A stretch of 64,000 bases of DNA from Auricularia sp. M13 (lineage: Eukaryota > Basidiomycota > Agaricomycetes > Auriculariales > Auriculariaceae). Position numbers and translations under genes: made by a program. Shown piece after piece: positions 1 to 64,000 of the stretch (its first letter is position 1; each line of letters starts with the position of its first letter). The notes under the pieces are model-generated. The model worked only from the letters and a program-made list of their open reading frames with translations. It had not been told where the DNA came from and made no database searches. The stretch covers positions 3,844,001 to 3,908,000 of the forward strand of contig CM073194.1 of the NCBI GenBank assembly GCA_037042915.1, given 5' to 3'.

Positions 1-293
1 CGCCGGCCACCCCAACAACCGTTTACCTCAGTACCGCGGCGACCGCTCCTCAGCATGCCACCACCCCTAGGGACCCCAGCGATGAGCTATGCGCCCTACC
101 GCCTGGTGAGTACTGCATGTTTTCAACGTACTTGTAGTTGTGCATGTGCTGAACATAACTTCAATAGATATTCGAGGTTGAGAGCCCTAAGTATCCGCCT
201 CGATGCTTCCCTGGGGCTCAATCCCGTTGAGGCCCGGGAAGACGGGTACGACGGAGACATCGAGGAGAAGGTCGCCGACGGCGTTGCTCAGTA
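1..293 (+). CDS. 3' end of an unknown gene (5' end off window)
   Basis: A GT..AG intron at 112-163 (starts gtgagtac, ends caatag) separates a proline-rich exon from a short last exon. Two readings are open. One reads a Pro/Arg-rich tail into the second exon and stops at about 226. The other reads a Thr/Ala-rich tail ending in DELCALPP and stops a few codons after the intron. An open frame also runs to the TAG at 292-294. I cannot choose between these without the upstream sequence, and the product is not recognised. Only the intron and the low-complexity character of the exon are directly visible. Confidence 0.3.
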
Positions 294-3225
294 GTCGCCG
301 ACGCAGCGACGAACAGTCACGGGAAATGACCCATCGAACTGCAATACCTATGTCTCATTATGTTCTCTTCCTTAGAGCTTCCCCGTTACGCTGCGAGCCA
401 CAAAATGAATGTTCCTTTGTCCCCATTCCACAGCGTCTTTTACCGCTCTCTTGAGCTCAGCCCGCCAGTTGCGAGGCCGAAATATAGAATTTCGTTCGTC
501 GTGGAGGCTGATGTCAACGGGATGGGTGGCTCGAGTCTGTAGAAGATAACGGATACGTGGTACGATGACAAGCGGAGTTGCGTGCTCTGCTCCTCTTCCT
601 CCTCAATATACAACGATCCGCGTAACATGCCGCTTGCCGAACGGCTGCCTAATCTTACACTCCACGTGCTGCTCGTGCATCCTCAGGCTACAGCGTGACG
701 CTTTCAGCTCCTCCAGCTTGCTACCAGTCGCATCGAAGCTGGCCAAATGAACGGCGCTCTAACTTGTGACACTACCTTTCGACAATCCGTGTGCAACCAT
801 GTTTCGGATGCGATTCAGCGACGTCAGGCTCAGGCAAAGTCGCGCCCTGCCTCGATGTGGTCGTTTTTCTGTGCTCCAAATGTGTCTGAACGCACCTCCA
901 ATTTATGATGCCCAGCATTCGTCTCGACGGGTTATTATCGGCTCGTTCTTTCGGTTTGGATATGGGCGACCTGGTGGACGCGCCTCGATCCAGGCAGCTT
1001 GAACGATACGGAAGAGGCTGCCCACGTCATTGTCCAAGAGCGCGAGTGGTAAAACATGCCGGCCTGCAGCACGCACATTGTCCCGAGAGCAAATAGTGCA
1101 CTCCAGAGGCCATCGCGCGATGTAGGACAGGCGCTGCGGGTGTTATTGAGCGCGAACGGATCGGTCAAGAGAAGCTCTGTTGACCCCCGGGTCGGCGACA
1201 GCGGCTGAACCCCATTTCGGAGGACTTCACAGACGGCGGTATACGAGAGCATACCAGCTGACCGTCCAGTGTCACTGTGAGTCCTCACCGTGCATGCATA
1301 TATTCGAACAGCATCCAGGTCAGCGCTCTATGCTTAGTCCGGTTCAATCCGCGCCGGTCCCATAGGCCTTCGCGGTTCGGGGGCAAACCTTAAGAACGCG
1401 ACGCGACGCGGCGAGCAGAGGCATCGAATAAAAGTCGCATTGTCAGCCTATGGCGTACATGGCGGACCCTGATGTCAACTGGACCCTCGAGAGACATTAG
1501 ACTGTGAACAGATGCGAAAACCGGTGTCTGTTTCAAGTGGCCATGGGCCTGCCACCAGCGGGCTTTTGGCCCTACTGTGGTCTGCGCAACAACTCAGAAA
1601 ATGGCCAAAAGATCTCATAGATAGTATTGGCACGATTAAGACCTCCAGCATATCTACTGGTGTCGTGCCAGAGCCTGGATGGTCGACGACCTTGGGCTTT
1701 CTATACGCGCAGCTTCTAACGCATGAACATATACGAGGGCTTTGAAATTTCCTCCTCCTGGCTAGTGAAAGGACCTTCACCGAGTAATAGAGGAGTTCTC
1801 GCGGACGTAGAGTAAGACTGTGCAGACGGGCAGGTGTTGGGGACATTTTCGGCAATGATGACGCTCTTCCAGCGGGAAAAAGCAGCATGCAATTTTTGCT
1901 TGAATTATCATGATTTAATGTCTATCTCCCAGGTTGCTCCTTGTAGTTGAAATTGAGATATTGACGTTCATGGCCGGCCCAGCGCGCCCGCGTTCGAATA
2001 AGGTTTGTCGGATCTGGCCGAACCGCGAACGCCTGTGGGCGGGGCGCGACATCAGGGAAATCCCCGGAAGTTGGTAACGGGTGGCAATGCCAGTGCAAGG
2101 GAAACAATGATCCGAAGGTGATGCGAGTATGGTCAAGCGATACCAGATGATACAATGCTCGGAACAAGGCCAGCATGTCGATTTACCATGCCATTGCAAT
2201 GCGACTCAATCCTGGTTCACAATTGCAATAGCCTGGTCGCGTCTCATGATGTGCACAGCAGATACCTCCGTCTGCCAGCTTCTGCTCCCATTTGCTTGCT
2301 CCTCATTGTTCGCAACGGCGACGAAACAGTTCGAAAAATGCAAATAAAAATAATAAAATTGATGCACAACACTATATACAAGCGGCTACTACTCAAATCG
2401 GTTGCGCGATACTTACCAACGACACAATGGCTAAATGAAACCAGATCCTCCGGCCGGTTGGACGGCCAGATGTAGCACAGTTGGGACCGAAACTGAAAAC
2501 ATTTGTTAGCGATAACGTCTAAAAGACAGACATCGGACTGACATACCCAAAGACCAGGTGGAGGTAAGTGTGCTACGCATGGGGGGTAACTGCAGACACG
2601 GTGCACGATACTAAAAAAACGACAAGTCAGCCTCGGCCGCAACTGTCAAGTAAATAACACCTACCGCGCTCGCGTCCTAGCGCATATGCAGCTTTGGCGC
2701 CCGGGCTGCTGGAGAGACGTGAGCACGAGTAGCGGGCGGTGAAGTAAAGCTCTCACCTTTAATGCGTAATGAGAGGAGCCTTCTCGGGCTGCGCAGCCTA
2801 GCTATGCCGGTGGATGAGCTACAAATCATCGCCACAGAGCGACGAACTCACTACCGTATTCGCGAAAGTGGGATATAGTACCTAAAGCGTGAAGTTAGTG
2901 GACTGTCAGCGGGGGGACACATACATACAGTCTACGGCCGAGCGGGTCTGCCGCGTTGCAAGGTCTGGGGCGTTGCCCAACACCAGGCAGCAGCGAGTGC
3001 GGTCGCGGTGGGAGCGAAGGAATGTGCAAACACGGACAAACCAACCGCTGCGGTTGTCACCTACGGCCCGTGATGCTGATCCTGTGCTGATCCCATCACT
3101 GCCCAGTGCCATGCCCTCCTCCTCCTCCGTCCGAACAAACCTCTGAACTGTGCTTATGTATATCTCCTACCTGTTGGCAGTCAAAGTCTGCATTACAACA
3201 ATTTTTTGCGTAGGCAGAGCACATA

Positions 3226-3243
3226 ATATATATATATATATAT
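3226..3243. repeat. AT dinucleotide microsatellite
   Basis: An uninterrupted alternating AT run of about nine units in AT-rich intergenic DNA. It is a simple repeat with no visible link to a gene. Confidence 0.85.
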
Positions 3244-3625
3244 TCTTCACATAAATATTATTTATACACAACACACTATAAGTCCTCATGCCTCATGCCT
3301 GGCCTACGTGCATTGGTGTCAAGGGTTGGTTGAGCAGGTGGGAGGGTAAGCGCCGGCCGTCGAGCAAGCGAAGTTCCGAGTCCCGGTCACCGTGCCCTCA
3401 GAGTCGGAGTCCCCTCGCACAGAGGCGGCACTGATAGAGTTGAAGTCAAATTGGCCTAAGTCCCGCTTGGTGTTCCAGACGCATACCATTTCCGTTTCAT
3501 GCCATTGTCAAGGACGACCACATTATTGAGTTGTGCCAGGACATGGCCAGACAGAACCACTCTGTTTATCCATTGCAATGCTCATACAATGCTCGCACCA
3601 TCCTGCTGCGGCTTTGTCATGCGAT

Positions 3626-3661
3626 GGCAATGGCCGCAATGGCCGCAATGTCCGCAATGCC
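3626..3661. repeat. 9-bp tandem repeat (GCAATGGCC-like)
   Basis: About four head-to-tail copies of a 9-base unit, GCAATGGCC with single-base variants. No open frame with recognisable content covers it. Confidence 0.75.
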
Positions 3662-4049
3662 GATAACGGGTTGACGGGAATTCCCCGATGGATTTGAAGC
3701 AGACTCCACTTGCCGGATCGAGTTTCATCCGCCGTGGAGTCCGCAACGGAGACTACTCTATGCTCATCGAAGGTATGCAGCTTTCATCTTCCATTCACGA
3801 GCATAGCTCATTCCTGATCTCGGTCTTTGGCAGATTGCAATCGTTATTCAAGCCTTTCCAGTCCTTGACAAACTCGAGCTATATTCTCGACCGAGAGGCC
3901 TCTGCATACGGCGAACTCATAACCGCCTAAGCGTACTCTGCAATGGCGCTCGCAAACGCCTTATTGATAGCGGTTGTCACGGTACTGGCCCGGCTGGTGA
4001 GACTTGGCTGCATGGCGCATATCAGCTCGCGCTCACGGGCGGACTGGCC

Positions 4050-4829
4050 ATGACACGCACGGGTGTCTTCGGGGCAAGTGAATTCTCGAAAGCCTGGAAT
4101 ACAGCCGTGTCAAGTATTGGCATCCGCGAGCGGCTCGGCATGCTTACCACCGTGGTTGCGTTACTTGGCGGAGCGGCAGTCAGGACGCGTCTCGAAGACG
4201 AAAAAAGATCGACTCACAGCTGCTTGAGGTCAGCCCGGCTGCACAGCGCAGATCGAGGTGAGCACTCGGGGTCAGGACTGGTGGAGAATGGACTGACACT
4301 GCCTGAGTCCCCAGGGGCACGCTGGCGATCACGGGCTTCTTTTGGATGAGATTGTTGACCAGGCTGACGCTGCGCTCACACTCAGTCTTCGCCTCTCAAG
4401 AACGAAACACCGTACATATCATCGCGGAGTACCTCCGCGAGCGCGAGAACCTCGGTACCGTCCGGAACGGAGATGGGTCCCGGCGTCGCCTGCCAACATC
4501 GATGTCAGCAACTTCGCAATATTCGCACCACCATCAGATGGACGCGCATTGGTGTCTGCCGTGGCCTTCTGAACGGACGTGTTGATTCCTTGCGCGCGAT
4601 TATTGATGTCCTGCGCGTTATTGTGGCATGAAGCACCCGCGCGGCGACTCAGTGGGATACTACGCACAATCGCACCAGGGATATCGCCGTTGTAGTTCTT
4701 AACTGCGGTACCGAGCGCGACCACCTGAGTGTTGAGGCTCTGGATGTCTGCCTTGATCGCGGCAACGGTGGCCAAGACCCCGAGCGGGGCGAGTGCGAGG
4801 CAGAGGAAGTTGCGCAACATGAACTTCAT
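4050..4829 (-). pseudogene. Decayed hydrophobic surface-binding protein (HsbA-like), copy 1
   Basis: The reading starts at 4829 with a signal-peptide-like stretch (MKFMLRNFLCLALAPLGVLA). It continues as an HsbA-type helical protein, including ADIQSLNTQVVALGTAVKNY and an AQDINNRAQGINTSVQKATA segment. After about residue 110 this frame runs out, and the HsbA continuation appears in other frames: VNNLIQKKPVIASVPLG near 4310-4365 and DTAVFQAFENSL near 4080-4125. HsbA proteins are small secreted fungal proteins of about 170-190 residues that bind hydrophobic surfaces and recruit enzymes. The frame changes suggest a broken gene, although unrecognised introns could explain some of them. A TATA-like box lies at 4901-4910. 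A second decayed copy lies at 7688-8608. Confidence 0.55.
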
Positions 4830-4900
4830 CGTGGGAGTGGCTATTGGTGGGCGTTCAAGTTGGGAGTGCTGGGATCCTGAGGTACGCACCGCTCCAAGGG

Positions 4901-4910
4901 ATTTTATACC
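4901..4910 (-). promoter_or_regulatory. TATA-like box upstream of HsbA-like copy 1
   Basis: On the minus strand this reads GGTATAAAAT, about 75 bases upstream of the ATG at 4829. The spacing suits a core promoter. The call rests on sequence and position only. Confidence 0.5.
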
Positions 4911-6006
4911 CTCCAGCTGTCGGATCTTGCATGTGCAGCGTTGGGGATGCCTTCTGCACAGTGGCATCCGGCGACGGCGGGGGATCGACTCCACCGGACC
5001 GCGACATTCGACGGACAGACCTCGATATTCTACTTCATCAGGGCACGAGATGCAGGAGCTGTCTTCCAGCGTGTGGTGGCTCCACTATTCAGCCGGTGAT
5101 CTACTCCCAATGCCATTGGAAACCGGGTATGCCACCTCCAAAAAACCTGCATTTGGCATGATTGCTCAACGCGACACCACCTGGATGCGCCTGGTGGCAT
5201 GCTCATGGCGCCACAATCCAGACGAATCATCCGCCACGAGCTGAACGGTCAGATCGTCGCCGACCACCCGACCAGCATCGAATGCATTAGCTTGGGATCA
5301 CCATACACGTGCGAGATGGCGCGAAAGGCGGGAGATATGGCATTTCACAGTCTGGAGACGACCCTCGCGGCATGGAAGAGATCGTCGCTGGTCATCGGTG
5401 GGATTCCCGACCTCCGTCAAAACTCCTGGTCGCGACGCCACAGTAGGTCCCACCGTGACACATGTACTAGGCATATGTACGCCCTTCCTCTTGACCACTG
5501 ACGCACTCATGAGAGGTGCGGGAAGGATTGTGATAGGAAGGCGACCAGCTATAGACCCTAGCTAAAGGTACTGACATCTTGGAGGCGCGGCGACGCAAAT
5601 CGAATGAGGGAAGAAAGATCGAAAGACGCCCCCCGGAAACACCAGCATCTCCCAGTCTCCGAGCGACTGTTCGATCGCGCATTACTGGATACCTGCCTGT
5701 TAATTCTCTACAAATATTGTACAATACTTGGCCTTCCTTCCACTTCGGGGGAAGGAAGGCCGAGACAGCAGCGCTGGCTCCTGCCTTTTCAGAGTGTCAC
5801 TAATGAAGCGGCCTTTCACAGCAGAGAAAGGCTGGGTAAGTAAGTGGACCTGCAGAATAAGCCAAAAGAATTTTCAACTTGCGCTGTGTGATGAACTGCG
5901 GAGATATCGGCCCGACATTGCCACGTGTGCCACGTGGACTTGATGTGATTTTGCTTATAATATCCTGCGGCGCCTCGGATTGGGATTTTCAGCTCCCTCC
6001 CCTGAA
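4911..6006. other. Intergenic, one strong hairpin
   Basis: No gene recognised. A perfect 12-bp inverted repeat lies at 5730-5761 (listed separately). The open frames here are short, overlap one another and carry no known motif. Confidence 0.5.
5730..5761. repeat. Perfect 12-bp stem, 8-base loop
   Basis: GGCCTTCCTTCC at 5730-5741 is mirrored exactly by GGAAGGAAGGCC at 5750-5761, with loop ACTTCGGG. It lies about 245 bases upstream of the NAD-binding gene. No target duplication is visible, so it is described only as a hairpin. Confidence 0.8.
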
Positions 6007-6879
6007 ATGCATATCATACTCACTGGCGCTACTGGCCTTATTGGATACGGCGTGCTGCAGCATTGTCTGGCGTCCCCGGCTGTGACGCGCCTGTCGATTC
6101 TGTCTCGGCGCGACTTCGAGCTCCCAGACGACCCTAATTTCAACACGAGCAAGGCAGAAATCATCGTCCACGAAGACTACGCGTCGTACCCTCCTTCGCT
6201 TCTCGAGCAGCTCAAGGGCGCGCGGGGCTGCGTGTGGGCCCAAGGAGTCTCGCAGAACGCAGTGGCGAAAGAGTACGCGTTCAGATATTCTTGGTACTGT
6301 ACCAAGCCTTGTCGCTGATCTCTAGTGCGCAGTGAGTATATTCGGATCACGCACGACTATCCCCTCGCCGGCGCGAAAGCGTTTTCCGGACTGTCAGATT
6401 CCTTCAACTTCGTCCACGTCTCAGGTGAAGGGTGCGTCTTACATCACACTGGAAGAGAATGAACTGCTTTACTATAACTTATTGGCGACAGGGCTGACCC
6501 TAAGGAGAAGGCGTTCACGCTCTATGCCAGGATCAAGGGCCGCGCCGAATCGCACCTTCTCGCGCTGAGCGAAGATGCGAACTACCGCTCCCTGCACGTC
6601 TACAACGTCCGCCCGATGTTCGTCGACCCCGGCGTAGGCAACTTCCATCGCCCGCGCCCCCTGGGCCTTCGCATCCTTCAAGACTATACCATAGGTCCAG
6701 CCATTCGCGCGATGTTTCCAGGAGTACACTCGCCCACCGGCGAGCTGTCGAAGGTGCTCGTCGACCTCGCCGTGGGTAACGGTGCGCCGATTCCGGAGGC
6801 GGATGGCATTGAGGATGGTGGAAGGACTGTCCGGAGCAACGCCATTCGCAAGTGGTCGTCGATTTGGCCGGGGGCGTAG
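6007..6879 (+). CDS. NAD(P)-binding Rossmann-fold (atypical SDR) protein
   Basis: Three exons: 6007-6278, 6333-6431 and 6492-6879, giving 252 residues with consistent phases. The N-terminus begins MHIILTGATGLIGYG, the glycine-rich dinucleotide-binding loop (GxxGxxG) of short-chain dehydrogenase and NAD-dependent epimerase proteins. The middle contains FNFVHVSG, where this family usually reports back from the central beta-sheet. It is followed by KAFTLYARIKGRAE with the tyrosine-x3-lysine-like spacing (Y..IK) seen in atypical SDRs. The length suits the small 'nucleoside-diphosphate-sugar epimerase-like' fungal proteins. The substrate cannot be inferred. The gene is intact, although it sits between two decayed HsbA-like copies. 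Confidence 0.85.
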
Positions 6880-7687
6880 ATGGCCAATGCTTTTGTCTTT
6901 GCGTATTGTGTCGGATAACACCTTATGGAGGAGAGCACAGTATTCTGAAGCCGTCCCGCACGTTGTCCATTGGATTACGCGGGATGTTTTGGAACGCACG
7001 TGCTAATTTGTACTCTTCTTCGACCGTAGCGTTGTGCAAGGAAGAGCCGCACGAAAGTATGAAAGCATGCATGCATGAGCGACCAACCGCGGGCGCTTGG
7101 GATCAGGCATATGTGCCAACTGAACACGTATTATTCTAACAGCGAAGGGTTGCGGCCGACTCCAGAAACCCGAAACGCGGCAGCGGCACTGAGCAGGAGC
7201 GACGGGTTGAGTCGGAGTCTAAACCGCGTCGCCCGGACGCTTCCCGCCGGCAGCGCACATCGGTGCCGTGAACATTTAGTGTACACGTATCTCAGAACGA
7301 CGATTATGCAGTGGCCCTCTTCCGTCTGTGTGCACGGGGTCGCTGTATTGGCTAATACCAGCGGTCAGCAGCTTGGCCTGTTCTCTACGGGATCAGACGG
7401 GACCTCCGAGTCGTGGCACCAGGCATGGCAGATGCGGCGAAGTTGACTGCCTTGCGTATACCAGCACTTGGAGGTGTGTTTCTCTTGTATTTGCGTCCTC
7501 AAGAAGCGTATTGGCTAATACTGGACCAGCATGGACATTCAATATTCAATATTCAAGTCGGATGAAGCTAGTCTGACTGCATGTCATTGAAAAAAGAAAC
7601 CACTGGGGGCTAAATTGCTATTCTCTTCTGCCGGCTTTCCAATTCTGGTGCACCGCAGTTCGCGCACCGATACCGGTCTCTCAGGAG
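6880..7687. other. Intergenic
   Basis: No gene recognised. Short ATTCAATATTCAA-type motifs near 7540-7557 recur at about 7866-7877 and 8166-8181 inside the neighbouring HsbA-like copy. Nothing else supportable is seen. Confidence 0.5.
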
Positions 7688-8608
7688 TCAGGAGTACGCC
7701 CCGAGGGCCTTTGCGAGCGCCGCACTGACCACCGCGGCGACGTCGCTGCCGTATACGCGCAGGTCGCCCTTGATCGCGAGCTCCGCGTCAGCTCCAGGCG
7801 GTCAAATCAAAATCAAAGTGCGGCGTACGGGCAGGATCTCGAAGAGCGCGTCCGAGAACGACTGCATTCAATATTCAATGCGCAGGCCTCGGTCACCTGC
7901 CAGTGTGTCTGCTCGACTTTTGCAGACGCACCTGGGTGCTGTTGTCCCTGTCGATGCGGCGTCGGCCCTGAGGACTCTACGGGGAGGAGGAACGCACTGC
8001 TGTACGATGTCGGCCTTGCTGCGACGCGACGCGCTCTGTCAGCCGGGGACACACGGCACCGCGACGTGGACTGACACGATCGGGGTCGCGTCGACGCCGG
8101 ACGCATTCCTGAACAGCGGCTTCTTCGCGACGAGCGCCTCGCCCAGATTCTCGCTGGCCAGCCCAAGATTCAAGATTCAAGAGTCAACACACGCGCGAGG
8201 AAGGAAAGGATACGTATACGCACATGCCGGGCGCGAACGCCAGCAGGAGGTCCCGGCCCTCGTCCTCGGTCACCGGGCCCGCGACCCACTACTCGCTCAA
8301 CGACTGCCAGTGCCACCATCCAGAGCCGCAGCGCACCAGGGTGTCTGCCGTGGCCTGCGCGATGACCGCGTTGAGCGCCTGTGCGTCGGTGTGGATGGCC
8401 TGCAATTTCGCCAACCTCAGCTCGGCGCCGCGGACTGTACTGTACAGTACTTACCAACGCCCCGCTCAAACTGCCGTCGAACGCGTCCACGCGACTGCCG
8501 AGCGTCTGCACGTCGCCCGCAATGGGCCGCGATGCCGCGCTGGATGTCCGCGACGCTCCGAGCCGTTCCGCCGGCGAGGAGCGCAAGGCAGAGGATCCGG
8601 GTGAACAT
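7688..8608 (-). pseudogene. Decayed hydrophobic surface-binding protein (HsbA-like), copy 2
   Basis: The start at 8608 gives a signal peptide (MFTRILCLALLAGGTARS) and then ADIQRGIAA. A one-base change in the GGG/CCC run near 8524 shifts the frame, and the HsbA-like text resumes as IAGDVQTLGSRVDAFDGSL. Later pieces lie in order but in different frames: AIHTDAQALNAVIAQATADT near 8340-8400, TEDEGRDLLLAF near 8235-8270, ENLGEALVAKKPLF near 8110-8150, FSDALFEILP near 7830-7860, and a C-terminus ending LAKALGAYS before the TGA at 7688-7690. Some gaps have good splice sites, but the change near 8524 and a stop near 8290 cannot be spliced out. Order and content support HsbA; the breaks support pseudogene status. 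It is divergent from copy 1. Confidence 0.6.
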
Positions 8609-9345
8609 GGTACTCCGAGTCGCGGGGCGTGCACCGGTACCCTCCCAGCCTTTAAACCGCCCGATTCTGTAGCCCGACCTCACACCTTCACATTCCTTCT
8701 TAGCAGTTTTCAGCCTGAGAGACGGACTCCAGCCGATCGAGCCCGCTGAACTGGATTCAGACGCCACCCAGACTGCAGGACACCCGACGGATTTCTTCAA
8801 CACTCAGTGCACGGGGTGCGTTTTGCGCCCAATCACGCAGCGAGGCGCACTCGGACAGCGCCCCCGACTGTCAAAGGAATCCTCGGCGGCAATGTACCAG
8901 TGCTCGCCATCCCGATCGGCGCCATCCCATGCGTTCTTCAACGCCATTTCGAACGTCCCGAACACCAGAAAGCCAATCAAGGTGTACATCTGCAGAGTAG
9001 GCCCCAACGAAACCAACGTCTGTCACCCGGAGGCGAGGAAGCATGCCCCCACACTGTAAACGGCAGGATTGGCGACCAGACGATGAGCGCCGGTCTCGCA
9101 CCACATCGAGCCTGTTCCCCTGTTCTGGGTGCGTCATTTTTTGCCCTGGCGCCCTTTGGCTCATGCGATGATCTCAAGAGATATACAGATTACTTGCCAG
9201 CGGGCGTCGTCGTTGATTCAAGCCCGCGCATTTCGCACGACAGCGTCGTCCCAAACCATGAGCAGGGACGCCAACGTCGCCGGCACCGAGGTCCTCAGGC
9301 TCCAAATCTCAGCTCGCAACCTCCCAACACATGGCATTTCAAGTT
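8609..9345. other. Intergenic with an unexplained minus-strand short ORF
   Basis: An open frame at 8804-9016 (minus) encodes about 70 residues with one possible membrane segment (TLIGFLVFGTFEMAL). No splice partner or family was recognised, so it is not called a gene. Nothing else supportable is seen. Confidence 0.4.
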
Positions 9346-10377
9346 CTATCCATGCACAGCACGGACAGCACGCGCAACAACGACAGCGAGTAGACCTCCA
9401 GCGACCACGGGCATGCCCCACTTGCGAGTCTCTGCGGCATTAGACACACCCGCCGTCACCGGCGCATTTGCCGGCGCCGCTGTCGCGTCTAGTCGTAGGC
9501 GTGAGTCAGTCGTGCTCGAGGAGCGCTAAGTTGGCCTGAAGACTCACTTTTGCCGCTCACGAGCGCGTCTGGCACAGTCTCATTACCGCTGAGCAGCGCG
9601 CCGGCCGTCGTCGCATCTACAACCAAGCCATGTCAACCGCCAGGCAGGACGCTACCCACACAAACGCCACGCACTCTTCCCAACCGCCGGCGCAGGCGGC
9701 CGCCCGTCCGGCGCGACGCACATGCCCGTCTGCGTGTCGCACGCCTCCGCCTCGGTGCAGCACGACGTCGCTGCAGCGCAAGTCAGCACGGCCGAATCTC
9801 AATTGCGGGCTCCAGAAAGAGGAGGCTATGTGCCTCTTCCTGCCGGAGGAGACGTACCGCAGAGCGTCTCGCCGTCCTCGCACTGCTCGAGGCCGGCGTC
9901 CGGGTCCTCGTCGCCCGCGTCGTCCGAGCCGAGGTCGAGGTCGGTGCTGACGCAGCCGCCGCCGGGCGCGCACGCCATGTCCTCCGGGCAGCACGTCACG
10001 CCGTCCGTGCACGCCGTGTCCGACCTAAAGGGGCGGTGGAAAGGGGACGGTCAGCCCCTGGGGGGAGGACGGAGGACGGAAGACGGAGAATTGGGAACGG
10101 AAAGGGGAATGGATGGGACGCACGCGCCGCACGCCAACGCATTCGCAAGCCGGTCCGTGACGCGGCACGCCCACGCGCCGCGCGCCTCGGCGACGCACTG
10201 CGTGCTCTCGGCGCAGCAGAACGCGTCGCCCGGCTCGCACGCGAACGGCGCCGCGCTCGAGCACGCCGCCGCCGGCGTCGTCGTCGTCACCAGCGTCTTC
10301 AAGTTGTACCGCGACGTCGTCGGCGTCGCAAACGCTGTGGCCGAGAGTGCGAGGAGCGCCAGGGGCAGGGTGAGCAT
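9346..10377 (-). CDS. Secreted cysteine-rich protein A (three CC-x5-C modules, GPI-type tail)
   Basis: Five exons (minus): 10124-10377, 9858-10024, 9675-9770, 9548-9616 and 9346-9488; 729 bases, 242 residues. A signal peptide (MLTLPLALLALSATAFA) is followed by three cysteine modules of the form C-x(3-6)-CC-x5-C-x(5-9)-C, in exons 1, 2 and 3: EPGDAFCCAESTQC, GVTCCPEDMACAPGGGC and SCCTEAEACDTQTGMC. The tail is rich in Ala/Thr/Pro and ends in a hydrophobic helix with almost no cytoplasmic residues, as in GPI-anchored proteins. No known domain is recognised. It is not a hydrophobin by cysteine spacing. Genes B and C nearby share the module and intron placement. A weak AT-rich TATA-like site lies near 10503-10514. 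Likely cell surface or secreted; function unknown. Confidence 0.8.
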
Positions 10378-10637
10378 GATCGTGGACGGTGAGTGGTCTG
10401 AGTGGCTGATCGTTGGAGGTGTGCAGGTCGCTACCAGAGCGATACGAGATATGCAATGTAGAGGGAGAGAAGGCGGGCGGGGTATTCACACTCCTCCGCC
10501 TCCCATATATTTACCCCTGATTGTGCATTTAGGAGCGCATTTAACTCCGGATCAGGGGCACTCCGCGGCGAAGCGTCATCATTTTCGCGGCTCCAGAAAG
10601 GAATGTGGCATTTCCTCAACAAAATACATGAAAGCTG

Positions 10638-11630
10638 TCAGCCGCGCACAGCACGGAGGGAGAAATATACAAAAAAGCTCGATACAACAGCAGCACCGAC
10701 GGAAATTAACCCGGAGAGAGCCTGCGGCGCGGCGTTGAGGAGCGAGGACGCGCTCTCGACGCCGGTGTCGTTGCGGTGGTGCGCCGTCACGGCCGTGGCA
10801 TCTGCTCGCGCGCAAGGACGGATGAGCTCATGAGACGTGCTGACAAGGTGAGATGCAAACGTACTCTTGTTAATGCCGCTGGGACGAGCCGGAATCAAAG
10901 TTCCAGTGGCACTGGCACTGGCACTCGAACTCGAACTCGGAGTGGGAGTGGCTCTCGAGCTCGGATGGGGAGTGGGACTCCGAGTCGAGGTGAGATAATT
11001 GCTCATGTCCCCCACGCCGCGACACCCATAGACCGCATCGCAGCGCTCGTTTGCCTCGCAGCACGTATTGTCTGCCAGAGAAACCATCATCAGTCGAACT
11101 TGGACGAAATAGGAGACGCACTGCACAGGGTCTCGGTCTCGTCGCACACGACGGGGTTCTGGTCGGCCGGGTCGGCGTCCTTGGGCACGCACTGGCCGTC
11201 CGCGGAGCACTGCAGGTCCACGGGGCAGCAGCTCGCGCCCTTCGCGCTCACGCAGGGCGTCTCCAATCTAAGCAAAGCGCAACTTGTGAGGGCCATCGCG
11301 CATCGAGCCGCATGAACCGCGGGAAGGCACTCACAAAGCGCACCCGAGCCAGCAGCCCCAGCCGCCCTTCGAGTCGCCCGCATCGTCGAACAGGTCCGTC
11401 GGGTCGACGCACTGCTCGAGGAGCGGGCAGCAGAAGTCGATCTCCCCGCGCAGGCACTCGAACGGCGCCGCCTCGTTGCACTCGAACGCCGGCACCGTCG
11501 TCTCGTGGCGCTGCGCAGCAAGGGTCACGTTCGCATGCTTGGCGGCGGTCGCGACATGGGGCCGAGCGGAGACTGCTGCTGAGCTGGCGAGCAGCAAGAG
11601 CGCGAATTTGAACGAAAGGGGGCTGGGCAT
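10638..11630 (-). CDS. Secreted cysteine-rich protein B (three CC-x5-C modules, GPI-type tail)
   Basis: Four exons (minus): 11335-11630, 11122-11267, 10865-11071 and 10638-10801; 813 bases, 270 residues. It has a signal peptide (FALLLLASSAAVSA) and three modules: RGEIDFCCPLLEQC (exon 1), GASCCPVDLQCSADGQC (exon 2) and NNTCCEANERCDAVYGC (start of exon 3). A Ser/Thr/Pro linker follows, encoded by a short degenerate repeat near 10910-10970. The end is a hydrophobic C-terminal segment typical of GPI anchoring. Intron 1 is phase 2 and intron 2 is phase 1, right after the cysteine of ETLC, as in gene A. The last intron (phase 1) also falls before an Asn-Ala-Thr junction, as in A. A and B are tandem duplicates on the same strand, 260 bases apart. 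Function unknown. Confidence 0.8.
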
Positions 11631-11817
11631 CTCGGGGGTCGGAGGGGCGATGGAGGGCTGAGATCGAGGTCGAGTATACTAGTAGAATAGGAAAGTAGGT
11701 CGGGGAGCTGGGATTACTACGAGATCAACGTGAAAACTTGAAGCTGCGCTACCAGAGCGTGGGCGGGGGGTCAGAACGAGAGGAGCGAGGGCGCGGCGGA
11801 GATTGCAGGGCGTGCAC

Positions 11818-11827
11818 TTTATATACC
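11818..11827 (-). promoter_or_regulatory. TATA-like box upstream of gene B
   Basis: Reads GGTATATAAA on the minus strand, about 190 bases upstream of the gene B start codon. If it is used, the 5' leader is around 150 bases. Confidence 0.5.
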
Positions 11828-13223
11828 CTTTTCGGGGGTATCCAGATGGGCCCCGCCTCCGGATACCTGCTTTTTTTCCGTCTCAGAGGGGCGGCTTCTC
11901 GGCCGTTTAATGCGCGGAAGACGGAGAGGGGCTGAGGATTCGCGTGAGTCCGGATCGGGGGCTAGCTGCTAATTCGTGCAAACACGACGATCATGACGTC
12001 TGGTTTGCGGGGGTGTCATTTTCAAGAGGCTGATTGCTACATAACTATAAATGGTGTTCGAAATGCCTTCGAGTTCAGAGAATACAAGGTAAGCGCTGCT
12101 GAATTGTTCCTTACGCCTGCATGTCTCAATAAAGAGTAGAAGGAGTGCTTTAGGTCGGACAAGGCTTCGGCAACGCAACCGCGACGTTCATTGCGGCTGC
12201 CGACTTTGCATATATGCAGGTCGCTGCTATTCTTAGCAGAGAAGGATCGTCGCAGCAGGGTCTGCGTGAGCCCACGATGTGAGGCCATCATCGCGATCCG
12301 AGGGATCTTGCCAAACGGAGTAATATAACAACGAGGCAAGCCCGACCTTTGCATATTAAAAGGTTAGTAAGCATGCCATGCAAGCACCCTCTCGTAGGAA
12401 GGGACTTCTGAGGCGAACGGATGTGCACACGTCAAGCACTGTCAACTTGAAGCATCATATCGTCTGCTCAGCGACGGGCATTTTGAATCAAATTTCGCGC
12501 CAATCTCGTGCCCATAAACACATGAGTTGATAAAGCCTCACATTGAGCTTCTTTTCCGGATTGTACGCAGCCTTCATGCTCTTCATCCCGGAAGCGGTTC
12601 CGTAACGCGTTTGTTCCGGACGACGCGCTTGGAACTCCGATTCCGTCTGTCAGTCTCCTACTCGCCGCTGCCGCGTCTGGACTCGGCCGCGTCGTTGGCC
12701 GCGATAAAAAGTTCCTCCTGGATGGGCAGCACATGCGCGGTCTCCTAGTCCCGCGCGCGCTCTGCACGTTCCTCAAGACCGTCTGACTCTGCCCTCGACC
12801 TAGGTCCTATCCTGACTCTGCGCCCGACCCAATCCATCATGGCGCTCCAGTATCCCAGCAATACTCCTCGTATCAGGCTATAACGCGACTTCTCCAACTG
12901 TTTCTACCCGCTGCGTTCTCTTGCTTGTGCACAAGATCGACGCCTGACTCTTCGCCCGCATCAGTCGAGTGTCTTGCTCCGTCCGCTCCTCAACTCTCTC
13001 GCGTCACCCTGCTCCATACGTCCCGATTAAGCTCTCCAGCAGCGGGTAACCGATATCCATCCCCGATTCACGCGTTCCCAAGACATGGTGACGTTGCGCG
13101 CGGACCGAGAGGGCTCTCCGCCGCCGCCGCCGGGCTCGATCATCCGCGTCCCAGCATAAGTATCGCACACCACCTTCACCCTCCACACCACACCACGCAA
13201 AACTACTCGCCAGAAAGAGAAAG
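11828..13223. other. Intergenic between genes B and C
   Basis: About 1.4 kb separating the divergent cysteine-rich genes B (minus) and C (plus). No coding chain or repeat was recognised. A weak TATA-like motif (CATAAGTATC) at about 13155-13164 precedes gene C. Confidence 0.5.
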
Positions 13224-13914
13224 ATGTTCACCAGCCAGCTTCTCTCCCTCGCACTCCTCGGCGCCTCGGTCAGCGCGAGCGCCATCCTCGCCGGGCGGCA
13301 GAGCGACACGATCACGAGCAACAGCACCGCGGGCTCCACCGCGTCCGTCTTCATGCCCGCGCTCGGCTGCGGCGGGATCGACAACGCGGACTCGTGCGAC
13401 GGCAACGGCGCGTACTGCTGCGCCGACCCCGCCATGTGCGCCACCTCGCCGGACGACTCGTCCGTCTGGGGATGCATGAACGGCAACACGATGATGTGCG
13501 GCACCGGCACCACCATGTGCAGTAAGTCTTGCCTGCGATTAATCTGCCTCTGAAGTAGGCCGCTGACGCCGTTTGCGGTGAAGGTGGCGCACGCGGCGCG
13601 ACGTGCTGCCAGGACTACGAGAGCTGCGACGTCAACACGGGCGTGTGCAACCCGTCGCGTGCGTTTCCAAACCCACTTTACACTTCATCTTGCATAGCCG
13701 AGTCCTGACGACGCCATGTGCAGCGGACATGATCATCGCGAGCCAGAGCTTCTCATCCTACGTCGCGAGCTCGGCGTCCAGTGCCAGTCTTGCCGCGCAA
13801 ACCGCCGCCCAGTCGGGCACCTCAAGCTCTGGAAACGCAGGGTCAGCGAACAGCAGCCCGGAGATGACGCTTGCGGCCATTGTGGCTACGGCTTTGATGC
13901 GCGTGCTGCTGTAA
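13224..13914 (+). CDS. Secreted cysteine-rich protein C (two CC-x5-C modules, GPI-type tail)
   Basis: Three exons: 13224-13521, 13584-13658 and 13724-13914; 564 bases, 187 residues. It has a signal peptide (MFTSQLLSLALLGASVSA) and two modules: CDGNGAYCCADPAMC in exon 1, and GATCCQDYESCDVNTGVC making up most of the 75-base exon 2. A Ser/Ala-rich stretch and a hydrophobic C-terminus (AAIVATALMRVLL) suggest a GPI anchor. Its first intron is phase 1 just after the cysteine of TTMC, matching intron 2 of genes A and B. It appears to lack one module and one intron relative to them. It is on the opposite strand to A and B. A CAATAAAG-like signal follows the stop at about 13921. Function unknown. Confidence 0.8.
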
Positions 13915-16900
13915 ATTGTCTACAATAAAGTAATTGAATAGACGAGCAATGCACTTAGAAGCTATGTTCCCAACAATTATATTCGACTATTCTTCTGCAC
14001 GACCTTGACCATGTATTCCTTGAGTCGTGCGTAGGCGGAAAATATATACATCGTCAAATGCATCCATTCATCTGAGAGTCCGCGAAACTAGGCGAGGCGC
14101 TGCAGTTCAAAGCCACCTGAGAGGCTTCTCAGCTTGGGGGCGGCGTTGCAGACGTGTCCAAAGCCGCGTCCCGCGCAATTCAATCATGGACAATGCGCCG
14201 GACATCTTCAGAAGTCATCTTGGAGACGGTGAGACCTTTCAGGTCCCTGCTTGGAGACATCGGCCCAGGCATGGAGGATAAGCACTATGTCAGCTTTAGC
14301 ACAGATGGGTCCACAATCGAGGCACGGAGAGGACAGCTGCCAGCATTGCCGCCATCCATGCGAAGCCGTCGCGCAGTCCTGAAAGGTAAACAAGCCGAGA
14401 ACAATAATGAACATCTCCAATGGCAACCGCCTTGCTGGCAGGCAGTACTGCGAATTTGAATCGCTCGCAAGATGACTGGCAGCTTGGAAGTTGGAAGAGG
14501 ACTTTCCGAAGTTCAGGTAGCAGTACAGCCAGCAGGTATCTCTGTGTCCCTAGACCATCTAACATCGGTTTCAGAAGCGCCGCCTATGGGCTGGGTGACA
14601 CTGACCTGTATATTATTTCTGGCGTGACCATCGCTGGCTGTGGCGGCCGCGCTTTGCCGGTCGCTCCACTCCTTTGCTTCTCGCTACTGTAACGCACATG
14701 CTCATGCAGCCATCGAGCCGCTCAACAGCGCATTAACAATGGCTTTTGCCTGGCAAACGACACCGCCGCGGCTCTGGACATTGCTCGCTTGAAGTCAGTC
14801 TTTCTGCGAGACTCTGCCTATCGCCACGCCTTGAAAAGCACCATCGTCACGTCCCAGCTTCTGGCATACCTACTCATTCCCTTTGTAACGCACGTGCTCT
14901 CAGGGCTCGCGTTTCTGTGCTACAACGTCGGGCTTCCTAGCGCTGGGGTCTCCAACTTCGGGCACGGGCCCCTGACTACATACGCGCTTGCTGCTGTCAT
15001 ACATCGGTGCCCACTGCTCAGTCGTGTCCCGATCCTCCCCGAAGGCCCAGGCGGATGAATGGCGTCTTCAATCGAAGCCCGCAGTTGGTCGGCTTGTCGA
15101 TTTCGTTGGGGTACTGCTCGCTACATCGGTAAAAACCGTCCTTGCTTCGGACCGGTCCCGAGGCTCCGGAACACCAGGATCAGACTGAGAAAGGTACCCC
15201 TTTCCGGAGCCTCCCGAGCTGTGGCTCAGAGCTCCGGAGCGGCCAGGAGCGCTCCAGAATGCTCCTTCAGCGGGCATTTTCTCGCATTGGGGCTTACTTG
15301 TAGGCTCTTGCTGCCTTCTATTGCATACCAGGCACACAGGAACAGATGTAGGTGAAGGGAAAATGCATAGCATTGCAAGAGAATAAAATACAGGACGGTC
15401 GCTGCACGACGCTCTATGGGCACAGGTGCAAAGCGATACGTAACAGCAAACGGACTGCTCACAGTAAGACAAGCCACTCGCCCGCAACACTCAGCGCGCG
15501 TGCAACAGGCGGTGACAGCTGCGCCAGCCAAATCGCGTTCCTGTAGCGAATGCCCAGTTAGACGGGCCATAAAGCAGAGGTCAAGTCGACATACCGATAG
15601 CAGTGTTCAACGCGAGGGGGGAAGAGCGTGATTGGAAACGGCAGGCCGCTATGACGAACATCAGAACGGTGACTGCAACAAATAACGCTCACCGGAGACG
15701 ATGATCTTGAACAGCCGCGTCGCGAATGCCGGTATTCTGGTCCTGCAACGACAAATCAGTATGCAATGTAAGCCCAGGTGCAGCCCCGAGAACAGGAGCA
15801 TGCAAGGCAGCCAGAGACGGTAAGCCCAGAGCCTGCAGGACGAGCGACAAGACCTCGAGCACCGAGACCACGAGCAACGAGCAGTGCCAAGCCAGAGCAG
15901 CCCTCAATGATGCAGGAAGCCCACTACCAGAGCAGCGTAGCCGGGAAAGTGCCACGAACATTGTCAAGCTGGGCGGGGCGGTTGGGATGGTGGGGGAAAA
16001 AGGACAAGTTCGTTTGAAAGCCCGATGATGGGCATCAACTCGTTGTCAACCGGCGTCGATGGGAGCAGCGGCGCGTTGATGGGAGCTGCTGGAGCTCGGA
16101 TTGAACCGAAAACGCCAAGGATTCGGTCGTGGATTGCCTGGCCCGGTGCTCCCAACGCTTCGGCCGCTCAGATCAATCCGGAGCAGCCGGAGATGTCAGG
16201 AGCTTGATAGCCAGCTCCGGAGCGGCGGGTTTTTACAGATGTACCGCACAGTCATGATTATACATCGCCGGTCGTGCTCCGATACGCCCCAAAGGTGCTT
16301 GAATTGCGCCTTCACTGAATCCCGCAGTATGCCGGCTTTCTGTGTTGGTTGGGGGCCTTCAATCTTCATCAATTCACACACGATGCAGTTGACTCGGTCG
16401 CGCTCTTCCCGCCACTGGCCGCTACTTCACGGGTGATTTCCGCCCTACAGTCGCGGTGGCTCTCATGCTTCTGCGGTCAGAAGTCCATTGCTGAAGCTAG
16501 AGTGGGCGTTCTGACTTGGAAGAATTTGGAACAGCCTGAGCTTGTGAGATCTGTACATTGTACAATGCCGAGGCTGGATCCGGGGTGCTCCGAAAAGGGA
16601 AGAAGGAAAGTTCGTCTTCACACAGGACGCGGCTATTCCTGTCCTTGCTTGTTCATTCGTCTCTGGGTGTGGTGAAGCAGGGACACGGGGACGGTTGCTG
16701 TTCTGGCAAGGAATGCCGTCGGGCGGGATTCTCTGCGCCAAGGGTAGATCATCCACTGCATTCACTCATTCACTGCCCTCAGGCTCCGCCCCGCAATAGA
16801 GACATTTGCGTTCGCGGCGTCAAATCAACACCATATGGCCTTGCCATACTCTCAGCTAAGTGCTAGCAAGACGCTAATAGTCCTCCCGCGGCCATCCACA

Positions 16901-17106
16901 CCGTCAGACTGTGTCATCACAGCATTGACTCCCTCGCGTGCGACTCGCGCAATCCCAGCGGAATGCCGTACAGGGACCCAGGCCCGCTTCGCGGGTCGAC
17001 TGTTGCTGCAGCCTGAGCTTCGCCGGAGCTTGTGCTGCCGTTATGCTCTGACTAACTCGGCGTCCCGAATAGACCCGCGTTGCACCTCTGCTCCCCCACG
17101 GGTTCC
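13915..17106. other. Gene-poor stretch with isolated hydrophobic open frames
   Basis: About 3.2 kb with no gene I can support. Hydrophobic, possibly membrane-spanning stretches occur on the plus strand near 14780-14910 and on the minus strand near 15330-15480 and 15700-15960. Splice chains and family motifs could not be established, so these may be remnants of a membrane-protein gene. GCTCCGGAGC-type palindromes recur at 15160-15240 and 16160-16225. Confidence 0.4.
15160..15213. repeat. 12-bp inverted repeat (GAGGCTCCGGAA)
   Basis: GAGGCTCCGGAA at 15160-15171 is mirrored by TTCCGGAGCCTC at 15202-15213 around a 30-base spacer. Related GCTCCGGAGC palindromes occur at 15229-15240 and near 16210. 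No target duplication was seen. Confidence 0.6.
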
Positions 17107-17112
17107 TATAAA
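17107..17112 (+). promoter_or_regulatory. TATA box of the cyanide hydratase gene
   Basis: An exact TATAAA, 71 bases upstream of the ATG at 17183, is a good core-promoter position for a strongly expressed or inducible gene. Confidence 0.6.
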
Positions 17113-17182
17113 GCGCACATCCTTCCACCATGGCTATCTCAATCGTCCCTCAACCCGCCCTTCCACACTCTCACCTCCCAGA

Positions 17183-18548
17183 ATGCCGATTACCAAGTAC
17201 AAGGCCGCCGCTGTACGTCTCTGCGCTGTCAACCACAACGAATTACTCACTCACTTGCTGGGCTACAGGTTACCTCTGAGCCAGGCTGGTTCGACCTCGA
17301 GGCTGGCGTGCAAAAGACGATCAAGTTCATCAACGAGGCTGGTGCCGCGGGATGCAAGCTCGTCGCGTTCCCTGAAGTTTGTGAGTGGTACATCTCCCTA
17401 GAGGGGAATGAATGCTCATTCAGACAAGGGATTCCGGGATACCCCTATTGGCTGTGGAAGGTCACATACCAGCAATCGCTGCCGATGCTGAAGAAGTACC
17501 GCGAGAACTCGCTCCCCGTCGACTCTGAAGAAATGCGCCGCATCCGGCGCGCGGCCTGGGACAATCATATGTACGCGGCACCCGAATTCCCTCTCGCATT
17601 TCTCAATGCTCACATGTGCGGGCGACAGCTATGTTTCGATGGGTTTCTCCGAGATCGATCATGCGTCGTGCTACCTGGCGCAGGTGCTGATCTCGCCGAC
17701 GGGCGAGGTCATCAACCACAGGCGGAAGATCAAGCCGACGCATGTAGAGAAGCTCGTCTACGCGGATGGCGCCGGCGACACGTTTATGTCGGTCGTCGAC
17801 ACGGACATCGGGCGTGTGGGGCAGCTCAACTGTTGGGAGAACATGAACCCGTTCCTCAAGTCGCTCAACGTCGCTATGGGCGAGCAGGTCCACATCGCCG
17901 CGTGGCCTGTGTACCCCGGCAAGGAGACTCTCAAGTACCCCGACCCCGCGACGAACGTTGCTGATCCCGCGTCGGATCTTGTTACGCCTGCGTATGCGAT
18001 TGAGACTGCGACGTGGACGCTCGCGCCGTTCCAGCGTCTCAGCGTTGAGGGCCTCAAGAAAAACACGCCGGCTGGTGTCGAGCCTGAGACTGATCCGAGC
18101 ACGTACAATGGTCTGTCATCGAGTCATCCCAACATCCATTCCAGTTTGCTAATGTGACCGCGAAAGGTCATGCAAGAATTTATGCTCCGGACGGAACGCT
18201 TGTGGCGAAGCCGGACAAGGACTTTGACGGCCTGCTCTTCGTCGACGTGAGTCCGCCTGTCCGGCATATAGTGTCCCGAAGCTGAGATATTGCGTGCAGA
18301 TCGACCTCAACGAGTCGCATCTCACCAAAGTGCTGGCTGACTTCGGCGGCCATTATACGCGGCCCGACCTCATCCGCCTCCTCGTGGATACGCGCCGCAA
18401 GGAGCTTGTGACCGAGGTGGACCCCGACGGTGGCATCTCGACGTACACCACGCGCGAGCGTCTTGGTCTGAACCGGCCTCTGGATTCTCCAAAGGAGGAA
18501 AAGCGCGGCGTTGCAGGCAAGGTCGTGAAGGAGTCAAACGGCCTTTGA
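17183..18548 (+). CDS. Cyanide hydratase (nitrilase superfamily)
   Basis: Six exons: 17183-17212, 17269-17380, 17429-17570, 17629-18110, 18167-18246 and 18300-18548; 1,095 bases, 364 residues, matching fungal cyanide hydratases (about 350-370). These enzymes hydrate HCN to formamide as large helical cytosolic oligomers. The Glu-Lys-Cys triad is visible: Glu46 in VAFPEVW, Lys128 in NHRRKIKP and Cys163 in [11 protein letters not shown]. The stretches [20 protein letters not shown] and [20 protein letters not shown] are characteristic of cyanide hydratase and close aliphatic nitrilases. I prefer cyanide hydratase over arylacetonitrilase on overall similarity, but the substrate is not proven by sequence. 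The acceptor of intron 2 is at 17427-17428, which restores EVWIPGYPYW. A hAT-type MITE begins 200 bases downstream of the stop. Confidence 0.87.
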
Positions 18549-18748
18549 ATGTGTAGTTCCAGATATGTTTCTCCCATCCATCCCAACTCATGTCCAGTCC
18601 ATGCACGTTTTCTCTACGAACCTGGCGCAGCAGTTGAGACCTTGACTTGCGCGAAGCGATGATGACGTAACTTTTGTTATTCTTGTGCCTGACGATCGTC
18701 GATCTTCAAGCTTCAGGGTCTTGACGCAGATCAATAAAATGGCTGGCC

Positions 18749-19242
18749 CAGTGTTGCATGGAAAGGCCTTTCCCTTAGCAAGGCCTTGGCCTTAGCAAGT
18801 CTTACATGAAAGGCTTACCATTTTCTCCGGATGGCAAGAAAGCCTTAAATGGCCTTAATAATCCGGACCGGATGCAGTCAGATCTGGATGCAAGTTTTAC
18901 GGTTTGACTTCAAGCTCGCCAAGTTACAGCTCTTGTACTTAGTGCACGTTCTGCTGTCTTTGAGCAGCCATGGTCTACTTGACTACAGACCTATGGGCCG
19001 ATTTCAGACGACGGTGACCTCGAGCAGTCTGGAGATGACTACAGTGGGTGAGAATATGCCACATTGCCGAATCGTTGTACCCGACACTAATACAACTGCA
19101 ATGTCGGTAGCATATGAATATGTTATTTCCAAGCATGGAGTCTGTAGTTAAGCCTTACAAAGCCCTTAATATTAAGGCCTTAATCATGGCTAAGGCTTAG
19201 CGGTGCGAGAGGTCGAGTTTAAGGCCTTGATATGCAACACTG
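18749..19242. mobile_element. hAT-type MITE 1 (494 bp)
   Basis: The left end CAGTGTTGCAT at 18749-18759 is mirrored exactly by ATGCAACACTG at 19232-19242. After a 3-base mismatch the match continues with AAGGCCTT. The element is flanked by an exact 8-bp direct repeat, GGCTGGCC, at 18741-18748 and 19243-19250. An 8-bp target duplication with CAG..CTG ends is the hAT superfamily signature. Subterminal AAGGCCTTAA motifs are repeated at both ends. There is no transposase frame, so it is non-autonomous. MITE 2 at 39251-39779 shares the outer CAGTGTTG and the AAGGCCTT motifs. Confidence 0.9.
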
Positions 19243-19464
19243 GGCTGGCCTCGTCAGAGGCCTCTCTCTTGCTGCGGTGTGCCCACCGTATTCCCACCGA
19301 AATGAGGAGAGCACGAGGTGCCAAGGAGCGCAGCAGTATATTACGAAAACACGAGGGCCCGACTGCAGTCCAGACGTTGTAAGCGAGTGGCGATTCTGCG
19401 GGGATTGCGGGTCTGACCAGGGTTTGGCAGTCCAATGTGCCTAGGCGCAGCATTTCCTGGGCAG

Positions 19465-19475
19465 CTATATAAATA
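19465..19475 (+). promoter_or_regulatory. TATA-like box of the small secreted protein gene
   Basis: CTATATAAATA lies about 50-60 bases upstream of the ATG at 19526, a typical core-promoter distance. Confidence 0.55.
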
Positions 19476-19525
19476 TAACAGCATCTCTCTGTCTCTGTGT
19501 TTCGCCACAAGAACAAACCACGATA

Positions 19526-20374
19526 ATGATGCGCTTCCAGGCCGCTCGCAATCTCCTCGCACTGGCGCTGTTTGCCTTCACAACCAATGCTACGAGGTAT
19601 ATTCTTCTCTCATGGGAGGCTTCAGGGACTGAGCTTATGCATTCAAACAGTACTGTCACAGTGACCAAAACCGTCGTGACAACGTCCACCGTCACGGCCC
19701 CCGGGTCCTGCCCAACCTCATGTCCCGACAGCTCGGGATTTACAGAGACTCTGACGGTGTGTGGATATACATCTTCCTTATTCCACTCACCAATAGTTCC
19801 AAAGTTCGAGCCAGAATTGTCATGTCCGAGCATCTGCCCCTTCCCGTTGAAGTTCCTCGGCTTTGAATTCGACGGCTCCGCCGGCTGGCTCCTCGTCAAC
19901 AAGGCCAATGCGACCGACCCGCGTGCTATCTGGAGTCCACCTCTCGGTCTCATGACGATGTCCTCCGGCTTTGTCGGTTTCGGCAGCCAGCACCAGGGCT
20001 TCGTCTTCGATGTACTCAGCTTCTACTTTGCCGTCTTCTCCAACGACGACAATGACGACGTCGTGTTCTTCATGAACGGCCTCGAGAGCACCGGGCACAC
20101 AAGGAGCTACTCCACGCAGCTCAAGGCAGGAATCCAGGGTGTTGGACCGGTCCGTCCTTGCCACTTCGAGTGTCCATTTAAAGCTGACAAGTGCTCGTAG
20201 TACATGATCGACCTGACCACGCCGCAAGGGCAGGCATTCCAGTTCAACATGCTCACGCATATCGAGTTCGCCGCGTACACGTCGTATGACCCGAAGACGA
20301 AGACAGGGATGCCCGCGACGATTATCTTCGATGACTTCAAGTTCAAGAGATACTACGACCCCTGCAACAATTGA
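19526..20374 (+). CDS. Secreted protein of unknown family
   Basis: Four exons: 19526-19596, 19651-19756, 19805-20149 and 20201-20374; 696 bases, 231 residues, all phases consistent. A signal peptide (RNLLALALFAFTTNA) is followed by a Thr/Val-rich stretch (TVTKTVVTTSTVTA) likely to be O-glycosylated. The remaining ~170 residues look like a beta-rich domain: KFLGFEFDGSAGWLL, QGFVFDVLSFYFAVFSNDD and PATIIFDDFKFKRYYDPC. This resembles a carbohydrate- or lipid-binding jelly-roll in character, but I do not recognise a family. The second of two adjacent Met codons (19529) could also be the start. It converges on lipase 1 with 234 bases between the stops. Likely extracellular. Confidence 0.75.
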
Positions 20375-20608
20375 GCACTTGCAAGTAGGGGTTGTATTCG
20401 GACCTTTTTACTTACGGACTTGGCTTCTGAACAATTCTGAACGCTGACATTTGCGAACGAGTAGTAATGACCAGCATACGCATCTCCTTACGGTACAACT
20501 CGATCGAATATCTCTGTTGCTACAACCTGTTGGACAATCAAAGCAATTTCTAATACAGTAGTAATCTTACAATGCACACGGGAGTGCTGTGCTGCAACGC
20601 GTCTCGTC

Positions 20609-22964
20609 CTAGTCTTCATCCCACTTGCAGCGCCCAGTCGCGATATCGGTGAGCGCAACCCAGTAATACGCCGAAGCATGAGCGTAAGCGCGTCCAAGAA
20701 GCGGGAGGTTCTGCCTCTTCTTGCACCGCGCGCGGGCGAGATATCGCTCATCGGACGTCCCGTCCCAGCCATCCTTGCCTTCAGTCTTCGCACTGGCAGA
20801 TTGAACGCGGGAGACGACGCGGACCTCCGAGCCTGCGGTGACGTGACTGCCGCGGACGATGCAGCGCTGAGGAGCATCGCGCAGCTGAATTTCGCTGCCT
20901 TGTATCGCGAATGAGACGTTGGTATAACATGCAAAAGCGTGCCAGGCCTACCGAGATGCGCGAAAGAGAAAATATTGTACGACGAAAGTCCCCACCGCTG
21001 ATGATCGCCTTGGTGGGGCAGTCCAGCAGCAACGACGTCGAGACCCTGATAGATAGGAAGACGAAGAAAAGTCAGCGCGAGCACTTGCATGGAACGGCGA
21101 GAAAGATAGATATCGCACGTTGGTTATCCGCCACATCGTACGCAGTTGGTGGCCACTCGCGCTTGTCTCGTGCCGCATCCGATTGTTGAATGCTTGAAAT
21201 GCACTATCAGCAGTCTAGTACGTCTGAGTGGGCCAAGGCTTACCGTTCACAGAAGCGCTATCACACAGGATGGGTGCAGCAAAGAGGTACGCGTCCCGGA
21301 TGACAATGGGGCAGTCGAAATCGCCGGGTTCGTTGATGTGGCGGGCGTACACCAGGCTCGCTAGCGAACACCCAAGCGAGTGGCCGGTGGTCCACTGCAA
21401 ATGGCGCGCCAGTCAGCTGATCGAGCACAACTAGACGGGTATGCGTACAACGTTGACTTGGGTTCCGGGCGGCTTGTCCTTCAGCAGCTGTTGCGCACAT
21501 ATATTTATAGCTGACTTGATGGTGCCTACAGACGCAAGATGAACGCGTCAGAAAGCCGCCCTCGCGGCGCCTGCTAGAAGTACGTACTGTACGGCATGCG
21601 TGTCCTGCGACGGACGTGGTCGGGGAATATCCGGGAGAGGAAACCGCCATGGCATTTGCCAAATCCACGAATCCAACTACCGGCGCGTTCTGGAGAGTAT
21701 GTGCAAGTGCTATTAGCAAATCGTTCAAGTGAATGAAACGCGCGCGTACTCGGCTCGAAAGTAAAGTCGGTAACCCATTCGGAGAACTCTTGTGGCGAGG
21801 TGCCCTTGTAAGCGAGAATGATGAACGTCTTGTCCGGATGGTAGAAGAGCCCGCAGGTCGCAGACGATGCGGAATGCATCTCGCTGAGCGTCGCATACTC
21901 CAGGCCGTATCGGCGTGCAAATTCGCGCATCTCCTTTTCCTCGGCATGCTCGCGCAATGCTGCGCAAACTTTCGTTGCGGCCTGCTCACCGAGCTCATCT
22001 ACGAGTAAGGCGCCAGGAATGGTGGTGTCGGGTCCGCGTTCCTTCATACGGTTGGGCGCAGGATATTCGATTTCTGTTGCAAGAGCTTGCAGGAGCGGCG
22101 CGTCGGTGTGCGTGTACATGAGCGTGGAGCATTGCAGCCTGCATTCCGTTAGTGGATGGCCGCGCGTGATAGGATTGGGCCGCGCACAAGAGCTTTGCAA
22201 TGTCCAGGTCAAATCTGCGTACAGTGTCCGTATTCTTGCTTTCTGCCATGGGTTCCGACAGCGCGTCGCATGCAGATGAGACCTCTTCATCGGATAGCTT
22301 GTCGAATATTTCGTCGAGAACTAAGACAATGTTTAACGTCCGGGTCAGACATGGCATACCAGCAACATACCATGCTCCACCGAGGCTGCCTTGCTCTGAT
22401 CCAAAGCGCTTGCAAAGGAGGGAAACTTGATGATGATGCAGTAGAGCATAAGCACGAAAAGGACGCCAGTCGCAAGCATGGCAAACGCGATAATGGAAAT
22501 GAAGTCCACGAGCGCTGTCACAGGAGTTAGGAGAGTAGGCGCCGCGGTGAGCAGAGCGACTTACTCATGGGAAGAACGCAGATCTTCCAGCATGCGCTGG
22601 CCCACGTAGAAAAATGGAAGTAGGCGTAGTCCTTGAGCGTGTGTCTGACAAGGTATGGGTACGATTTACTCCGGTTCAAGACTCTGTCGCGATGCTTGAA
22701 GAAGTGTACGAGCTCGTCGGCATGAGGCGCATGCAAAGCAGCAGGGATCGAGAAGTCGGAGACGGGTAGCAATTGGGAAGAGCGCAGCAGAGAACCGGAC
22801 TTGTCGGCGTCACTCAAGTCAACGAGCTTGGTGTGCGGCGTGTTCAGGCGAGTGCTGGCTGGGCTTGTCGTGGTACTGGCAGGCATGGTCTGAGGCAAGA
22901 GGCTCGACGTCGACTCATTGTCAAACGCAGCCAGACTGGCTTGAAGCTCAGCACGGTCGTCCAT
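20609..22964 (-). CDS. Membrane-anchored class 3 lipase, paralog 1
   Basis: Ten exons (minus): 22565-22964, 22371-22514, 22188-22320, 21750-22138, 21588-21689, 21449-21525, 21244-21394, 21119-21192, 20952-21045 and 20609-20898; 1,854 bases, 617 residues. A Ser/Thr-rich N-terminus precedes a transmembrane helix at about 136-160 (FISIIAFAMLATGVLFVLML). A class 3 lipase-like alpha/beta-hydrolase follows: TFIILAYKGTSP (the FRGT-type strand), WIRGFGKCHGGF, and the nucleophile elbow WTTGHSLGCSLASLVYA with Ser421. Class 3 lipases hydrolyse acylglycerols or phospholipids; the single helix suggests a membrane-tethered enzyme. Its paralog lies at 56746-59171 with the same exon plan and six internal exons of identical length. 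The start codon is the first in-frame ATG giving a good N-terminus. Confidence 0.85.
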
Positions 22965-23579
22965 GGTCGGTCCGCTGGAAAAGGGCTGCTCAGGAGTTGT
23001 GGCGCAAGGCGGTTGAGCAGAGAGGAGGCTGACGCGCTGTTGCCGCCCGTAGATCAGCGTCCCGTCCTATAGCCTTACCCTGATCGTGGACTTCAGGTGG
23101 CTCGGTGCGCGCGATGCATGAAGTCTGTAGACACCGCTTGCAGCAACGCCTGTGCTCTCCAACTGGGCTAAACCGTGCGCCGGGCATTCTACGTAGCATT
23201 CGACTTTCCCATCGATTATATGGTCTGGCGGAAGCCAGATGGCATAAGTAGCTTAGTTATTTGGTACGGCGGCACCGTGATGGTGGTAGCGATAGCTGAG
23301 AATGAGCCTCGCGACAACTCCGCCGAGCTTTCCAAATTCCGGTTGATAATAGGCGCCGGCACAGTCTGTAACAGGCTGGTAACAGGTCATTAGGCACTAA
23401 TAAGAAGCAATTTTTAGATCCTTACATTGAACTTGTTCACAGGTCTCCTGATAAAATGCAGAACAGTGAGATCCAAAAAGAGAAAGTAGAGCGGATGGGA
23501 TATGCGTGAGCATAACATAAATTCAAGATAAATACGTGGACAAAATGTATACGAGCGCGCCTTGCCTGCATTAAGTCTC
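22965..23579. other. Intergenic between lipase 1 and the GH92 gene
   Basis: About 615 bases. It holds the lipase 1 promoter and the 3' region of the GH92 gene. No further gene or repeat was recognised. Confidence 0.5.
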
Positions 23580-26500
23580 TTAGGAGAATGCGGCCAGCGA
23601 GTCGGAGGTAGACAACGAAGGCGGCAAGTCCGACTCTGCAGTGCCCCAGCTCGACGGTTCCGGCCCGAGCGTAAGCTCGAGCACTCCTCCCTCGCCAAAG
23701 AACTCGTTGTGCGCGAACCAATTGCGCGTAAAATTCTGACCGTTGAGCGTTGCTGACACAATGTACTTGTTGGTCGTGGCGCCGTCGAAGTTGACAGTCT
23801 TAATCGTTGCCTGCTTGCCGGGGACAGATGAAGGGAACGAGATCTCCTTGAACAAAGGGGTTGAGAGTATGTAAATGCTTGTGCCTATGAAATGTCAGAC
23901 AATTATGGTCGCGCTGTCGCGGTACAATCTTCGTACCGGCAATAGGATAGAAGCCGAAGGACGCGTAGACTACGAATCCTCCCATCGCACCGGACTGTGC
24001 AGTCCGTCAGTATCGGAGTCGCACCTTACCGGAGGGACGTACATCATCGTTACCAGGGAGGCCGCCGATTGCGGTCGAGTAATTGGCAGCAAGCACGGTG
24101 AGGACGCGGTCGACAGTCCTTGCAGGCTGGCCGGCATAGTTGTAGAGGAAGCAGGGCAAGAATCCCGGTTCGTCACCCATGTCGTGATAACCGTTCGAAA
24201 AGAAAGCATCCAGCCGTTTGACAAACGTCTCGGTTCCACCCATGAGGCCGATGACCTTCGCCATGTCGTGCGGAACTACGATACATATTAGAGCATGCAA
24301 CAGCAGGACGCAAAAAACACACCGAAGAAGCTGTATGCCCAGCTCGCCGCTGTGGAGAGTTTAGACAACGGCCAGAGCGAGATTACTTGTACACGAACCT
24401 TCGTAAAACTCGCCGCCGTGATCATTCAGGAAACAATCGAAGTGGCCAAGCACTGGGCTGCAGTGGCGAGGATCCACGAACGAGAACGAGCCGTTGGCAT
24501 AGCGCGGCTGGATGAAGCCCGAGAATCCTGTATCTTGAACCGAGGCGTCCCAGAGATTCTGCCAGTCGCCCGAAGCTTTGGTGTATTTGTCAACCGCGTC
24601 CTTGTCGCCCTCTCCATTTGCTACGAGAGCCTGAGACGGACGAGTCAGCAAGTGCGTACTCAAATGTCAGGGCGACTCACGATGCCGAAATCGTTGAACG
24701 CGTACTCCAGCGTGCGCGAAGCACTCCTGCCCCTGATGCCATTGGGAGTATCGTCATCCATAGGCACGTATCCTAGCTTGGCACGGTTCTCGATGCCTCC
24801 GCGGCCTTCCACCTGCCAGTCGTCGGGAGTCTACTCACTCTACAATTGAGATACTCAATATTCGCCAGGCTGAGAAAGGTACGTACGACGGTCGCGTCCT
24901 TGATCATCGCGGCAAGCCCATCGGCCCAGTTTATCTCGTCTTTGATCCCTTTGACATACGAGTCCGACAACAAGTTGTCCGCGTTTGAGCCCTGTACAGA
25001 CCAAAGACGTGAGTCGATATGATAGAATGAGTCAGATCTTGTCACGCACGCCTTGGGTAAAGCCCTTGTTTGTCGACATACGGCAGTCGGGGAGATAGCC
25101 GAGGTTGCGGTAGATGTCGAGGAGTGCCCGTACGAACTCGGTTTGCGCCTGACGTTGGGTAATTGCGTAGAGCGGGTGAACGATGCGGTAGCTGTCCCTG
25201 AGCAGGAAGTCAGCACTCTGATTGACGTCGCATTAAGATACCAACCAGATGCAGTACATGGAGTCCCAATAGTAACCACCCTCGTACAGAGGGTTATCGC
25301 CCGTGAGGTTCGTCGGCGAGATATACGAACGGTAGAGCGAAGACCAGAAAAGCACAAGACGGTCTTCATCGACGCCGGTGCCGTCGACCTGCACAGACCC
25401 GAGCGTGTTGTCCCAAACACTGCGAGCGGCCTCTTTGGTCGCGTCGAATTGTGCCGAGTCAATGTTCGGAATCTCCTGCTCAGCGAATGCGCAAGCCTGC
25501 CCAGTCGACTTCCAGGAGATGCCGATGCGTGCATGGACAGTTTTGCTGTTGCCGAACACATCGTCGGAGAGCTGCACAATAGCGCCACCTTCGCCCTTGT
25601 CGTAGTCAACGTATGCAGGGTCGTGCATGATCCAGTTCTTGTCGTCGTTGTAATAAGCGGCGCCGGACGCGTTGGGAATGTCTAGGCAGTAGTAAACCTG
25701 CACCAAACAATGAGCACCATGGCCGGCACAAGACTGGAACATACCTTGTAATCTCCAAGTCCAAACGATGGCCTGTACTGTCCAAAGCCGCTGGCACGCA
25801 TTTGCCCGTCTTTGACCCACTCCAGGGTGATATGTCCACTCTGGAACGAATGCTGCAGATCGTTGGTCAGGTCCATGAGAATGACAGGCTTCCCGTTGCC
25901 AGAGCCGTCGTAGTCCTTGAATGTGAAGCGATAGAGGGCCGCATGCGAGGTCACGGTCACCTCAGCCTGGATGCCCGACTCAATGCTGAGCCCAAAGTAA
26001 CCTGGCGAGGCCACCGGTGTATCCTTCACGACGCCGATTGTGCGTTCTTTCTCTCGCCCATCACATTTTTCCAAACCGCCGTCGCAGTACATGGGAAGGA
26101 GCTTGAACTGCAAATACACCGTCAATAAGTGATAACCCCAAACCAGGCAACGTTGCGCACCTGCCCGAGAGACGCGGAACCTCCAGTCCCGTCATCATGA
26201 AGCGGCGAGATACCACGAATGGGGCTTCCGTCGCTCACCCAGCCACCTGCAAGTCGGTGTCAATCGCGATGCTCTCAGTATCCTGACGCGGGTAGACCTT
26301 GGTTGTCGCCAGAGTCGCTGTCGGCGACAGCCTTCACTGAGCCCCAAGGTAAGGTAGCACCTGCGGAATTCGGTGTGAATCTAAAGGGTCATGCAGACAC
26401 CGCTGTGCGGCACACCTGCGAATACGTGACCGCCGTTGATCGTCCCAATGAATTGATTGACTGCGAATTATGTGAGAAGGTGAACAAGAGTGGCAGGCAC

Positions 26501-26621
26501 GCTCACCGTATTGCGATGGCGGCGCGGTCACAACAGTGGAATTGTCGCTACGGCATGACTTCTTTGCGGAAGCTAAACTGTTGGCGGCGAATAAATAAAG
26601 CAGAAAGAGCAGCGAGCGCAT
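23580..26621 (-). CDS. Secreted GH92 alpha-1,2-mannosidase
   Basis: Fourteen exons (minus): 26507-26621, 26416-26460, 26298-26360, 26161-26246, 25745-26107, 25246-25697, 25050-25197, 24887-24991, 24681-24830, 24399-24630, 24323-24349, 24043-24275, 23937-23994 and 23580-23884; 2,382 bases, 793 residues, usual for the family. It has a signal peptide (MRSLLFLLYLFAANSLASA). Family signatures are in order: FIGTINGGHVFAGATLPWGS near the N-terminus, YEGGYYWDSMYCIWDSYR, RMSTNKGFTQGGSNADNLL, the SRTLEYAFNDF helix, and GNDDSGAMGGFVVYASFGFY near the C-terminus. GH92 enzymes are calcium-dependent exo-alpha-mannosidases that trim N-glycans or fungal cell-wall mannan. The linkage preference is family knowledge, not read here. 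One acceptor (24830) was chosen to keep TPDDWQVEGR in frame. Confidence 0.88.
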
Positions 26622-29600
26622 AATGCAACAGGCCAAAAGAAGAGACCTGGAGAAAAAGAATGTGGAGAGAAGCAAAGAGGGGTCCACGAGTTGAAACGGT
26701 CAAGCAAAGGTCCAACGGTGTCTGCGCAGCACTGGCACAGCAGCACCGTCGGGAGATGACCAATGTCGATCCGATCCCGGATCGCAGAACGGAGACGCTG
26801 GAGTGCCAGCTGGTCCTCGCCTCGTGGCGCGCTGAGCGCGCGATGTCGACACTCAAGGTGCAGAGCGAATGCTTGAACCATGTGAATAAGACGAAAGACG
26901 AAGACCGAGGATCTTGCGTTTCCGAAGCCAGGACCAGAGTCAGCGCTTAGGTATCTGCAAAAATTCAGTCGATGACTAGACCCTTGATGTTGTCAGCAGA
27001 ATGAGCGCCTAAAAACATAGCATTTCGAGGTGTCTGCGAGATTTCACAATTTTCAGGCGAGAAGGGAGGAGGACAAGACCCGGAACACGCTTCGAAGTCC
27101 GCCAACTCTTGCAGCGCTGCTCCGTGACTTCCTCATCCGGAGACCACCGTGGTCGATGCAACTACGGCTTCTACTTATCAGCATACGAGACAGGCATCAC
27201 TGTTTATCTTTTGACTTTTGCGCATCATAACCGATGATGGCTCGGCGCAGGGCCACATGGGCTTGTGGCAGGGCCCTGCATAGATACTTTAAAGCAGGGC
27301 AGGAATCTGGTAGGTTCCGTATACTGTGGCCACGAAGCCTTTCTCATAAAATTAGGCTGTCATCCATGCAGAACTTGGCTCGTCGTGTCCGCGCAGCACG
27401 ATGCACAGCTGGACGGATTTCGCGTCGTGTCGAATAACAGTTTAAAGTCAATTTAGATCGACCTTTCCTGGAACACCACTCAAGGCCGCTATTCGTACAG
27501 ACGGGAATTTGATGCGGGACGCTCTGAGGATGTGGGTGTTAGTGTGCCTCGCCTATGATCTTGAACGAGTGCCGGTCGCAGCGTCCAGCAGTGGCTGGCG
27601 TGCTTGCTCGTTCGGGCTCCAGCGACCTCTCGGGCCTCGTTATTTCTCTGTATATCGACCGGAGACGCCTCTTGCGCCCAATGGCTCAACCTTGCCATAA
27701 GGACGAGCGGCGAGCTTCGACGCCGCATATGTACACGCGTCGGCGTCCATGGACCCTTCTGAGCCGACGTCGACGCGCCTCGGAGGGCTAACGACGACTG
27801 TCGACTACCATTTTGAAGTATTCTGACCTTTCGGCGGCTCTTTCTGGTCCTCGCTCGTGCTAAGGCGCCTTGTCTACGTCGAGAAATCCATTCCGACATG
27901 GCACTATAATACTGTGGAACCAAGCCTAGTGCAAACAGGTTGTACGATGTGAGTACCCGGGGCCGTCGGACAACACTCGCGTCCTGTACGGCTTCGATAC
28001 CGTCAGTTTCTTCTGTCGGTTCGCAGCCACCGGCTGTTCGGAAGAGTCGAGGTTCAATGCGCCCGCCGTGTGTCCAGCATTCGGCCTTGGAGCCCCACGT
28101 ACCGAGAGGATCGGGTCAGGGGGCAACAGGTGACACGATCCAGATTTGAAACGCGGGGCGGCGTACTGCGTCTGCCTGAGCGGCATGTGCTTTGTTGCTC
28201 GCTATTGTGGGTAATTCCGTTCTGACAGGCCACATCGTTTATTAAGTGAATATTTATGGAGTGGATTTTTAGTATCGGCGAGCAGCTGGTGTTGTCGCAA
28301 ACTCCATGCCGCGACAGACACTCCAGCGCTTGGATATTTTTCATTGGCGGTGGGCCGATTCGTTGCTGCGCCTGAGCAATATGCTGACGAGCTGCTGACA
28401 GGAAGTGCTGAAAGTTTGGTATACGCAGCAAACTTCTGCAATTGCCCCGGGCCTCAAACTTCGATTTTTGACTCAATGGGGAACGACTTTCGCATAACAA
28501 TCACTTCTAACTGCCAGGACGGGAACTGCGCTTCTACAGCGGCCGAAGACGCTCAGCACCATCCAGGGGTGAGTTGGCGCTTTGTGCGGTAACTGTAGGC
28601 CTCTCTAACATCTGGATAGCATGACTACATCATGTGTCCGCGCTCCTCATCTGGACAGTCGGCCGCCGATGCCACTACCTCAAGTCCAGCCTGCGTCGTA
28701 TCCACATTCCCACGAGGCCATTCTCGAAATTTCTGCGGCCACGACGAATCGCCGCCGACGACTTGGCACTGGGCAGGGTTTTGACCCCTATCTCCCGTTG
28801 GGGTTTGTGAATCAAGGTTGTGCGGCCTTCCACCCGCGGAGAAGAGAAGAACGGCCACTTCTTATTGCAATATGCTTTGGCCTGCGCGGTTACGCCCCTG
28901 ACGAAAGGGGACATGTACCGCTGATACACAGGTACAGATAACCTGCGTCACCGTCACTCTTCCTCCGTTGGTGCGTTGTCAATGTCATCGATTCATCACT
29001 GTGTGAGTGCCGTAGTCTCCCCACCGCCGAGATTCCCCACGCGTTGACCGCGGCGTTGTTTCATTTTCCAATTCCACGTCCAAGTGGCACAGTTTGTGGG
29101 AATGTTTCTTGATCACTATTACCGGTATGTTGCTCGCGTGGTTGCTGGCATGTTCGAACTTGCTGTCTGCGATCTCTTCCGTCACTGCTTAGCATGGGAG
29201 ACACGTTCAGTTTTCATACCAACGTAATTCAAATAATTTAGCAGGCTGCATTTTCGGGTGTCCTCATCGCGCCACTCAGAGCTGACCAGGGCGGCGCTCT
29301 TCAGGTGCAGAGCAGACTCTACCCTGAAGTTAAGCAACTATAACCTGAGTTTGGTTGGGTGTTTACTGCGTGCATTCCTTGCCCATCTGGCTGCGCCCAC
29401 AGTTGCCGGCAGGTTGCCGGATCCGTGCCAGTGCCAGCAATCTCCGAGTCCGTGATGGATGGCAGTGCACATTTCCGTCGGTCTCATCCGACCGCGTCAC
29501 TGCAACATGCGCGCGGGGCCACACCGGACGAGACCATGACTGATCTAGGGTACCGCGCATTGTATGTCACTCGGCCTCATCGCCAAAGCCAACGCCGCTT

Positions 29601-29689
29601 GTTGGTACTCTTTACACCCTGATTCGTTCTACCTACACCTATCCACTAAGAATTAACTACTCTCTTCATTACTAGTCAGACGCCCGGAC
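26622..29689. other. Gene-poor stretch (about 3 kb)
   Basis: It separates the divergent GH92 and MFS genes. Open frames are short and overlapping, without recognised motifs or splice chains. A 5S-rRNA-like fragment lies near 29277-29370. Nothing else supportable is seen. Confidence 0.5.
29277..29370 (+). ncRNA. Possible decayed 5S rRNA fragment
   Basis: The stretch TGAAGTTAAGCAAC, then a CCTGAG..TTGGTTGGGTG block, resembles the internal control region of 5S rRNA (GAAGTTAAGC... TTGG.TGGGTG) in order and spacing. The 5' and 3' stems of 5S are not convincingly present, so at best it is a dispersed pseudogene or a 5S-derived element. It was judged by eye from conserved motifs; a covariance-model scan would settle it. 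Confidence 0.3.
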
Positions 29690-31820
29690 ATGACCTCCGA
29701 ATACGAGCTGTCCGTCATCGAGTGCGTTGCCAACGGCTGTTCTGAGCCAATTTTAACTGTCGTAGGAGCACGGCAGGCGGCGCGACAACGGTCGTACGGG
29801 GCACCGACGACTCAGTGTCCGTTCTGCGCGCTCAACCAAATTACTACGAGGACGAGCTCCCTCTTCACCCTGCTGTGCGTCATCCACGGCAACCCTGCCC
29901 ACGGAAGACTCACTCTCGTGACTTAGAACGGCGGCTTCCACGCCTATGCTTTTCTTGCGAGCGCTACCCTCGTCGAACTCTTCTGCTGGTACGCGGATTC
30001 GTTCACTCCGTCACCTCTGGTCGCCGTCCTCGTTCTAACGATCCCTCAGGTCCATTCCTTTCTCTTATGGTGTATTTCTAAACTACTACAACGCCACATT
30101 ATTCCCGAACGGCGCCGGAGGTGGCAAAATCGCCCTTGTGGGCACAATATGCTCGGGCGTCATGTATCTGCTGGCACCAGTCTGCTTCAAGCTGTCTTCG
30201 GCCATGCGCGACCACATGCGCCCTTTGTTGGCCAGCGGTATAATTCTGGTCATTGCAGGGCTGCTCGGGGCTGCATTCTCGACTCGTGACTGGCAGTTCA
30301 TGTTATCTCAAGGTTTGTCTCACCTTCAGCTTCTCGCAGTCTCTGACCCTGACCTAGGTCTCGCGTATGCCATCGGAGCCAGTAAGCACATTTGATGACC
30401 ATACGACACGCTGTTGACGTATTGCAGGCATATTGTACTTCCCGACCGTGGCCTTTGCGACCGAATGGTTCCCAGACCGACATGGTCTCGTGAGTGGCAC
30501 CCCACGACAGTCATCGGCTTGCCTGGCTCACTCCAGGCTCACTAGGCCATTGGTATCCTATTCTCCGGAGCCGGGGCGGGCGGCCTCGTAATGCCCTTCG
30601 CCATTGAAGCAATGCTCCATCGTTTCGGCCATCGCACAACATTCTACATCTTGGTATCTGCTTTTTTACATTCTCCCTACGGCGTACTCACTGCCTCTAG
30701 GCTGGACTATTCACACTCGCAATGCTTCCCGGCCTTGTCTGGGTCAAGCCGCGACTTCCCCGCGGCCGATTGAGTTCTCACGATGGACACGAAAAGGGTG
30801 GAACACTATGGACGAGCCCTGCGTTCTGGATGCTCTTCCTGGGAAACACAGCCCAAGGCCTAGGCAACTTCATGCCGGGAATCTACTTGCCTTGTATGCA
30901 AGCGCGCTGCGCTGACCTAACGCGCTGCTCATGATATTTTCAGCGTACGCTACGGATCTTGGTATGAGCGACACGACCGCGTCCTTGATCGTCTCCCTTG
31001 TCAACGGTGAGCACATCCCGCGAGGCGAAACACTTGCGCTCGGCATTTACGACCTTTCTCGCAGGCGCCGCGGTGCCAGGAAGCATCATCACGGGCTGGG
31101 CATCAGACCGCTTCGACCTTAGCCTTGTCATCTTGGTATCCACACTGTGTTCGGCGCTGTCGACTTTCTTCCTATGGGGTTTTGCAAGGTCGTTAGGAAT
31201 GCTCATTCCATACGCAGTATGATCTTCAGTTGAGTTTTGCCTGAGGGCGTCACTGACCCTGAAACAACAGCTGCTCTATGGGCTGAGCGCTGGAGGGTCC
31301 GTGTCAGATCTCACGCTGTCCCAGTTGCCCGCTGACGCAGACTTTAGATGGTCATCCGCATGGTCGCGCTTTGGATCAGCTGTAGGAGGTGGGCCCATGC
31401 GTCCAATGGCGTCTGTCCCGCCGTGCTCTAGCCTGTTGCTGAGTTCCCCTCGCCCAGGCGAAAACATGAAACTGTCAAACGTCGCCTTCTCGTTGATGGG
31501 CACCAGTGCGTCACACGCTTTTGTTCTGCTGCTAATTCTGACCGCAACGTAGGCCGCGGCATTGGTAACATGCTTGCGGGCCCCATCTCAACTGCCTTAC
31601 TCAAGAACCATGGTGAATTGCACTATGGTGCAAAGAACTATGTACGTCGCCTCTTTCTGCCACGTACATCGTACTCAAATACCATGTATCTGCGCCGCAG
31701 GGCCCCCTAATTCTATTCACCGGTGCTACGCTACTCGCGTCTGCTGCCGGATCCCTCTTCAAGGTCAGCGCGTCTCCAATTTCGGTCCCGCGAGCAGGAC
31801 GCCGGCGGAGGAACTCGTGA
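29690..31820 (+). CDS. MFS transporter, monocarboxylate-transporter-like
   Basis: Fifteen exons: 29690-29721, 29766-29874, 29927-29988, 30050-30312, 30358-30381, 30428-30489, 30546-30653, 30701-30893, 30944-31006, 31065-31216, 31271-31296, 31348-31388, 31458-31505, 31553-31641 and 31701-31820; 1,392 bases, 463 residues. After a hydrophilic N-terminus comes GGFHAYAFLASATLVELFCW and then SIPFSYGVFLNYY. That is the TM1 layout of fungal monocarboxylate-transporter-like MFS proteins. Further membrane helices follow (IALVGTICSGVMYLLAP, ILFSGAGAGGLVMPFAIE, SIITGWASDRFDLSLVIL, RGIGNMLAGPISTALLKN). The end is a short basic tail. Substrate unknown; it may carry monocarboxylates, or it may be an orphan of this large fungal family. 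Several very small exons (24 and 26 bases) make automated annotation of this gene likely to fail. Confidence 0.85.
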
Positions 31821-33037
31821 TCAGATCATCATTCTCCGGAGATCCAGCATCTGCACCGATAGGCCTCAAATTAGACCTCAGAGCAAGTAACCGTCGTTCA
31901 TTTTCTCTCTCTTTTGTAGGACTCGCGCCATGTCGCCCGTATAATGTAGTATAACTATACCTCCTTTCTGTCTCCTTGCGTTCAACCGCGTTTACATCGT
32001 TTTCCAGTCGTTGACAATAAGGGACGGCCAGAATCCGCGCGCTTTTTCAGGCATGGATTGATCGCAGCAAATCTAGAATCATGCACGGTAAACGACACCT
32101 AAATTCAAATCAGGCTGTATGACTGATTAGCGTGATGGTTCATGAGGTCGAAATTCTCGTCTGCCGTAGTGCCAAGTGACTTGCAGTAATAACGCCGCTG
32201 CGCACTTGTGTGTAATGGAGACGCCATCCATTGTCCCACGGCGCGGAGCTTCGCCTTATGGCTGTGCGGTCAGTCGAGAGCGAATCGAGAAGAATTCGCA
32301 AGATCACGGGGTTTCCATTATAAGTTGAGCGCCGGTGAGCGCCTCTTTGTGCTTCAGGTACGGCAGTCAAGCCGCAGTCATCCCATTCGGGCGCTGGCTG
32401 ACCTATCTATTGACACTGTCAGGGACGATGTAACGACGTTTGTCGTGGCAAGCGCCTCAATTGTGGAGAATGATGGACCGGTCATGTACAGCGACGTCTC
32501 ATCCGATTATTGGACCCTCAGGCCTCACGATCCATGACCTCAGAGGCACCTTCACAACATACGGAGACGCCACGCTCTCACGTCGTCCGGCCATTTCATC
32601 CCGTCGTTCATTTGTACGTTGGCACGTGCAACACTGGAATTAGCGACTTGTGACAGGCCCTGGGGTTTGCAGAGTCCCGTCTTCAATGCGTACGGTCATA
32701 GTCTCAGCTAACGTTGGTGCCGGAGGGCATCGCGCGAGAGCGTTCCGACGTACAATTGCCCCCGCATTTTGAAAAGATTGCTGTCATTCTGCAGCAGGAG
32801 AGCAGTGCTCTCTCACTTATATTGAGATCTTACATGGTCTCGCTCGGGGTCCTGGAGGGTGCTTGCATGAAAGCGGAACAAGCACGGCGTTACGTTCACA
32901 ATCTCATCCGAATCGCACGAAAGCTACACATTACGGTTCTAAGGCTCTATTTCCGCAAAACTATGATTTGCGTGCGAAGGCGTCATTCTTGCTCGACATT
33001 GAACCATGAAGATTGTACTACATAAAACGTACAGTGC
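31821..33037. other. Intergenic between convergent genes
   Basis: About 1.2 kb between the convergent MFS and cystathionine-synthase-like genes. No gene or clear repeat was recognised; the open frames are short and lack motifs. Confidence 0.5.
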
Positions 33038-34826
33038 CTAGTTGTTGTAGGCCCGCGCCTTGCCCTCGTTCCGCATTCCGACCGGCGCCGTCGACGCTTT
33101 CACGGCATCAGCAGCGGCTAGCCCAACCTTGAACTTAGCGATGATGTCCTCCGCGCGGTCTGCAAAGCCTATGGCAACGCGAATTTGGCTCTCGATGTAG
33201 CCGAAAGCCGCGACCTTTTCGAGCTCGTCGCCGTGGGCCATCTTCACGTACTGCAGGATGAGCGTCCTGTGTGCCCCAAGATGGGGTCCGCAATGAAGGT
33301 ATTCGCCCGCGGCATCGAAGAAAGCAGCAGCAGCAGCAGCGCTCTCAAAGTCGATGGAAAGCAAGCATCCGTAACCCGGCTTGAATTCGTCGGTCGCGGG
33401 ACGCATGCGGGCCTCATAGTTCGACTTCGACGGGCACGATCGAGCGCCAGGGTAGTAAACGGCCTTCAAGGCGGTCCGGGGATTGGCAGCATAGGTCTCG
33501 AGGAAGTCCGCAAGCGCGGCAGCGTTGTCGTTATGGGCCGTGCAGCGAGCGAGGTAATCAGCGCTATTGCCTAACAGCATCGCAGCATCGCGCTCATAGA
33601 GCGCGTTTTGCCAGGCAGCGCGAAACAGCGGCGCAAGCTGCTGATAATGCCGACCACTCGGGTTGACGACTGCGCTGCCAGCGAGGACATCCGCGTGGCC
33701 ATTGAATGCCTTGGTCAAGCTGGTGATGAGGATGTCTGCGCCGCCAGGGCCCAGCAAGTCGACGTTGGCGAAGCCGGAGATCGTATCGTCGATAACAAGA
33801 ACGAAGCCGTACTGGTCTGCAAGCTCGCGGAGGCGTCCCAGATTCGGTGTGCGCACAGCGGGATTCGAAGGGAACTCGGAGAAGACGAATGCAACGCAGC
33901 GTCCGGCAGCCTGCTCAGCGCGGCACAAAGCCTCGAGCTCGTCGAGCTCTGTGCCCTTTCCGAAGAAGACATAGGACTCGTCCGGCCCGTCTGAGAAGTC
34001 GGGCACGGTATGAAGCGTCGATTGGAACGCGAGGCCAAATACGACCGAGGCGCCGCGGGGACGGAACTGCCGAGCGACTGCATGCGACTTCCAAATCGTG
34101 GACTGGCCGGACGGAAAGAGATATACGTCGTCGACCGTCACTGGTGTGCGCGGGCCGCCCAGTGTTGCGCGCTCGAGAAGGGAGACGATGCGCTCGCGTA
34201 CGCCGACGTGCGAGGCAGTATTGCCATCGATGGCAGCAGGCGCAGCTTCTACTGAAATCTCGCTCAGGTTCTCCGTGTCCAGCGTGCTGCAGATATCCTG
34301 CGCAAAGCGACTGGACATTCCAACTCCCGCGTTGGCCCAGAACGGTGCGACGTGGTCGGCGCGGTCCGCGGGATAGAATACGGCGAAGAAGTTGTGGGGG
34401 CCGACCTGAAAGGCCCGAACCGCGACGGCGCTCGGCGGGAGACGCTCCTCGTCTTTGCGCGCGGCAGACGTCACAAACGTCTTGAGACTTTCTGCGTCCT
34501 GGCGAGTGGCGTACGGCTGGCAGGTTAGACTCTCAGCGCCGGCGGCGGAGACAAGGCGCGTGATGAGCTGGATGAAGGCGGTGAGACTGGAAGCGTTTAT
34601 GGTGAGATCGCGAGTGGCGTACCTTCTCGACGTGTCCGAATGGTTTCACGCGGGGATAGATTGTCTTGAAGTGCTTCAAGTGCTCGACTCGCTTCGTAGG
34701 ATTCTTCCAGTCGTCAATGAACTTGTGTCCAGGCCAATGGGTCGTGACAGCGTGATCGAGCTCGTGTTCGTGCCCCTCGAGGGCGGGAACGGGGTAGCCA
34801 AGCTGCGTGTTGTGCGTGGAGATCAT
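33038..34826 (-). CDS. Cystathionine gamma-synthase-like PLP enzyme
   Basis: Two exons (minus): 34623-34826 and 33038-34567; 1,734 bases, 577 residues. The large exon carries a Cys/Met-metabolism PLP-dependent (fold type I) domain: YLFPSGQSTIW (cofactor phosphate loop region), FVFSEFPSNPAVRTPNL, LVIDDTISGFANV (Asp binding the pyridine nitrogen), and ITSLTKAFNGHADVLAGS with the Schiff-base lysine at about residue 354. The N-terminal extension of about 150 residues and the total length match fungal cystathionine gamma-synthases. Those enzymes join activated homoserine to cysteine in transsulfuration. A related role in this family (for example gamma-lyase) is not excluded. It is divergent from the oxygenase gene across about 800 bases. 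The alanine run near residue 485 comes from a CAG-type repeat. Confidence 0.85.
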
Positions 34827-35632
34827 TGTCGGGTTGTGGGGTGCACGGGTGAGTTCACTACTTCTACCCTGGCAAATATCTGAGATTCGTATTATATGCA
34901 CGGAACGAAGAGTGCGTGTGAAAGCGCCCAAGGTCCGGATGACCTTTCTAAATCAGTCGCGCATGAATTGTCACCGCGGTTGTTTCAATGGGGCAGATGT
35001 GCGACCCGGGCATGCACAGCCTTTGCCCAGAGGTTTGTTTCTCTTTGGTCGAATGCTCAGCGCTCAGCGGCGACTGATGGAGCCGGCTGACCCTTGACAG
35101 CATGTAATGATCCAGGCGTTGTACCGGCGCCTGAGGATTTCGTTTCATTGGTGAAAGAGGACGAAAGTCTCGGGCTGACTGGATGGACGAATTAGTCAGA
35201 TTACGCGGTACAAACCGCTCGTCAGATGTCCCAGACTCCATTCGCCACGCGCAGTAGGCGATTCATCGAAGCAATGCTTAAAACGGTACCTGGTGACGCG
35301 CATCCGGGTTGGACTGACCAAGACTTCGCGAGGCAACTGAGCGGCGGAAAAAATATACGTGAGCGTGACGGTGACAGTGATTAGCTACAGATACACCTTT
35401 TTTAAATGTAGACATGTCGGTGACGAGTGACACTGCGCAGGCGATGCTCTGTTTGAATGCCGAGGAAGGGTGGTTCGTGTTCAAAGAAGGAAACGGCGGT
35501 CTGTGCCGGCGTGATGGATGGTCGCATAACCCCGACGCGGGTGTCGTTGCCTGAGGTCGAGACACAGGTCTGTGCAGCATGTATACAGTATATATATCAC
35601 ATGGAGATGTCTGTACACCCCAGCATAACGCC
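34827..35632. promoter_or_regulatory. Shared divergent promoter region
   Basis: 806 bases lie between the start codons of the cystathionine-synthase-like gene (minus) and the 2OG oxygenase (plus). A TATATATAT-type box at about 35588-35598 sits 35-45 bases before the oxygenase ATG at 35633. No other element was recognised. Co-regulation of the pair is an inference from arrangement only. Confidence 0.4.
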
Positions 35633-37042
35633 ATGACTGCTTCCACGACTCCTACGACGTCTTCTGGAACGGACTTCACGTCCATTCCCATCCTCGACTA
35701 CGAACAGCTGAAGACGGACCGCGCTGCCTTCATCGCCCAGCTGCGACATGCACTCATCAACGTCGGCTTCCTCTACCTACGTTCTCCTCCCGTAGACACG
35801 GAGGAAGCAGTCGCGCAACTGCCTCGCTTCTTCGCGTTGCCCGACGAGGTCAAGCAGCGGCTGGGGATGATCAACAGCCCGCACTTCCTTGGGTATACCG
35901 CGGTGGGCTCCGAGTATACGCGCGGCCAGCTGGACATCCGAGAGCAGTTCGACTGGGCGACGCCCCTCGAAAGCACTTGGAAGGAGGGCGACCCAGACTA
36001 CCTTCGTCTTTGGGGCCCTTCCCAGTGGCCAACCGAGGAAGAGCTCCCTGGCTTCCGCGCTGCGATGGAGAAGTTCCTGCTTGACACGGACCAGCTCGCG
36101 CACGAATTTACTAGCTTGGTCTCGGAGGCTCTAGGACTCGGTCCCGAGAGGCTCTACGAGTTCTTCGAGCCACCGGGCCAGATGCAGCATCGCGGAAAGG
36201 TACGCTCACGGTTGCAGTCGACGGGAGACGGACCGAAATTGACTTGCCTTCAGATGATCAAGTATCCGGAAGCCAAAGAAGGCGGCAGCGACCAGGGTGT
36301 TGGCGCCCATTACGACTCGGGCTTCCTCTCTTTCGTACGTCTGCGCCCTCAGTGACAATGCCTGGGGGCTAACCAGGGCTCAGCTCGTGCAAGTCACGGA
36401 TCATCAGCCTGGTCTCCAGGTGCAGAACGCAGCGGGCGACTGGATCGACGCACCGCGCATCCCCGGCACCATGGTCATTAACATTGGCAAGGGTAAGCAG
36501 TCTCTCAGGCGCCCATTCCCCCAGCGTGACTCATTTAACGGCGCAGGCCTTGAATTCCTGACGTCCGGCGTCGCACTGGCAACTTCGCACCGTGTCCTCT
36601 CGCCCAAGCCGGGCACAGGTACCCGGTACAGCCTGCCATACTTCCAGCAGATTGCCCAGCGCATCGTGCTTGGCGAGGCGGCGCGGTCGCTGACGTGTGC
36701 GTACCCGTATCCCACACCAAATCCAGACGACTGATTCGATCTGCCGTAGTCCCGCCGGAGATTCTGGCAATGCGCGACGCGCGCGGAAAGCCCGTTACGG
36801 ACTGTGAGGATCATTTACTTTGTTGGTTACCTGATGCTCACGCCCGGCAGCTATTAACTACCCGGAATATGGCCATCTCCCGGCGGGCCTGGCGGCGCTC
36901 ATTGGACGGAACAAGTACGTCGCTAAGATGGCTGCGGCCACAACTCCGCTGATGAGATTCAACTAGGAGCCATCGGGACGTCGGAGAGAAATGGTATCCG
37001 ACTTTGTTCAAAGAGATCTTCCCCAACGGCACCTCCAATTAG
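35633..37042 (+). CDS. 2-oxoglutarate/Fe(II)-dependent dioxygenase
   Basis: Seven exons: 35633-36199, 36254-36334, 36384-36492, 36547-36696, 36750-36803, 36851-36914 and 36967-37042; 1,101 bases, 366 residues. It has the layout of isopenicillin-N-synthase/flavonol-synthase-like (DIOX_N plus 2OG-FeII_Oxy) proteins. The N-terminal part includes FTSIPILDYEQL and NVGFLYLRSPPV. The iron ligands are His208 and Asp210 in VGAHYDSGFLSF, with His267 in ATSHRVLSP. The 2-oxoglutarate-binding pair is Arg279/Ser281 in TRYSLPYF. Such enzymes oxidise small molecules; the substrate cannot be read from the sequence. I chose the ATG at 35633 because the TATA-like box makes the upstream in-frame ATG (35579) unlikely. 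All introns are short and phase-consistent. Confidence 0.87.
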
Positions 37043-39250
37043 TTCTGTAGTCCACTGTGCATTGTGTGTAGCTATAGAACGCAGATGATGTCGAATACAA
37101 CTGAATGCGGCGCACAACTGCCGAACTCGAAGCGTCATCCATGCTGGAATCATTCTCGAAGACCACAATGGAGCTGAGCGGGCCGGAGACATTGAATCCA
37201 GATACCTGTTGTGGTACTTCAAGGGGCAGACAGCTTGACGCTGATACTTTTGCGCCGATATCATGATCTATCTTGGGCATCTCCGCGACTCACCAGCTGC
37301 TTATAGGATATTCGAGAAGCATAGGAGCGGGAGTCAAAGCTCGACCCAACGTCGGTTGAAGTAGCTGCCACGGGCAACTGGCGGTGTTGCCGATAATGCA
37401 TGACCAATTGAAGGAGACTTGCACTGTAATGCTATGTGACGAGGGAGCATTGTTCGGCCAAGTGATCCAGAAGTTCCAGCGCCTCTCATCATTAGATGAC
37501 GAAGAACGAATACACACAAAGATACAGTGGGTGAGAAGACTTTCAGTTTATCTCTCAAGGCCCGAGCAGCGACCTGTGGAGAGTTCTGTTTCTCAAGCTG
37601 AACGCTTATGCACACTTGATTGCGGTCCGAGAATAGTCTTCTACAACACGTGAGACCCTGCTTACTACACAGTCGCACTCACTGCCGAAACTTGCTGGAG
37701 TCCTCGACGACGAAGTGACGACGTCTCCGCGGCACAGGCTACTCCGATAAAGAAGCCGCCCACCTCTAATCGTAAGCCCCGGTCATCGGATGCCGTGTAG
37801 GTTCCATGAACAGTGCACAAGAAACACAAGAAGCCCAGATGAAATACTCATGCATGCATACAACACAATCTAGCAGGCAACGGGGCCCGTTGGCCAGAAC
37901 AAAGACCCTGCGAATTTGTCATGCCCTTGACAGATCTGGTCTGCAAATACTCCGAAGCCCATCGTGAGCCCATGGTCAAATACGCTCGAACTCCTATACC
38001 TAGAACAGCCGGATCACGGCAGCAGGTTGAAGAACATAGAGAAGTGGCACAGGCCTTCGTAGCGTGCGACCTCCTGAACCAGATGCTCGGCGGAGACACA
38101 GAGCTTCGCGGGACATGTCGAATACATTGTCATCAAGGGGTCTTTGCGCTGCGCAGTTTGTGGTTAACAGTCGCAGCTGTTGCGTCCAGATACCAGTGAG
38201 CACCAAATATTTCAATCAGCTGGAGATATTTCGGATTGCGAGCCGCAGAGTCCCAGTCACCCCCAGTTCGTCATCATTAGGGAGCAGGTGAATAAGACAG
38301 GCAGTGCGAGGGAAGATTGGTAACCCAGCCTGAATATCCGTGCGAATGGAAGAAACCAGAACCGATGCCGCGTGGTCAATGAACAGGCCGATTCGAAGCG
38401 TAGGTAGCCTGGCCTCCTAGTACTGAAATCTTGGAACTCCAACGGGTGGTGACACCCCTATTCACACTTGCGGCATGTCAGGGCACGGGAGCCGGTTGCG
38501 AAGCGCTGCGGCAGCACGGTATTGAGGGCTACACGCTGGTGCACTTATTGTAAGCGGCGAGCGCCATTCGACGATAGTATACCAAGCCTGAGAGTCTTGG
38601 CCATGTGGTCCGTCGCCTTTTGCCAGTGCAGCAGGAAAAGCACGGCGCATGCGGGTCCGCGCGTAGAACAGCCAAGGTATATATGAAGATAGCGACCCAG
38701 TTTCGAGTGACTTCGCCCAGACTATCTGCTCTGGTGGTTCCGCCAGCTCCCGCGCAGAATTCCACGAACGGTGGTGCAGCGACGACGCGTTCGAGAGCCG
38801 GCGCCGAGTGCGTTTATCACTGAACATAAGATTAGACCACTGTCAAAGTCTGCGTCTAGCTGAACGCGCGCAACTGCGGAGACAAGTCAGACCCAATCGA
38901 GTCCATGCCGGTGACCAAAAGCAGAGCTGAATGTCAGGAATAGCCTTGATAGTGAGCAAATGCCGTGAAAGATACTTCAAGTTCAGACCCTCGCAAAAGC
39001 ATCAACATGCCAGATCCGTCCTGTGTATAGCAATATCTACGGCGCGTCGCGATGCAGGTCAAGAATCGAGAAGCGCAGTCGAAACGGCACTGCGGCAGCG
39101 CGACAGCAGTCTTGCTTCAGCGCAACCAAGCTTGGTTCCGAGCGCTAGAGTAGAGTGTAACACCCGTACGGCACCGTGGACGCCCTGTGTGTTCCGAGCG
39201 CTAAGAGTAGAGTGTATCACCCGTGCGGCACCGTGGCCGGATGCTTGGAG
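37043..39250. other. Gene-poor stretch (about 2.2 kb)
   Basis: No gene recognised. It ends in a 46-bp tandem duplication (39135-39236) directly before MITE 2. Open frames are short and mostly overlap one another on both strands. Confidence 0.5.
39135..39236. repeat. Two-copy tandem repeat, about 45 bp
   Basis: Two near-identical units, 39135-39179 and 39191-39236, both start GTTCCGAGCGCTA and end CGGCACCGTGG, with a few substitutions and one extra base. A short unique spacer separates them. They sit 14 bases before MITE 2. Confidence 0.8.
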
Positions 39251-39779
39251 CAGTGTTGTTTCTTAAGGTTAAGGCCTTAATTAAGACTTGTCCTTAATAA
39301 GGGCTTAACGTTAAGCCTTATTTATTTTTCTGAAAACCCAAGGTCTTAATAACCTTAACTTGCCCTTATTTTCCCGTGTCTAGATGGGAACAAAATGCCT
39401 ATTGGTCTGGGGTATCAGCAACATTTGCATTGGCACAATCTTCTGCTCTCATTTTCTGTTCCATACATAGAGAACTAGGTTTGGCGGGGATGTTCTTTGC
39501 ATGCAGCGACAAGCATAACATGACATAACATCAGGCCTTGCACCTTGGCTACCTCAGTCAATCTAGTTGAACAGCAGGCAATCAATGAAAACTGTCGGAC
39601 AGGCGGTGAGTAGGACATAGGTGTCTATATATTCATCCACATTGATTTGTATTACAAAGTTACTACAATATGTATCTGAAAGTAAGCCCTTAAGTATATA
39701 CCCTTATTAAGGGCTTATTAAGAAGTTAAGGCCTTAAGGTAAATGGCTGCCCTTAATAAGGCCTTCAGAAACAACACTG
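39251..39779. mobile_element. hAT-type MITE 2 (529 bp)
   Basis: The left end CAGTGTTGTTTCT at 39251-39263 is mirrored exactly by AGAAACAACACTG at 39767-39779. An exact 8-bp direct repeat, GCTTGGAG, flanks it at 39243-39250 and 39780-39787. Subterminal AAGGCCTTAA-type motifs are frequent at both ends, as in MITE 1, and both elements start CAGTGTTG. There is no transposase frame, so it is a non-autonomous hAT-type element. The interior is not obviously similar to MITE 1, so the two share ends rather than whole sequence. Confidence 0.9.
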
Positions 39780-40505
39780 GCTTGGAGAAGGCAAAGATCG
39801 GAGTCTGAATACATGTTTCGAAGAACAATGCGCAGACTGAAGTCCGCAATTTCCTCAAGAAAGCTACAGATATGATGCTCGGATTGCAGAGTTACAACTA
39901 ATAGGAAAATTTTAGGAGTATGATTATGGTGGCAGTGAACGGAGATGAGCAACGATCCGTAATACAGTAAAGCGATGTTTTCGTCAGTCACCGGTCACAA
40001 AGTCCGAGGCTAATAATCGCCGTCGAACAGTTTATTTTTTATTGTGACCCGCAGATTATCCCGCCCTCATCTGTGGTCCCAGCCAACGCACGCGACGACT
40101 CCACACATCTCTACTGTCAACGTCGAACATCTGGAGATGCATCTCAAAACTCGCCACCCTAGGATGACATGAGAAACTTAACTTTCTTCGTCACCCGGCT
40201 CGTCTATCAAAACAATGTGCTGGCGTACGAGGGTCTCGTTGCCGCCGTTGAGGTAAGCGTCTAGCTAGGTCTCGCGCTACGGAAATTGATCATGGGAATG
40301 ATCTCTCGTACAGAACGGCAGAACGATCTGTAACAGTGTATACCGGGCAGATGTAGTCCCAGTGGACGCAAAAACTTTAGAGGAATGGCTGCTCAAGTGC
40401 TGACACAAAGGCTTCAGGATGTAAAGGCTCAAAAGCGTGTCAGACCTCGGACCAAGGTAGTCTCCTTCGCAGACTTTGACGTTCGAAGATAATCGTTCGA
40501 AGTAA

Positions 40506-40795
40506 AGTCTGCATCAATACGCGCCCCTCTGATTGAGAGCCCCCAATTCGGAGGCAATCCCTGATCCGGGGACGGCGCTTAACCCGGTGGACGGCTCGTA
40601 TGCCTTGTTGCATGAGCTAGACCCTGCGGACTGAGCTTCCAATTTCATTGAGGGTCAATTCTCACTTGAGTCTCACCAGAAAAGAGGTGAAATTGGGTCC
40701 CAGCCATCGAGACCAGACGCGTTTTGGATCACGTGCATCACGGCCAGAGCCGATTTGGGGGCTCTCAATCGGGCAGGTGTGATTTGATACAGACT
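40506..40795. mobile_element. Possible MITE with about 46-bp imperfect terminal inverted repeats
   Basis: The left arm (40506-40551) and right arm (about 40750-40795) match as inverted repeats. The core GATTGAGAGCCCCCAA is identical, and the outer parts (AGTCTG.ATCAA) are partly conserved. The total is about 290 bases with no coding content. No clear target duplication was found, so the class is uncertain. It could also be an inverted duplication. Confidence 0.5.
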
Positions 40796-40799
40796 AGGA

Positions 40800-41760
40800 C
40801 CAAGGCAGCATGAGGACATTAAGCAGTCTCGGTTGGTTTCCCGAATCGTCGCAGGATGTGGGGACGACCCTCAAATGCCGACCTTCAAAATCTATCGTGG
40901 CGAAGGAACAGGTATCGCGAACGGCGCAGTATTCGAATGGTGTCTCGCATTCGTCACGTGGCTCGCTGTGGTACAGCCCGACATGAAACCGCGCGATATG
41001 TCCAGTGCTGTCGCTCACATGGTTGGTGCTCTCCATGCGGAGTGAATCTTTCTCACTCGGCCACAGGTTTCTGGGCTGGATCATCCCGAGGCGTTCTTTC
41101 GCATGTATTGTGACACTGCTCACAGCTCCGGGGATTCCAACTCCAGCTAGCCATGTGCACGACATCGACGATTGCAAGGGACAACAATCTCATCCCCCGT
41201 CTGGCCCAAGACGTACAAGATGCCATCGCGCGGGTTGCAAGGCAATTGAAGTCTTCACAGTCGTCCTTGAGGGCGGAGACAGTTCAGTACGGCGCGGACC
41301 ACAGCGAAAAGGTGAGTAGAACAAGCTGACTCAATCCTGTGGGCATAGCCCAACACAACTATGCGCAGATATATCGGCCACTGCAAAGAAAACAAGAGTC
41401 CAGGGAGCCACTCCCACCGGCGCCGAGTTATCTTCGCCATTGGACCACAGAGGCAAAGAGATGGATGGAGGAGTGGTATGGATGGAGGATTATCAATCTG
41501 AAGCCCGACCTCGCCCAAGTAGGGAAGCCCTATCCAGGGAGATAGTTAAGAAGGTGAGCGCCCGGTGAGCACCAGTAACGGCAACCCAGATTGAACATCA
41601 GCAGACCAATGGCGCTCTCAAGCAGAGCTCTTTTCGCAACTACTGGGAGCACAACAAGGAACTTTTCGAACAGATCGAAGCTGAAGTCATGGAGAGGAGG
41701 CAGACGCAAAAGGAGGGCATGACGCTCGGCAATGTAGTCAACTCGAAGGGTGACTCTCAG
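40800..41760 (+). other. Unresolved coding-like region
   Basis: Several plus-strand stretches look coding: MPTFKIYRGEGTGIANGAVF near 40875-40935, AQDVQDAIARVARQLKSSQS near 41205-41265, TEAKRWMEEWYGWRI near 41450-41495, and SSFRNYWEHNKELFEQIEAE near 41625-41685. Plausible GT..AG junctions exist (for example 41311/41368), but I could not join all pieces in one consistent frame. It may be a real gene with unrecognised introns, or a decayed one. No family recognised. Confidence 0.3.
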
Positions 41761-42420
41761 GCTCGCTGCAGACGGACGTTTCTTTCGGCCGCCTCACCCG
41801 AGTCGTAGTGCAGCAGACTCGGTTGGAGATACAAGTGGCACGGGCGCCGTAGGCGGCCACGGGTTCAACTCGAGCCAGTTTCGCTTTTGCTTCGCTGGAG
41901 AACATTCGCGTTGCGCGTGCGGAGCATATCTAGTCGAACGCCGGGCTGGAAATCTGCAAATCGCGCGTCTGTGACATTGTAATTGAACCGCTGTACTGGG
42001 CGAAGGCAAGGACGGCTGAAGGGCGCAGGTCATGATCGACGAGTCGGCGTAAAACAGCGCGAGACAGGCCTCCAAATGAATTGCAGTATAATCTTGAGGT
42101 GGCCGAGTGCAGGCAGCAGGAGGAAGGCAAAACCCAGTCGGATCCTGGGTCGGACCGCCGAAATACTACGTGGCGACCAATGTTTTCGAGTAATTCGTCG
42201 GTGCATTTCGTAGATCTCGGGTTTTTGTAGCCTTCCAAACCTGTAAATCTGACTCTCATATACTACGCCTCGTACTAAATTTTTCCGACCGAGAGCCATG
42301 ATCACGGCTTCGGAAGTAAACACGGTCTCGTGCAAACGTGCACCATAGCGTCTGCGCAAGCTACAATTCTGCGCAGCTAAGAGCCAGCCAGGCGTTACAA
42401 GCTCAATCTGCTGCTGGAAT
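41761..42420. other. Intergenic upstream of the Vps3/Vps39-like gene
   Basis: No gene or repeat recognised. It presumably contains the promoter of the downstream gene; no TATA-like element stands out. Confidence 0.4.
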
Positions 42421-45400
42421 ATGTCGTCTGCACCAACGCGGCCAGTGGAGGTGCCGCCGTATCAGCTACAGGTGCTCGTCGACAGCGTGCTCGATGACTT
42501 CGCCAACATTATAGGCGCTGCAAGCGACCCGCATATGCCGCCAACGCAGGTCAACTGTGTCCAGGCTCTGGGTGCGCCTCCCAAGTCCCTCCAAGTTACT
42601 GCGAGTCGTTTCTGACGGGGAGCGCAGGCAGGGACTTGTACGTTGGCTGTGCGAACGGCCGGCTTATCCGCTTTGCATTGCAAGAGCACCCGCACCGTTC
42701 TGTGAGCTCTTGCTGGACTATGGCCTTCGCGTTGCTGAACTCTAGTCCAGAGGCCAGCCGGCTACCGCCTCGTCTCGCAGCAGGTCATGCCCGGGAATAA
42801 ACCAGTAGACGCAATTGCGCTCGCGCCGACCGTTCAGAAGATGCTGGTGCAGTCTGGTCAGTCGCAATCATTTAGCAGCAACAGTATGGCTAACATGGTC
42901 GATAGACAACCGCCTGTTTTTCTATGTTTTCCCTGGCATGGAGCCGGTGCCGACGTCGCTCATAGCGCCGATACGAAGTGTTGTGACATTCGCAATGGAC
43001 ACAGGGCCTCCCGACGTCCACCCACCTAGCGTGCGCTTCACTATCCTCAAGCGCACAGGGATGTCTTTATACACCTTGCGGGAACGCTTATTCCACGAGA
43101 AGGTTCGTTTCGTACACTTTTCTATTCCGCTTTGCTCATTGTGGACCAGGAGGGACAACTGCAAGGCGTATCACTTGCGAAACGATACGGGCGACACCTA
43201 TGCGTGTGCAACGCCGAGCGCAATTATTGCATGGTGAACCTCGAAACGCTGAACCTGCTAGAAATGATACCCTCAAGTCAGGACGGCAAAACGATAGTCA
43301 AACCATCCATAACCGTCATTGGGGAAAACGAGTTCCTCGTCTTGTCATGGCTTGGCGAAGACAATGGAGGCGCTGTCGGCTTGTTCATGACTGGCGATGC
43401 CGATCCCGTTCGCGGTACCATGCAGTGGAAAGAGTATCCTGCAGCCATATGTGCGTTATATACAATTCTGTATCTCCGCGTCTAACGTTATTCACAGGTG
43501 TCGACTACCCATATATCATCTCGCTTCTTCCGAATCGCTCAATTGAGGTCCACAATCTCCTCAATCTCGAGATTGTACAGGTCATCAATCCCCCTGTGCC
43601 ATCTCCCGTCTTCCTGGAACCCCGCTCCCTAGTTGGGTCTGCTGGATTTTCAGTCCCGTCTTCACACCGGATCGAGAAGCTTTCACCAATCCCCATGCTT
43701 ATTGTTCCTCCACTCCCTCCCTCATCCCCGGTCAATGGCAAGCACGAGCTCAAACCGGAGCCTGCTAGTTCAGGTTTGACGCCACCACCGACACCACGCC
43801 ACGCCGACACGACAGGCGCGAACGACACCTCTCGACCGCCGGCATACACACGGTCAGGCGTCATCGTCATTGGTCCCAACGGTCTGCAGTCACTCGTACC
43901 CACGACACTCATCTCGCAAGCGGACGCGCTACTCGAAAGCAACCGACTGCAGGACGCCATCGAACTCGCCGAGCAGACCGAGCAGGCGCAGAGGCGACTA
44001 TCGCGCAGCATGACGGGCGTGGAGGACGACACGGCGGAGGAGCTGCGGTACGTGTACCAGCGCATCGGGTACGCGTGCCTCGCCGCGACGCGCTTCGAGG
44101 AGGCGGGCAACTACCTCTTCCGCGGCAACCTCGACCCGCGCCTGCTCCTGCGCCACTTCCCCGACCTGCGGCCGAGCCCGCTACTCGTGCCGCCCGAGGC
44201 GACGGTGGACGCGTACGCCGGCATCGCCGAGCGCGTCAGGCATATCGGCTCCGTGGAGGACATCAGTGAGTGCGCGCTCCATGCCCCCCTGCCCTTGTGT
44301 CGCCCCGATCCGCGAGCTCCTTCCTCACGAGTGCTTTTTCTTCGGTCTCGCCGCCCGCCCGCTCGCCCGCCCGCCTGCCTCACGCCCACCCTTGCGCTGA
44401 CGTGCAGTTGCGACGAATCTAGTCATGAACTACGCGCCGCACCTCGGGCCGGACGATTCCGCCGTCGGCAAGCTCAAGGACGTCCTCCTCCAGAACGCGC
44501 GCACGATGCTGCAGACCTTCCTGCGCAAGTCGCGCAATAAGCGGCTGTTCGAGCCCGCTGGGGCGAATCGTGATGTCAGCAAGGTACGACTGTCAATGTT
44601 GCGGTAGATATTCCGGGCTCAGCGTCCGCTCTAGGTCGTCGATACGCTCTTGCTGCGACTGCTGGCGGAGTCTGGGGACATGCAGGAGATGGAAGCGCTC
44701 GTGGCAGAGGCTGACGATACGCTCATCCTGCCGGACGTGGTGCCGGTGCTGACGCAGTATCAACGATACGCCGTCCTCGCAAGGATCTACGAGCAGCGAC
44801 GAGAAACCGGCAAACTGCTCGACCTCCTCGCGACGTACGTCCATTCATCTCTCCGACCTGCCCTGGTTTAACGAACGGCAATTGCAGGCTGGTCCAGAAC
44901 AAATGGTCGAGCGAAGCAATGCCCGACCCGATGGGCAGGCTGCTCCGAGTGCTGGAGGATTCGCGCGACCGCGCGCTGCTGCAGAAGTGGGGCCTCTGGC
45001 TCGTCAAGCGCGACGCGGAGCGCGGGATCAACGTCCTCATGGCCGCGCGCGACGTCAACAAGCGCGGGCTGCCGAAAGGCATCGCGGAGAACGCGGACGC
45101 CACGCTGCTCAAGCAGATTCGCGAGGCCAGCCAGGAGGCTGCGGACCAGTACCTGGAGTATCTTGTGCTGCAGAAGCATAGTACGGTGTGTGATCTTCTG
45201 TCGTTAATGGCTGAGTTCGGAGCTTTCGACTCATTTGTGTTTTATGTGTCAGGATGCGGCGTTGCATACGCAGCTGGCGGAACGGTATGTCACGGAGGTG
45301 CTCAACCTCCTGGACAACGAGGTTGTTCTGCACGAATTCGAGCTTGCTGGTCCGTGGGCATAGTTGCTGGCTGATATGGTCAAAAGCTGACGATGGCTGT

Positions 45401-46491
45401 AGTGTCTTCGTATCTGGAGAGTTCGAGGAGCGTGCCCTTCCTGGCTCATCTGGCATTCGACACGCCTGACACAGATGGAAAACGCGCGCGTCTCAAGCTC
45501 GCCCTGTTCCTACAGGGCTCGTCACTGTTCGACGTGGCCGCCGTCCAGCGGCAGCTCGAGCCGCGGAGCGACGTGCTGGCGTTCGAGTGCGCCATCCTCG
45601 ACGGCAAGGTGCGTCTATATGCCTTGAAGCCTTGACGCTTTCCCTTATAATGCTGAAAATCATTCAGTTGGGACAACATCGATCTGCGCTGGAAACGCTT
45701 GCGCTGAAACTGCAGGACGCCTCGTCTGCGGAAGCGTACTGCTCGCTCAACGGCATCGTCATCCCGCCGCGGCTGGCCAACAGCATCGCCGAACGCGCCG
45801 GGCTGCAGGCGTGGGCGGCGCTCCTTGGCGCGTCGCGGAGACCCACGCTTCGGATACCGGGAGACGCAGGCCCCGCTGAGGACGGCGATGGGGACGGGCA
45901 GAAGCATGAACTCGTCAAGATACTCATGCAGGTGTACATGAGCTCTGGGTATGTTTTTTTTTTTTTTTGCTGGCTCGGGTACACTTTGGTCTGACTTGGA
46001 TGCTTAGTGCTGGCGCGTACGACCAGACGGCTAAGCTGCTCAATGCGCAGGCTGTTCATCTGGACGTTGTGGATGTGAGTCTGAGTCGATATGCTATGCT
46101 CCTCTCAATCGCGCTCACGCATGTCTGTGTGCGTTAGGTGATGTCTGAGGTGCCGCCGACTTGGCCCATTGCAAAGCTCTCGTCGTTCCTGTCCCGATCG
46201 CTGCGCCGCACGCTGCACGCGCGCCATGAGGGGATGATCATCAAAGCCATATCGGCCGGCCAGAACTTAGAGGTGGGTGGCCGCCCGACCCGCCGATTTC
46301 AAGTCCTAATTTCCCCGTGCGCGCAGGCCACGGATGCGGCGTACGCGCATACGCTCGGACTCGGCGCGGTGATTGAAGAAGCGAATCCGGAGGGCGCGGT
46401 GGACGTCATTGTGGAGAAGGTCGCCGAGAAATTGGGTGGTGATTCTGGGGATGACGGTGTGCATGAGTTTCACGATGATGACTTGTCATGA
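42421..46491 (+). CDS. Vps3/Vps39 (TGFBRAP1-like) CORVET/HOPS tethering subunit
   Basis: Fifteen exons: 42421-42571, 42628-42701, 42751-42856, 42906-43102, 43150-43450, 43498-44265, 44408-44583, 44635-44834, 44888-45185, 45253-45349, 45403-45608, 45668-45948, 46008-46074, 46138-46272 and 46327-46491; 3,222 bases, 1,073 residues. The N-terminal half is a CNH (citron-like) beta-propeller: VRFTILKRTGMSLYTLRERL, LAKRYGRHLCVCNAERNYC and GVIVIGPNGLQSLVPTTL. The C-terminal half is an alpha-solenoid with vacuolar-sorting 39 repeats: RYVYQRIGYACLAATRFEEA and VLAFECAILDGKLGQHRSAL. This is the Vps3/Vps39/TGFBRAP1 architecture. These subunits bind Rab GTPases and SNAREs at endosome or vacuole. The C-terminus (VMSEVPPTWPIAKLSSFLSR) looks closer to Vps3/TGFBRAP1 than Vps39, but this is a judgement. 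Exon 3 was placed at 42751 because it uses a canonical gtgagc donor. Its penultimate-region intron carries a 15-base T run. Confidence 0.82.
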
Positions 46492-47766
46492 ACCTTCAAG
46501 TGTGTCGCGGATGGTTTTTGTGAACTGTAATTGATAAATTATACATTTTAGTCCATAGCTCGACTGCTTTGATCGCCAACGATAACGTGTCTTGGGAAAC
46601 TACAGGCAGGCGGGAGGCCGCGCTTTTTCAAAGGACTTGGACCGTAGGCTTTTCAGTTAATTAGCTTGAAAAATCATAGTATATTAGGCCTACGGTCCTA
46701 TTCTTCCATCGACATTTTGCTGTCAAGTTCTGTCGAGACCCGGAAGCCACCCGCAATGCGGCCATACGCAGGCGGAGTTGACACGAAATCGGCCACGGCC
46801 GCTACCGCGTGACGCGTTCTCCGGAAGACCCTCATGTCGTTCTCATGTCACCCAGCCACTCAGAGAGCTCACTTGACAGTGGAGGGCGGCGTCTCGCTAT
46901 TCAGTGTTTATCTAGCCCTCGTACACTGCAGAGTCTAAGATTGTGCGTCCGACGCGCAAACACCGCTCAAGCATGCGCGCGGGCCGCTTGCGGATTCTGG
47001 TAGGAAGTCGCATTGAGCAGATGGCTACATGCATTCTGAAGGCGAGGCCCGGCCGCGTTCTTGTCACGGTCGCGGCATGCCAGACTCGAGGTCCAAGTAC
47101 AGTACTGTATGGGCGCAGCACAACGCGGTAGTGTGCAGCGTGCAGCAGACGTGGCTTCGCTGCTGCTTGGTGAATGTGGCTGGACGATGCAGCTGGGCTG
47201 GAATCTGGACGCACGAGGCTGCATTCAAGTCGAAGCTGATTGCGATTGCGGGTGGGAATCACATGCCAGGCATGTGTGTGTGCCGAGCGGGCCACGGTTC
47301 ACGGTTCAGAACGTTCTGCGTGCACTGTGAGAGGTTAAGTATTACAAGCTGAGGCTGTCGATCCTGATTCTGAGGGGCGTCATCGAGTCTGTCATAGGTC
47401 GGTCACGCGGGGCAGATCATGCACCGATTGGGACTGCGGGTGATTGCATTGCACGCGACGATGGCGAAGAAGCGGCCTCAGGGTGCGAGGCTTGTGATTG
47501 TGCTGTTTGCCTGCGATAACGCCAGACGCTCAGGCCGTCCGGGCCGTGTGGCCGGATAGCGGGTACGCTGGCTGCGGCGACGAGGACGACGGCGACGAGG
47601 CAAGTGAGAGGGTATTAAGCTAGAGAGTGTGAGGACGATAAGATAATCAATCGGGTATTAGCGGCTGACGTAAAGGGCAGAAAGGAGAATCACATGCGCG
47701 TTCGAACAAATAGAAATTCTAGGGAGGCCTGCTGCAAACCTTGTCTGTTCTTTTCCTCCCACAACA
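46492..47766. other. Intergenic, with one hairpin
   Basis: About 1.3 kb between the Vps gene and the perilipin gene. A short inverted repeat lies at 46639-46698 (listed separately). No coding chain recognised. Confidence 0.5.
46639..46698. repeat. 11-bp inverted repeat, 38-base spacer
   Basis: GGACCGTAGGC at 46639-46649 is mirrored by GCCTACGGTCC at 46688-46698, about 150 bases after the Vps stop codon. It could form a hairpin in the transcript's distal region or be a tiny transposon relic. No target duplication was seen. Confidence 0.65.
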
Positions 47767-48882
47767 ATGTCGACCCAGACAGAAACTGCGCCCGCGCCCG
47801 CGCCCGCCCCATCTGCCGCCGAGCTGCGGTCGCTGCAGCGCATGCAGTCCATCCCCGTCGTGAACGACACCCTGACGTCGCTGAACGCGCTGCTGCTGCA
47901 GAACGCACTGACCGCGTGGCCGTACGCGACGGCGCAGTCCATCTCGACCTCGACCTACAACATCGCCGTCCCGCGCCTGCAGCCCGTGCTGCAGCCCATC
48001 GACGGGCTCGCCAACAGGGGCCTGGACTTTGTCGAGCAGCGCTACCCGTACCCGTTCCAGACCCCCACCCACGACCTCGTCGCCGACATCCAGAAGCAGC
48101 GCGCCCAGCTCTACGAGGCCGCCTCCTCGCGCATCAAGCCCATCGCCCAGGGTGCTGATCAGGTCCGTGCATCCAGGGTTCGTAGCCTCGTGTTTTGCTC
48201 ACGCATATATTCTTGTCACTAGTCGATTGCCCCCGTCGTCAACGTCCTCCAGGCCGCCTACGACCGCCTCAACTCCATCTCCGCCGAAAAGCACCAGCCC
48301 AACGGCGCCGACGCCGCACCGGCCGACGAGTCCCAGGTGCACCGCGCCCTGCGGCTCGCCGGCGGCATGAAGGACCAGGTCATCGTCGTCTCGGCCGAGC
48401 AGTTCAAGCACCTGCAGCAGCAGTCGGTCGTCGTGCAGCGTCTGACCGACACGCTCTACAACCTCAACGCCGCCGTGAGCAGCAGCGTCGTGACGGCCAA
48501 GGACCAGGCGAGCGCGGTGTCCAAGGAGGGCTACGCGCGCGTGAACGCGCTGGCCGAGTCGACGCGCGCCGAGCTCGAGCGGCTCAACGCGACGCTGCGC
48601 GCGATGCCGGCGCACCTGCAGCAGAGCCTGCAGCCGCTGCAGCAGCAGATCGCCGAGACGGGCGACGCGCTCGGCGCCGTGTACCGCGCGGACGGCCCCG
48701 CGAGCGAGAAGGCCAGCAAGGCGCTGCAGACGCTGCGCGAGCGCGTGCCGCCCGTCACCGACCAGGTCGTCCGGCTCGCCAAGGAGGGCATCGCCGGCGC
48801 CATCGCGTACGTCCGCCATACCCAGGAGAAGGTCGCCGACGAGACGAACGGCCATGCCGTCAACGGCAACGGCCAGCAGTGA
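47767..48882 (+). CDS. Fungal perilipin (lipid-droplet protein)
   Basis: Two exons: 47767-48162 and 48223-48882; 1,056 bases, 351 residues. An Ala/Pro-rich N-terminus precedes the perilipin signature: MQSIPVVNDTLTSLNALLLQ, then YATAQSISTSTYNIAVPRLQ and DGLANRGLDFVEQRYPYPF. That is the hydrophobic 'PAT-like' region seen in MPL1-type fungal perilipins. The second exon encodes an amphipathic alpha-helical and coiled part (QQSVVVQRLTDTLYNLNAAV and repeated Gln/Leu heptads). These proteins coat lipid droplets and control lipolysis. No membrane helix or signal peptide is present. Codon use is very GC-rich, so long reverse-strand shadow frames exist over it. Confidence 0.87.
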
Positions 48883-49132
48883 GCGCTGCAGCAGCAGCTG
48901 TACTTGTCGCTTCTACCCTCCTATGCCTACTCATTCCCGACGTGCTATAGACGATAGATAGATACCGCACCGCTCGCTAGCTAGTATGTATGTTGTCCCT
49001 CCCGTGTGCCATGGTTTGTGGTGAAAATACGAACCGTGTGTTTTGCTGTTGTCAGAGAGAGGCTGGGGTACGAATTCGGATTCCGATTTGCATCTTTGCA
49101 CCTGATCCCGCGACGACTCGGATATCGTCGCA

Positions 49133-50586
49133 ATGCTCACCGTGAACGTCAAGCAAGAGCCCGTGGTTGCTGCAGCCTACGACGAGCACGATAACGCTGG
49201 TCCCGCCAGTCACGCCGACGACGGCGACATGGTGCAGGACCCTCCGCCGACGCCGCCGTGGGTCCCGGGCCAGCTGTACGACGACGCGACGCTGGCCGCG
49301 TTCGAGCGGATGTCGCGGATCGCGCACGTCGCCATCCCGCTGCCGCTGCCGCCGACGTCGGGCCCGCCGCCCGTGCGCATGCAGGCGTTCTTCCTTGGCA
49401 CGAGCGCGCCAAGGGAGGTCGTTCTTCCTGAGAATGCGCATGTTGAGTGTCCGAAGGTGGGTCGCTTTGTGCTTTTTGTTGTTCTTGCGGTTGGATGGTT
49501 GGTTTGGAGGGAGGATGGATGTGGGATGGCTTTGGACGGCGGGCACCATGCGTTGTGAGCCCGAAGCGCTTGCTCGTGCTTTGCTCTCAATGGGCGTGGG
49601 GGGCGCCGCTCGCTTGCTTGCTTAGCCCATGTCGCTTGGCGTTGCCGTTCATTCATCACGCCCTTCGAGTTTCCTCTCAATTCACGCTTTGCATCTCTTT
49701 CAACTGACACGCACTCGTCCCCATCCTCATCCGCGCCGCCCCTCCCTCCTCGCCCCTCCCACCCGCTCTCCTCCTCCCCGCTTCCTCCCCGCTTCCTCCT
49801 CCTCGCGCCGCTCACCCCGCCCCACAGCCGCCCAGCGCCGCGCCAGGCCGGACGACGATGCGCGCGCTCGTGCGGCCGCCCGCGCCGGGCGAGGCGGCCG
49901 TGCCCACGCTCGCCGAGTTCAACAAGCGCAAGCCGAAGCTGCATAGGACCGATAACGATAAAGACAAGAGTGTGCCGCGCGTGCACCATCGCAAGCAGAA
50001 GGCGTGGACGAAGGCCCGGGGCGGTGGTGCGTTCAAGCTGCCAGTGAGTCTGCACGGCTGATGCACGATGTGCAGCTGCTGCGGGTGGTGGTGGTGGTGG
50101 TGGGAGTTCCTCGGAGGGGCGCGCTGGGCGGGTGGGGGAGCGGTTGGCGGGTTCGATGCGGCCGCCGAATGGTGCGTCTGGCGTTCGCGGTGGGCTCAAG
50201 CTGGGCGATTTTGGCTGATGGGTGGCGGGCTGTAGGTGCTCAACCGCGTGCGGTGCGCTGATACAGGGTGTGGACGGACGCCTGCCGCGGCTTCCGGTCG
50301 CTGCGCTTGGTACGGTTTACGACATGCCCGCTGGCCCCTGGCAGGCCTCTGCAATTTGCGGACTCGTGCTGCTGGCGGACTGCTCATGCCCATCGCGTCC
50401 ACGGCGACGGCAGCCTGGTTCTGCATACTGCCACTACTCTTGCTGAGCCCGATCTTCGACGGCCACTCGACCTTCCACACTCATCAAACGCTATCAGCCT
50501 TCTCGACGCTGTTTCGCGAAATGGCGCCGGTTTGGCACACCCTGCTGCTATCTCCTGCACGCCACTCCCGCTTCGTCATGACATAG
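49133..50586 (+). CDS. Unknown protein; last exon uncertain
   Basis: Exons 49133-49456 and 49828-50043 are well supported. They begin MLTVNVKQEPVVAAAYDEHD and continue to MQAFFLGTSAPREVVLPENA; after the intron comes PTLAEFNKRKPKLHRTD, then a basic segment ending ARGGGAFKLP. The intron between them is unusually long (371 bases) with a long pyrimidine tract (about 49740-49826). A third exon from 50236 would be phase-consistent and give 296 residues in all. However, two other frames are also open there, one reading HSSNAISLLDAVSRNGAG. The real terminus is therefore open. No family recognised; the charged, proline-rich character suggests a nuclear or regulatory protein, which is only a guess. Confidence 0.5.
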
Positions 50587-50956
50587 GATTCTTGTCTTTC
50601 CTGGATTCTTACTCTGCCATTTCGTGAGCCGGAGGGGCGCAGCGGCCGCGCAATGTCCCCAGAACTGCACTAGGTCCACTCGTTCATCACTCACTGGGCA
50701 GCTCCTGGCTATTTTACTGCATGTTTATTTGTGCAGACTCATTCGGCATATCCCATCGATCTGTACTCGTCTTACAGTACTTCTTAATTGCCGTCTCAGT
50801 GTGGCCGAAATTCTACAGTTGGGATGGACGTCGGGCACGCGAACCGCTGTTCAGAGTGCATATCAACCATAGTAGTCTGAATCCGAGACGCTCGAACTCC
50901 GAGAACTTGAAGAGAGGGTGCTCAGCTGCAATATCCGTCAGACTCCAGCGCCGGAG
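50587..50956. other. Short intergenic between convergent genes
   Basis: About 370 bases between the convergent unknown gene and the BRCT gene. Nothing recognised, unless the unknown gene extends into it in an alternative frame (to about 50627). Confidence 0.4.
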
Positions 50957-52825
50957 CTAAGGCACAAGCAATCTCACCGACGAACGTGTATCCTCCGGCC
51001 GCCTACCCCTCCGAGTCGAAGCTGACATGAATTGGCCGTTCTCGCCGCGAGGCTGGGCGGCATTGGCACGACCGGGCTTTCGCGGCTCGACCCTCCGCCG
51101 CTTCCTCGCCGGTTCTTCGGCCGCCTGGGACTCGGAGTGCAGCGTGGAGTTCGTCAAGTCGTAGTCGCGTCTGAATCTTGCCGGGTCGTCCTCGAACTCG
51201 TCCTTCATCTTCTGGAATTCCGCCTTGTTTTCTTTGCGGTGATCGTCGAATGCCCTTTGGGACAACGATCCTTTGGACTGTATCAGGGAGACGAACGTCA
51301 GCATTCATCGGAGCCGGAGAGCCGGGAGACGTACGATGGCTGCCGCATCCTTCGCCATGTCGCGCCGCGTCTGCGACGGGTCCCGCAGGAGAAGCCATCT
51401 CCATAACTGCCGCAGATACTGGTGGCCTGCTTCAGTAGTGCGACGCTTTTCACTTCCACCGCCTCGGTGGAAGATTGAACCGGCGGGTGGCTGCGGTGGA
51501 TGGAGGTCGGCAGAGGCCTAAGTCGTGGTTTTGTTGAGCGAGACAAGAAAGAATAATCGAAATGCTTCGAATCAATCACCTGCAGCGTTTTGGGAGGGAG
51601 GGTCTCAACGGGGGTAGGACTGGGACTCGGAGATCCGGACTGCGCTGAGGGCGTATACTCGTTTTTATACTCTTTTGCAGCTTTCTTGATAAGGACGTCC
51701 ATGTGCGTGGGGAGCATCGGCTTGACGCTGTGCCGCTCGGCCAGGACTTTGGCGCTATGGATCGCTTGTAGCACACTTTCGCTGAACTCCCCGCCCTTGG
51801 CGAAGACATTCTGGAAGGTCGTCTTGTACAGCTGCGGGGCCTGCGAATCGGATCGCATGAGAGCCGCGCCGTGGCCTTTTACTGTAACTGTAACTGTACT
51901 CACAATCTTAGCCAGGAGGGCGGAGGCGCCGCGCACGAGCATCGTGTCCGTCCGGGCAGTGGGCGTGTACGTTGTGTACCATCGCATGAATTCCAGCACC
52001 CAGTCGCAGACGTCTTGATGAGAGAAGGCTTCGTTGTGTGCTGGCATGCGAAAGGTGGGGATGGGAGGCGTCTCTGGAACGTCGAAGGGTTCGAGGCTGG
52101 CGCCGTCGTCCGTGGTTCTCGTGGAGCGCAGGGTTACTGAACTCGGCGAAGGACTCCCTCGAACATCGTCGTCTGTAATTGGCTGGTAGGGTGTTCATTT
52201 ATTATTCTCAGACGTGTCTAGGCAAATATACTTACCCCTGAATCCGCCAGAGCTTTTGAGGGACGCGAATGGTGCTCCTGCTCAGCAAGTCAGTTTCAGA
52301 CGATGGCAGCCGTGTTCACTGGCTCATCTCACCTTATTACCAAGTCTTCCTTCAGGGGAATGAGCCCCTCCGATCTCAACTTCAACTTCAGCGTCTACGT
52401 CCAGCGGCGAGGGCTGCCGACTGCGGCGATGATTGAGAGCAGCTCGATGGTGAGAACGCGGACTCACAGCGCAACAAGATATTTGGAGATGGGAAGCGTC
52501 TCCTTCTCCTCGAAACAGTCTTCGACGTAGTGGTAGTTGGCAACGACACCGCGAACATGCGGGAACGCAGCGTCATGCTTCGTCCGCGCAGGATGCACCA
52601 GTATGATATCTGCATCTGCAACTTCGTACGCAATATGGCCACCCATAGCCTTGAGTAGGATGAGTACTGGTCGTCGTGCAGCATGAGCTGTGGATAGACT
52701 CGGAGGCGCACCTCGATCAGCTCCTTGAGCTGCTTCCGCTGCGCTTCCTCGCCTGGTCGACAGAATATCGTCCTATCAACGTGGAAGTACTGGCCCTTAA
52801 GCTGCGTGCCAGAGTGCCGAACCAT
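50957..52825 (-). CDS. BRCT-domain protein with two helical Myb-like repeats
   Basis: Eight exons (minus): 52712-52825, 52468-52649, 52341-52420, 52236-52277, 51904-52172, 51580-51840, 51335-51517 and 50957-51277; 1,452 bases, 483 residues. Residues about 9-95 read as a BRCT domain: KGQYFHVDRTIFCRP, EAMGGHIAYEVADADIILV (the GG turn), and VVANYHYVEDCFEEKETLP (the conserved Trp-position helix). A Ser/Pro-rich linker follows. Two helical segments, DVCDWVLEFMRWYTTYTPTA (about 190) and YLRQLWRWLLLRDPSQTRRD (about 355), resemble diverged Myb/SANT repeats. The C-terminus is basic (ARKRRRVEPRKPGR, a likely nuclear signal). BRCT plus Myb-like is the RAP1 telomere-protein layout, but the match is weak, so I do not name it RAP1. 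The neighbouring gene has related helical text. Start at the first in-frame ATG. Confidence 0.7.
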
Positions 52826-53390
52826 TGGTGGGTGCAAGATCGAGGAGGTGAGGAGGACGGGAGACAGAGTGGAATTTCACGAGTGGCCAAATATTTACTG
52901 ACCTTTGACTCTGCCGGTGACGGGCAGCCTCTCTGCTAGACTTTACGACACAAATCACCCGCGCGAACTCAATCTTTCAGATCTTAGATCCAGTCATCGA
53001 GCGTCTGCTAAGAAAGCAGCGAATGGCCATTCGTAACCTTTTGGGGCTGCAAATGCTCTCAGGCTACGGCCCGACTGCGTTTTTTTCTATTGCTGCCCGC
53101 GTTCGCCACTCTTGTTTCAGGCTCATTTGATACTCGTCACACCTTCCACGTCATTCTGCGCCGCGTTCTCGAAACCTGACTGCCTTCGGGCCGTTAGCCA
53201 GTACCAATAATTCATGCGCGCAGGCGGCTATTGGGAAGGTTATCATTGAATTACCTGCCCTCCGCGGTCGCGCCAGGCTTCGCGGGCATCTATATACTCG
53301 CATAGTGAGAGAGTTGCTGGTGCGGGAATGGTGTTTTACGCTGTCATTCTCTCCCGCCTTTCTTGCTTTCGACCTTCCGAACGACTGACG
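52826..53390. promoter_or_regulatory. Divergent intergenic region
   Basis: 565 bases between the divergent BRCT gene and its broken-looking neighbour. A TATATACT-type box at about 53291-53298 precedes the plus-strand gene. No other element recognised. Confidence 0.35.
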
Positions 53391-54114
53391 ATGGCGACGT
53401 TCAATTTTCACTTCGAGATTGTGATGCCCGGGATTACGCCCTCGTATCTGCACTCTAGGCAAGGCTCCGGCTCCCTCACAAACGGTAATAAGACTCTGAT
53501 GAGTCGAGCACAGTGCAGACGCACTTCATCGTCCTGCGGTTTCTCACCACCAATCGAGTGTATACCAACCGATCTGGAGGCTGCAGCATTCCTGCGAGTC
53601 TCAGCACAGGGACGCATTCTCACGCTTCCCTCGTAGCTCGATGTCTATCACACGCCCATCGCCCGTCGTCGATGGAGAACAAGGGTATCGACGCACGTAT
53701 AGGTCTCGCGCCGAAGAGATCTTCACTCGTTCGGTTTCTCCGCCTTCAGATCTACAGGGGATTCCCAGACGCTCATCAGCGCAGGCTCACCGTGGGAAAG
53801 CGGCCGCCCCGCCGCATCCTCGTGGCAGTGAGGCGAGCGCAGGAGACGATATTTCTGGGCGCCCGACGCATAACAGCACAACGCGAGCCCTGCGAAGCAA
53901 GAACAGCCTGAGCCCGTCTATCTCCGTACCTGTCGAACCTCGTAGCACGCTGCGCAAGTCTCCGCTAAACACGGTATGTTTCATCCACTGTACATTTTGC
54001 GCCGTGTCCTAATTCGTGATTCTCAAACGACTAGCCTGGAGGAACATCTCTAGCGCGCCACAGCGAGACTCTGACGGACGGTGAAGATAAAGAAGAACCA
54101 GAGCAGGAGGCGCA

Positions 54115-54146
54115 TGAGGAGGAGGAGGAGGAGGAGGAGGAGGAGA
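54115..54146. repeat. GAG trinucleotide repeat
   Basis: About ten GAG units coding a Glu run in one frame. A change in length here would alter the frame, and the downstream coding-like text is indeed in another frame. Confidence 0.8.
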
Positions 54147-54790
54147 TGCAGTCGTATGCACGACCCAGGTTCAAAGACCGGAAGACCTGCCGCTGAGATA
54201 TCTGTATGTGCACTCTATGCATCTAGCCTCCATAGTGGATATCTCACGCAGCACAGGAGCCCGAGCTCACTCCAACCCCTTCTCCGAGGCGGACAAGCGA
54301 AGAAGACTCGGAGCCTGAGGTCGATGGCCCGCCAAGGCTCCCCAGGGGAATGACCCTGTATGAGAGCGGACGCAACACAAAGAGGTATACAGAAGAAGGA
54401 AAGAAATGGCTGGACGACACATGGCGCTGGATGCTCAGGGAGGGCATAATGACGGGCACGTTGCCCCGAATCGGCGCCGCGTCTGCGCGGATTTTCGAGG
54501 TGGGCCAGAGCCACGGCGAGTAACTGCGACTCTGACGGTCTCATCTAGATATCGAAGGATGCTGGACTCGACCTATCCAGCGCGCAAGCGTTCGATCGCT
54601 ATCGCCGTCATAACCCTGCTAGAATGGAGGCAAGACAGAGGGTCCGGCGGCTTCGATTTGACCCAGGAAGAGGTCAGGGCGATGGTATTCAAGATCGGCG
54701 AAAAGGGAGGCCGCATGGCCGCCGTATGGCCGTACATGCAACAGCGGGTAGGTCTTGGCCGCTGTTCCTGAGCCAAGCTGTTGTCCGCCG

Positions 54791-55289
54791 CAAGGGGGCA
54801 CCGGGATCAAAATCCCGGAACCAAACCTAGGTAGGTAGGTCGCAGCCCGGAGGGCTGCGAACGTAACTGGAGTCCCATATACTCGGCTTGCCGAGCTGCT
54901 CTGGACGGATTTTTTCATCAAAATGCACCTTTCTGCACTATTTTTCCTGAAAGAGAGCCTCAAAACAGGTCTATACGTCAGTCCCGGCTGTCTGAACCAC
55001 ATCCAGGCCCTTTCCATGAGCTGGCGTGGGTAGAGTACACTGAAAACTAATGAAAGATGTTGTATTGCAACAAAGTATATTAGTTTAGAGTGCCTTTTAA
55101 GCTTTTCAACCTATCTTACATTGATCACAAGGAGTTTCTTTACTGAAGTCAGAACTAGTTTGCTTCTGGCTCCGCGGAAGGCCTTCCCAAAATGGGAATA
55201 TCTTCCCACGGTAGGTAGGTAGGTCGGCCTCGCCAGTTTCCCAGCGTAAACCGACCCGGGTCCGTCATTTTGCTTCCGGTGCCCCCTTG
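54791..55289. mobile_element. hAT-type MITE 3 (499 bp), inside an intron
   Basis: The left end CAAGGGGGCACCGG at 54791-54804 is mirrored exactly by CCGGTGCCCCCTTG at 55276-55289. The match continues imperfectly to about 28 bases. An exact 8-bp direct repeat, GTCCGCCG, flanks it at 54783-54790 and 55290-55297. There is no transposase frame. Direct copies of a TAGGTAGGTAGGTCG motif lie near both ends. Its ends differ from MITEs 1 and 2, so it is a separate family within the hAT superfamily. Without it and one target copy, the host intron would be about 62 bases, typical for this genome. Confidence 0.9.
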
Positions 55290-55485
55290 GTCCGCCGTAG
55301 AACAAGTTCTGAAGCACTATCCACAGTTTCCAAAACGCAGGTTTAACGCAGCCGACTGGAAGAGCGCGTATAAGCTCAATAAGGCGCTCATCGAGCGCGG
55401 CGTTCGTGCTAGCAGCGGAGTCGGAGTCACTGCAGTGGCAGGGACCTGGAAAGTACGCGGTAGTTAAAATTTCTGTCATGTCACT

Positions 55486-55816
55486 TACTGCTGTTTGCAG
55501 AACGGAAGGCGCCGGCGGGAAACGGCGATTTTCCGAGCCTTTTTGCTGCGCGCCCTGTTCCTCGCCCAATACATTTCCCCTTCGGCTCATAAGTTTTGTG
55601 CGATGTAAATGAGTCTTGAGGACGCTGTCTATGCAGCAGAACGAGGAGGAGAGGTCCCGGATTGGCTGAGATAGCTGACGGCCAGCCAAATCTGCCGCTG
55701 ACAACGCATGAGCATCACTGCTCGCCCGCACCGTGACGCAGGCCTGCGCAACTTCTCGTACAGCATCTTTGCATCTATGAGAAGATACCGCACGCGTTGC
55801 TCTGGCGATAATAGCC
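55486..55816. repeat. Inverted duplication, left arm (331 bp)
   Basis: Nearly identical, in inverted orientation, to 56187-56517. It includes the intron acceptor and last exon of the disrupted gene. The outer boundary is sharp (common text begins TACTGCTGTTTGCAG). No target duplication flanks the pair, and there are no transposon-type end motifs. Confidence 0.85.
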
Positions 55817-56186
55817 TTAAAGTACTTGCAATGGCCGGGAAGCTTTAGCTATGTAACTTGATCTCTGAGCTGTAACTCATTCCAATGCTCAGTAGCCTTA
55901 CAACCGTAGGAATTACAACTATTGAGCTCTATTGGTGCTGGAAGAGGCACCCAAAAACCTCCAAGTCCCATGGTATTACTCAAATTGCTGCAGTAAGTGT
56001 TCATAGGCAAATGTGTGACAGTCGCCATGACTGGTGCCTTCCGAGCCTTCTAAACCGACCATACAGGTTTAATCACGTTTAAAATCATTGGGAATAGAGA
56101 TAAATGGCCTCGGCCTGCCAGACACGAGTATAGAGTCTGTGCCAAGTTTCAGCTAGATCCTGGCTCAGTCCAAGCGAAGCCTATGA
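55817..56186. other. 370-base spacer of the inverted duplication
   Basis: More AT-rich than its surroundings. No gene or repeat recognised. Confidence 0.6.
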
Positions 56187-56517
56187 GGCCATTTTCGCCA
56201 GAGCAACGTGTGCGGTAGCTTCTTATAGATGCAGAGATGCTGTACGAGAAGTTGCGCAGGCCTGCGTCACGGTGCGGGCGAGCAGTGATGCTCATGCGTT
56301 GTCAGCGGCAGATTTGGCTGGCCGTCAGCTATCTCAGCCAATCCGGGACCTCTCCTCCTCGTTCTGCTGCATAGACAGCGTCCTCAAGACTCATTTACAT
56401 CGCACAAAACTTATGAGCCGAAGGGGAAATGTATTGGGCGAGGAACAGGGCGCGCAGCAAAAAGGCTCGGAAAATCGCCGTTTCCCGCCGGCGCCTTCCG
56501 TTCTGCAAACAGCAGTA
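56187..56517. repeat. Inverted duplication, right arm (331 bp)
   Basis: Mirror copy of 55486-55816 with a few substitutions. It ends 228 bases before the lipase 2 start codon, so it forms part of that gene's upstream region. The duplicated exon here lies on the minus strand and has no obvious host gene. Confidence 0.85.
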
Positions 56518-56745
56518 TAAGCTACGCATTCGTCTTGATACAGACCACGCAATGGGTCCAGCAACAGCCTGCCCTGTTTCGAGAAGGATACTGTAATCGG
56601 CAGCTGACGAACGCGAGCGCCACGTTCCCGGGGGCCGTTCGCGCGCCTGGTGGCAGTGACTTCTCAACATCGGTGAAGCTGCAACCGACGTAAAACCCAT
56701 CCTTCACCGGCATGGCGGTTCCTTCTTGCTCTCTGACTGTCAGCA

Positions 56746-59171
56746 ATGGAGCGAGGACGCAGCCACGAGAGGAGTCCCAGCGCGTCGACAGCCAGCAGCA
56801 GCGACTCCAGGACGCGGGCTTCGTCTCCGGCAGAGCACGCCAGCAGCGGAAGCGCTGAACTGGGCCGTCCTCTTGTCGAGTCGCCGCAGGCCAGTCTCCT
56901 CATAGGCACCACAAACGGCCAGCGCGACTACACCGACATCAACCTTGCGATGTTCAATGGCAATGACCAGCCGATGTCGGCGTCCCTGCTCTCGGCCTTC
57001 ACACGGCCACCGACGCCGCTGCCCGTGCCCCGCCAGACGTCGATTCTGAGCTCCCTGCACGCGTTGCACGCCGACGAGCTCGTGTATCTCTTCAAAAATC
57101 CCGACAAGGTCCTCGGCGACCACAAGTCTTACTCTCAATTTGTGTGGCGCACGCTCAAGGACTACTTTTACTTCCTGTACTTCACTTGGTCGCGGGCCTG
57201 CTGGAACATGATCGTCCTCCCGACTAGTGCGTGCGACTTGCAGAACTCCTGATTAGCAGGCTGATCTTCCGCACAGCATTGCTCGACCGGGTGTCGATTG
57301 TGGCGTTTGCGGTCGTGGCGTCGGGCGTCTTGTTCGCGCTTCTCGTCTGGTGCCTGCTCATCAACATTCCCTACGTGCACATTCTCTTCCAGCATTGGTC
57401 AAAGCATTATGCCAATGGCGTGAGCCTTACAAACTGCAGTATGTACTCACGTGTTACGCCTATATTTACTCTGACGAACGCGTGTTAGTGCATCCCGAAA
57501 TCTTCGACGAGCTGTCCAAAGACGAGATCGAGATTGCCTACGACGCACTCTCGGCCCCCATCTCAGAGTGCAAAAACACCGACACCAGGCGCTACTTCAA
57601 CCTGGACATCGCGAAGCTGCTGTAGTCCTCTTCCTCTTTCTTCTAGTGCCGGCTGCTAATGCGGGCGCTGCAGGCTGCAATGCTCGGCTGTGATGTACGA
57701 GCGCACGTCTGCGCCACTCAAAACAGCACTTGCGACAAACCCGGAGCACCACCCGACGCCCGGGCACCGCGTCGACTCGAATCCTGATGGTTCCGTCCCC
57801 GGCGCGCTGCTCGCCAACGAGCTAGGGGAGAACGCCGCGACGGCCGTCAGCGCGCAGCTCCACAAGCATCAGGAAGAGAACAACATCATCGCGTTTGCCA
57901 AGAAGCACGGCCTAAAGTATGCCACCGTCAGCGAACTCAACAGTCAATCGTCCGCCAGTTGCGGATTGTTCTACCACCCGGACGAGACGTTCATCATCCT
58001 CGCGTACAAGGGCACCTCGCCCGAGGAATTCACGGAGTGGGCGTCGGATTTCACGTTTGAGCCAAGTGCGCGCGATTTTCCTATCTGTCCGACCGTCTAC
58101 TCACTGCCGACGCCTTGCAGAAAACGCTGGTCACTGGATTCGAGGTTTCGGTAAATGTCATGGCGGGTTCTTCTCCAAAATCTTCCCCAAGCGTGTGGGA
58201 CGTGGGACGCGAATGCCCTACAGTACGTGTCCTAGTCCTGGTACTCCCTTCGTCGTACTCAGGTATGTATCTGCAGGCACGATCAAGCACGCCGTGCGCG
58301 TCTGTGCGGAACAACTGCTGCAAGGTAAACCAGAGGGAACGCAAATCAATGTGGTGAGTTCACATGTGCTATCCGCGGCCGTTGGATAGCTGATGAGCAT
58401 ACTCTTCTTTCAGTGGACGACGGGCCATTCGCTGGGCTGCGCGCTTGCGAGCCTCGTCTACGCGCGCCAGATCAACGAGCCGGGTGACTTTGGCCGCTCC
58501 GTCATTGTACGCGACGCGTATCTCTTCGCTGCACCCATCCTCTGCGACAGTCAGTCTGTCCAAGGTGCGTCATACGACCTGTTTGATCTCCCCAGTCGTT
58601 CATGGAGCTTGCAGCGTTCAACAATCGGACGCACCATGCGTCGAACACGCAGGGACACCATCCGCGCACGATGTGGCGCGTGACAAACGTATGACTTGCA
58701 GCGTCTGCTTTCGTGAGATGGACTAACGGCGAGCAGGGCAAAGACGCCGTGGCAACTGCGCTCCCGCACCGCGGCGACCACCCCGAGTGGGGTCTCTCGC
58801 CGTACAACCTCTTCTCCTTCGCACATCTCGGTCCGTCTCTTGTGCGCTCTCCCCTTGGTCCACACTTCACTCACCTCTCTACCGCAGGCACGGAGATCCA
58901 GTTGCGCTCCTTCCCGCACCGCTGCATCGTGCGGGGCAACCACATCACGCCGGGCTCACACGTCCGCGTCGTCTCGCGCTTCCGGCCGCACAACGACCCG
59001 CCGGCGCACTTGAACGAGAAACACGGGCGCAGCTTCTTCGCGCGCGCGGGGCTCATGAAGATGCAAAACATTCCGCTGCTGGGACGTTTACTTGCGCATG
59101 GCACGGCATTTTATTGGGTCGCGCTGAAGGACGCCAGTGTGGGGAGTTGTGAGTGGGATGATGACGATTAG
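56746..59171 (+). CDS. Membrane-anchored class 3 lipase, paralog 2
   Basis: Ten exons: 56746-57226, 57277-57438, 57489-57621, 57674-58065, 58121-58222, 58277-58353, 58414-58564, 58615-58688, 58737-58830 and 58888-59171; 1,950 bases, 649 residues. A Ser/Arg-rich N-terminus precedes a transmembrane helix at about 165-190 (VSIVAFAVVASGVLFALLVW). The lipase domain has FYHPDETFIILAYKGTSPEE, WIRGFGKCHGGFFSKIF, and the nucleophile elbow WTTGHSLGCALASLVYARQI with Ser455. HRGDHPEWGLSPYNLFSFAH follows, where class 3 lipases place catalytic His and lid elements. It is paralogous to the gene at 20609-22964, and exons 3 and 5-9 have identical lengths in both. Acylglycerol or phospholipid hydrolysis is family knowledge; the substrate is unknown. 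Confidence 0.86.
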
Positions 59172-59517
59172 CCTCGAGACGGTGGAATGATGAGTGATTC
59201 TGAATATGTTATAATCATAGCTGTATATTCCTACCCAGCTGTTGCATGCCGGGTAGGTGTATGCTGTAATGTACTGCTATCAGATACTTGATAGTATAAC
59301 CCACATAATCTCCCAGCATTCAGACGGTGGTCGATGTTTTCCTCGGGACGAGCAGAAAAAAGTGCAAGCATCAATACATTTCGTGAAATGCTCATCTAGG
59401 GATACATCTGGTAAATGACTAGCTACTACAAAGTAGCGATGATAGTGTAGGCTGCAGGCGTAAGGGCGACCCATTAGAGCGCGGTATAGAATTAGAAGAG
59501 GGAAGCAGAGTCCAAAC
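59172..59517. other. Short intergenic between convergent genes
   Basis: 346 bases between the stop codons of lipase 2 and the carboxylesterase. Nothing recognised beyond AT-rich 3'-end sequence. Confidence 0.5.
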
Positions 59518-61354
59518 TCAAAGTCCAAAGATCTGATAATCGAACTGCGCGATGGGGCTGCCCCAAAACGCGCTGGTGCACGCGCCGAGGGCGACGGGGC
59601 CGGGCGCGCCGAACGGCAGGACGCTCGCGCTGATGGTGTCGCTGCTCGGCGCGTTCGCCCAGGTCTGGATGCCCTGGCGCGCGGCCTTGCCCGAAGGGTT
59701 CGGGTTCCCCGTGCGCATGAAGTCGGCGATGCGCGCCTGGACGTCCGTGATGAGCGTCTTCTGCGCGGCGCTCGGGCTGCGCGCGGTGCCGAAGACGATG
59801 GGGATGTCGTCCTGGTGGCACACCGTGCCGGGAGCGGTGCAGAATGCGATGCCGTCGTTCGCCGGGTGCGTCGCGCCTGCGAGGAACATCCCCGCGTAGA
59901 CCTGCCCGCCGCGCGCGGACCATGCGCGCGCGAGCGCCCAGTCGGGGCAGCGGAAGGCCAGGTCCGTCACGACCGACACGAGCGCGTCGCGCACGGCGTC
60001 GCTCGAGCTGCCGAGCGCGTAGAATGCGCTGTTCAGTATGCTCTGTGCGCGCGAGTCCGGGATGACGCCCTGCAGAACATCCGCATAAAAGGCGTCTGGA
60101 ACTTGAGGCACTGAGCCGAAGATGACCGGACCGGCCTCGTCCTTGACAGTGGTAATTAGGAGGGGTTTAAGCGAAGCAGGGAACGAGGTCGTTAGAGTGC
60201 TCGTGATGATCTGGTTGTCGACCACGGGGCGGATGGCGACAGGGCCAGCGGACGCGGGATCGAGGGACGGTGCGGAATCGATCAGGTCCTGCTGGGCCGC
60301 CATGATAGCGGACAGCGGCAGCGCAGACTGGCATGAAGCATTAGAGACGGAACACTTTAGGCTAGAGAAGAGGCTGTTCTGGAAGGTGGTAATAGTCGCC
60401 GGCTTGAAGAAACCGTAGTCTGCAGTGTCTGAGTGCAATATCGCTTTGGAGAAGAGCGAGGATGCTGAAGGAGCGGCTAGCAGGGCGCGAATCATGGTGG
60501 CGCCGCTGCTCTGGCCGGCGACCGTGACAGCCTGCTTGTTAACGCCAAACGCGGGGAGCAGCCTCTGGGTAAATGTCAGAGCGGTGATGACATCGCGCAC
60601 TCCGAGGTTGCTGTTTGGATTAATGGCCTTGGAAGGCACAAATCCGAGCTGCCCTCATCGTCAGACGCGTGAATATAACGCGATAAATGCCACGCACCAC
60701 GCCGAGGCGATACTGAACAACAGCTACGACAGAGTTGGTTGCAAGAGCAAGCTTCGACCCGTCTATCATGGGGTCATTCGCTCCCCCGACTATGAAAGAG
60801 CCCCCATGAATCCTGACATCCTTGAGGACTCAATGCGTGTGATATTACTGAGAACATACCAGAATAACACTGAATCGGCCTTCTTGTTCGTTGGAATATA
60901 GAAAGTCAGGAAGAGGCAGTCTTCGTCGCCCGTGAATGCGCCACTGTCCGGGTCAGTGACCTGCGGGCACACGGGTGGGAGAGACGATCTGCGCGCGGCG
61001 GCAGCGTTAAGTTGATGATCGTTTCTTCCATTGACCTGTTCAACTCACAGCATATGCAACGACGAGGCGATAGTCGGCGCCTGCCAGCGCCCCGCTGTGG
61101 CGTAGCGGACGACAAAGCGCTCGACGCCAGGCGCCGTGGAGGTACCATTGAGTAATTTGCCGAGGACGGTCTGAATGACCCCTTGAAGACCGGGAATGCC
61201 GGCGGGGGCCTAAGGACGCTGCGGTAAGCCCTCGATCGGCGAGCAGGACTCCCCAACCACTGCTCACACGAGGCTCAACCACGGGCAAGCCAAGCACAGG
61301 ACCGACGACAACGCAGGCCAGGGCGAGGAGCGATGCAAACCAGTTGATGACCAT
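59518..61354 (-). CDS. Secreted type-B carboxylesterase
   Basis: Five exons (minus): 61268-61354, 61049-61209, 60860-60988, 60698-60812 and 59518-60648; 1,623 bases, 540 residues, the normal length for the family. It has a signal peptide (WFASLLALACVVVGPVLG). Carboxylesterase/lipase (Rhizomucor/Candida-type) motifs are in order: DEDCLFLTFYIP (the EDCL motif), LFWIHGGSFIVGGAND (oxyanion hole), QYRLGVLGFVPS, and VTVAGQSSGATMIRALLA with the nucleophile serine in GQSSG, where GESAG is commoner. PFGAPGP and WGSPIAQFDYQIFGL close the protein. It likely hydrolyses esters outside the cell. Acceptor 60813 was chosen because it restores WIHGGSF. It converges on lipase 2. Confidence 0.87.
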
Positions 61355-61845
61355 TTCTAAGCTGGACGATGGGGAATGTACAGAGGACTCAAGGGCGTGG
61401 ATTTAAGGAGCGTGGGTGGGCCAGCCCGGCGTGGATGAGGGTGCTGTCGCCTGCCATTTGCACGCTAATAACGAGGCGGTCCGACAATAGACACCGGCTG
61501 CACAACGCGATCGACGGCCAACGCCGGAAAGAACAACAAAACTGCTGCCGGACAATTGAAAAAGGAGAACAACCACCCGCGCACGCAGCGCCTGCCAACA
61601 GTAACACGACCAAGACAGAGGCCAGGTGGACCCTTCAACAGCACTTCAGACAGCGTACTCAGAGCCAACAAAGATGCAATTGGAACACGACAGTGCGGAA
61701 TGATACCGAATGACCAAGTGATAGTGAAAGAGAATACAATGACAGCGCAGCAGGACACAAAGGAAGGACATCAAGTCACTAGAGATGAAGTAGAGTAAGA
61801 CGGTAAGTAAGTTAAGATAGGTAAGGAGCCGGCAACCCTTCACGT
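61355..61845. other. Intergenic between carboxylesterase and UBE3D-like gene
   Basis: About 490 bases. It holds the carboxylesterase promoter and the 3' region of the UBE3D-like gene. No gene or clear repeat recognised. Confidence 0.5.
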
Positions 61846-63950
61846 TCAGGAGCGTTGCAGCCAGCCGACACGCAAGCCGAGCAGTTCTTGCATGCTCTCC
61901 GGATATGTGCCGTTGCTTTCTTGCAGCAATGCAGCGAGGTGCTGGCACACATGGAACGGGTACAGCAGCCGCTCGTGCTGTGCAAAGTGCGGATGCTGCT
62001 CGACCAAACTGATCGGCGCGGCACCTGCGTCAGCCATGTTTCCCGGTGCAAGAACAAGGGACGCCACATACGTTTTCACGTCCGGGGAGGGGAAGCCCGG
62101 CCCTATGAGTTTGTAAAGGATCTTGGCGGCATGCAGAGATCCGCTGCGGGGGATGAGGTAGTGCTTTGCCGCCTCATACGAGATCAGCATGTGCGGCTTG
62201 AGCATCCAGAGCAGGAGACGTGGCTTCTCCTCCTCCTCGTCGACCAGGATGAAACGCCAGATGGCATGCGCCTGGGCCAGCTCGTGCATATCCTGAATAA
62301 TGTATGCCGACAACGGAATCTTGACGGACCTGTAAGAAAAAACAATGTAGACATTAGCAAGACACGTGGAAAGAGGACAAGGCACACACTCCGTGGAGGC
62401 GCCAACCGGCCGAAGGGAGTACTTGGCAAGCCGATATGTTTGAGGTAGCTCTGGGCAAGGCTCATCCTCAAAAGGCGAACGCTTGACTGCCTGGGATTGC
62501 TGGCACCGGCCGATGACGGCGCCGCATAGGCAGCGAACCAAACGCCAATCGTCGAAACCCTGCAGTTGTCAGTACGCACGAATATAGCAGCGAACCACGA
62601 AGCAGCAAGAAATGTGCCCTCGCGCGTAGCCCTCGGTGCACGGTACTTCGCAAACGAGAGTTGTTCGCACGAGCAACTGGTGGTCACTTTCGGACGCTTT
62701 GTATCAGCCATGAGCTCGTGAGCTCGCCGATGACCACTCGACCAGGGTCATACCCACCGCTGCGGAGAAACCAAGGTTGACCCAAGGCTTCTAGGCAGCG
62801 GGGGAATCGCCCAGCCAAGCGGCCACCGACAACTGGTAGGATGGTGCCAGCAATGGCCTTCTTTTACGTCCTTCGAATGAGAAAAAACGGGAACGTAACA
62901 TACCGTCATGGTCGAGGTTTCGGTCTTCATGTTCGAGACGACTATTGAACTCTCGTCGAACAAGAAGTAGCTCCCACCGATGAGCGCCTGGCCCTCGCGC
63001 GGCCAGAACCCATGCGCCGCGCGCTTGGCGTCGTCCGTGAGCGTCTGGTCGGGGTGGCACATCCACGCATCGAGCAGCTCGGCCCAGTGCTCCGACGGGA
63101 GATCATTCCAGCGCGTGATGCGGTTCGCGTGCACGAGCGGCAGCGAGCACGACGTGCACGCGAACGCCGTGGGCATGAGCGCACTGATCTGCGCGGCGTC
63201 CAGCAGCGGCGTCGCCTCCAGCGGCGGCGGACGCTCGGCGGCGACGGGCAGGTTGATCTCGTAGTGCCCGCTCTGCACGCGCACCTCCTGCATTCCCGTC
63301 ACCACGTGCACGGGCAGACGGAGAGGGCGCGACGCGTTCGGGCCGCATCTGAGAAGGAGCCGTTCGAGTCCGTTGGACGAGCCGCTGCCTATCACCTCGG
63401 CCTCGACGTCGGTGCCGGGAGTGACGCCTTCGAGGCGAAGGAAAGCGTAGAGTGTTTTGAGGGCATCCTGGTACTCAGCAATATATGTCACCGAAAGCCC
63501 GGCGTTCCCAGTGCGGGCCACGGGTGGCGCAACAGGAGCGGTGGCGGAAGCGGCGGCCGCAGCCTTGGACGCCTTGAGCCACGAAAGAGGCGGCGCCGAC
63601 AAGCTACGACTGCGGGTCATGCTCGTCCGCAATCTCCGCAGGGATTTGGCGGTAGGCAGCATGTGCGACCTGGCCGCAGGGAGTAGCACTTCGTTTCCCT
63701 TCGGCGAGGCCGCTGACTGCTGCAATTCCGGCGGCCGCGACTCGCGCACGAACTCCGGCAGCGTCAACAAAGTGGTGGGGTCATCAAGGTCCTGCGCGAT
63801 GACGGTCGCCGGCACGGGCTCGCGGATGAACTCGGGCAGCGTGAGCATCGCGTGCGGGTCCTTCAAGCGCGGGATCTGCAGGACTGCGTCCTGCGAATGC
63901 AGCCGCCGGGCATCAGAGTGCTGGACCAGTTGCTCGACGAACGCATCTCT
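61846..63950 (-). CDS. UBE3D-like (HECT_2, E2-binding) E3 ubiquitin ligase, 5' end off window
   Basis: Exons (minus): 62904-63950, 62390-62559 and 61846-62329; an upstream exon lies beyond the right edge (acceptor at 63951-63952). The first visible exon carries VEQLVQHSDARRL and LTLPEFIREPVPATV. It also has a family signature, FACTSCSLPLVHANRITRWN followed by LPSEHWAELLDAWMCHPDQ. The next exon has the second cysteine motif, LVRCLCGAVIGRC. The last exon has HAIWRFILVDEEEEKPRLLL and MLISYEAAKHYLIP. This is the HECT_2/UBE3D family, which binds E2 enzymes such as UBCH10. The 344-base gap between the first two exons is long for this genome and may hide another small exon. The frame across it is phase 0. 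Confidence 0.75.
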
Positions 63951-64000
63951 CTGCGCAGTGTAAGTGTGTAAAGAAAAGAATGAATAGACACAAGTTCACA

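Follow-up and report, generated by a model that had tools for sequence, protein, structure and literature searches.

Hydrophobins and CFEM proteins are small, cysteine-rich secreted proteins of fungi that contain eight cysteines. Knottins, or inhibitor cystine knot proteins, are characterised by disulfides 1-4, 2-5 and 3-6, which together make a knot. The chitin-binding signature of hevein-type (CBM18) domains is CCS-x2-G-x-CG-x4-[FYW]-C. Annotation is difficult for fungal surface proteins composed of short disulfide-rich units, since hardly anything except the cysteines is conserved in them. Hevein-like peptides, as described in PMC5374622, pair their cysteines 1-4, 2-5 and 3-6, and one six-cysteine hevein-like peptide of plants is given as CX4CX4CCX5CX6C (PMC7565491). 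Granulins consist of tandem cysteine-rich units, each starting with CX5-6CX5CC and containing 12 cysteines with four CC pairs, according to PMC1310530. Knottin folds are reported among fungal effectors (PMC6889267, PMC9632046). The rust knottin-type proteins described in PMC6889267 are 50 to 69 residues long, and the fourth loop of the inhibitor cystine knot is generally no more than 6 (PMC4942781).

Three genes and their six-cysteine unit

Spliced translation and an intron check place three genes, A, B and C, at 9346-13914 of the window, the whole 64,000-nucleotide stretch of Auricularia sp. M13 DNA that was analysed (Table 1), in agreement with the initial annotation. The three models contain nine introns, all GT-AG and 50-99 nt long, and the reading frame is kept throughout. 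Gene C is a version of A and B without one module and one intron, as had been suggested. The open spliced gene models, the six-cysteine units and the paralogy of the three genes can be read from the sequence itself, from which transcription of A, B and C is also predicted.

The repeat unit is composed of six cysteines, C-x(6-8)-C-x(3-7)-CC-x5-C-x(5-18)-C, and eight such units are present. The cysteine totals correspond to exactly six per unit (18 = 3x6 in A, 18 = 3x6 in B, 12 = 2x6 in C), the N-terminal segments and tails contain zero cysteines, and the alignment of the eight units has six invariant columns. The module annotated initially, C-x(3-7)-CC-x5-C in two or three copies, was right in its copies, whereas the unit is larger.

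The CC-x5-C cores (three in A, three in B and two in C) account for 8 of the 14 matches to TGCTGC-N15-TGC in the window, where 1.58 are expected (100 shuffles, largest 5). A five-cysteine pattern, which was composed after the modules had been seen and, like the other pattern searches, is blind to intron-cut units, occurs 6 times in the region, compared with a mean of 0.03 (maximum 2) in 200 Markov sequences. In one of these 6 matches (9781, minus strand), the first cysteine comes from an intron read through. A five-cysteine match at 3222 (minus strand) adjoins an AT-rich repeat and was taken as chance.

Table 1 Genes, exons and CC-x5-C cores of the locus, in window positions.
Feature	Positions	Strand	Evidence
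Gene A, 242 aa, three six-Cys units	9346..10377	-	spliced translation, intron check, Cys positions
Gene A exons	10377-10124, 10024-9858, 9770-9675, 9616-9548, 9488-9346	-	
Extra stalk exon of A, 69 nt, phase 1-1, GK/NAT at both borders	9548..9616	-	
Core, A unit 1, exon 1	10195..10218	-	pattern match
Core, A unit 2, exon 2 (Cys 1 of unit in exon 1)	9970..9993	-	
Core, A unit 3, exon 3 (Cys 1 and 2 of unit in exon 2)	9739..9762	-	
Gene B, 270 aa, three six-Cys units, Ser/Thr/Pro-rich stalk	10638..11630	-	spliced translation, intron check, Cys positions
Gene B exons	11630-11335, 11267-11122, 11071-10865, 10801-10638	-	
Core, B unit 1, exon 1	11409..11432	-	pattern match
Core, B unit 2, exon 2 (Cys 1 of unit in exon 1)	11207..11230	-	
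Core, B unit 3, exon 3 (Cys 1 and 2 of unit in exon 2)	11040..11063	-	
Gene C, 187 aa, two six-Cys units	13224..13914	+	spliced translation, intron check, Cys positions
Gene C exons	13224-13521, 13584-13658, 13724-13914	+	
Core, C unit 1, exon 1	13416..13439	+	pattern match
Core, C unit 2, exon 2 (Cys 1 and 2 of unit in exon 1)	13604..13627	+	

Introns, paralogy and relatives in the genome

An origin of the family in a one-exon module that was shuffled or duplicated was a tempting first reading. Exons 1, 2 and 3 of A and B each hold one CC core, B exon 3, A exons 3 and 4 and C exon 2 are symmetric (phase 1-1), and a truncated copy of B on contig C3 lacks the exon 3 region. However, all five introns of the cysteine-rich parts cut inside a six-cysteine unit, in two phases, so that exon and unit fail to coincide and the proposed one module per exon holds for the CC core only. 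Under uniform placement, the probability that all five cut inside units is 0.30, and the intron positions therefore represent a mismatch, no strong signal. In A and B, the phases at the two ends of exon 2 differ (2 to 1), which makes this exon asymmetric. In addition, for six of the seven within-gene unit pairs, more than 5% of the loop-shuffled controls score at least as high, and in these pairs the units were not accepted as mutual duplicates beyond their cysteine spacing; the seventh pair, C1-C2 of gene C, is matched or beaten by 38 of 1000 loop shuffles. The one-exon-one-unit form of exon shuffling is already contradicted by these observations, and it is very improbable that a shuffled or duplicated one-exon module built the family. 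The phase 1 split described right after the cysteine of (E/T)T(L/M)C is present in intron 2 of A and B and in intron 1 of C.

Judged from their units, A, B and C are paralogues, with the likeness being greatest between units at matching positions. The pairs A1-B1, A2-B2 and C2-A3 each score above all of 1000 loop shuffles; the score of B1-C1 is reached by 144 of 1000 and is not above the controls. Units of one gene appear to have little in common beyond the cysteine spacing. These results are in line with the earlier proposal of a paralogous secreted cysteine-rich family with common intron positions.

Protein queries of the same genome returned A, B, C, the copy of B on contig C3 and two weak matches of C. 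Exon 2 of B and of its copy differ by 4 silent and 0 replacement changes, as expected of coding sequence. The weak matches of C, on contigs C4 (E 0.08) and C10 (E 0.65), have no CC-x5-C in any frame and were taken as chance. A is absent from the matches of the B query up to E 10, and B appears among those of the A query only at E 0.01; the search is therefore insensitive and may have overlooked diverged paralogues. A 27-base pattern for AAPFxC was found at 4 places, namely A, B, the copy of B and a locus on contig C6 (L033), the last of which has no CC-x5-C in any frame and was likewise attributed to chance. No confirmed relative was found in viral contigs (query, exon 2 of B) or in prokaryote genome contigs (query, first-unit alignment), and no description of the family was recognised among the literature matches listed.

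Comparison with described cysteine-rich domains

The initial annotation recognised no named domain. In agreement, Pfam gave Hormone_5 at E 7.6 for A only and no match up to E 10 for B and C, and PDB sequence searches with B and with the eight-unit profile gave no match up to E 10. The eight cysteines of hydrophobins and CFEM proteins are arranged differently from those of the A/B/C units, and neither family was matched in Pfam, consistent with the spacing argument made earlier against classical hydrophobins. The units resemble granulin repeats in their tandem arrangement and in the cysteine pattern at the start of the repeat, but each has six cysteines and one CC pair instead of 12 and four (PMC1310530), and no Pfam match to granulins was found.

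The hevein-type domain (CBM18, PF00187) has the same cysteine order, with CC-x5-C in all eight units. The later units end with C-x(5,6)-C, and the C-x6-C end of A3 and C2 is shared with the CBM18 domains of this genome and with the plant peptide (PMC7565491). The CBM18 domains of the same genome read C-x9-C-x4-CC-x5-C-x6-C at the two of four loci over the cut-off that are readable without an intron. The units could accordingly be diverged hevein-type domains that have kept an ability to bind the chitin or chitosan in the wall of the fungus itself, or to shield it. However, their first loop is 6-8 residues long, whereas that of the CBM18 domains of this genome is 9 and that of the plant peptide 4. 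Spliced A, B and C have no Chitin_bind_1 match up to E 10 in Pfam, and the genome-wide PF00187 search returned only loci other than A, B and C. CCS, the glycine after Cys 5 and the full chitin-binding signature are each found in none of the eight units, the signature being present in the CBM18 domain that this genome carries at L035, and aromatic residues occur in the loop after CC in one of eight. In a profile comparison, 94 of 200 controls with fixed cysteines reach the real score, which is a weak test because the template comprises only two near-identical sequences. Neither Pfam nor the signature nor the profile comparison supports membership of the units in CBM18, and the reading as diverged hevein-type domains is unlikely.

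Knottins such as the fungal MLP124266 and Avr9 (PMC6889267, PMC9632046) share the order C-C-CC-C-C and short loops with the units. The strict inhibitor cystine knot spacing, CX3-7CX3-8CX0-7CX1-4CX4-13C as given in PMC4942781, fits none of the eight units, chiefly owing to a fourth loop of 5 in every unit; the first loop of C1 (8) and the last loop of B1 (18) also deviate. The broad knottin spacing C-X2-7-C-X3-10-C-X0-7-C-X1-17-C-X4-19-C (PMC6889267) fits seven of eight, C1 deviating by its first loop of 8. Structure prediction of one module, as proposed at the outset, yielded AlphaFold models of two first units at middling confidence (mean pLDDT 65.6 and 74.4; pTM 0.47 and 0.45). In both models, a short turn follows CC and strands are located at Cys 5 and Cys 6, and Foldseek and VIA-align found no credible match to them among solved structures. 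Unlike the named knottins, A, B and C present tandem units on a stalk with a hydrophobic tail, and no sequence or fold match was found.

The occurrence of knottin folds in fungal effectors, together with the fit to the broad spacing, would suit released knottin-type effectors or antimicrobial peptides whose tail is removed after secretion. However, two or three units plus the stalk exceed the 50- to 69-residue rust proteins (PMC6889267). Moreover, a hydrophobic C-terminal tail is kept in all three proteins, and such anchored-looking tails argue against release. The effector-like reading offered initially found no evidence here, and we consider released effectors or antimicrobial peptides quite improbable.

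Predicted secretion and anchoring and a possible surface role

The annotated signal peptides correspond to hydrophobic N-terminal segments in A, B and C, where 15-residue hydropathy maxima reach 1.73-2.01; the C-terminal maxima are 2.07-2.31. GPI-anchored proteins possess a signal peptide, a small-residue cleavage site and a hydrophobic tail reaching the C-terminus, and basic residues ending the tail are unusual for a GPI signal. The hydrophobic C-terminal stretch is followed by RAVRAVHG and RAVRG in A and B, whereas C has one Arg near its end. The tails described as GPI-type are thus hydrophobic in all three proteins, and their GPI nature is ambiguous in A and B. A, B and C contain 3, 4 and 2 sequons. 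B has a single NK/NAT border, compared with the two GK/NAT borders around the 69-nt exon of A.

There is close to an even chance, in our estimate, that the paralogues A, B and C are secreted, remain attached to the fungal cell surface and carry stacked six-cysteine units on a stalk. We infer disulfide pairing, fold, glycosylation, anchoring, ligand and role as follows. The signal peptide would route the proteins into the secretory pathway, and the outer part would be formed by compact units, two or three per protein, in each of which the six cysteines probably make three disulfides arranged much as in knottins or hevein. The Ser/Thr/Pro- or Ala-rich stalk, probably glycosylated, would lift the units off the membrane or wall, while the hydrophobic C-terminal anchor, GPI or transmembrane, would retain the proteins at the surface. 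Most likely, the proteins would provide the hyphal surface with a stable layer whose function is binding, adhesive or structural.

Tentatively, the units may represent an unnamed six-cysteine extracellular repeat with a hevein- or knottin-like scaffold devoid of chitin-binding residues, forming the tandem outer part of anchored surface proteins in one fungal lineage, in which a unit with a long last loop and a tryptophan two before Cys 6 would always come first and a unit type starting with C-x4-T-x-C would follow once or twice. The exact six-cysteine definition corrects the exon-shuffling reading and, together with the loop lengths and intron positions, provides a search profile usable on fungal proteomes. 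As three adjacent paralogues, A, B and C are suited to deletion tests.

Gene models and the six-cysteine unit

In this genome of 52.1 Mb and 14 contigs, the window (C2:3844001-3908000, C2 here being the contig) contains three neighbouring genes for predicted secreted Cys-rich proteins, of which A and B lie in tandem and B stands head-to-head with C. All nine introns of the spliced models have GT-AG borders and measure 50-99 nt. These short introns, together with Pfam matches to GH92 and HECT_2 among the neighbouring genes, fit a fungal origin.

The initial annotation described a four-Cys module. Its CC core (CC-x5-C) holds, but counting every Cys gives a unit of six. The totals are 18 in A, 18 in B and 12 in C, exact multiples of six with none in the N-terminal segment or tail, and the fact that they divide without remainder lends further support to the splice models. 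The eight units, numbered from the N-terminus, align with six invariant columns. The five later units (A2, A3, B2, B3, and C2) begin with C-x4-T-x-C, and the first units (A1, B1, and C1) have another start, a longer last loop and a Trp two positions before Cys 6. Across the window there are 14 occurrences of TGCTGC-N15-TGC versus 1.58 expected, eight of these being the CC cores. A five-Cys pattern has six matches in the region 9346-13914 (0.03 on average in 200 Markov sequences modelled on it) and one elsewhere in the window. Both patterns were devised post hoc, with the modules already seen, and intron read-through supplies the first Cys in one of the six regional matches.

Features in the window, with the loop lengths of each six-Cys unit
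Feature	Coordinates	Strand	Product	Unit 1	Unit 2	Unit 3
Gene A	10377-10124, 10024-9858, 9770-9675, 9616-9548, 9488-9346	(-)	242 aa	7,6,0,5,9	6,5,0,5,5	6,3,0,5,6
Gene B	11630-11335, 11267-11122, 11071-10865, 10801-10638	(-)	270 aa	7,7,0,5,18	6,7,0,5,5	6,3,0,5,5
Gene C	13224-13521, 13584-13658, 13724-13914	(+)	187 aa	8,6,0,5,11	6,7,0,5,6	
HsbA-like ORF	4419-5081	(-)				
Possible second HsbA-like gene	8170-8610	(-)				
Thr/Val-rich ORF	19445-20200	(+)				

Exon borders and paralogy of the units

In A and B, the first intron (phase 2) separates the first two Cys of unit 2, and the second intron (phase 1) directly follows Cys 2 in unit 3. The first intron of C likewise directly follows a Cys 2, that of unit C2. 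The proposed arrangement of one module per exon therefore applies in A and B to the CC core alone and fails for the six-Cys unit, as none of these five introns lies between units. Uniform placement would put all five inside units with a probability of 0.30, so their positions give no strong signal by themselves. In A and B, the second exon is asymmetric (2-1) and the third symmetric (1-1); the fourth exon of A and the second exon of C also have symmetric phases (1-1). The fourth exon of A is an additional stalk exon of 69 nt with GK|NAT at both borders, which suggests a small exon duplication within the stalk.

A shares 39% identity with B and 27% with C. The loops of all 28 unit pairs were shuffled 1000 times each with Cys fixed, and the number of shuffles reaching the real score, uncorrected for multiple tests, was 0 for A1-B1, 9 for A1-C1, 144 for B1-C1, 0 for A2-B2, and 22 for A3-B3. 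Unit C2 gave 0 with A3, 17 with B3, 18 with A2, and 278 with B2, and the other 12 cross-gene pairs gave 52 (C1-A2) or more. By these sequence scores, the three genes are paralogous unit by unit, and the closest partner of unit C2 is A3. Internal duplication of one unit, which had been put forward initially, is not demonstrated by the within-gene pairs, which range from 38 to 630 (A1-A2 475, A1-A3 630, A2-A3 139; B1-B2 502, B1-B3 65, B2-B3 364; C1-C2 38).

Part of B recurs on contig C3 near 612,270-612,790 (4270-4786 of the extracted locus L021), in two aligned blocks of 405 columns with 90% identity and 120 columns with 87.5%. Intron 1 is retained, which identifies a DNA copy. The match covers neither the part encoding the signal peptide nor the end of exon 4. 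The region of exon 3 is absent, and the exon 4 part has changed in length. The first CC pair has a Tyr in place of one Cys, and a nearby Gly has become Cys. Relative to B, exon 2 carries four silent and no replacement differences, and the exon 1 part four silent and six replacement differences. We read this sequence as a broken copy.

Comparison with known families and folds

Pfam searches of the spliced proteins up to E 10 returned only Hormone_5 for A (E 7.6) and nothing for B and C, and PDB sequence searches, one with B and one with the 8-unit profile, gave no match; these libraries thus offer no name for the family. The Cys order is that of cystine knots, whose strict spacing consensus fits none of the eight units and whose broad consensus fits seven. 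It also agrees with the hevein frame, which in two of the genome's own CBM18 domains takes the form C-x9-C-x4-CC-x5-C-x6-C; this reading leaves out two more loci above the cut-off, interrupted by apparent introns. For one plant peptide, the listed spacing is CX4CX4CCX5CX6C (PMC7565491). Hevein-like peptides are described with disulfides 1-4, 2-5, and 3-6 (PMC5374622), so the knot and hevein comparisons predict identical pairing. The chitin-binding signature is absent from all eight units, which score no better than controls against a hevein profile (real score reached by 94 of 200). Separately, the CBM18 domains of loci L034 and L035 on contig C1, about 4 Mb apart, differ at 1 of 30 residues and look, by sequence, like a recent duplication.

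AlphaFold was run twice, on first units only, the later ones being split by introns. The three-row window alignments used as input had the C row shifted by one column at Cys 2. The models reached mean pLDDT values of 65.6 and 74.4, and both contain a short turn after CC and strands at Cys 5 and Cys 6. Foldseek against solved structures found nothing for the second model and three matches for the first, none of them credible (best E 2.9, TM-scores ≤0.29); VIA-align matched neither model. Since small disulfide-rich models are hard for structure searches, these absent matches do not demonstrate a new fold.

Genomic setting and proposed role

Upstream of their ATGs (10377 and 11630, minus strand), A and B have a stretch of 13 bases in common, CGCTCTGGTAGCG, which starts at positions -64 and -129, respectively, and is possibly a shared promoter or 5' UTR element. 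One nearby ORF matches HsbA (hydrophobic surface binding protein A, PF12296; E 3.1e-5) with 24.9 bits, under the cut-off of 33.5, which fits a surface-protein neighbourhood and does not prove it. At 8170-8610, a signal-peptide-like start from the ATG at 8608 makes a second HsbA-like gene possible by eye, and the two ORFs scanned with Pfam gave no match. The ORF downstream of C has a signal-peptide-like start followed by a Thr/Val-rich, Cys-containing stretch, and Pfam gave nothing for it up to E 0.001.

For A and B, the tail may be a transmembrane segment rather than a GPI-type one. A signal peptide, tandem disulfide units, a sequon-bearing stalk and a hydrophobic anchor would together make a surface-display protein, a role that, like the ligand, we infer. 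As a family of paralogues, A, B, and C are real and tidy, share a clear six-Cys unit and are ordinary in kind.
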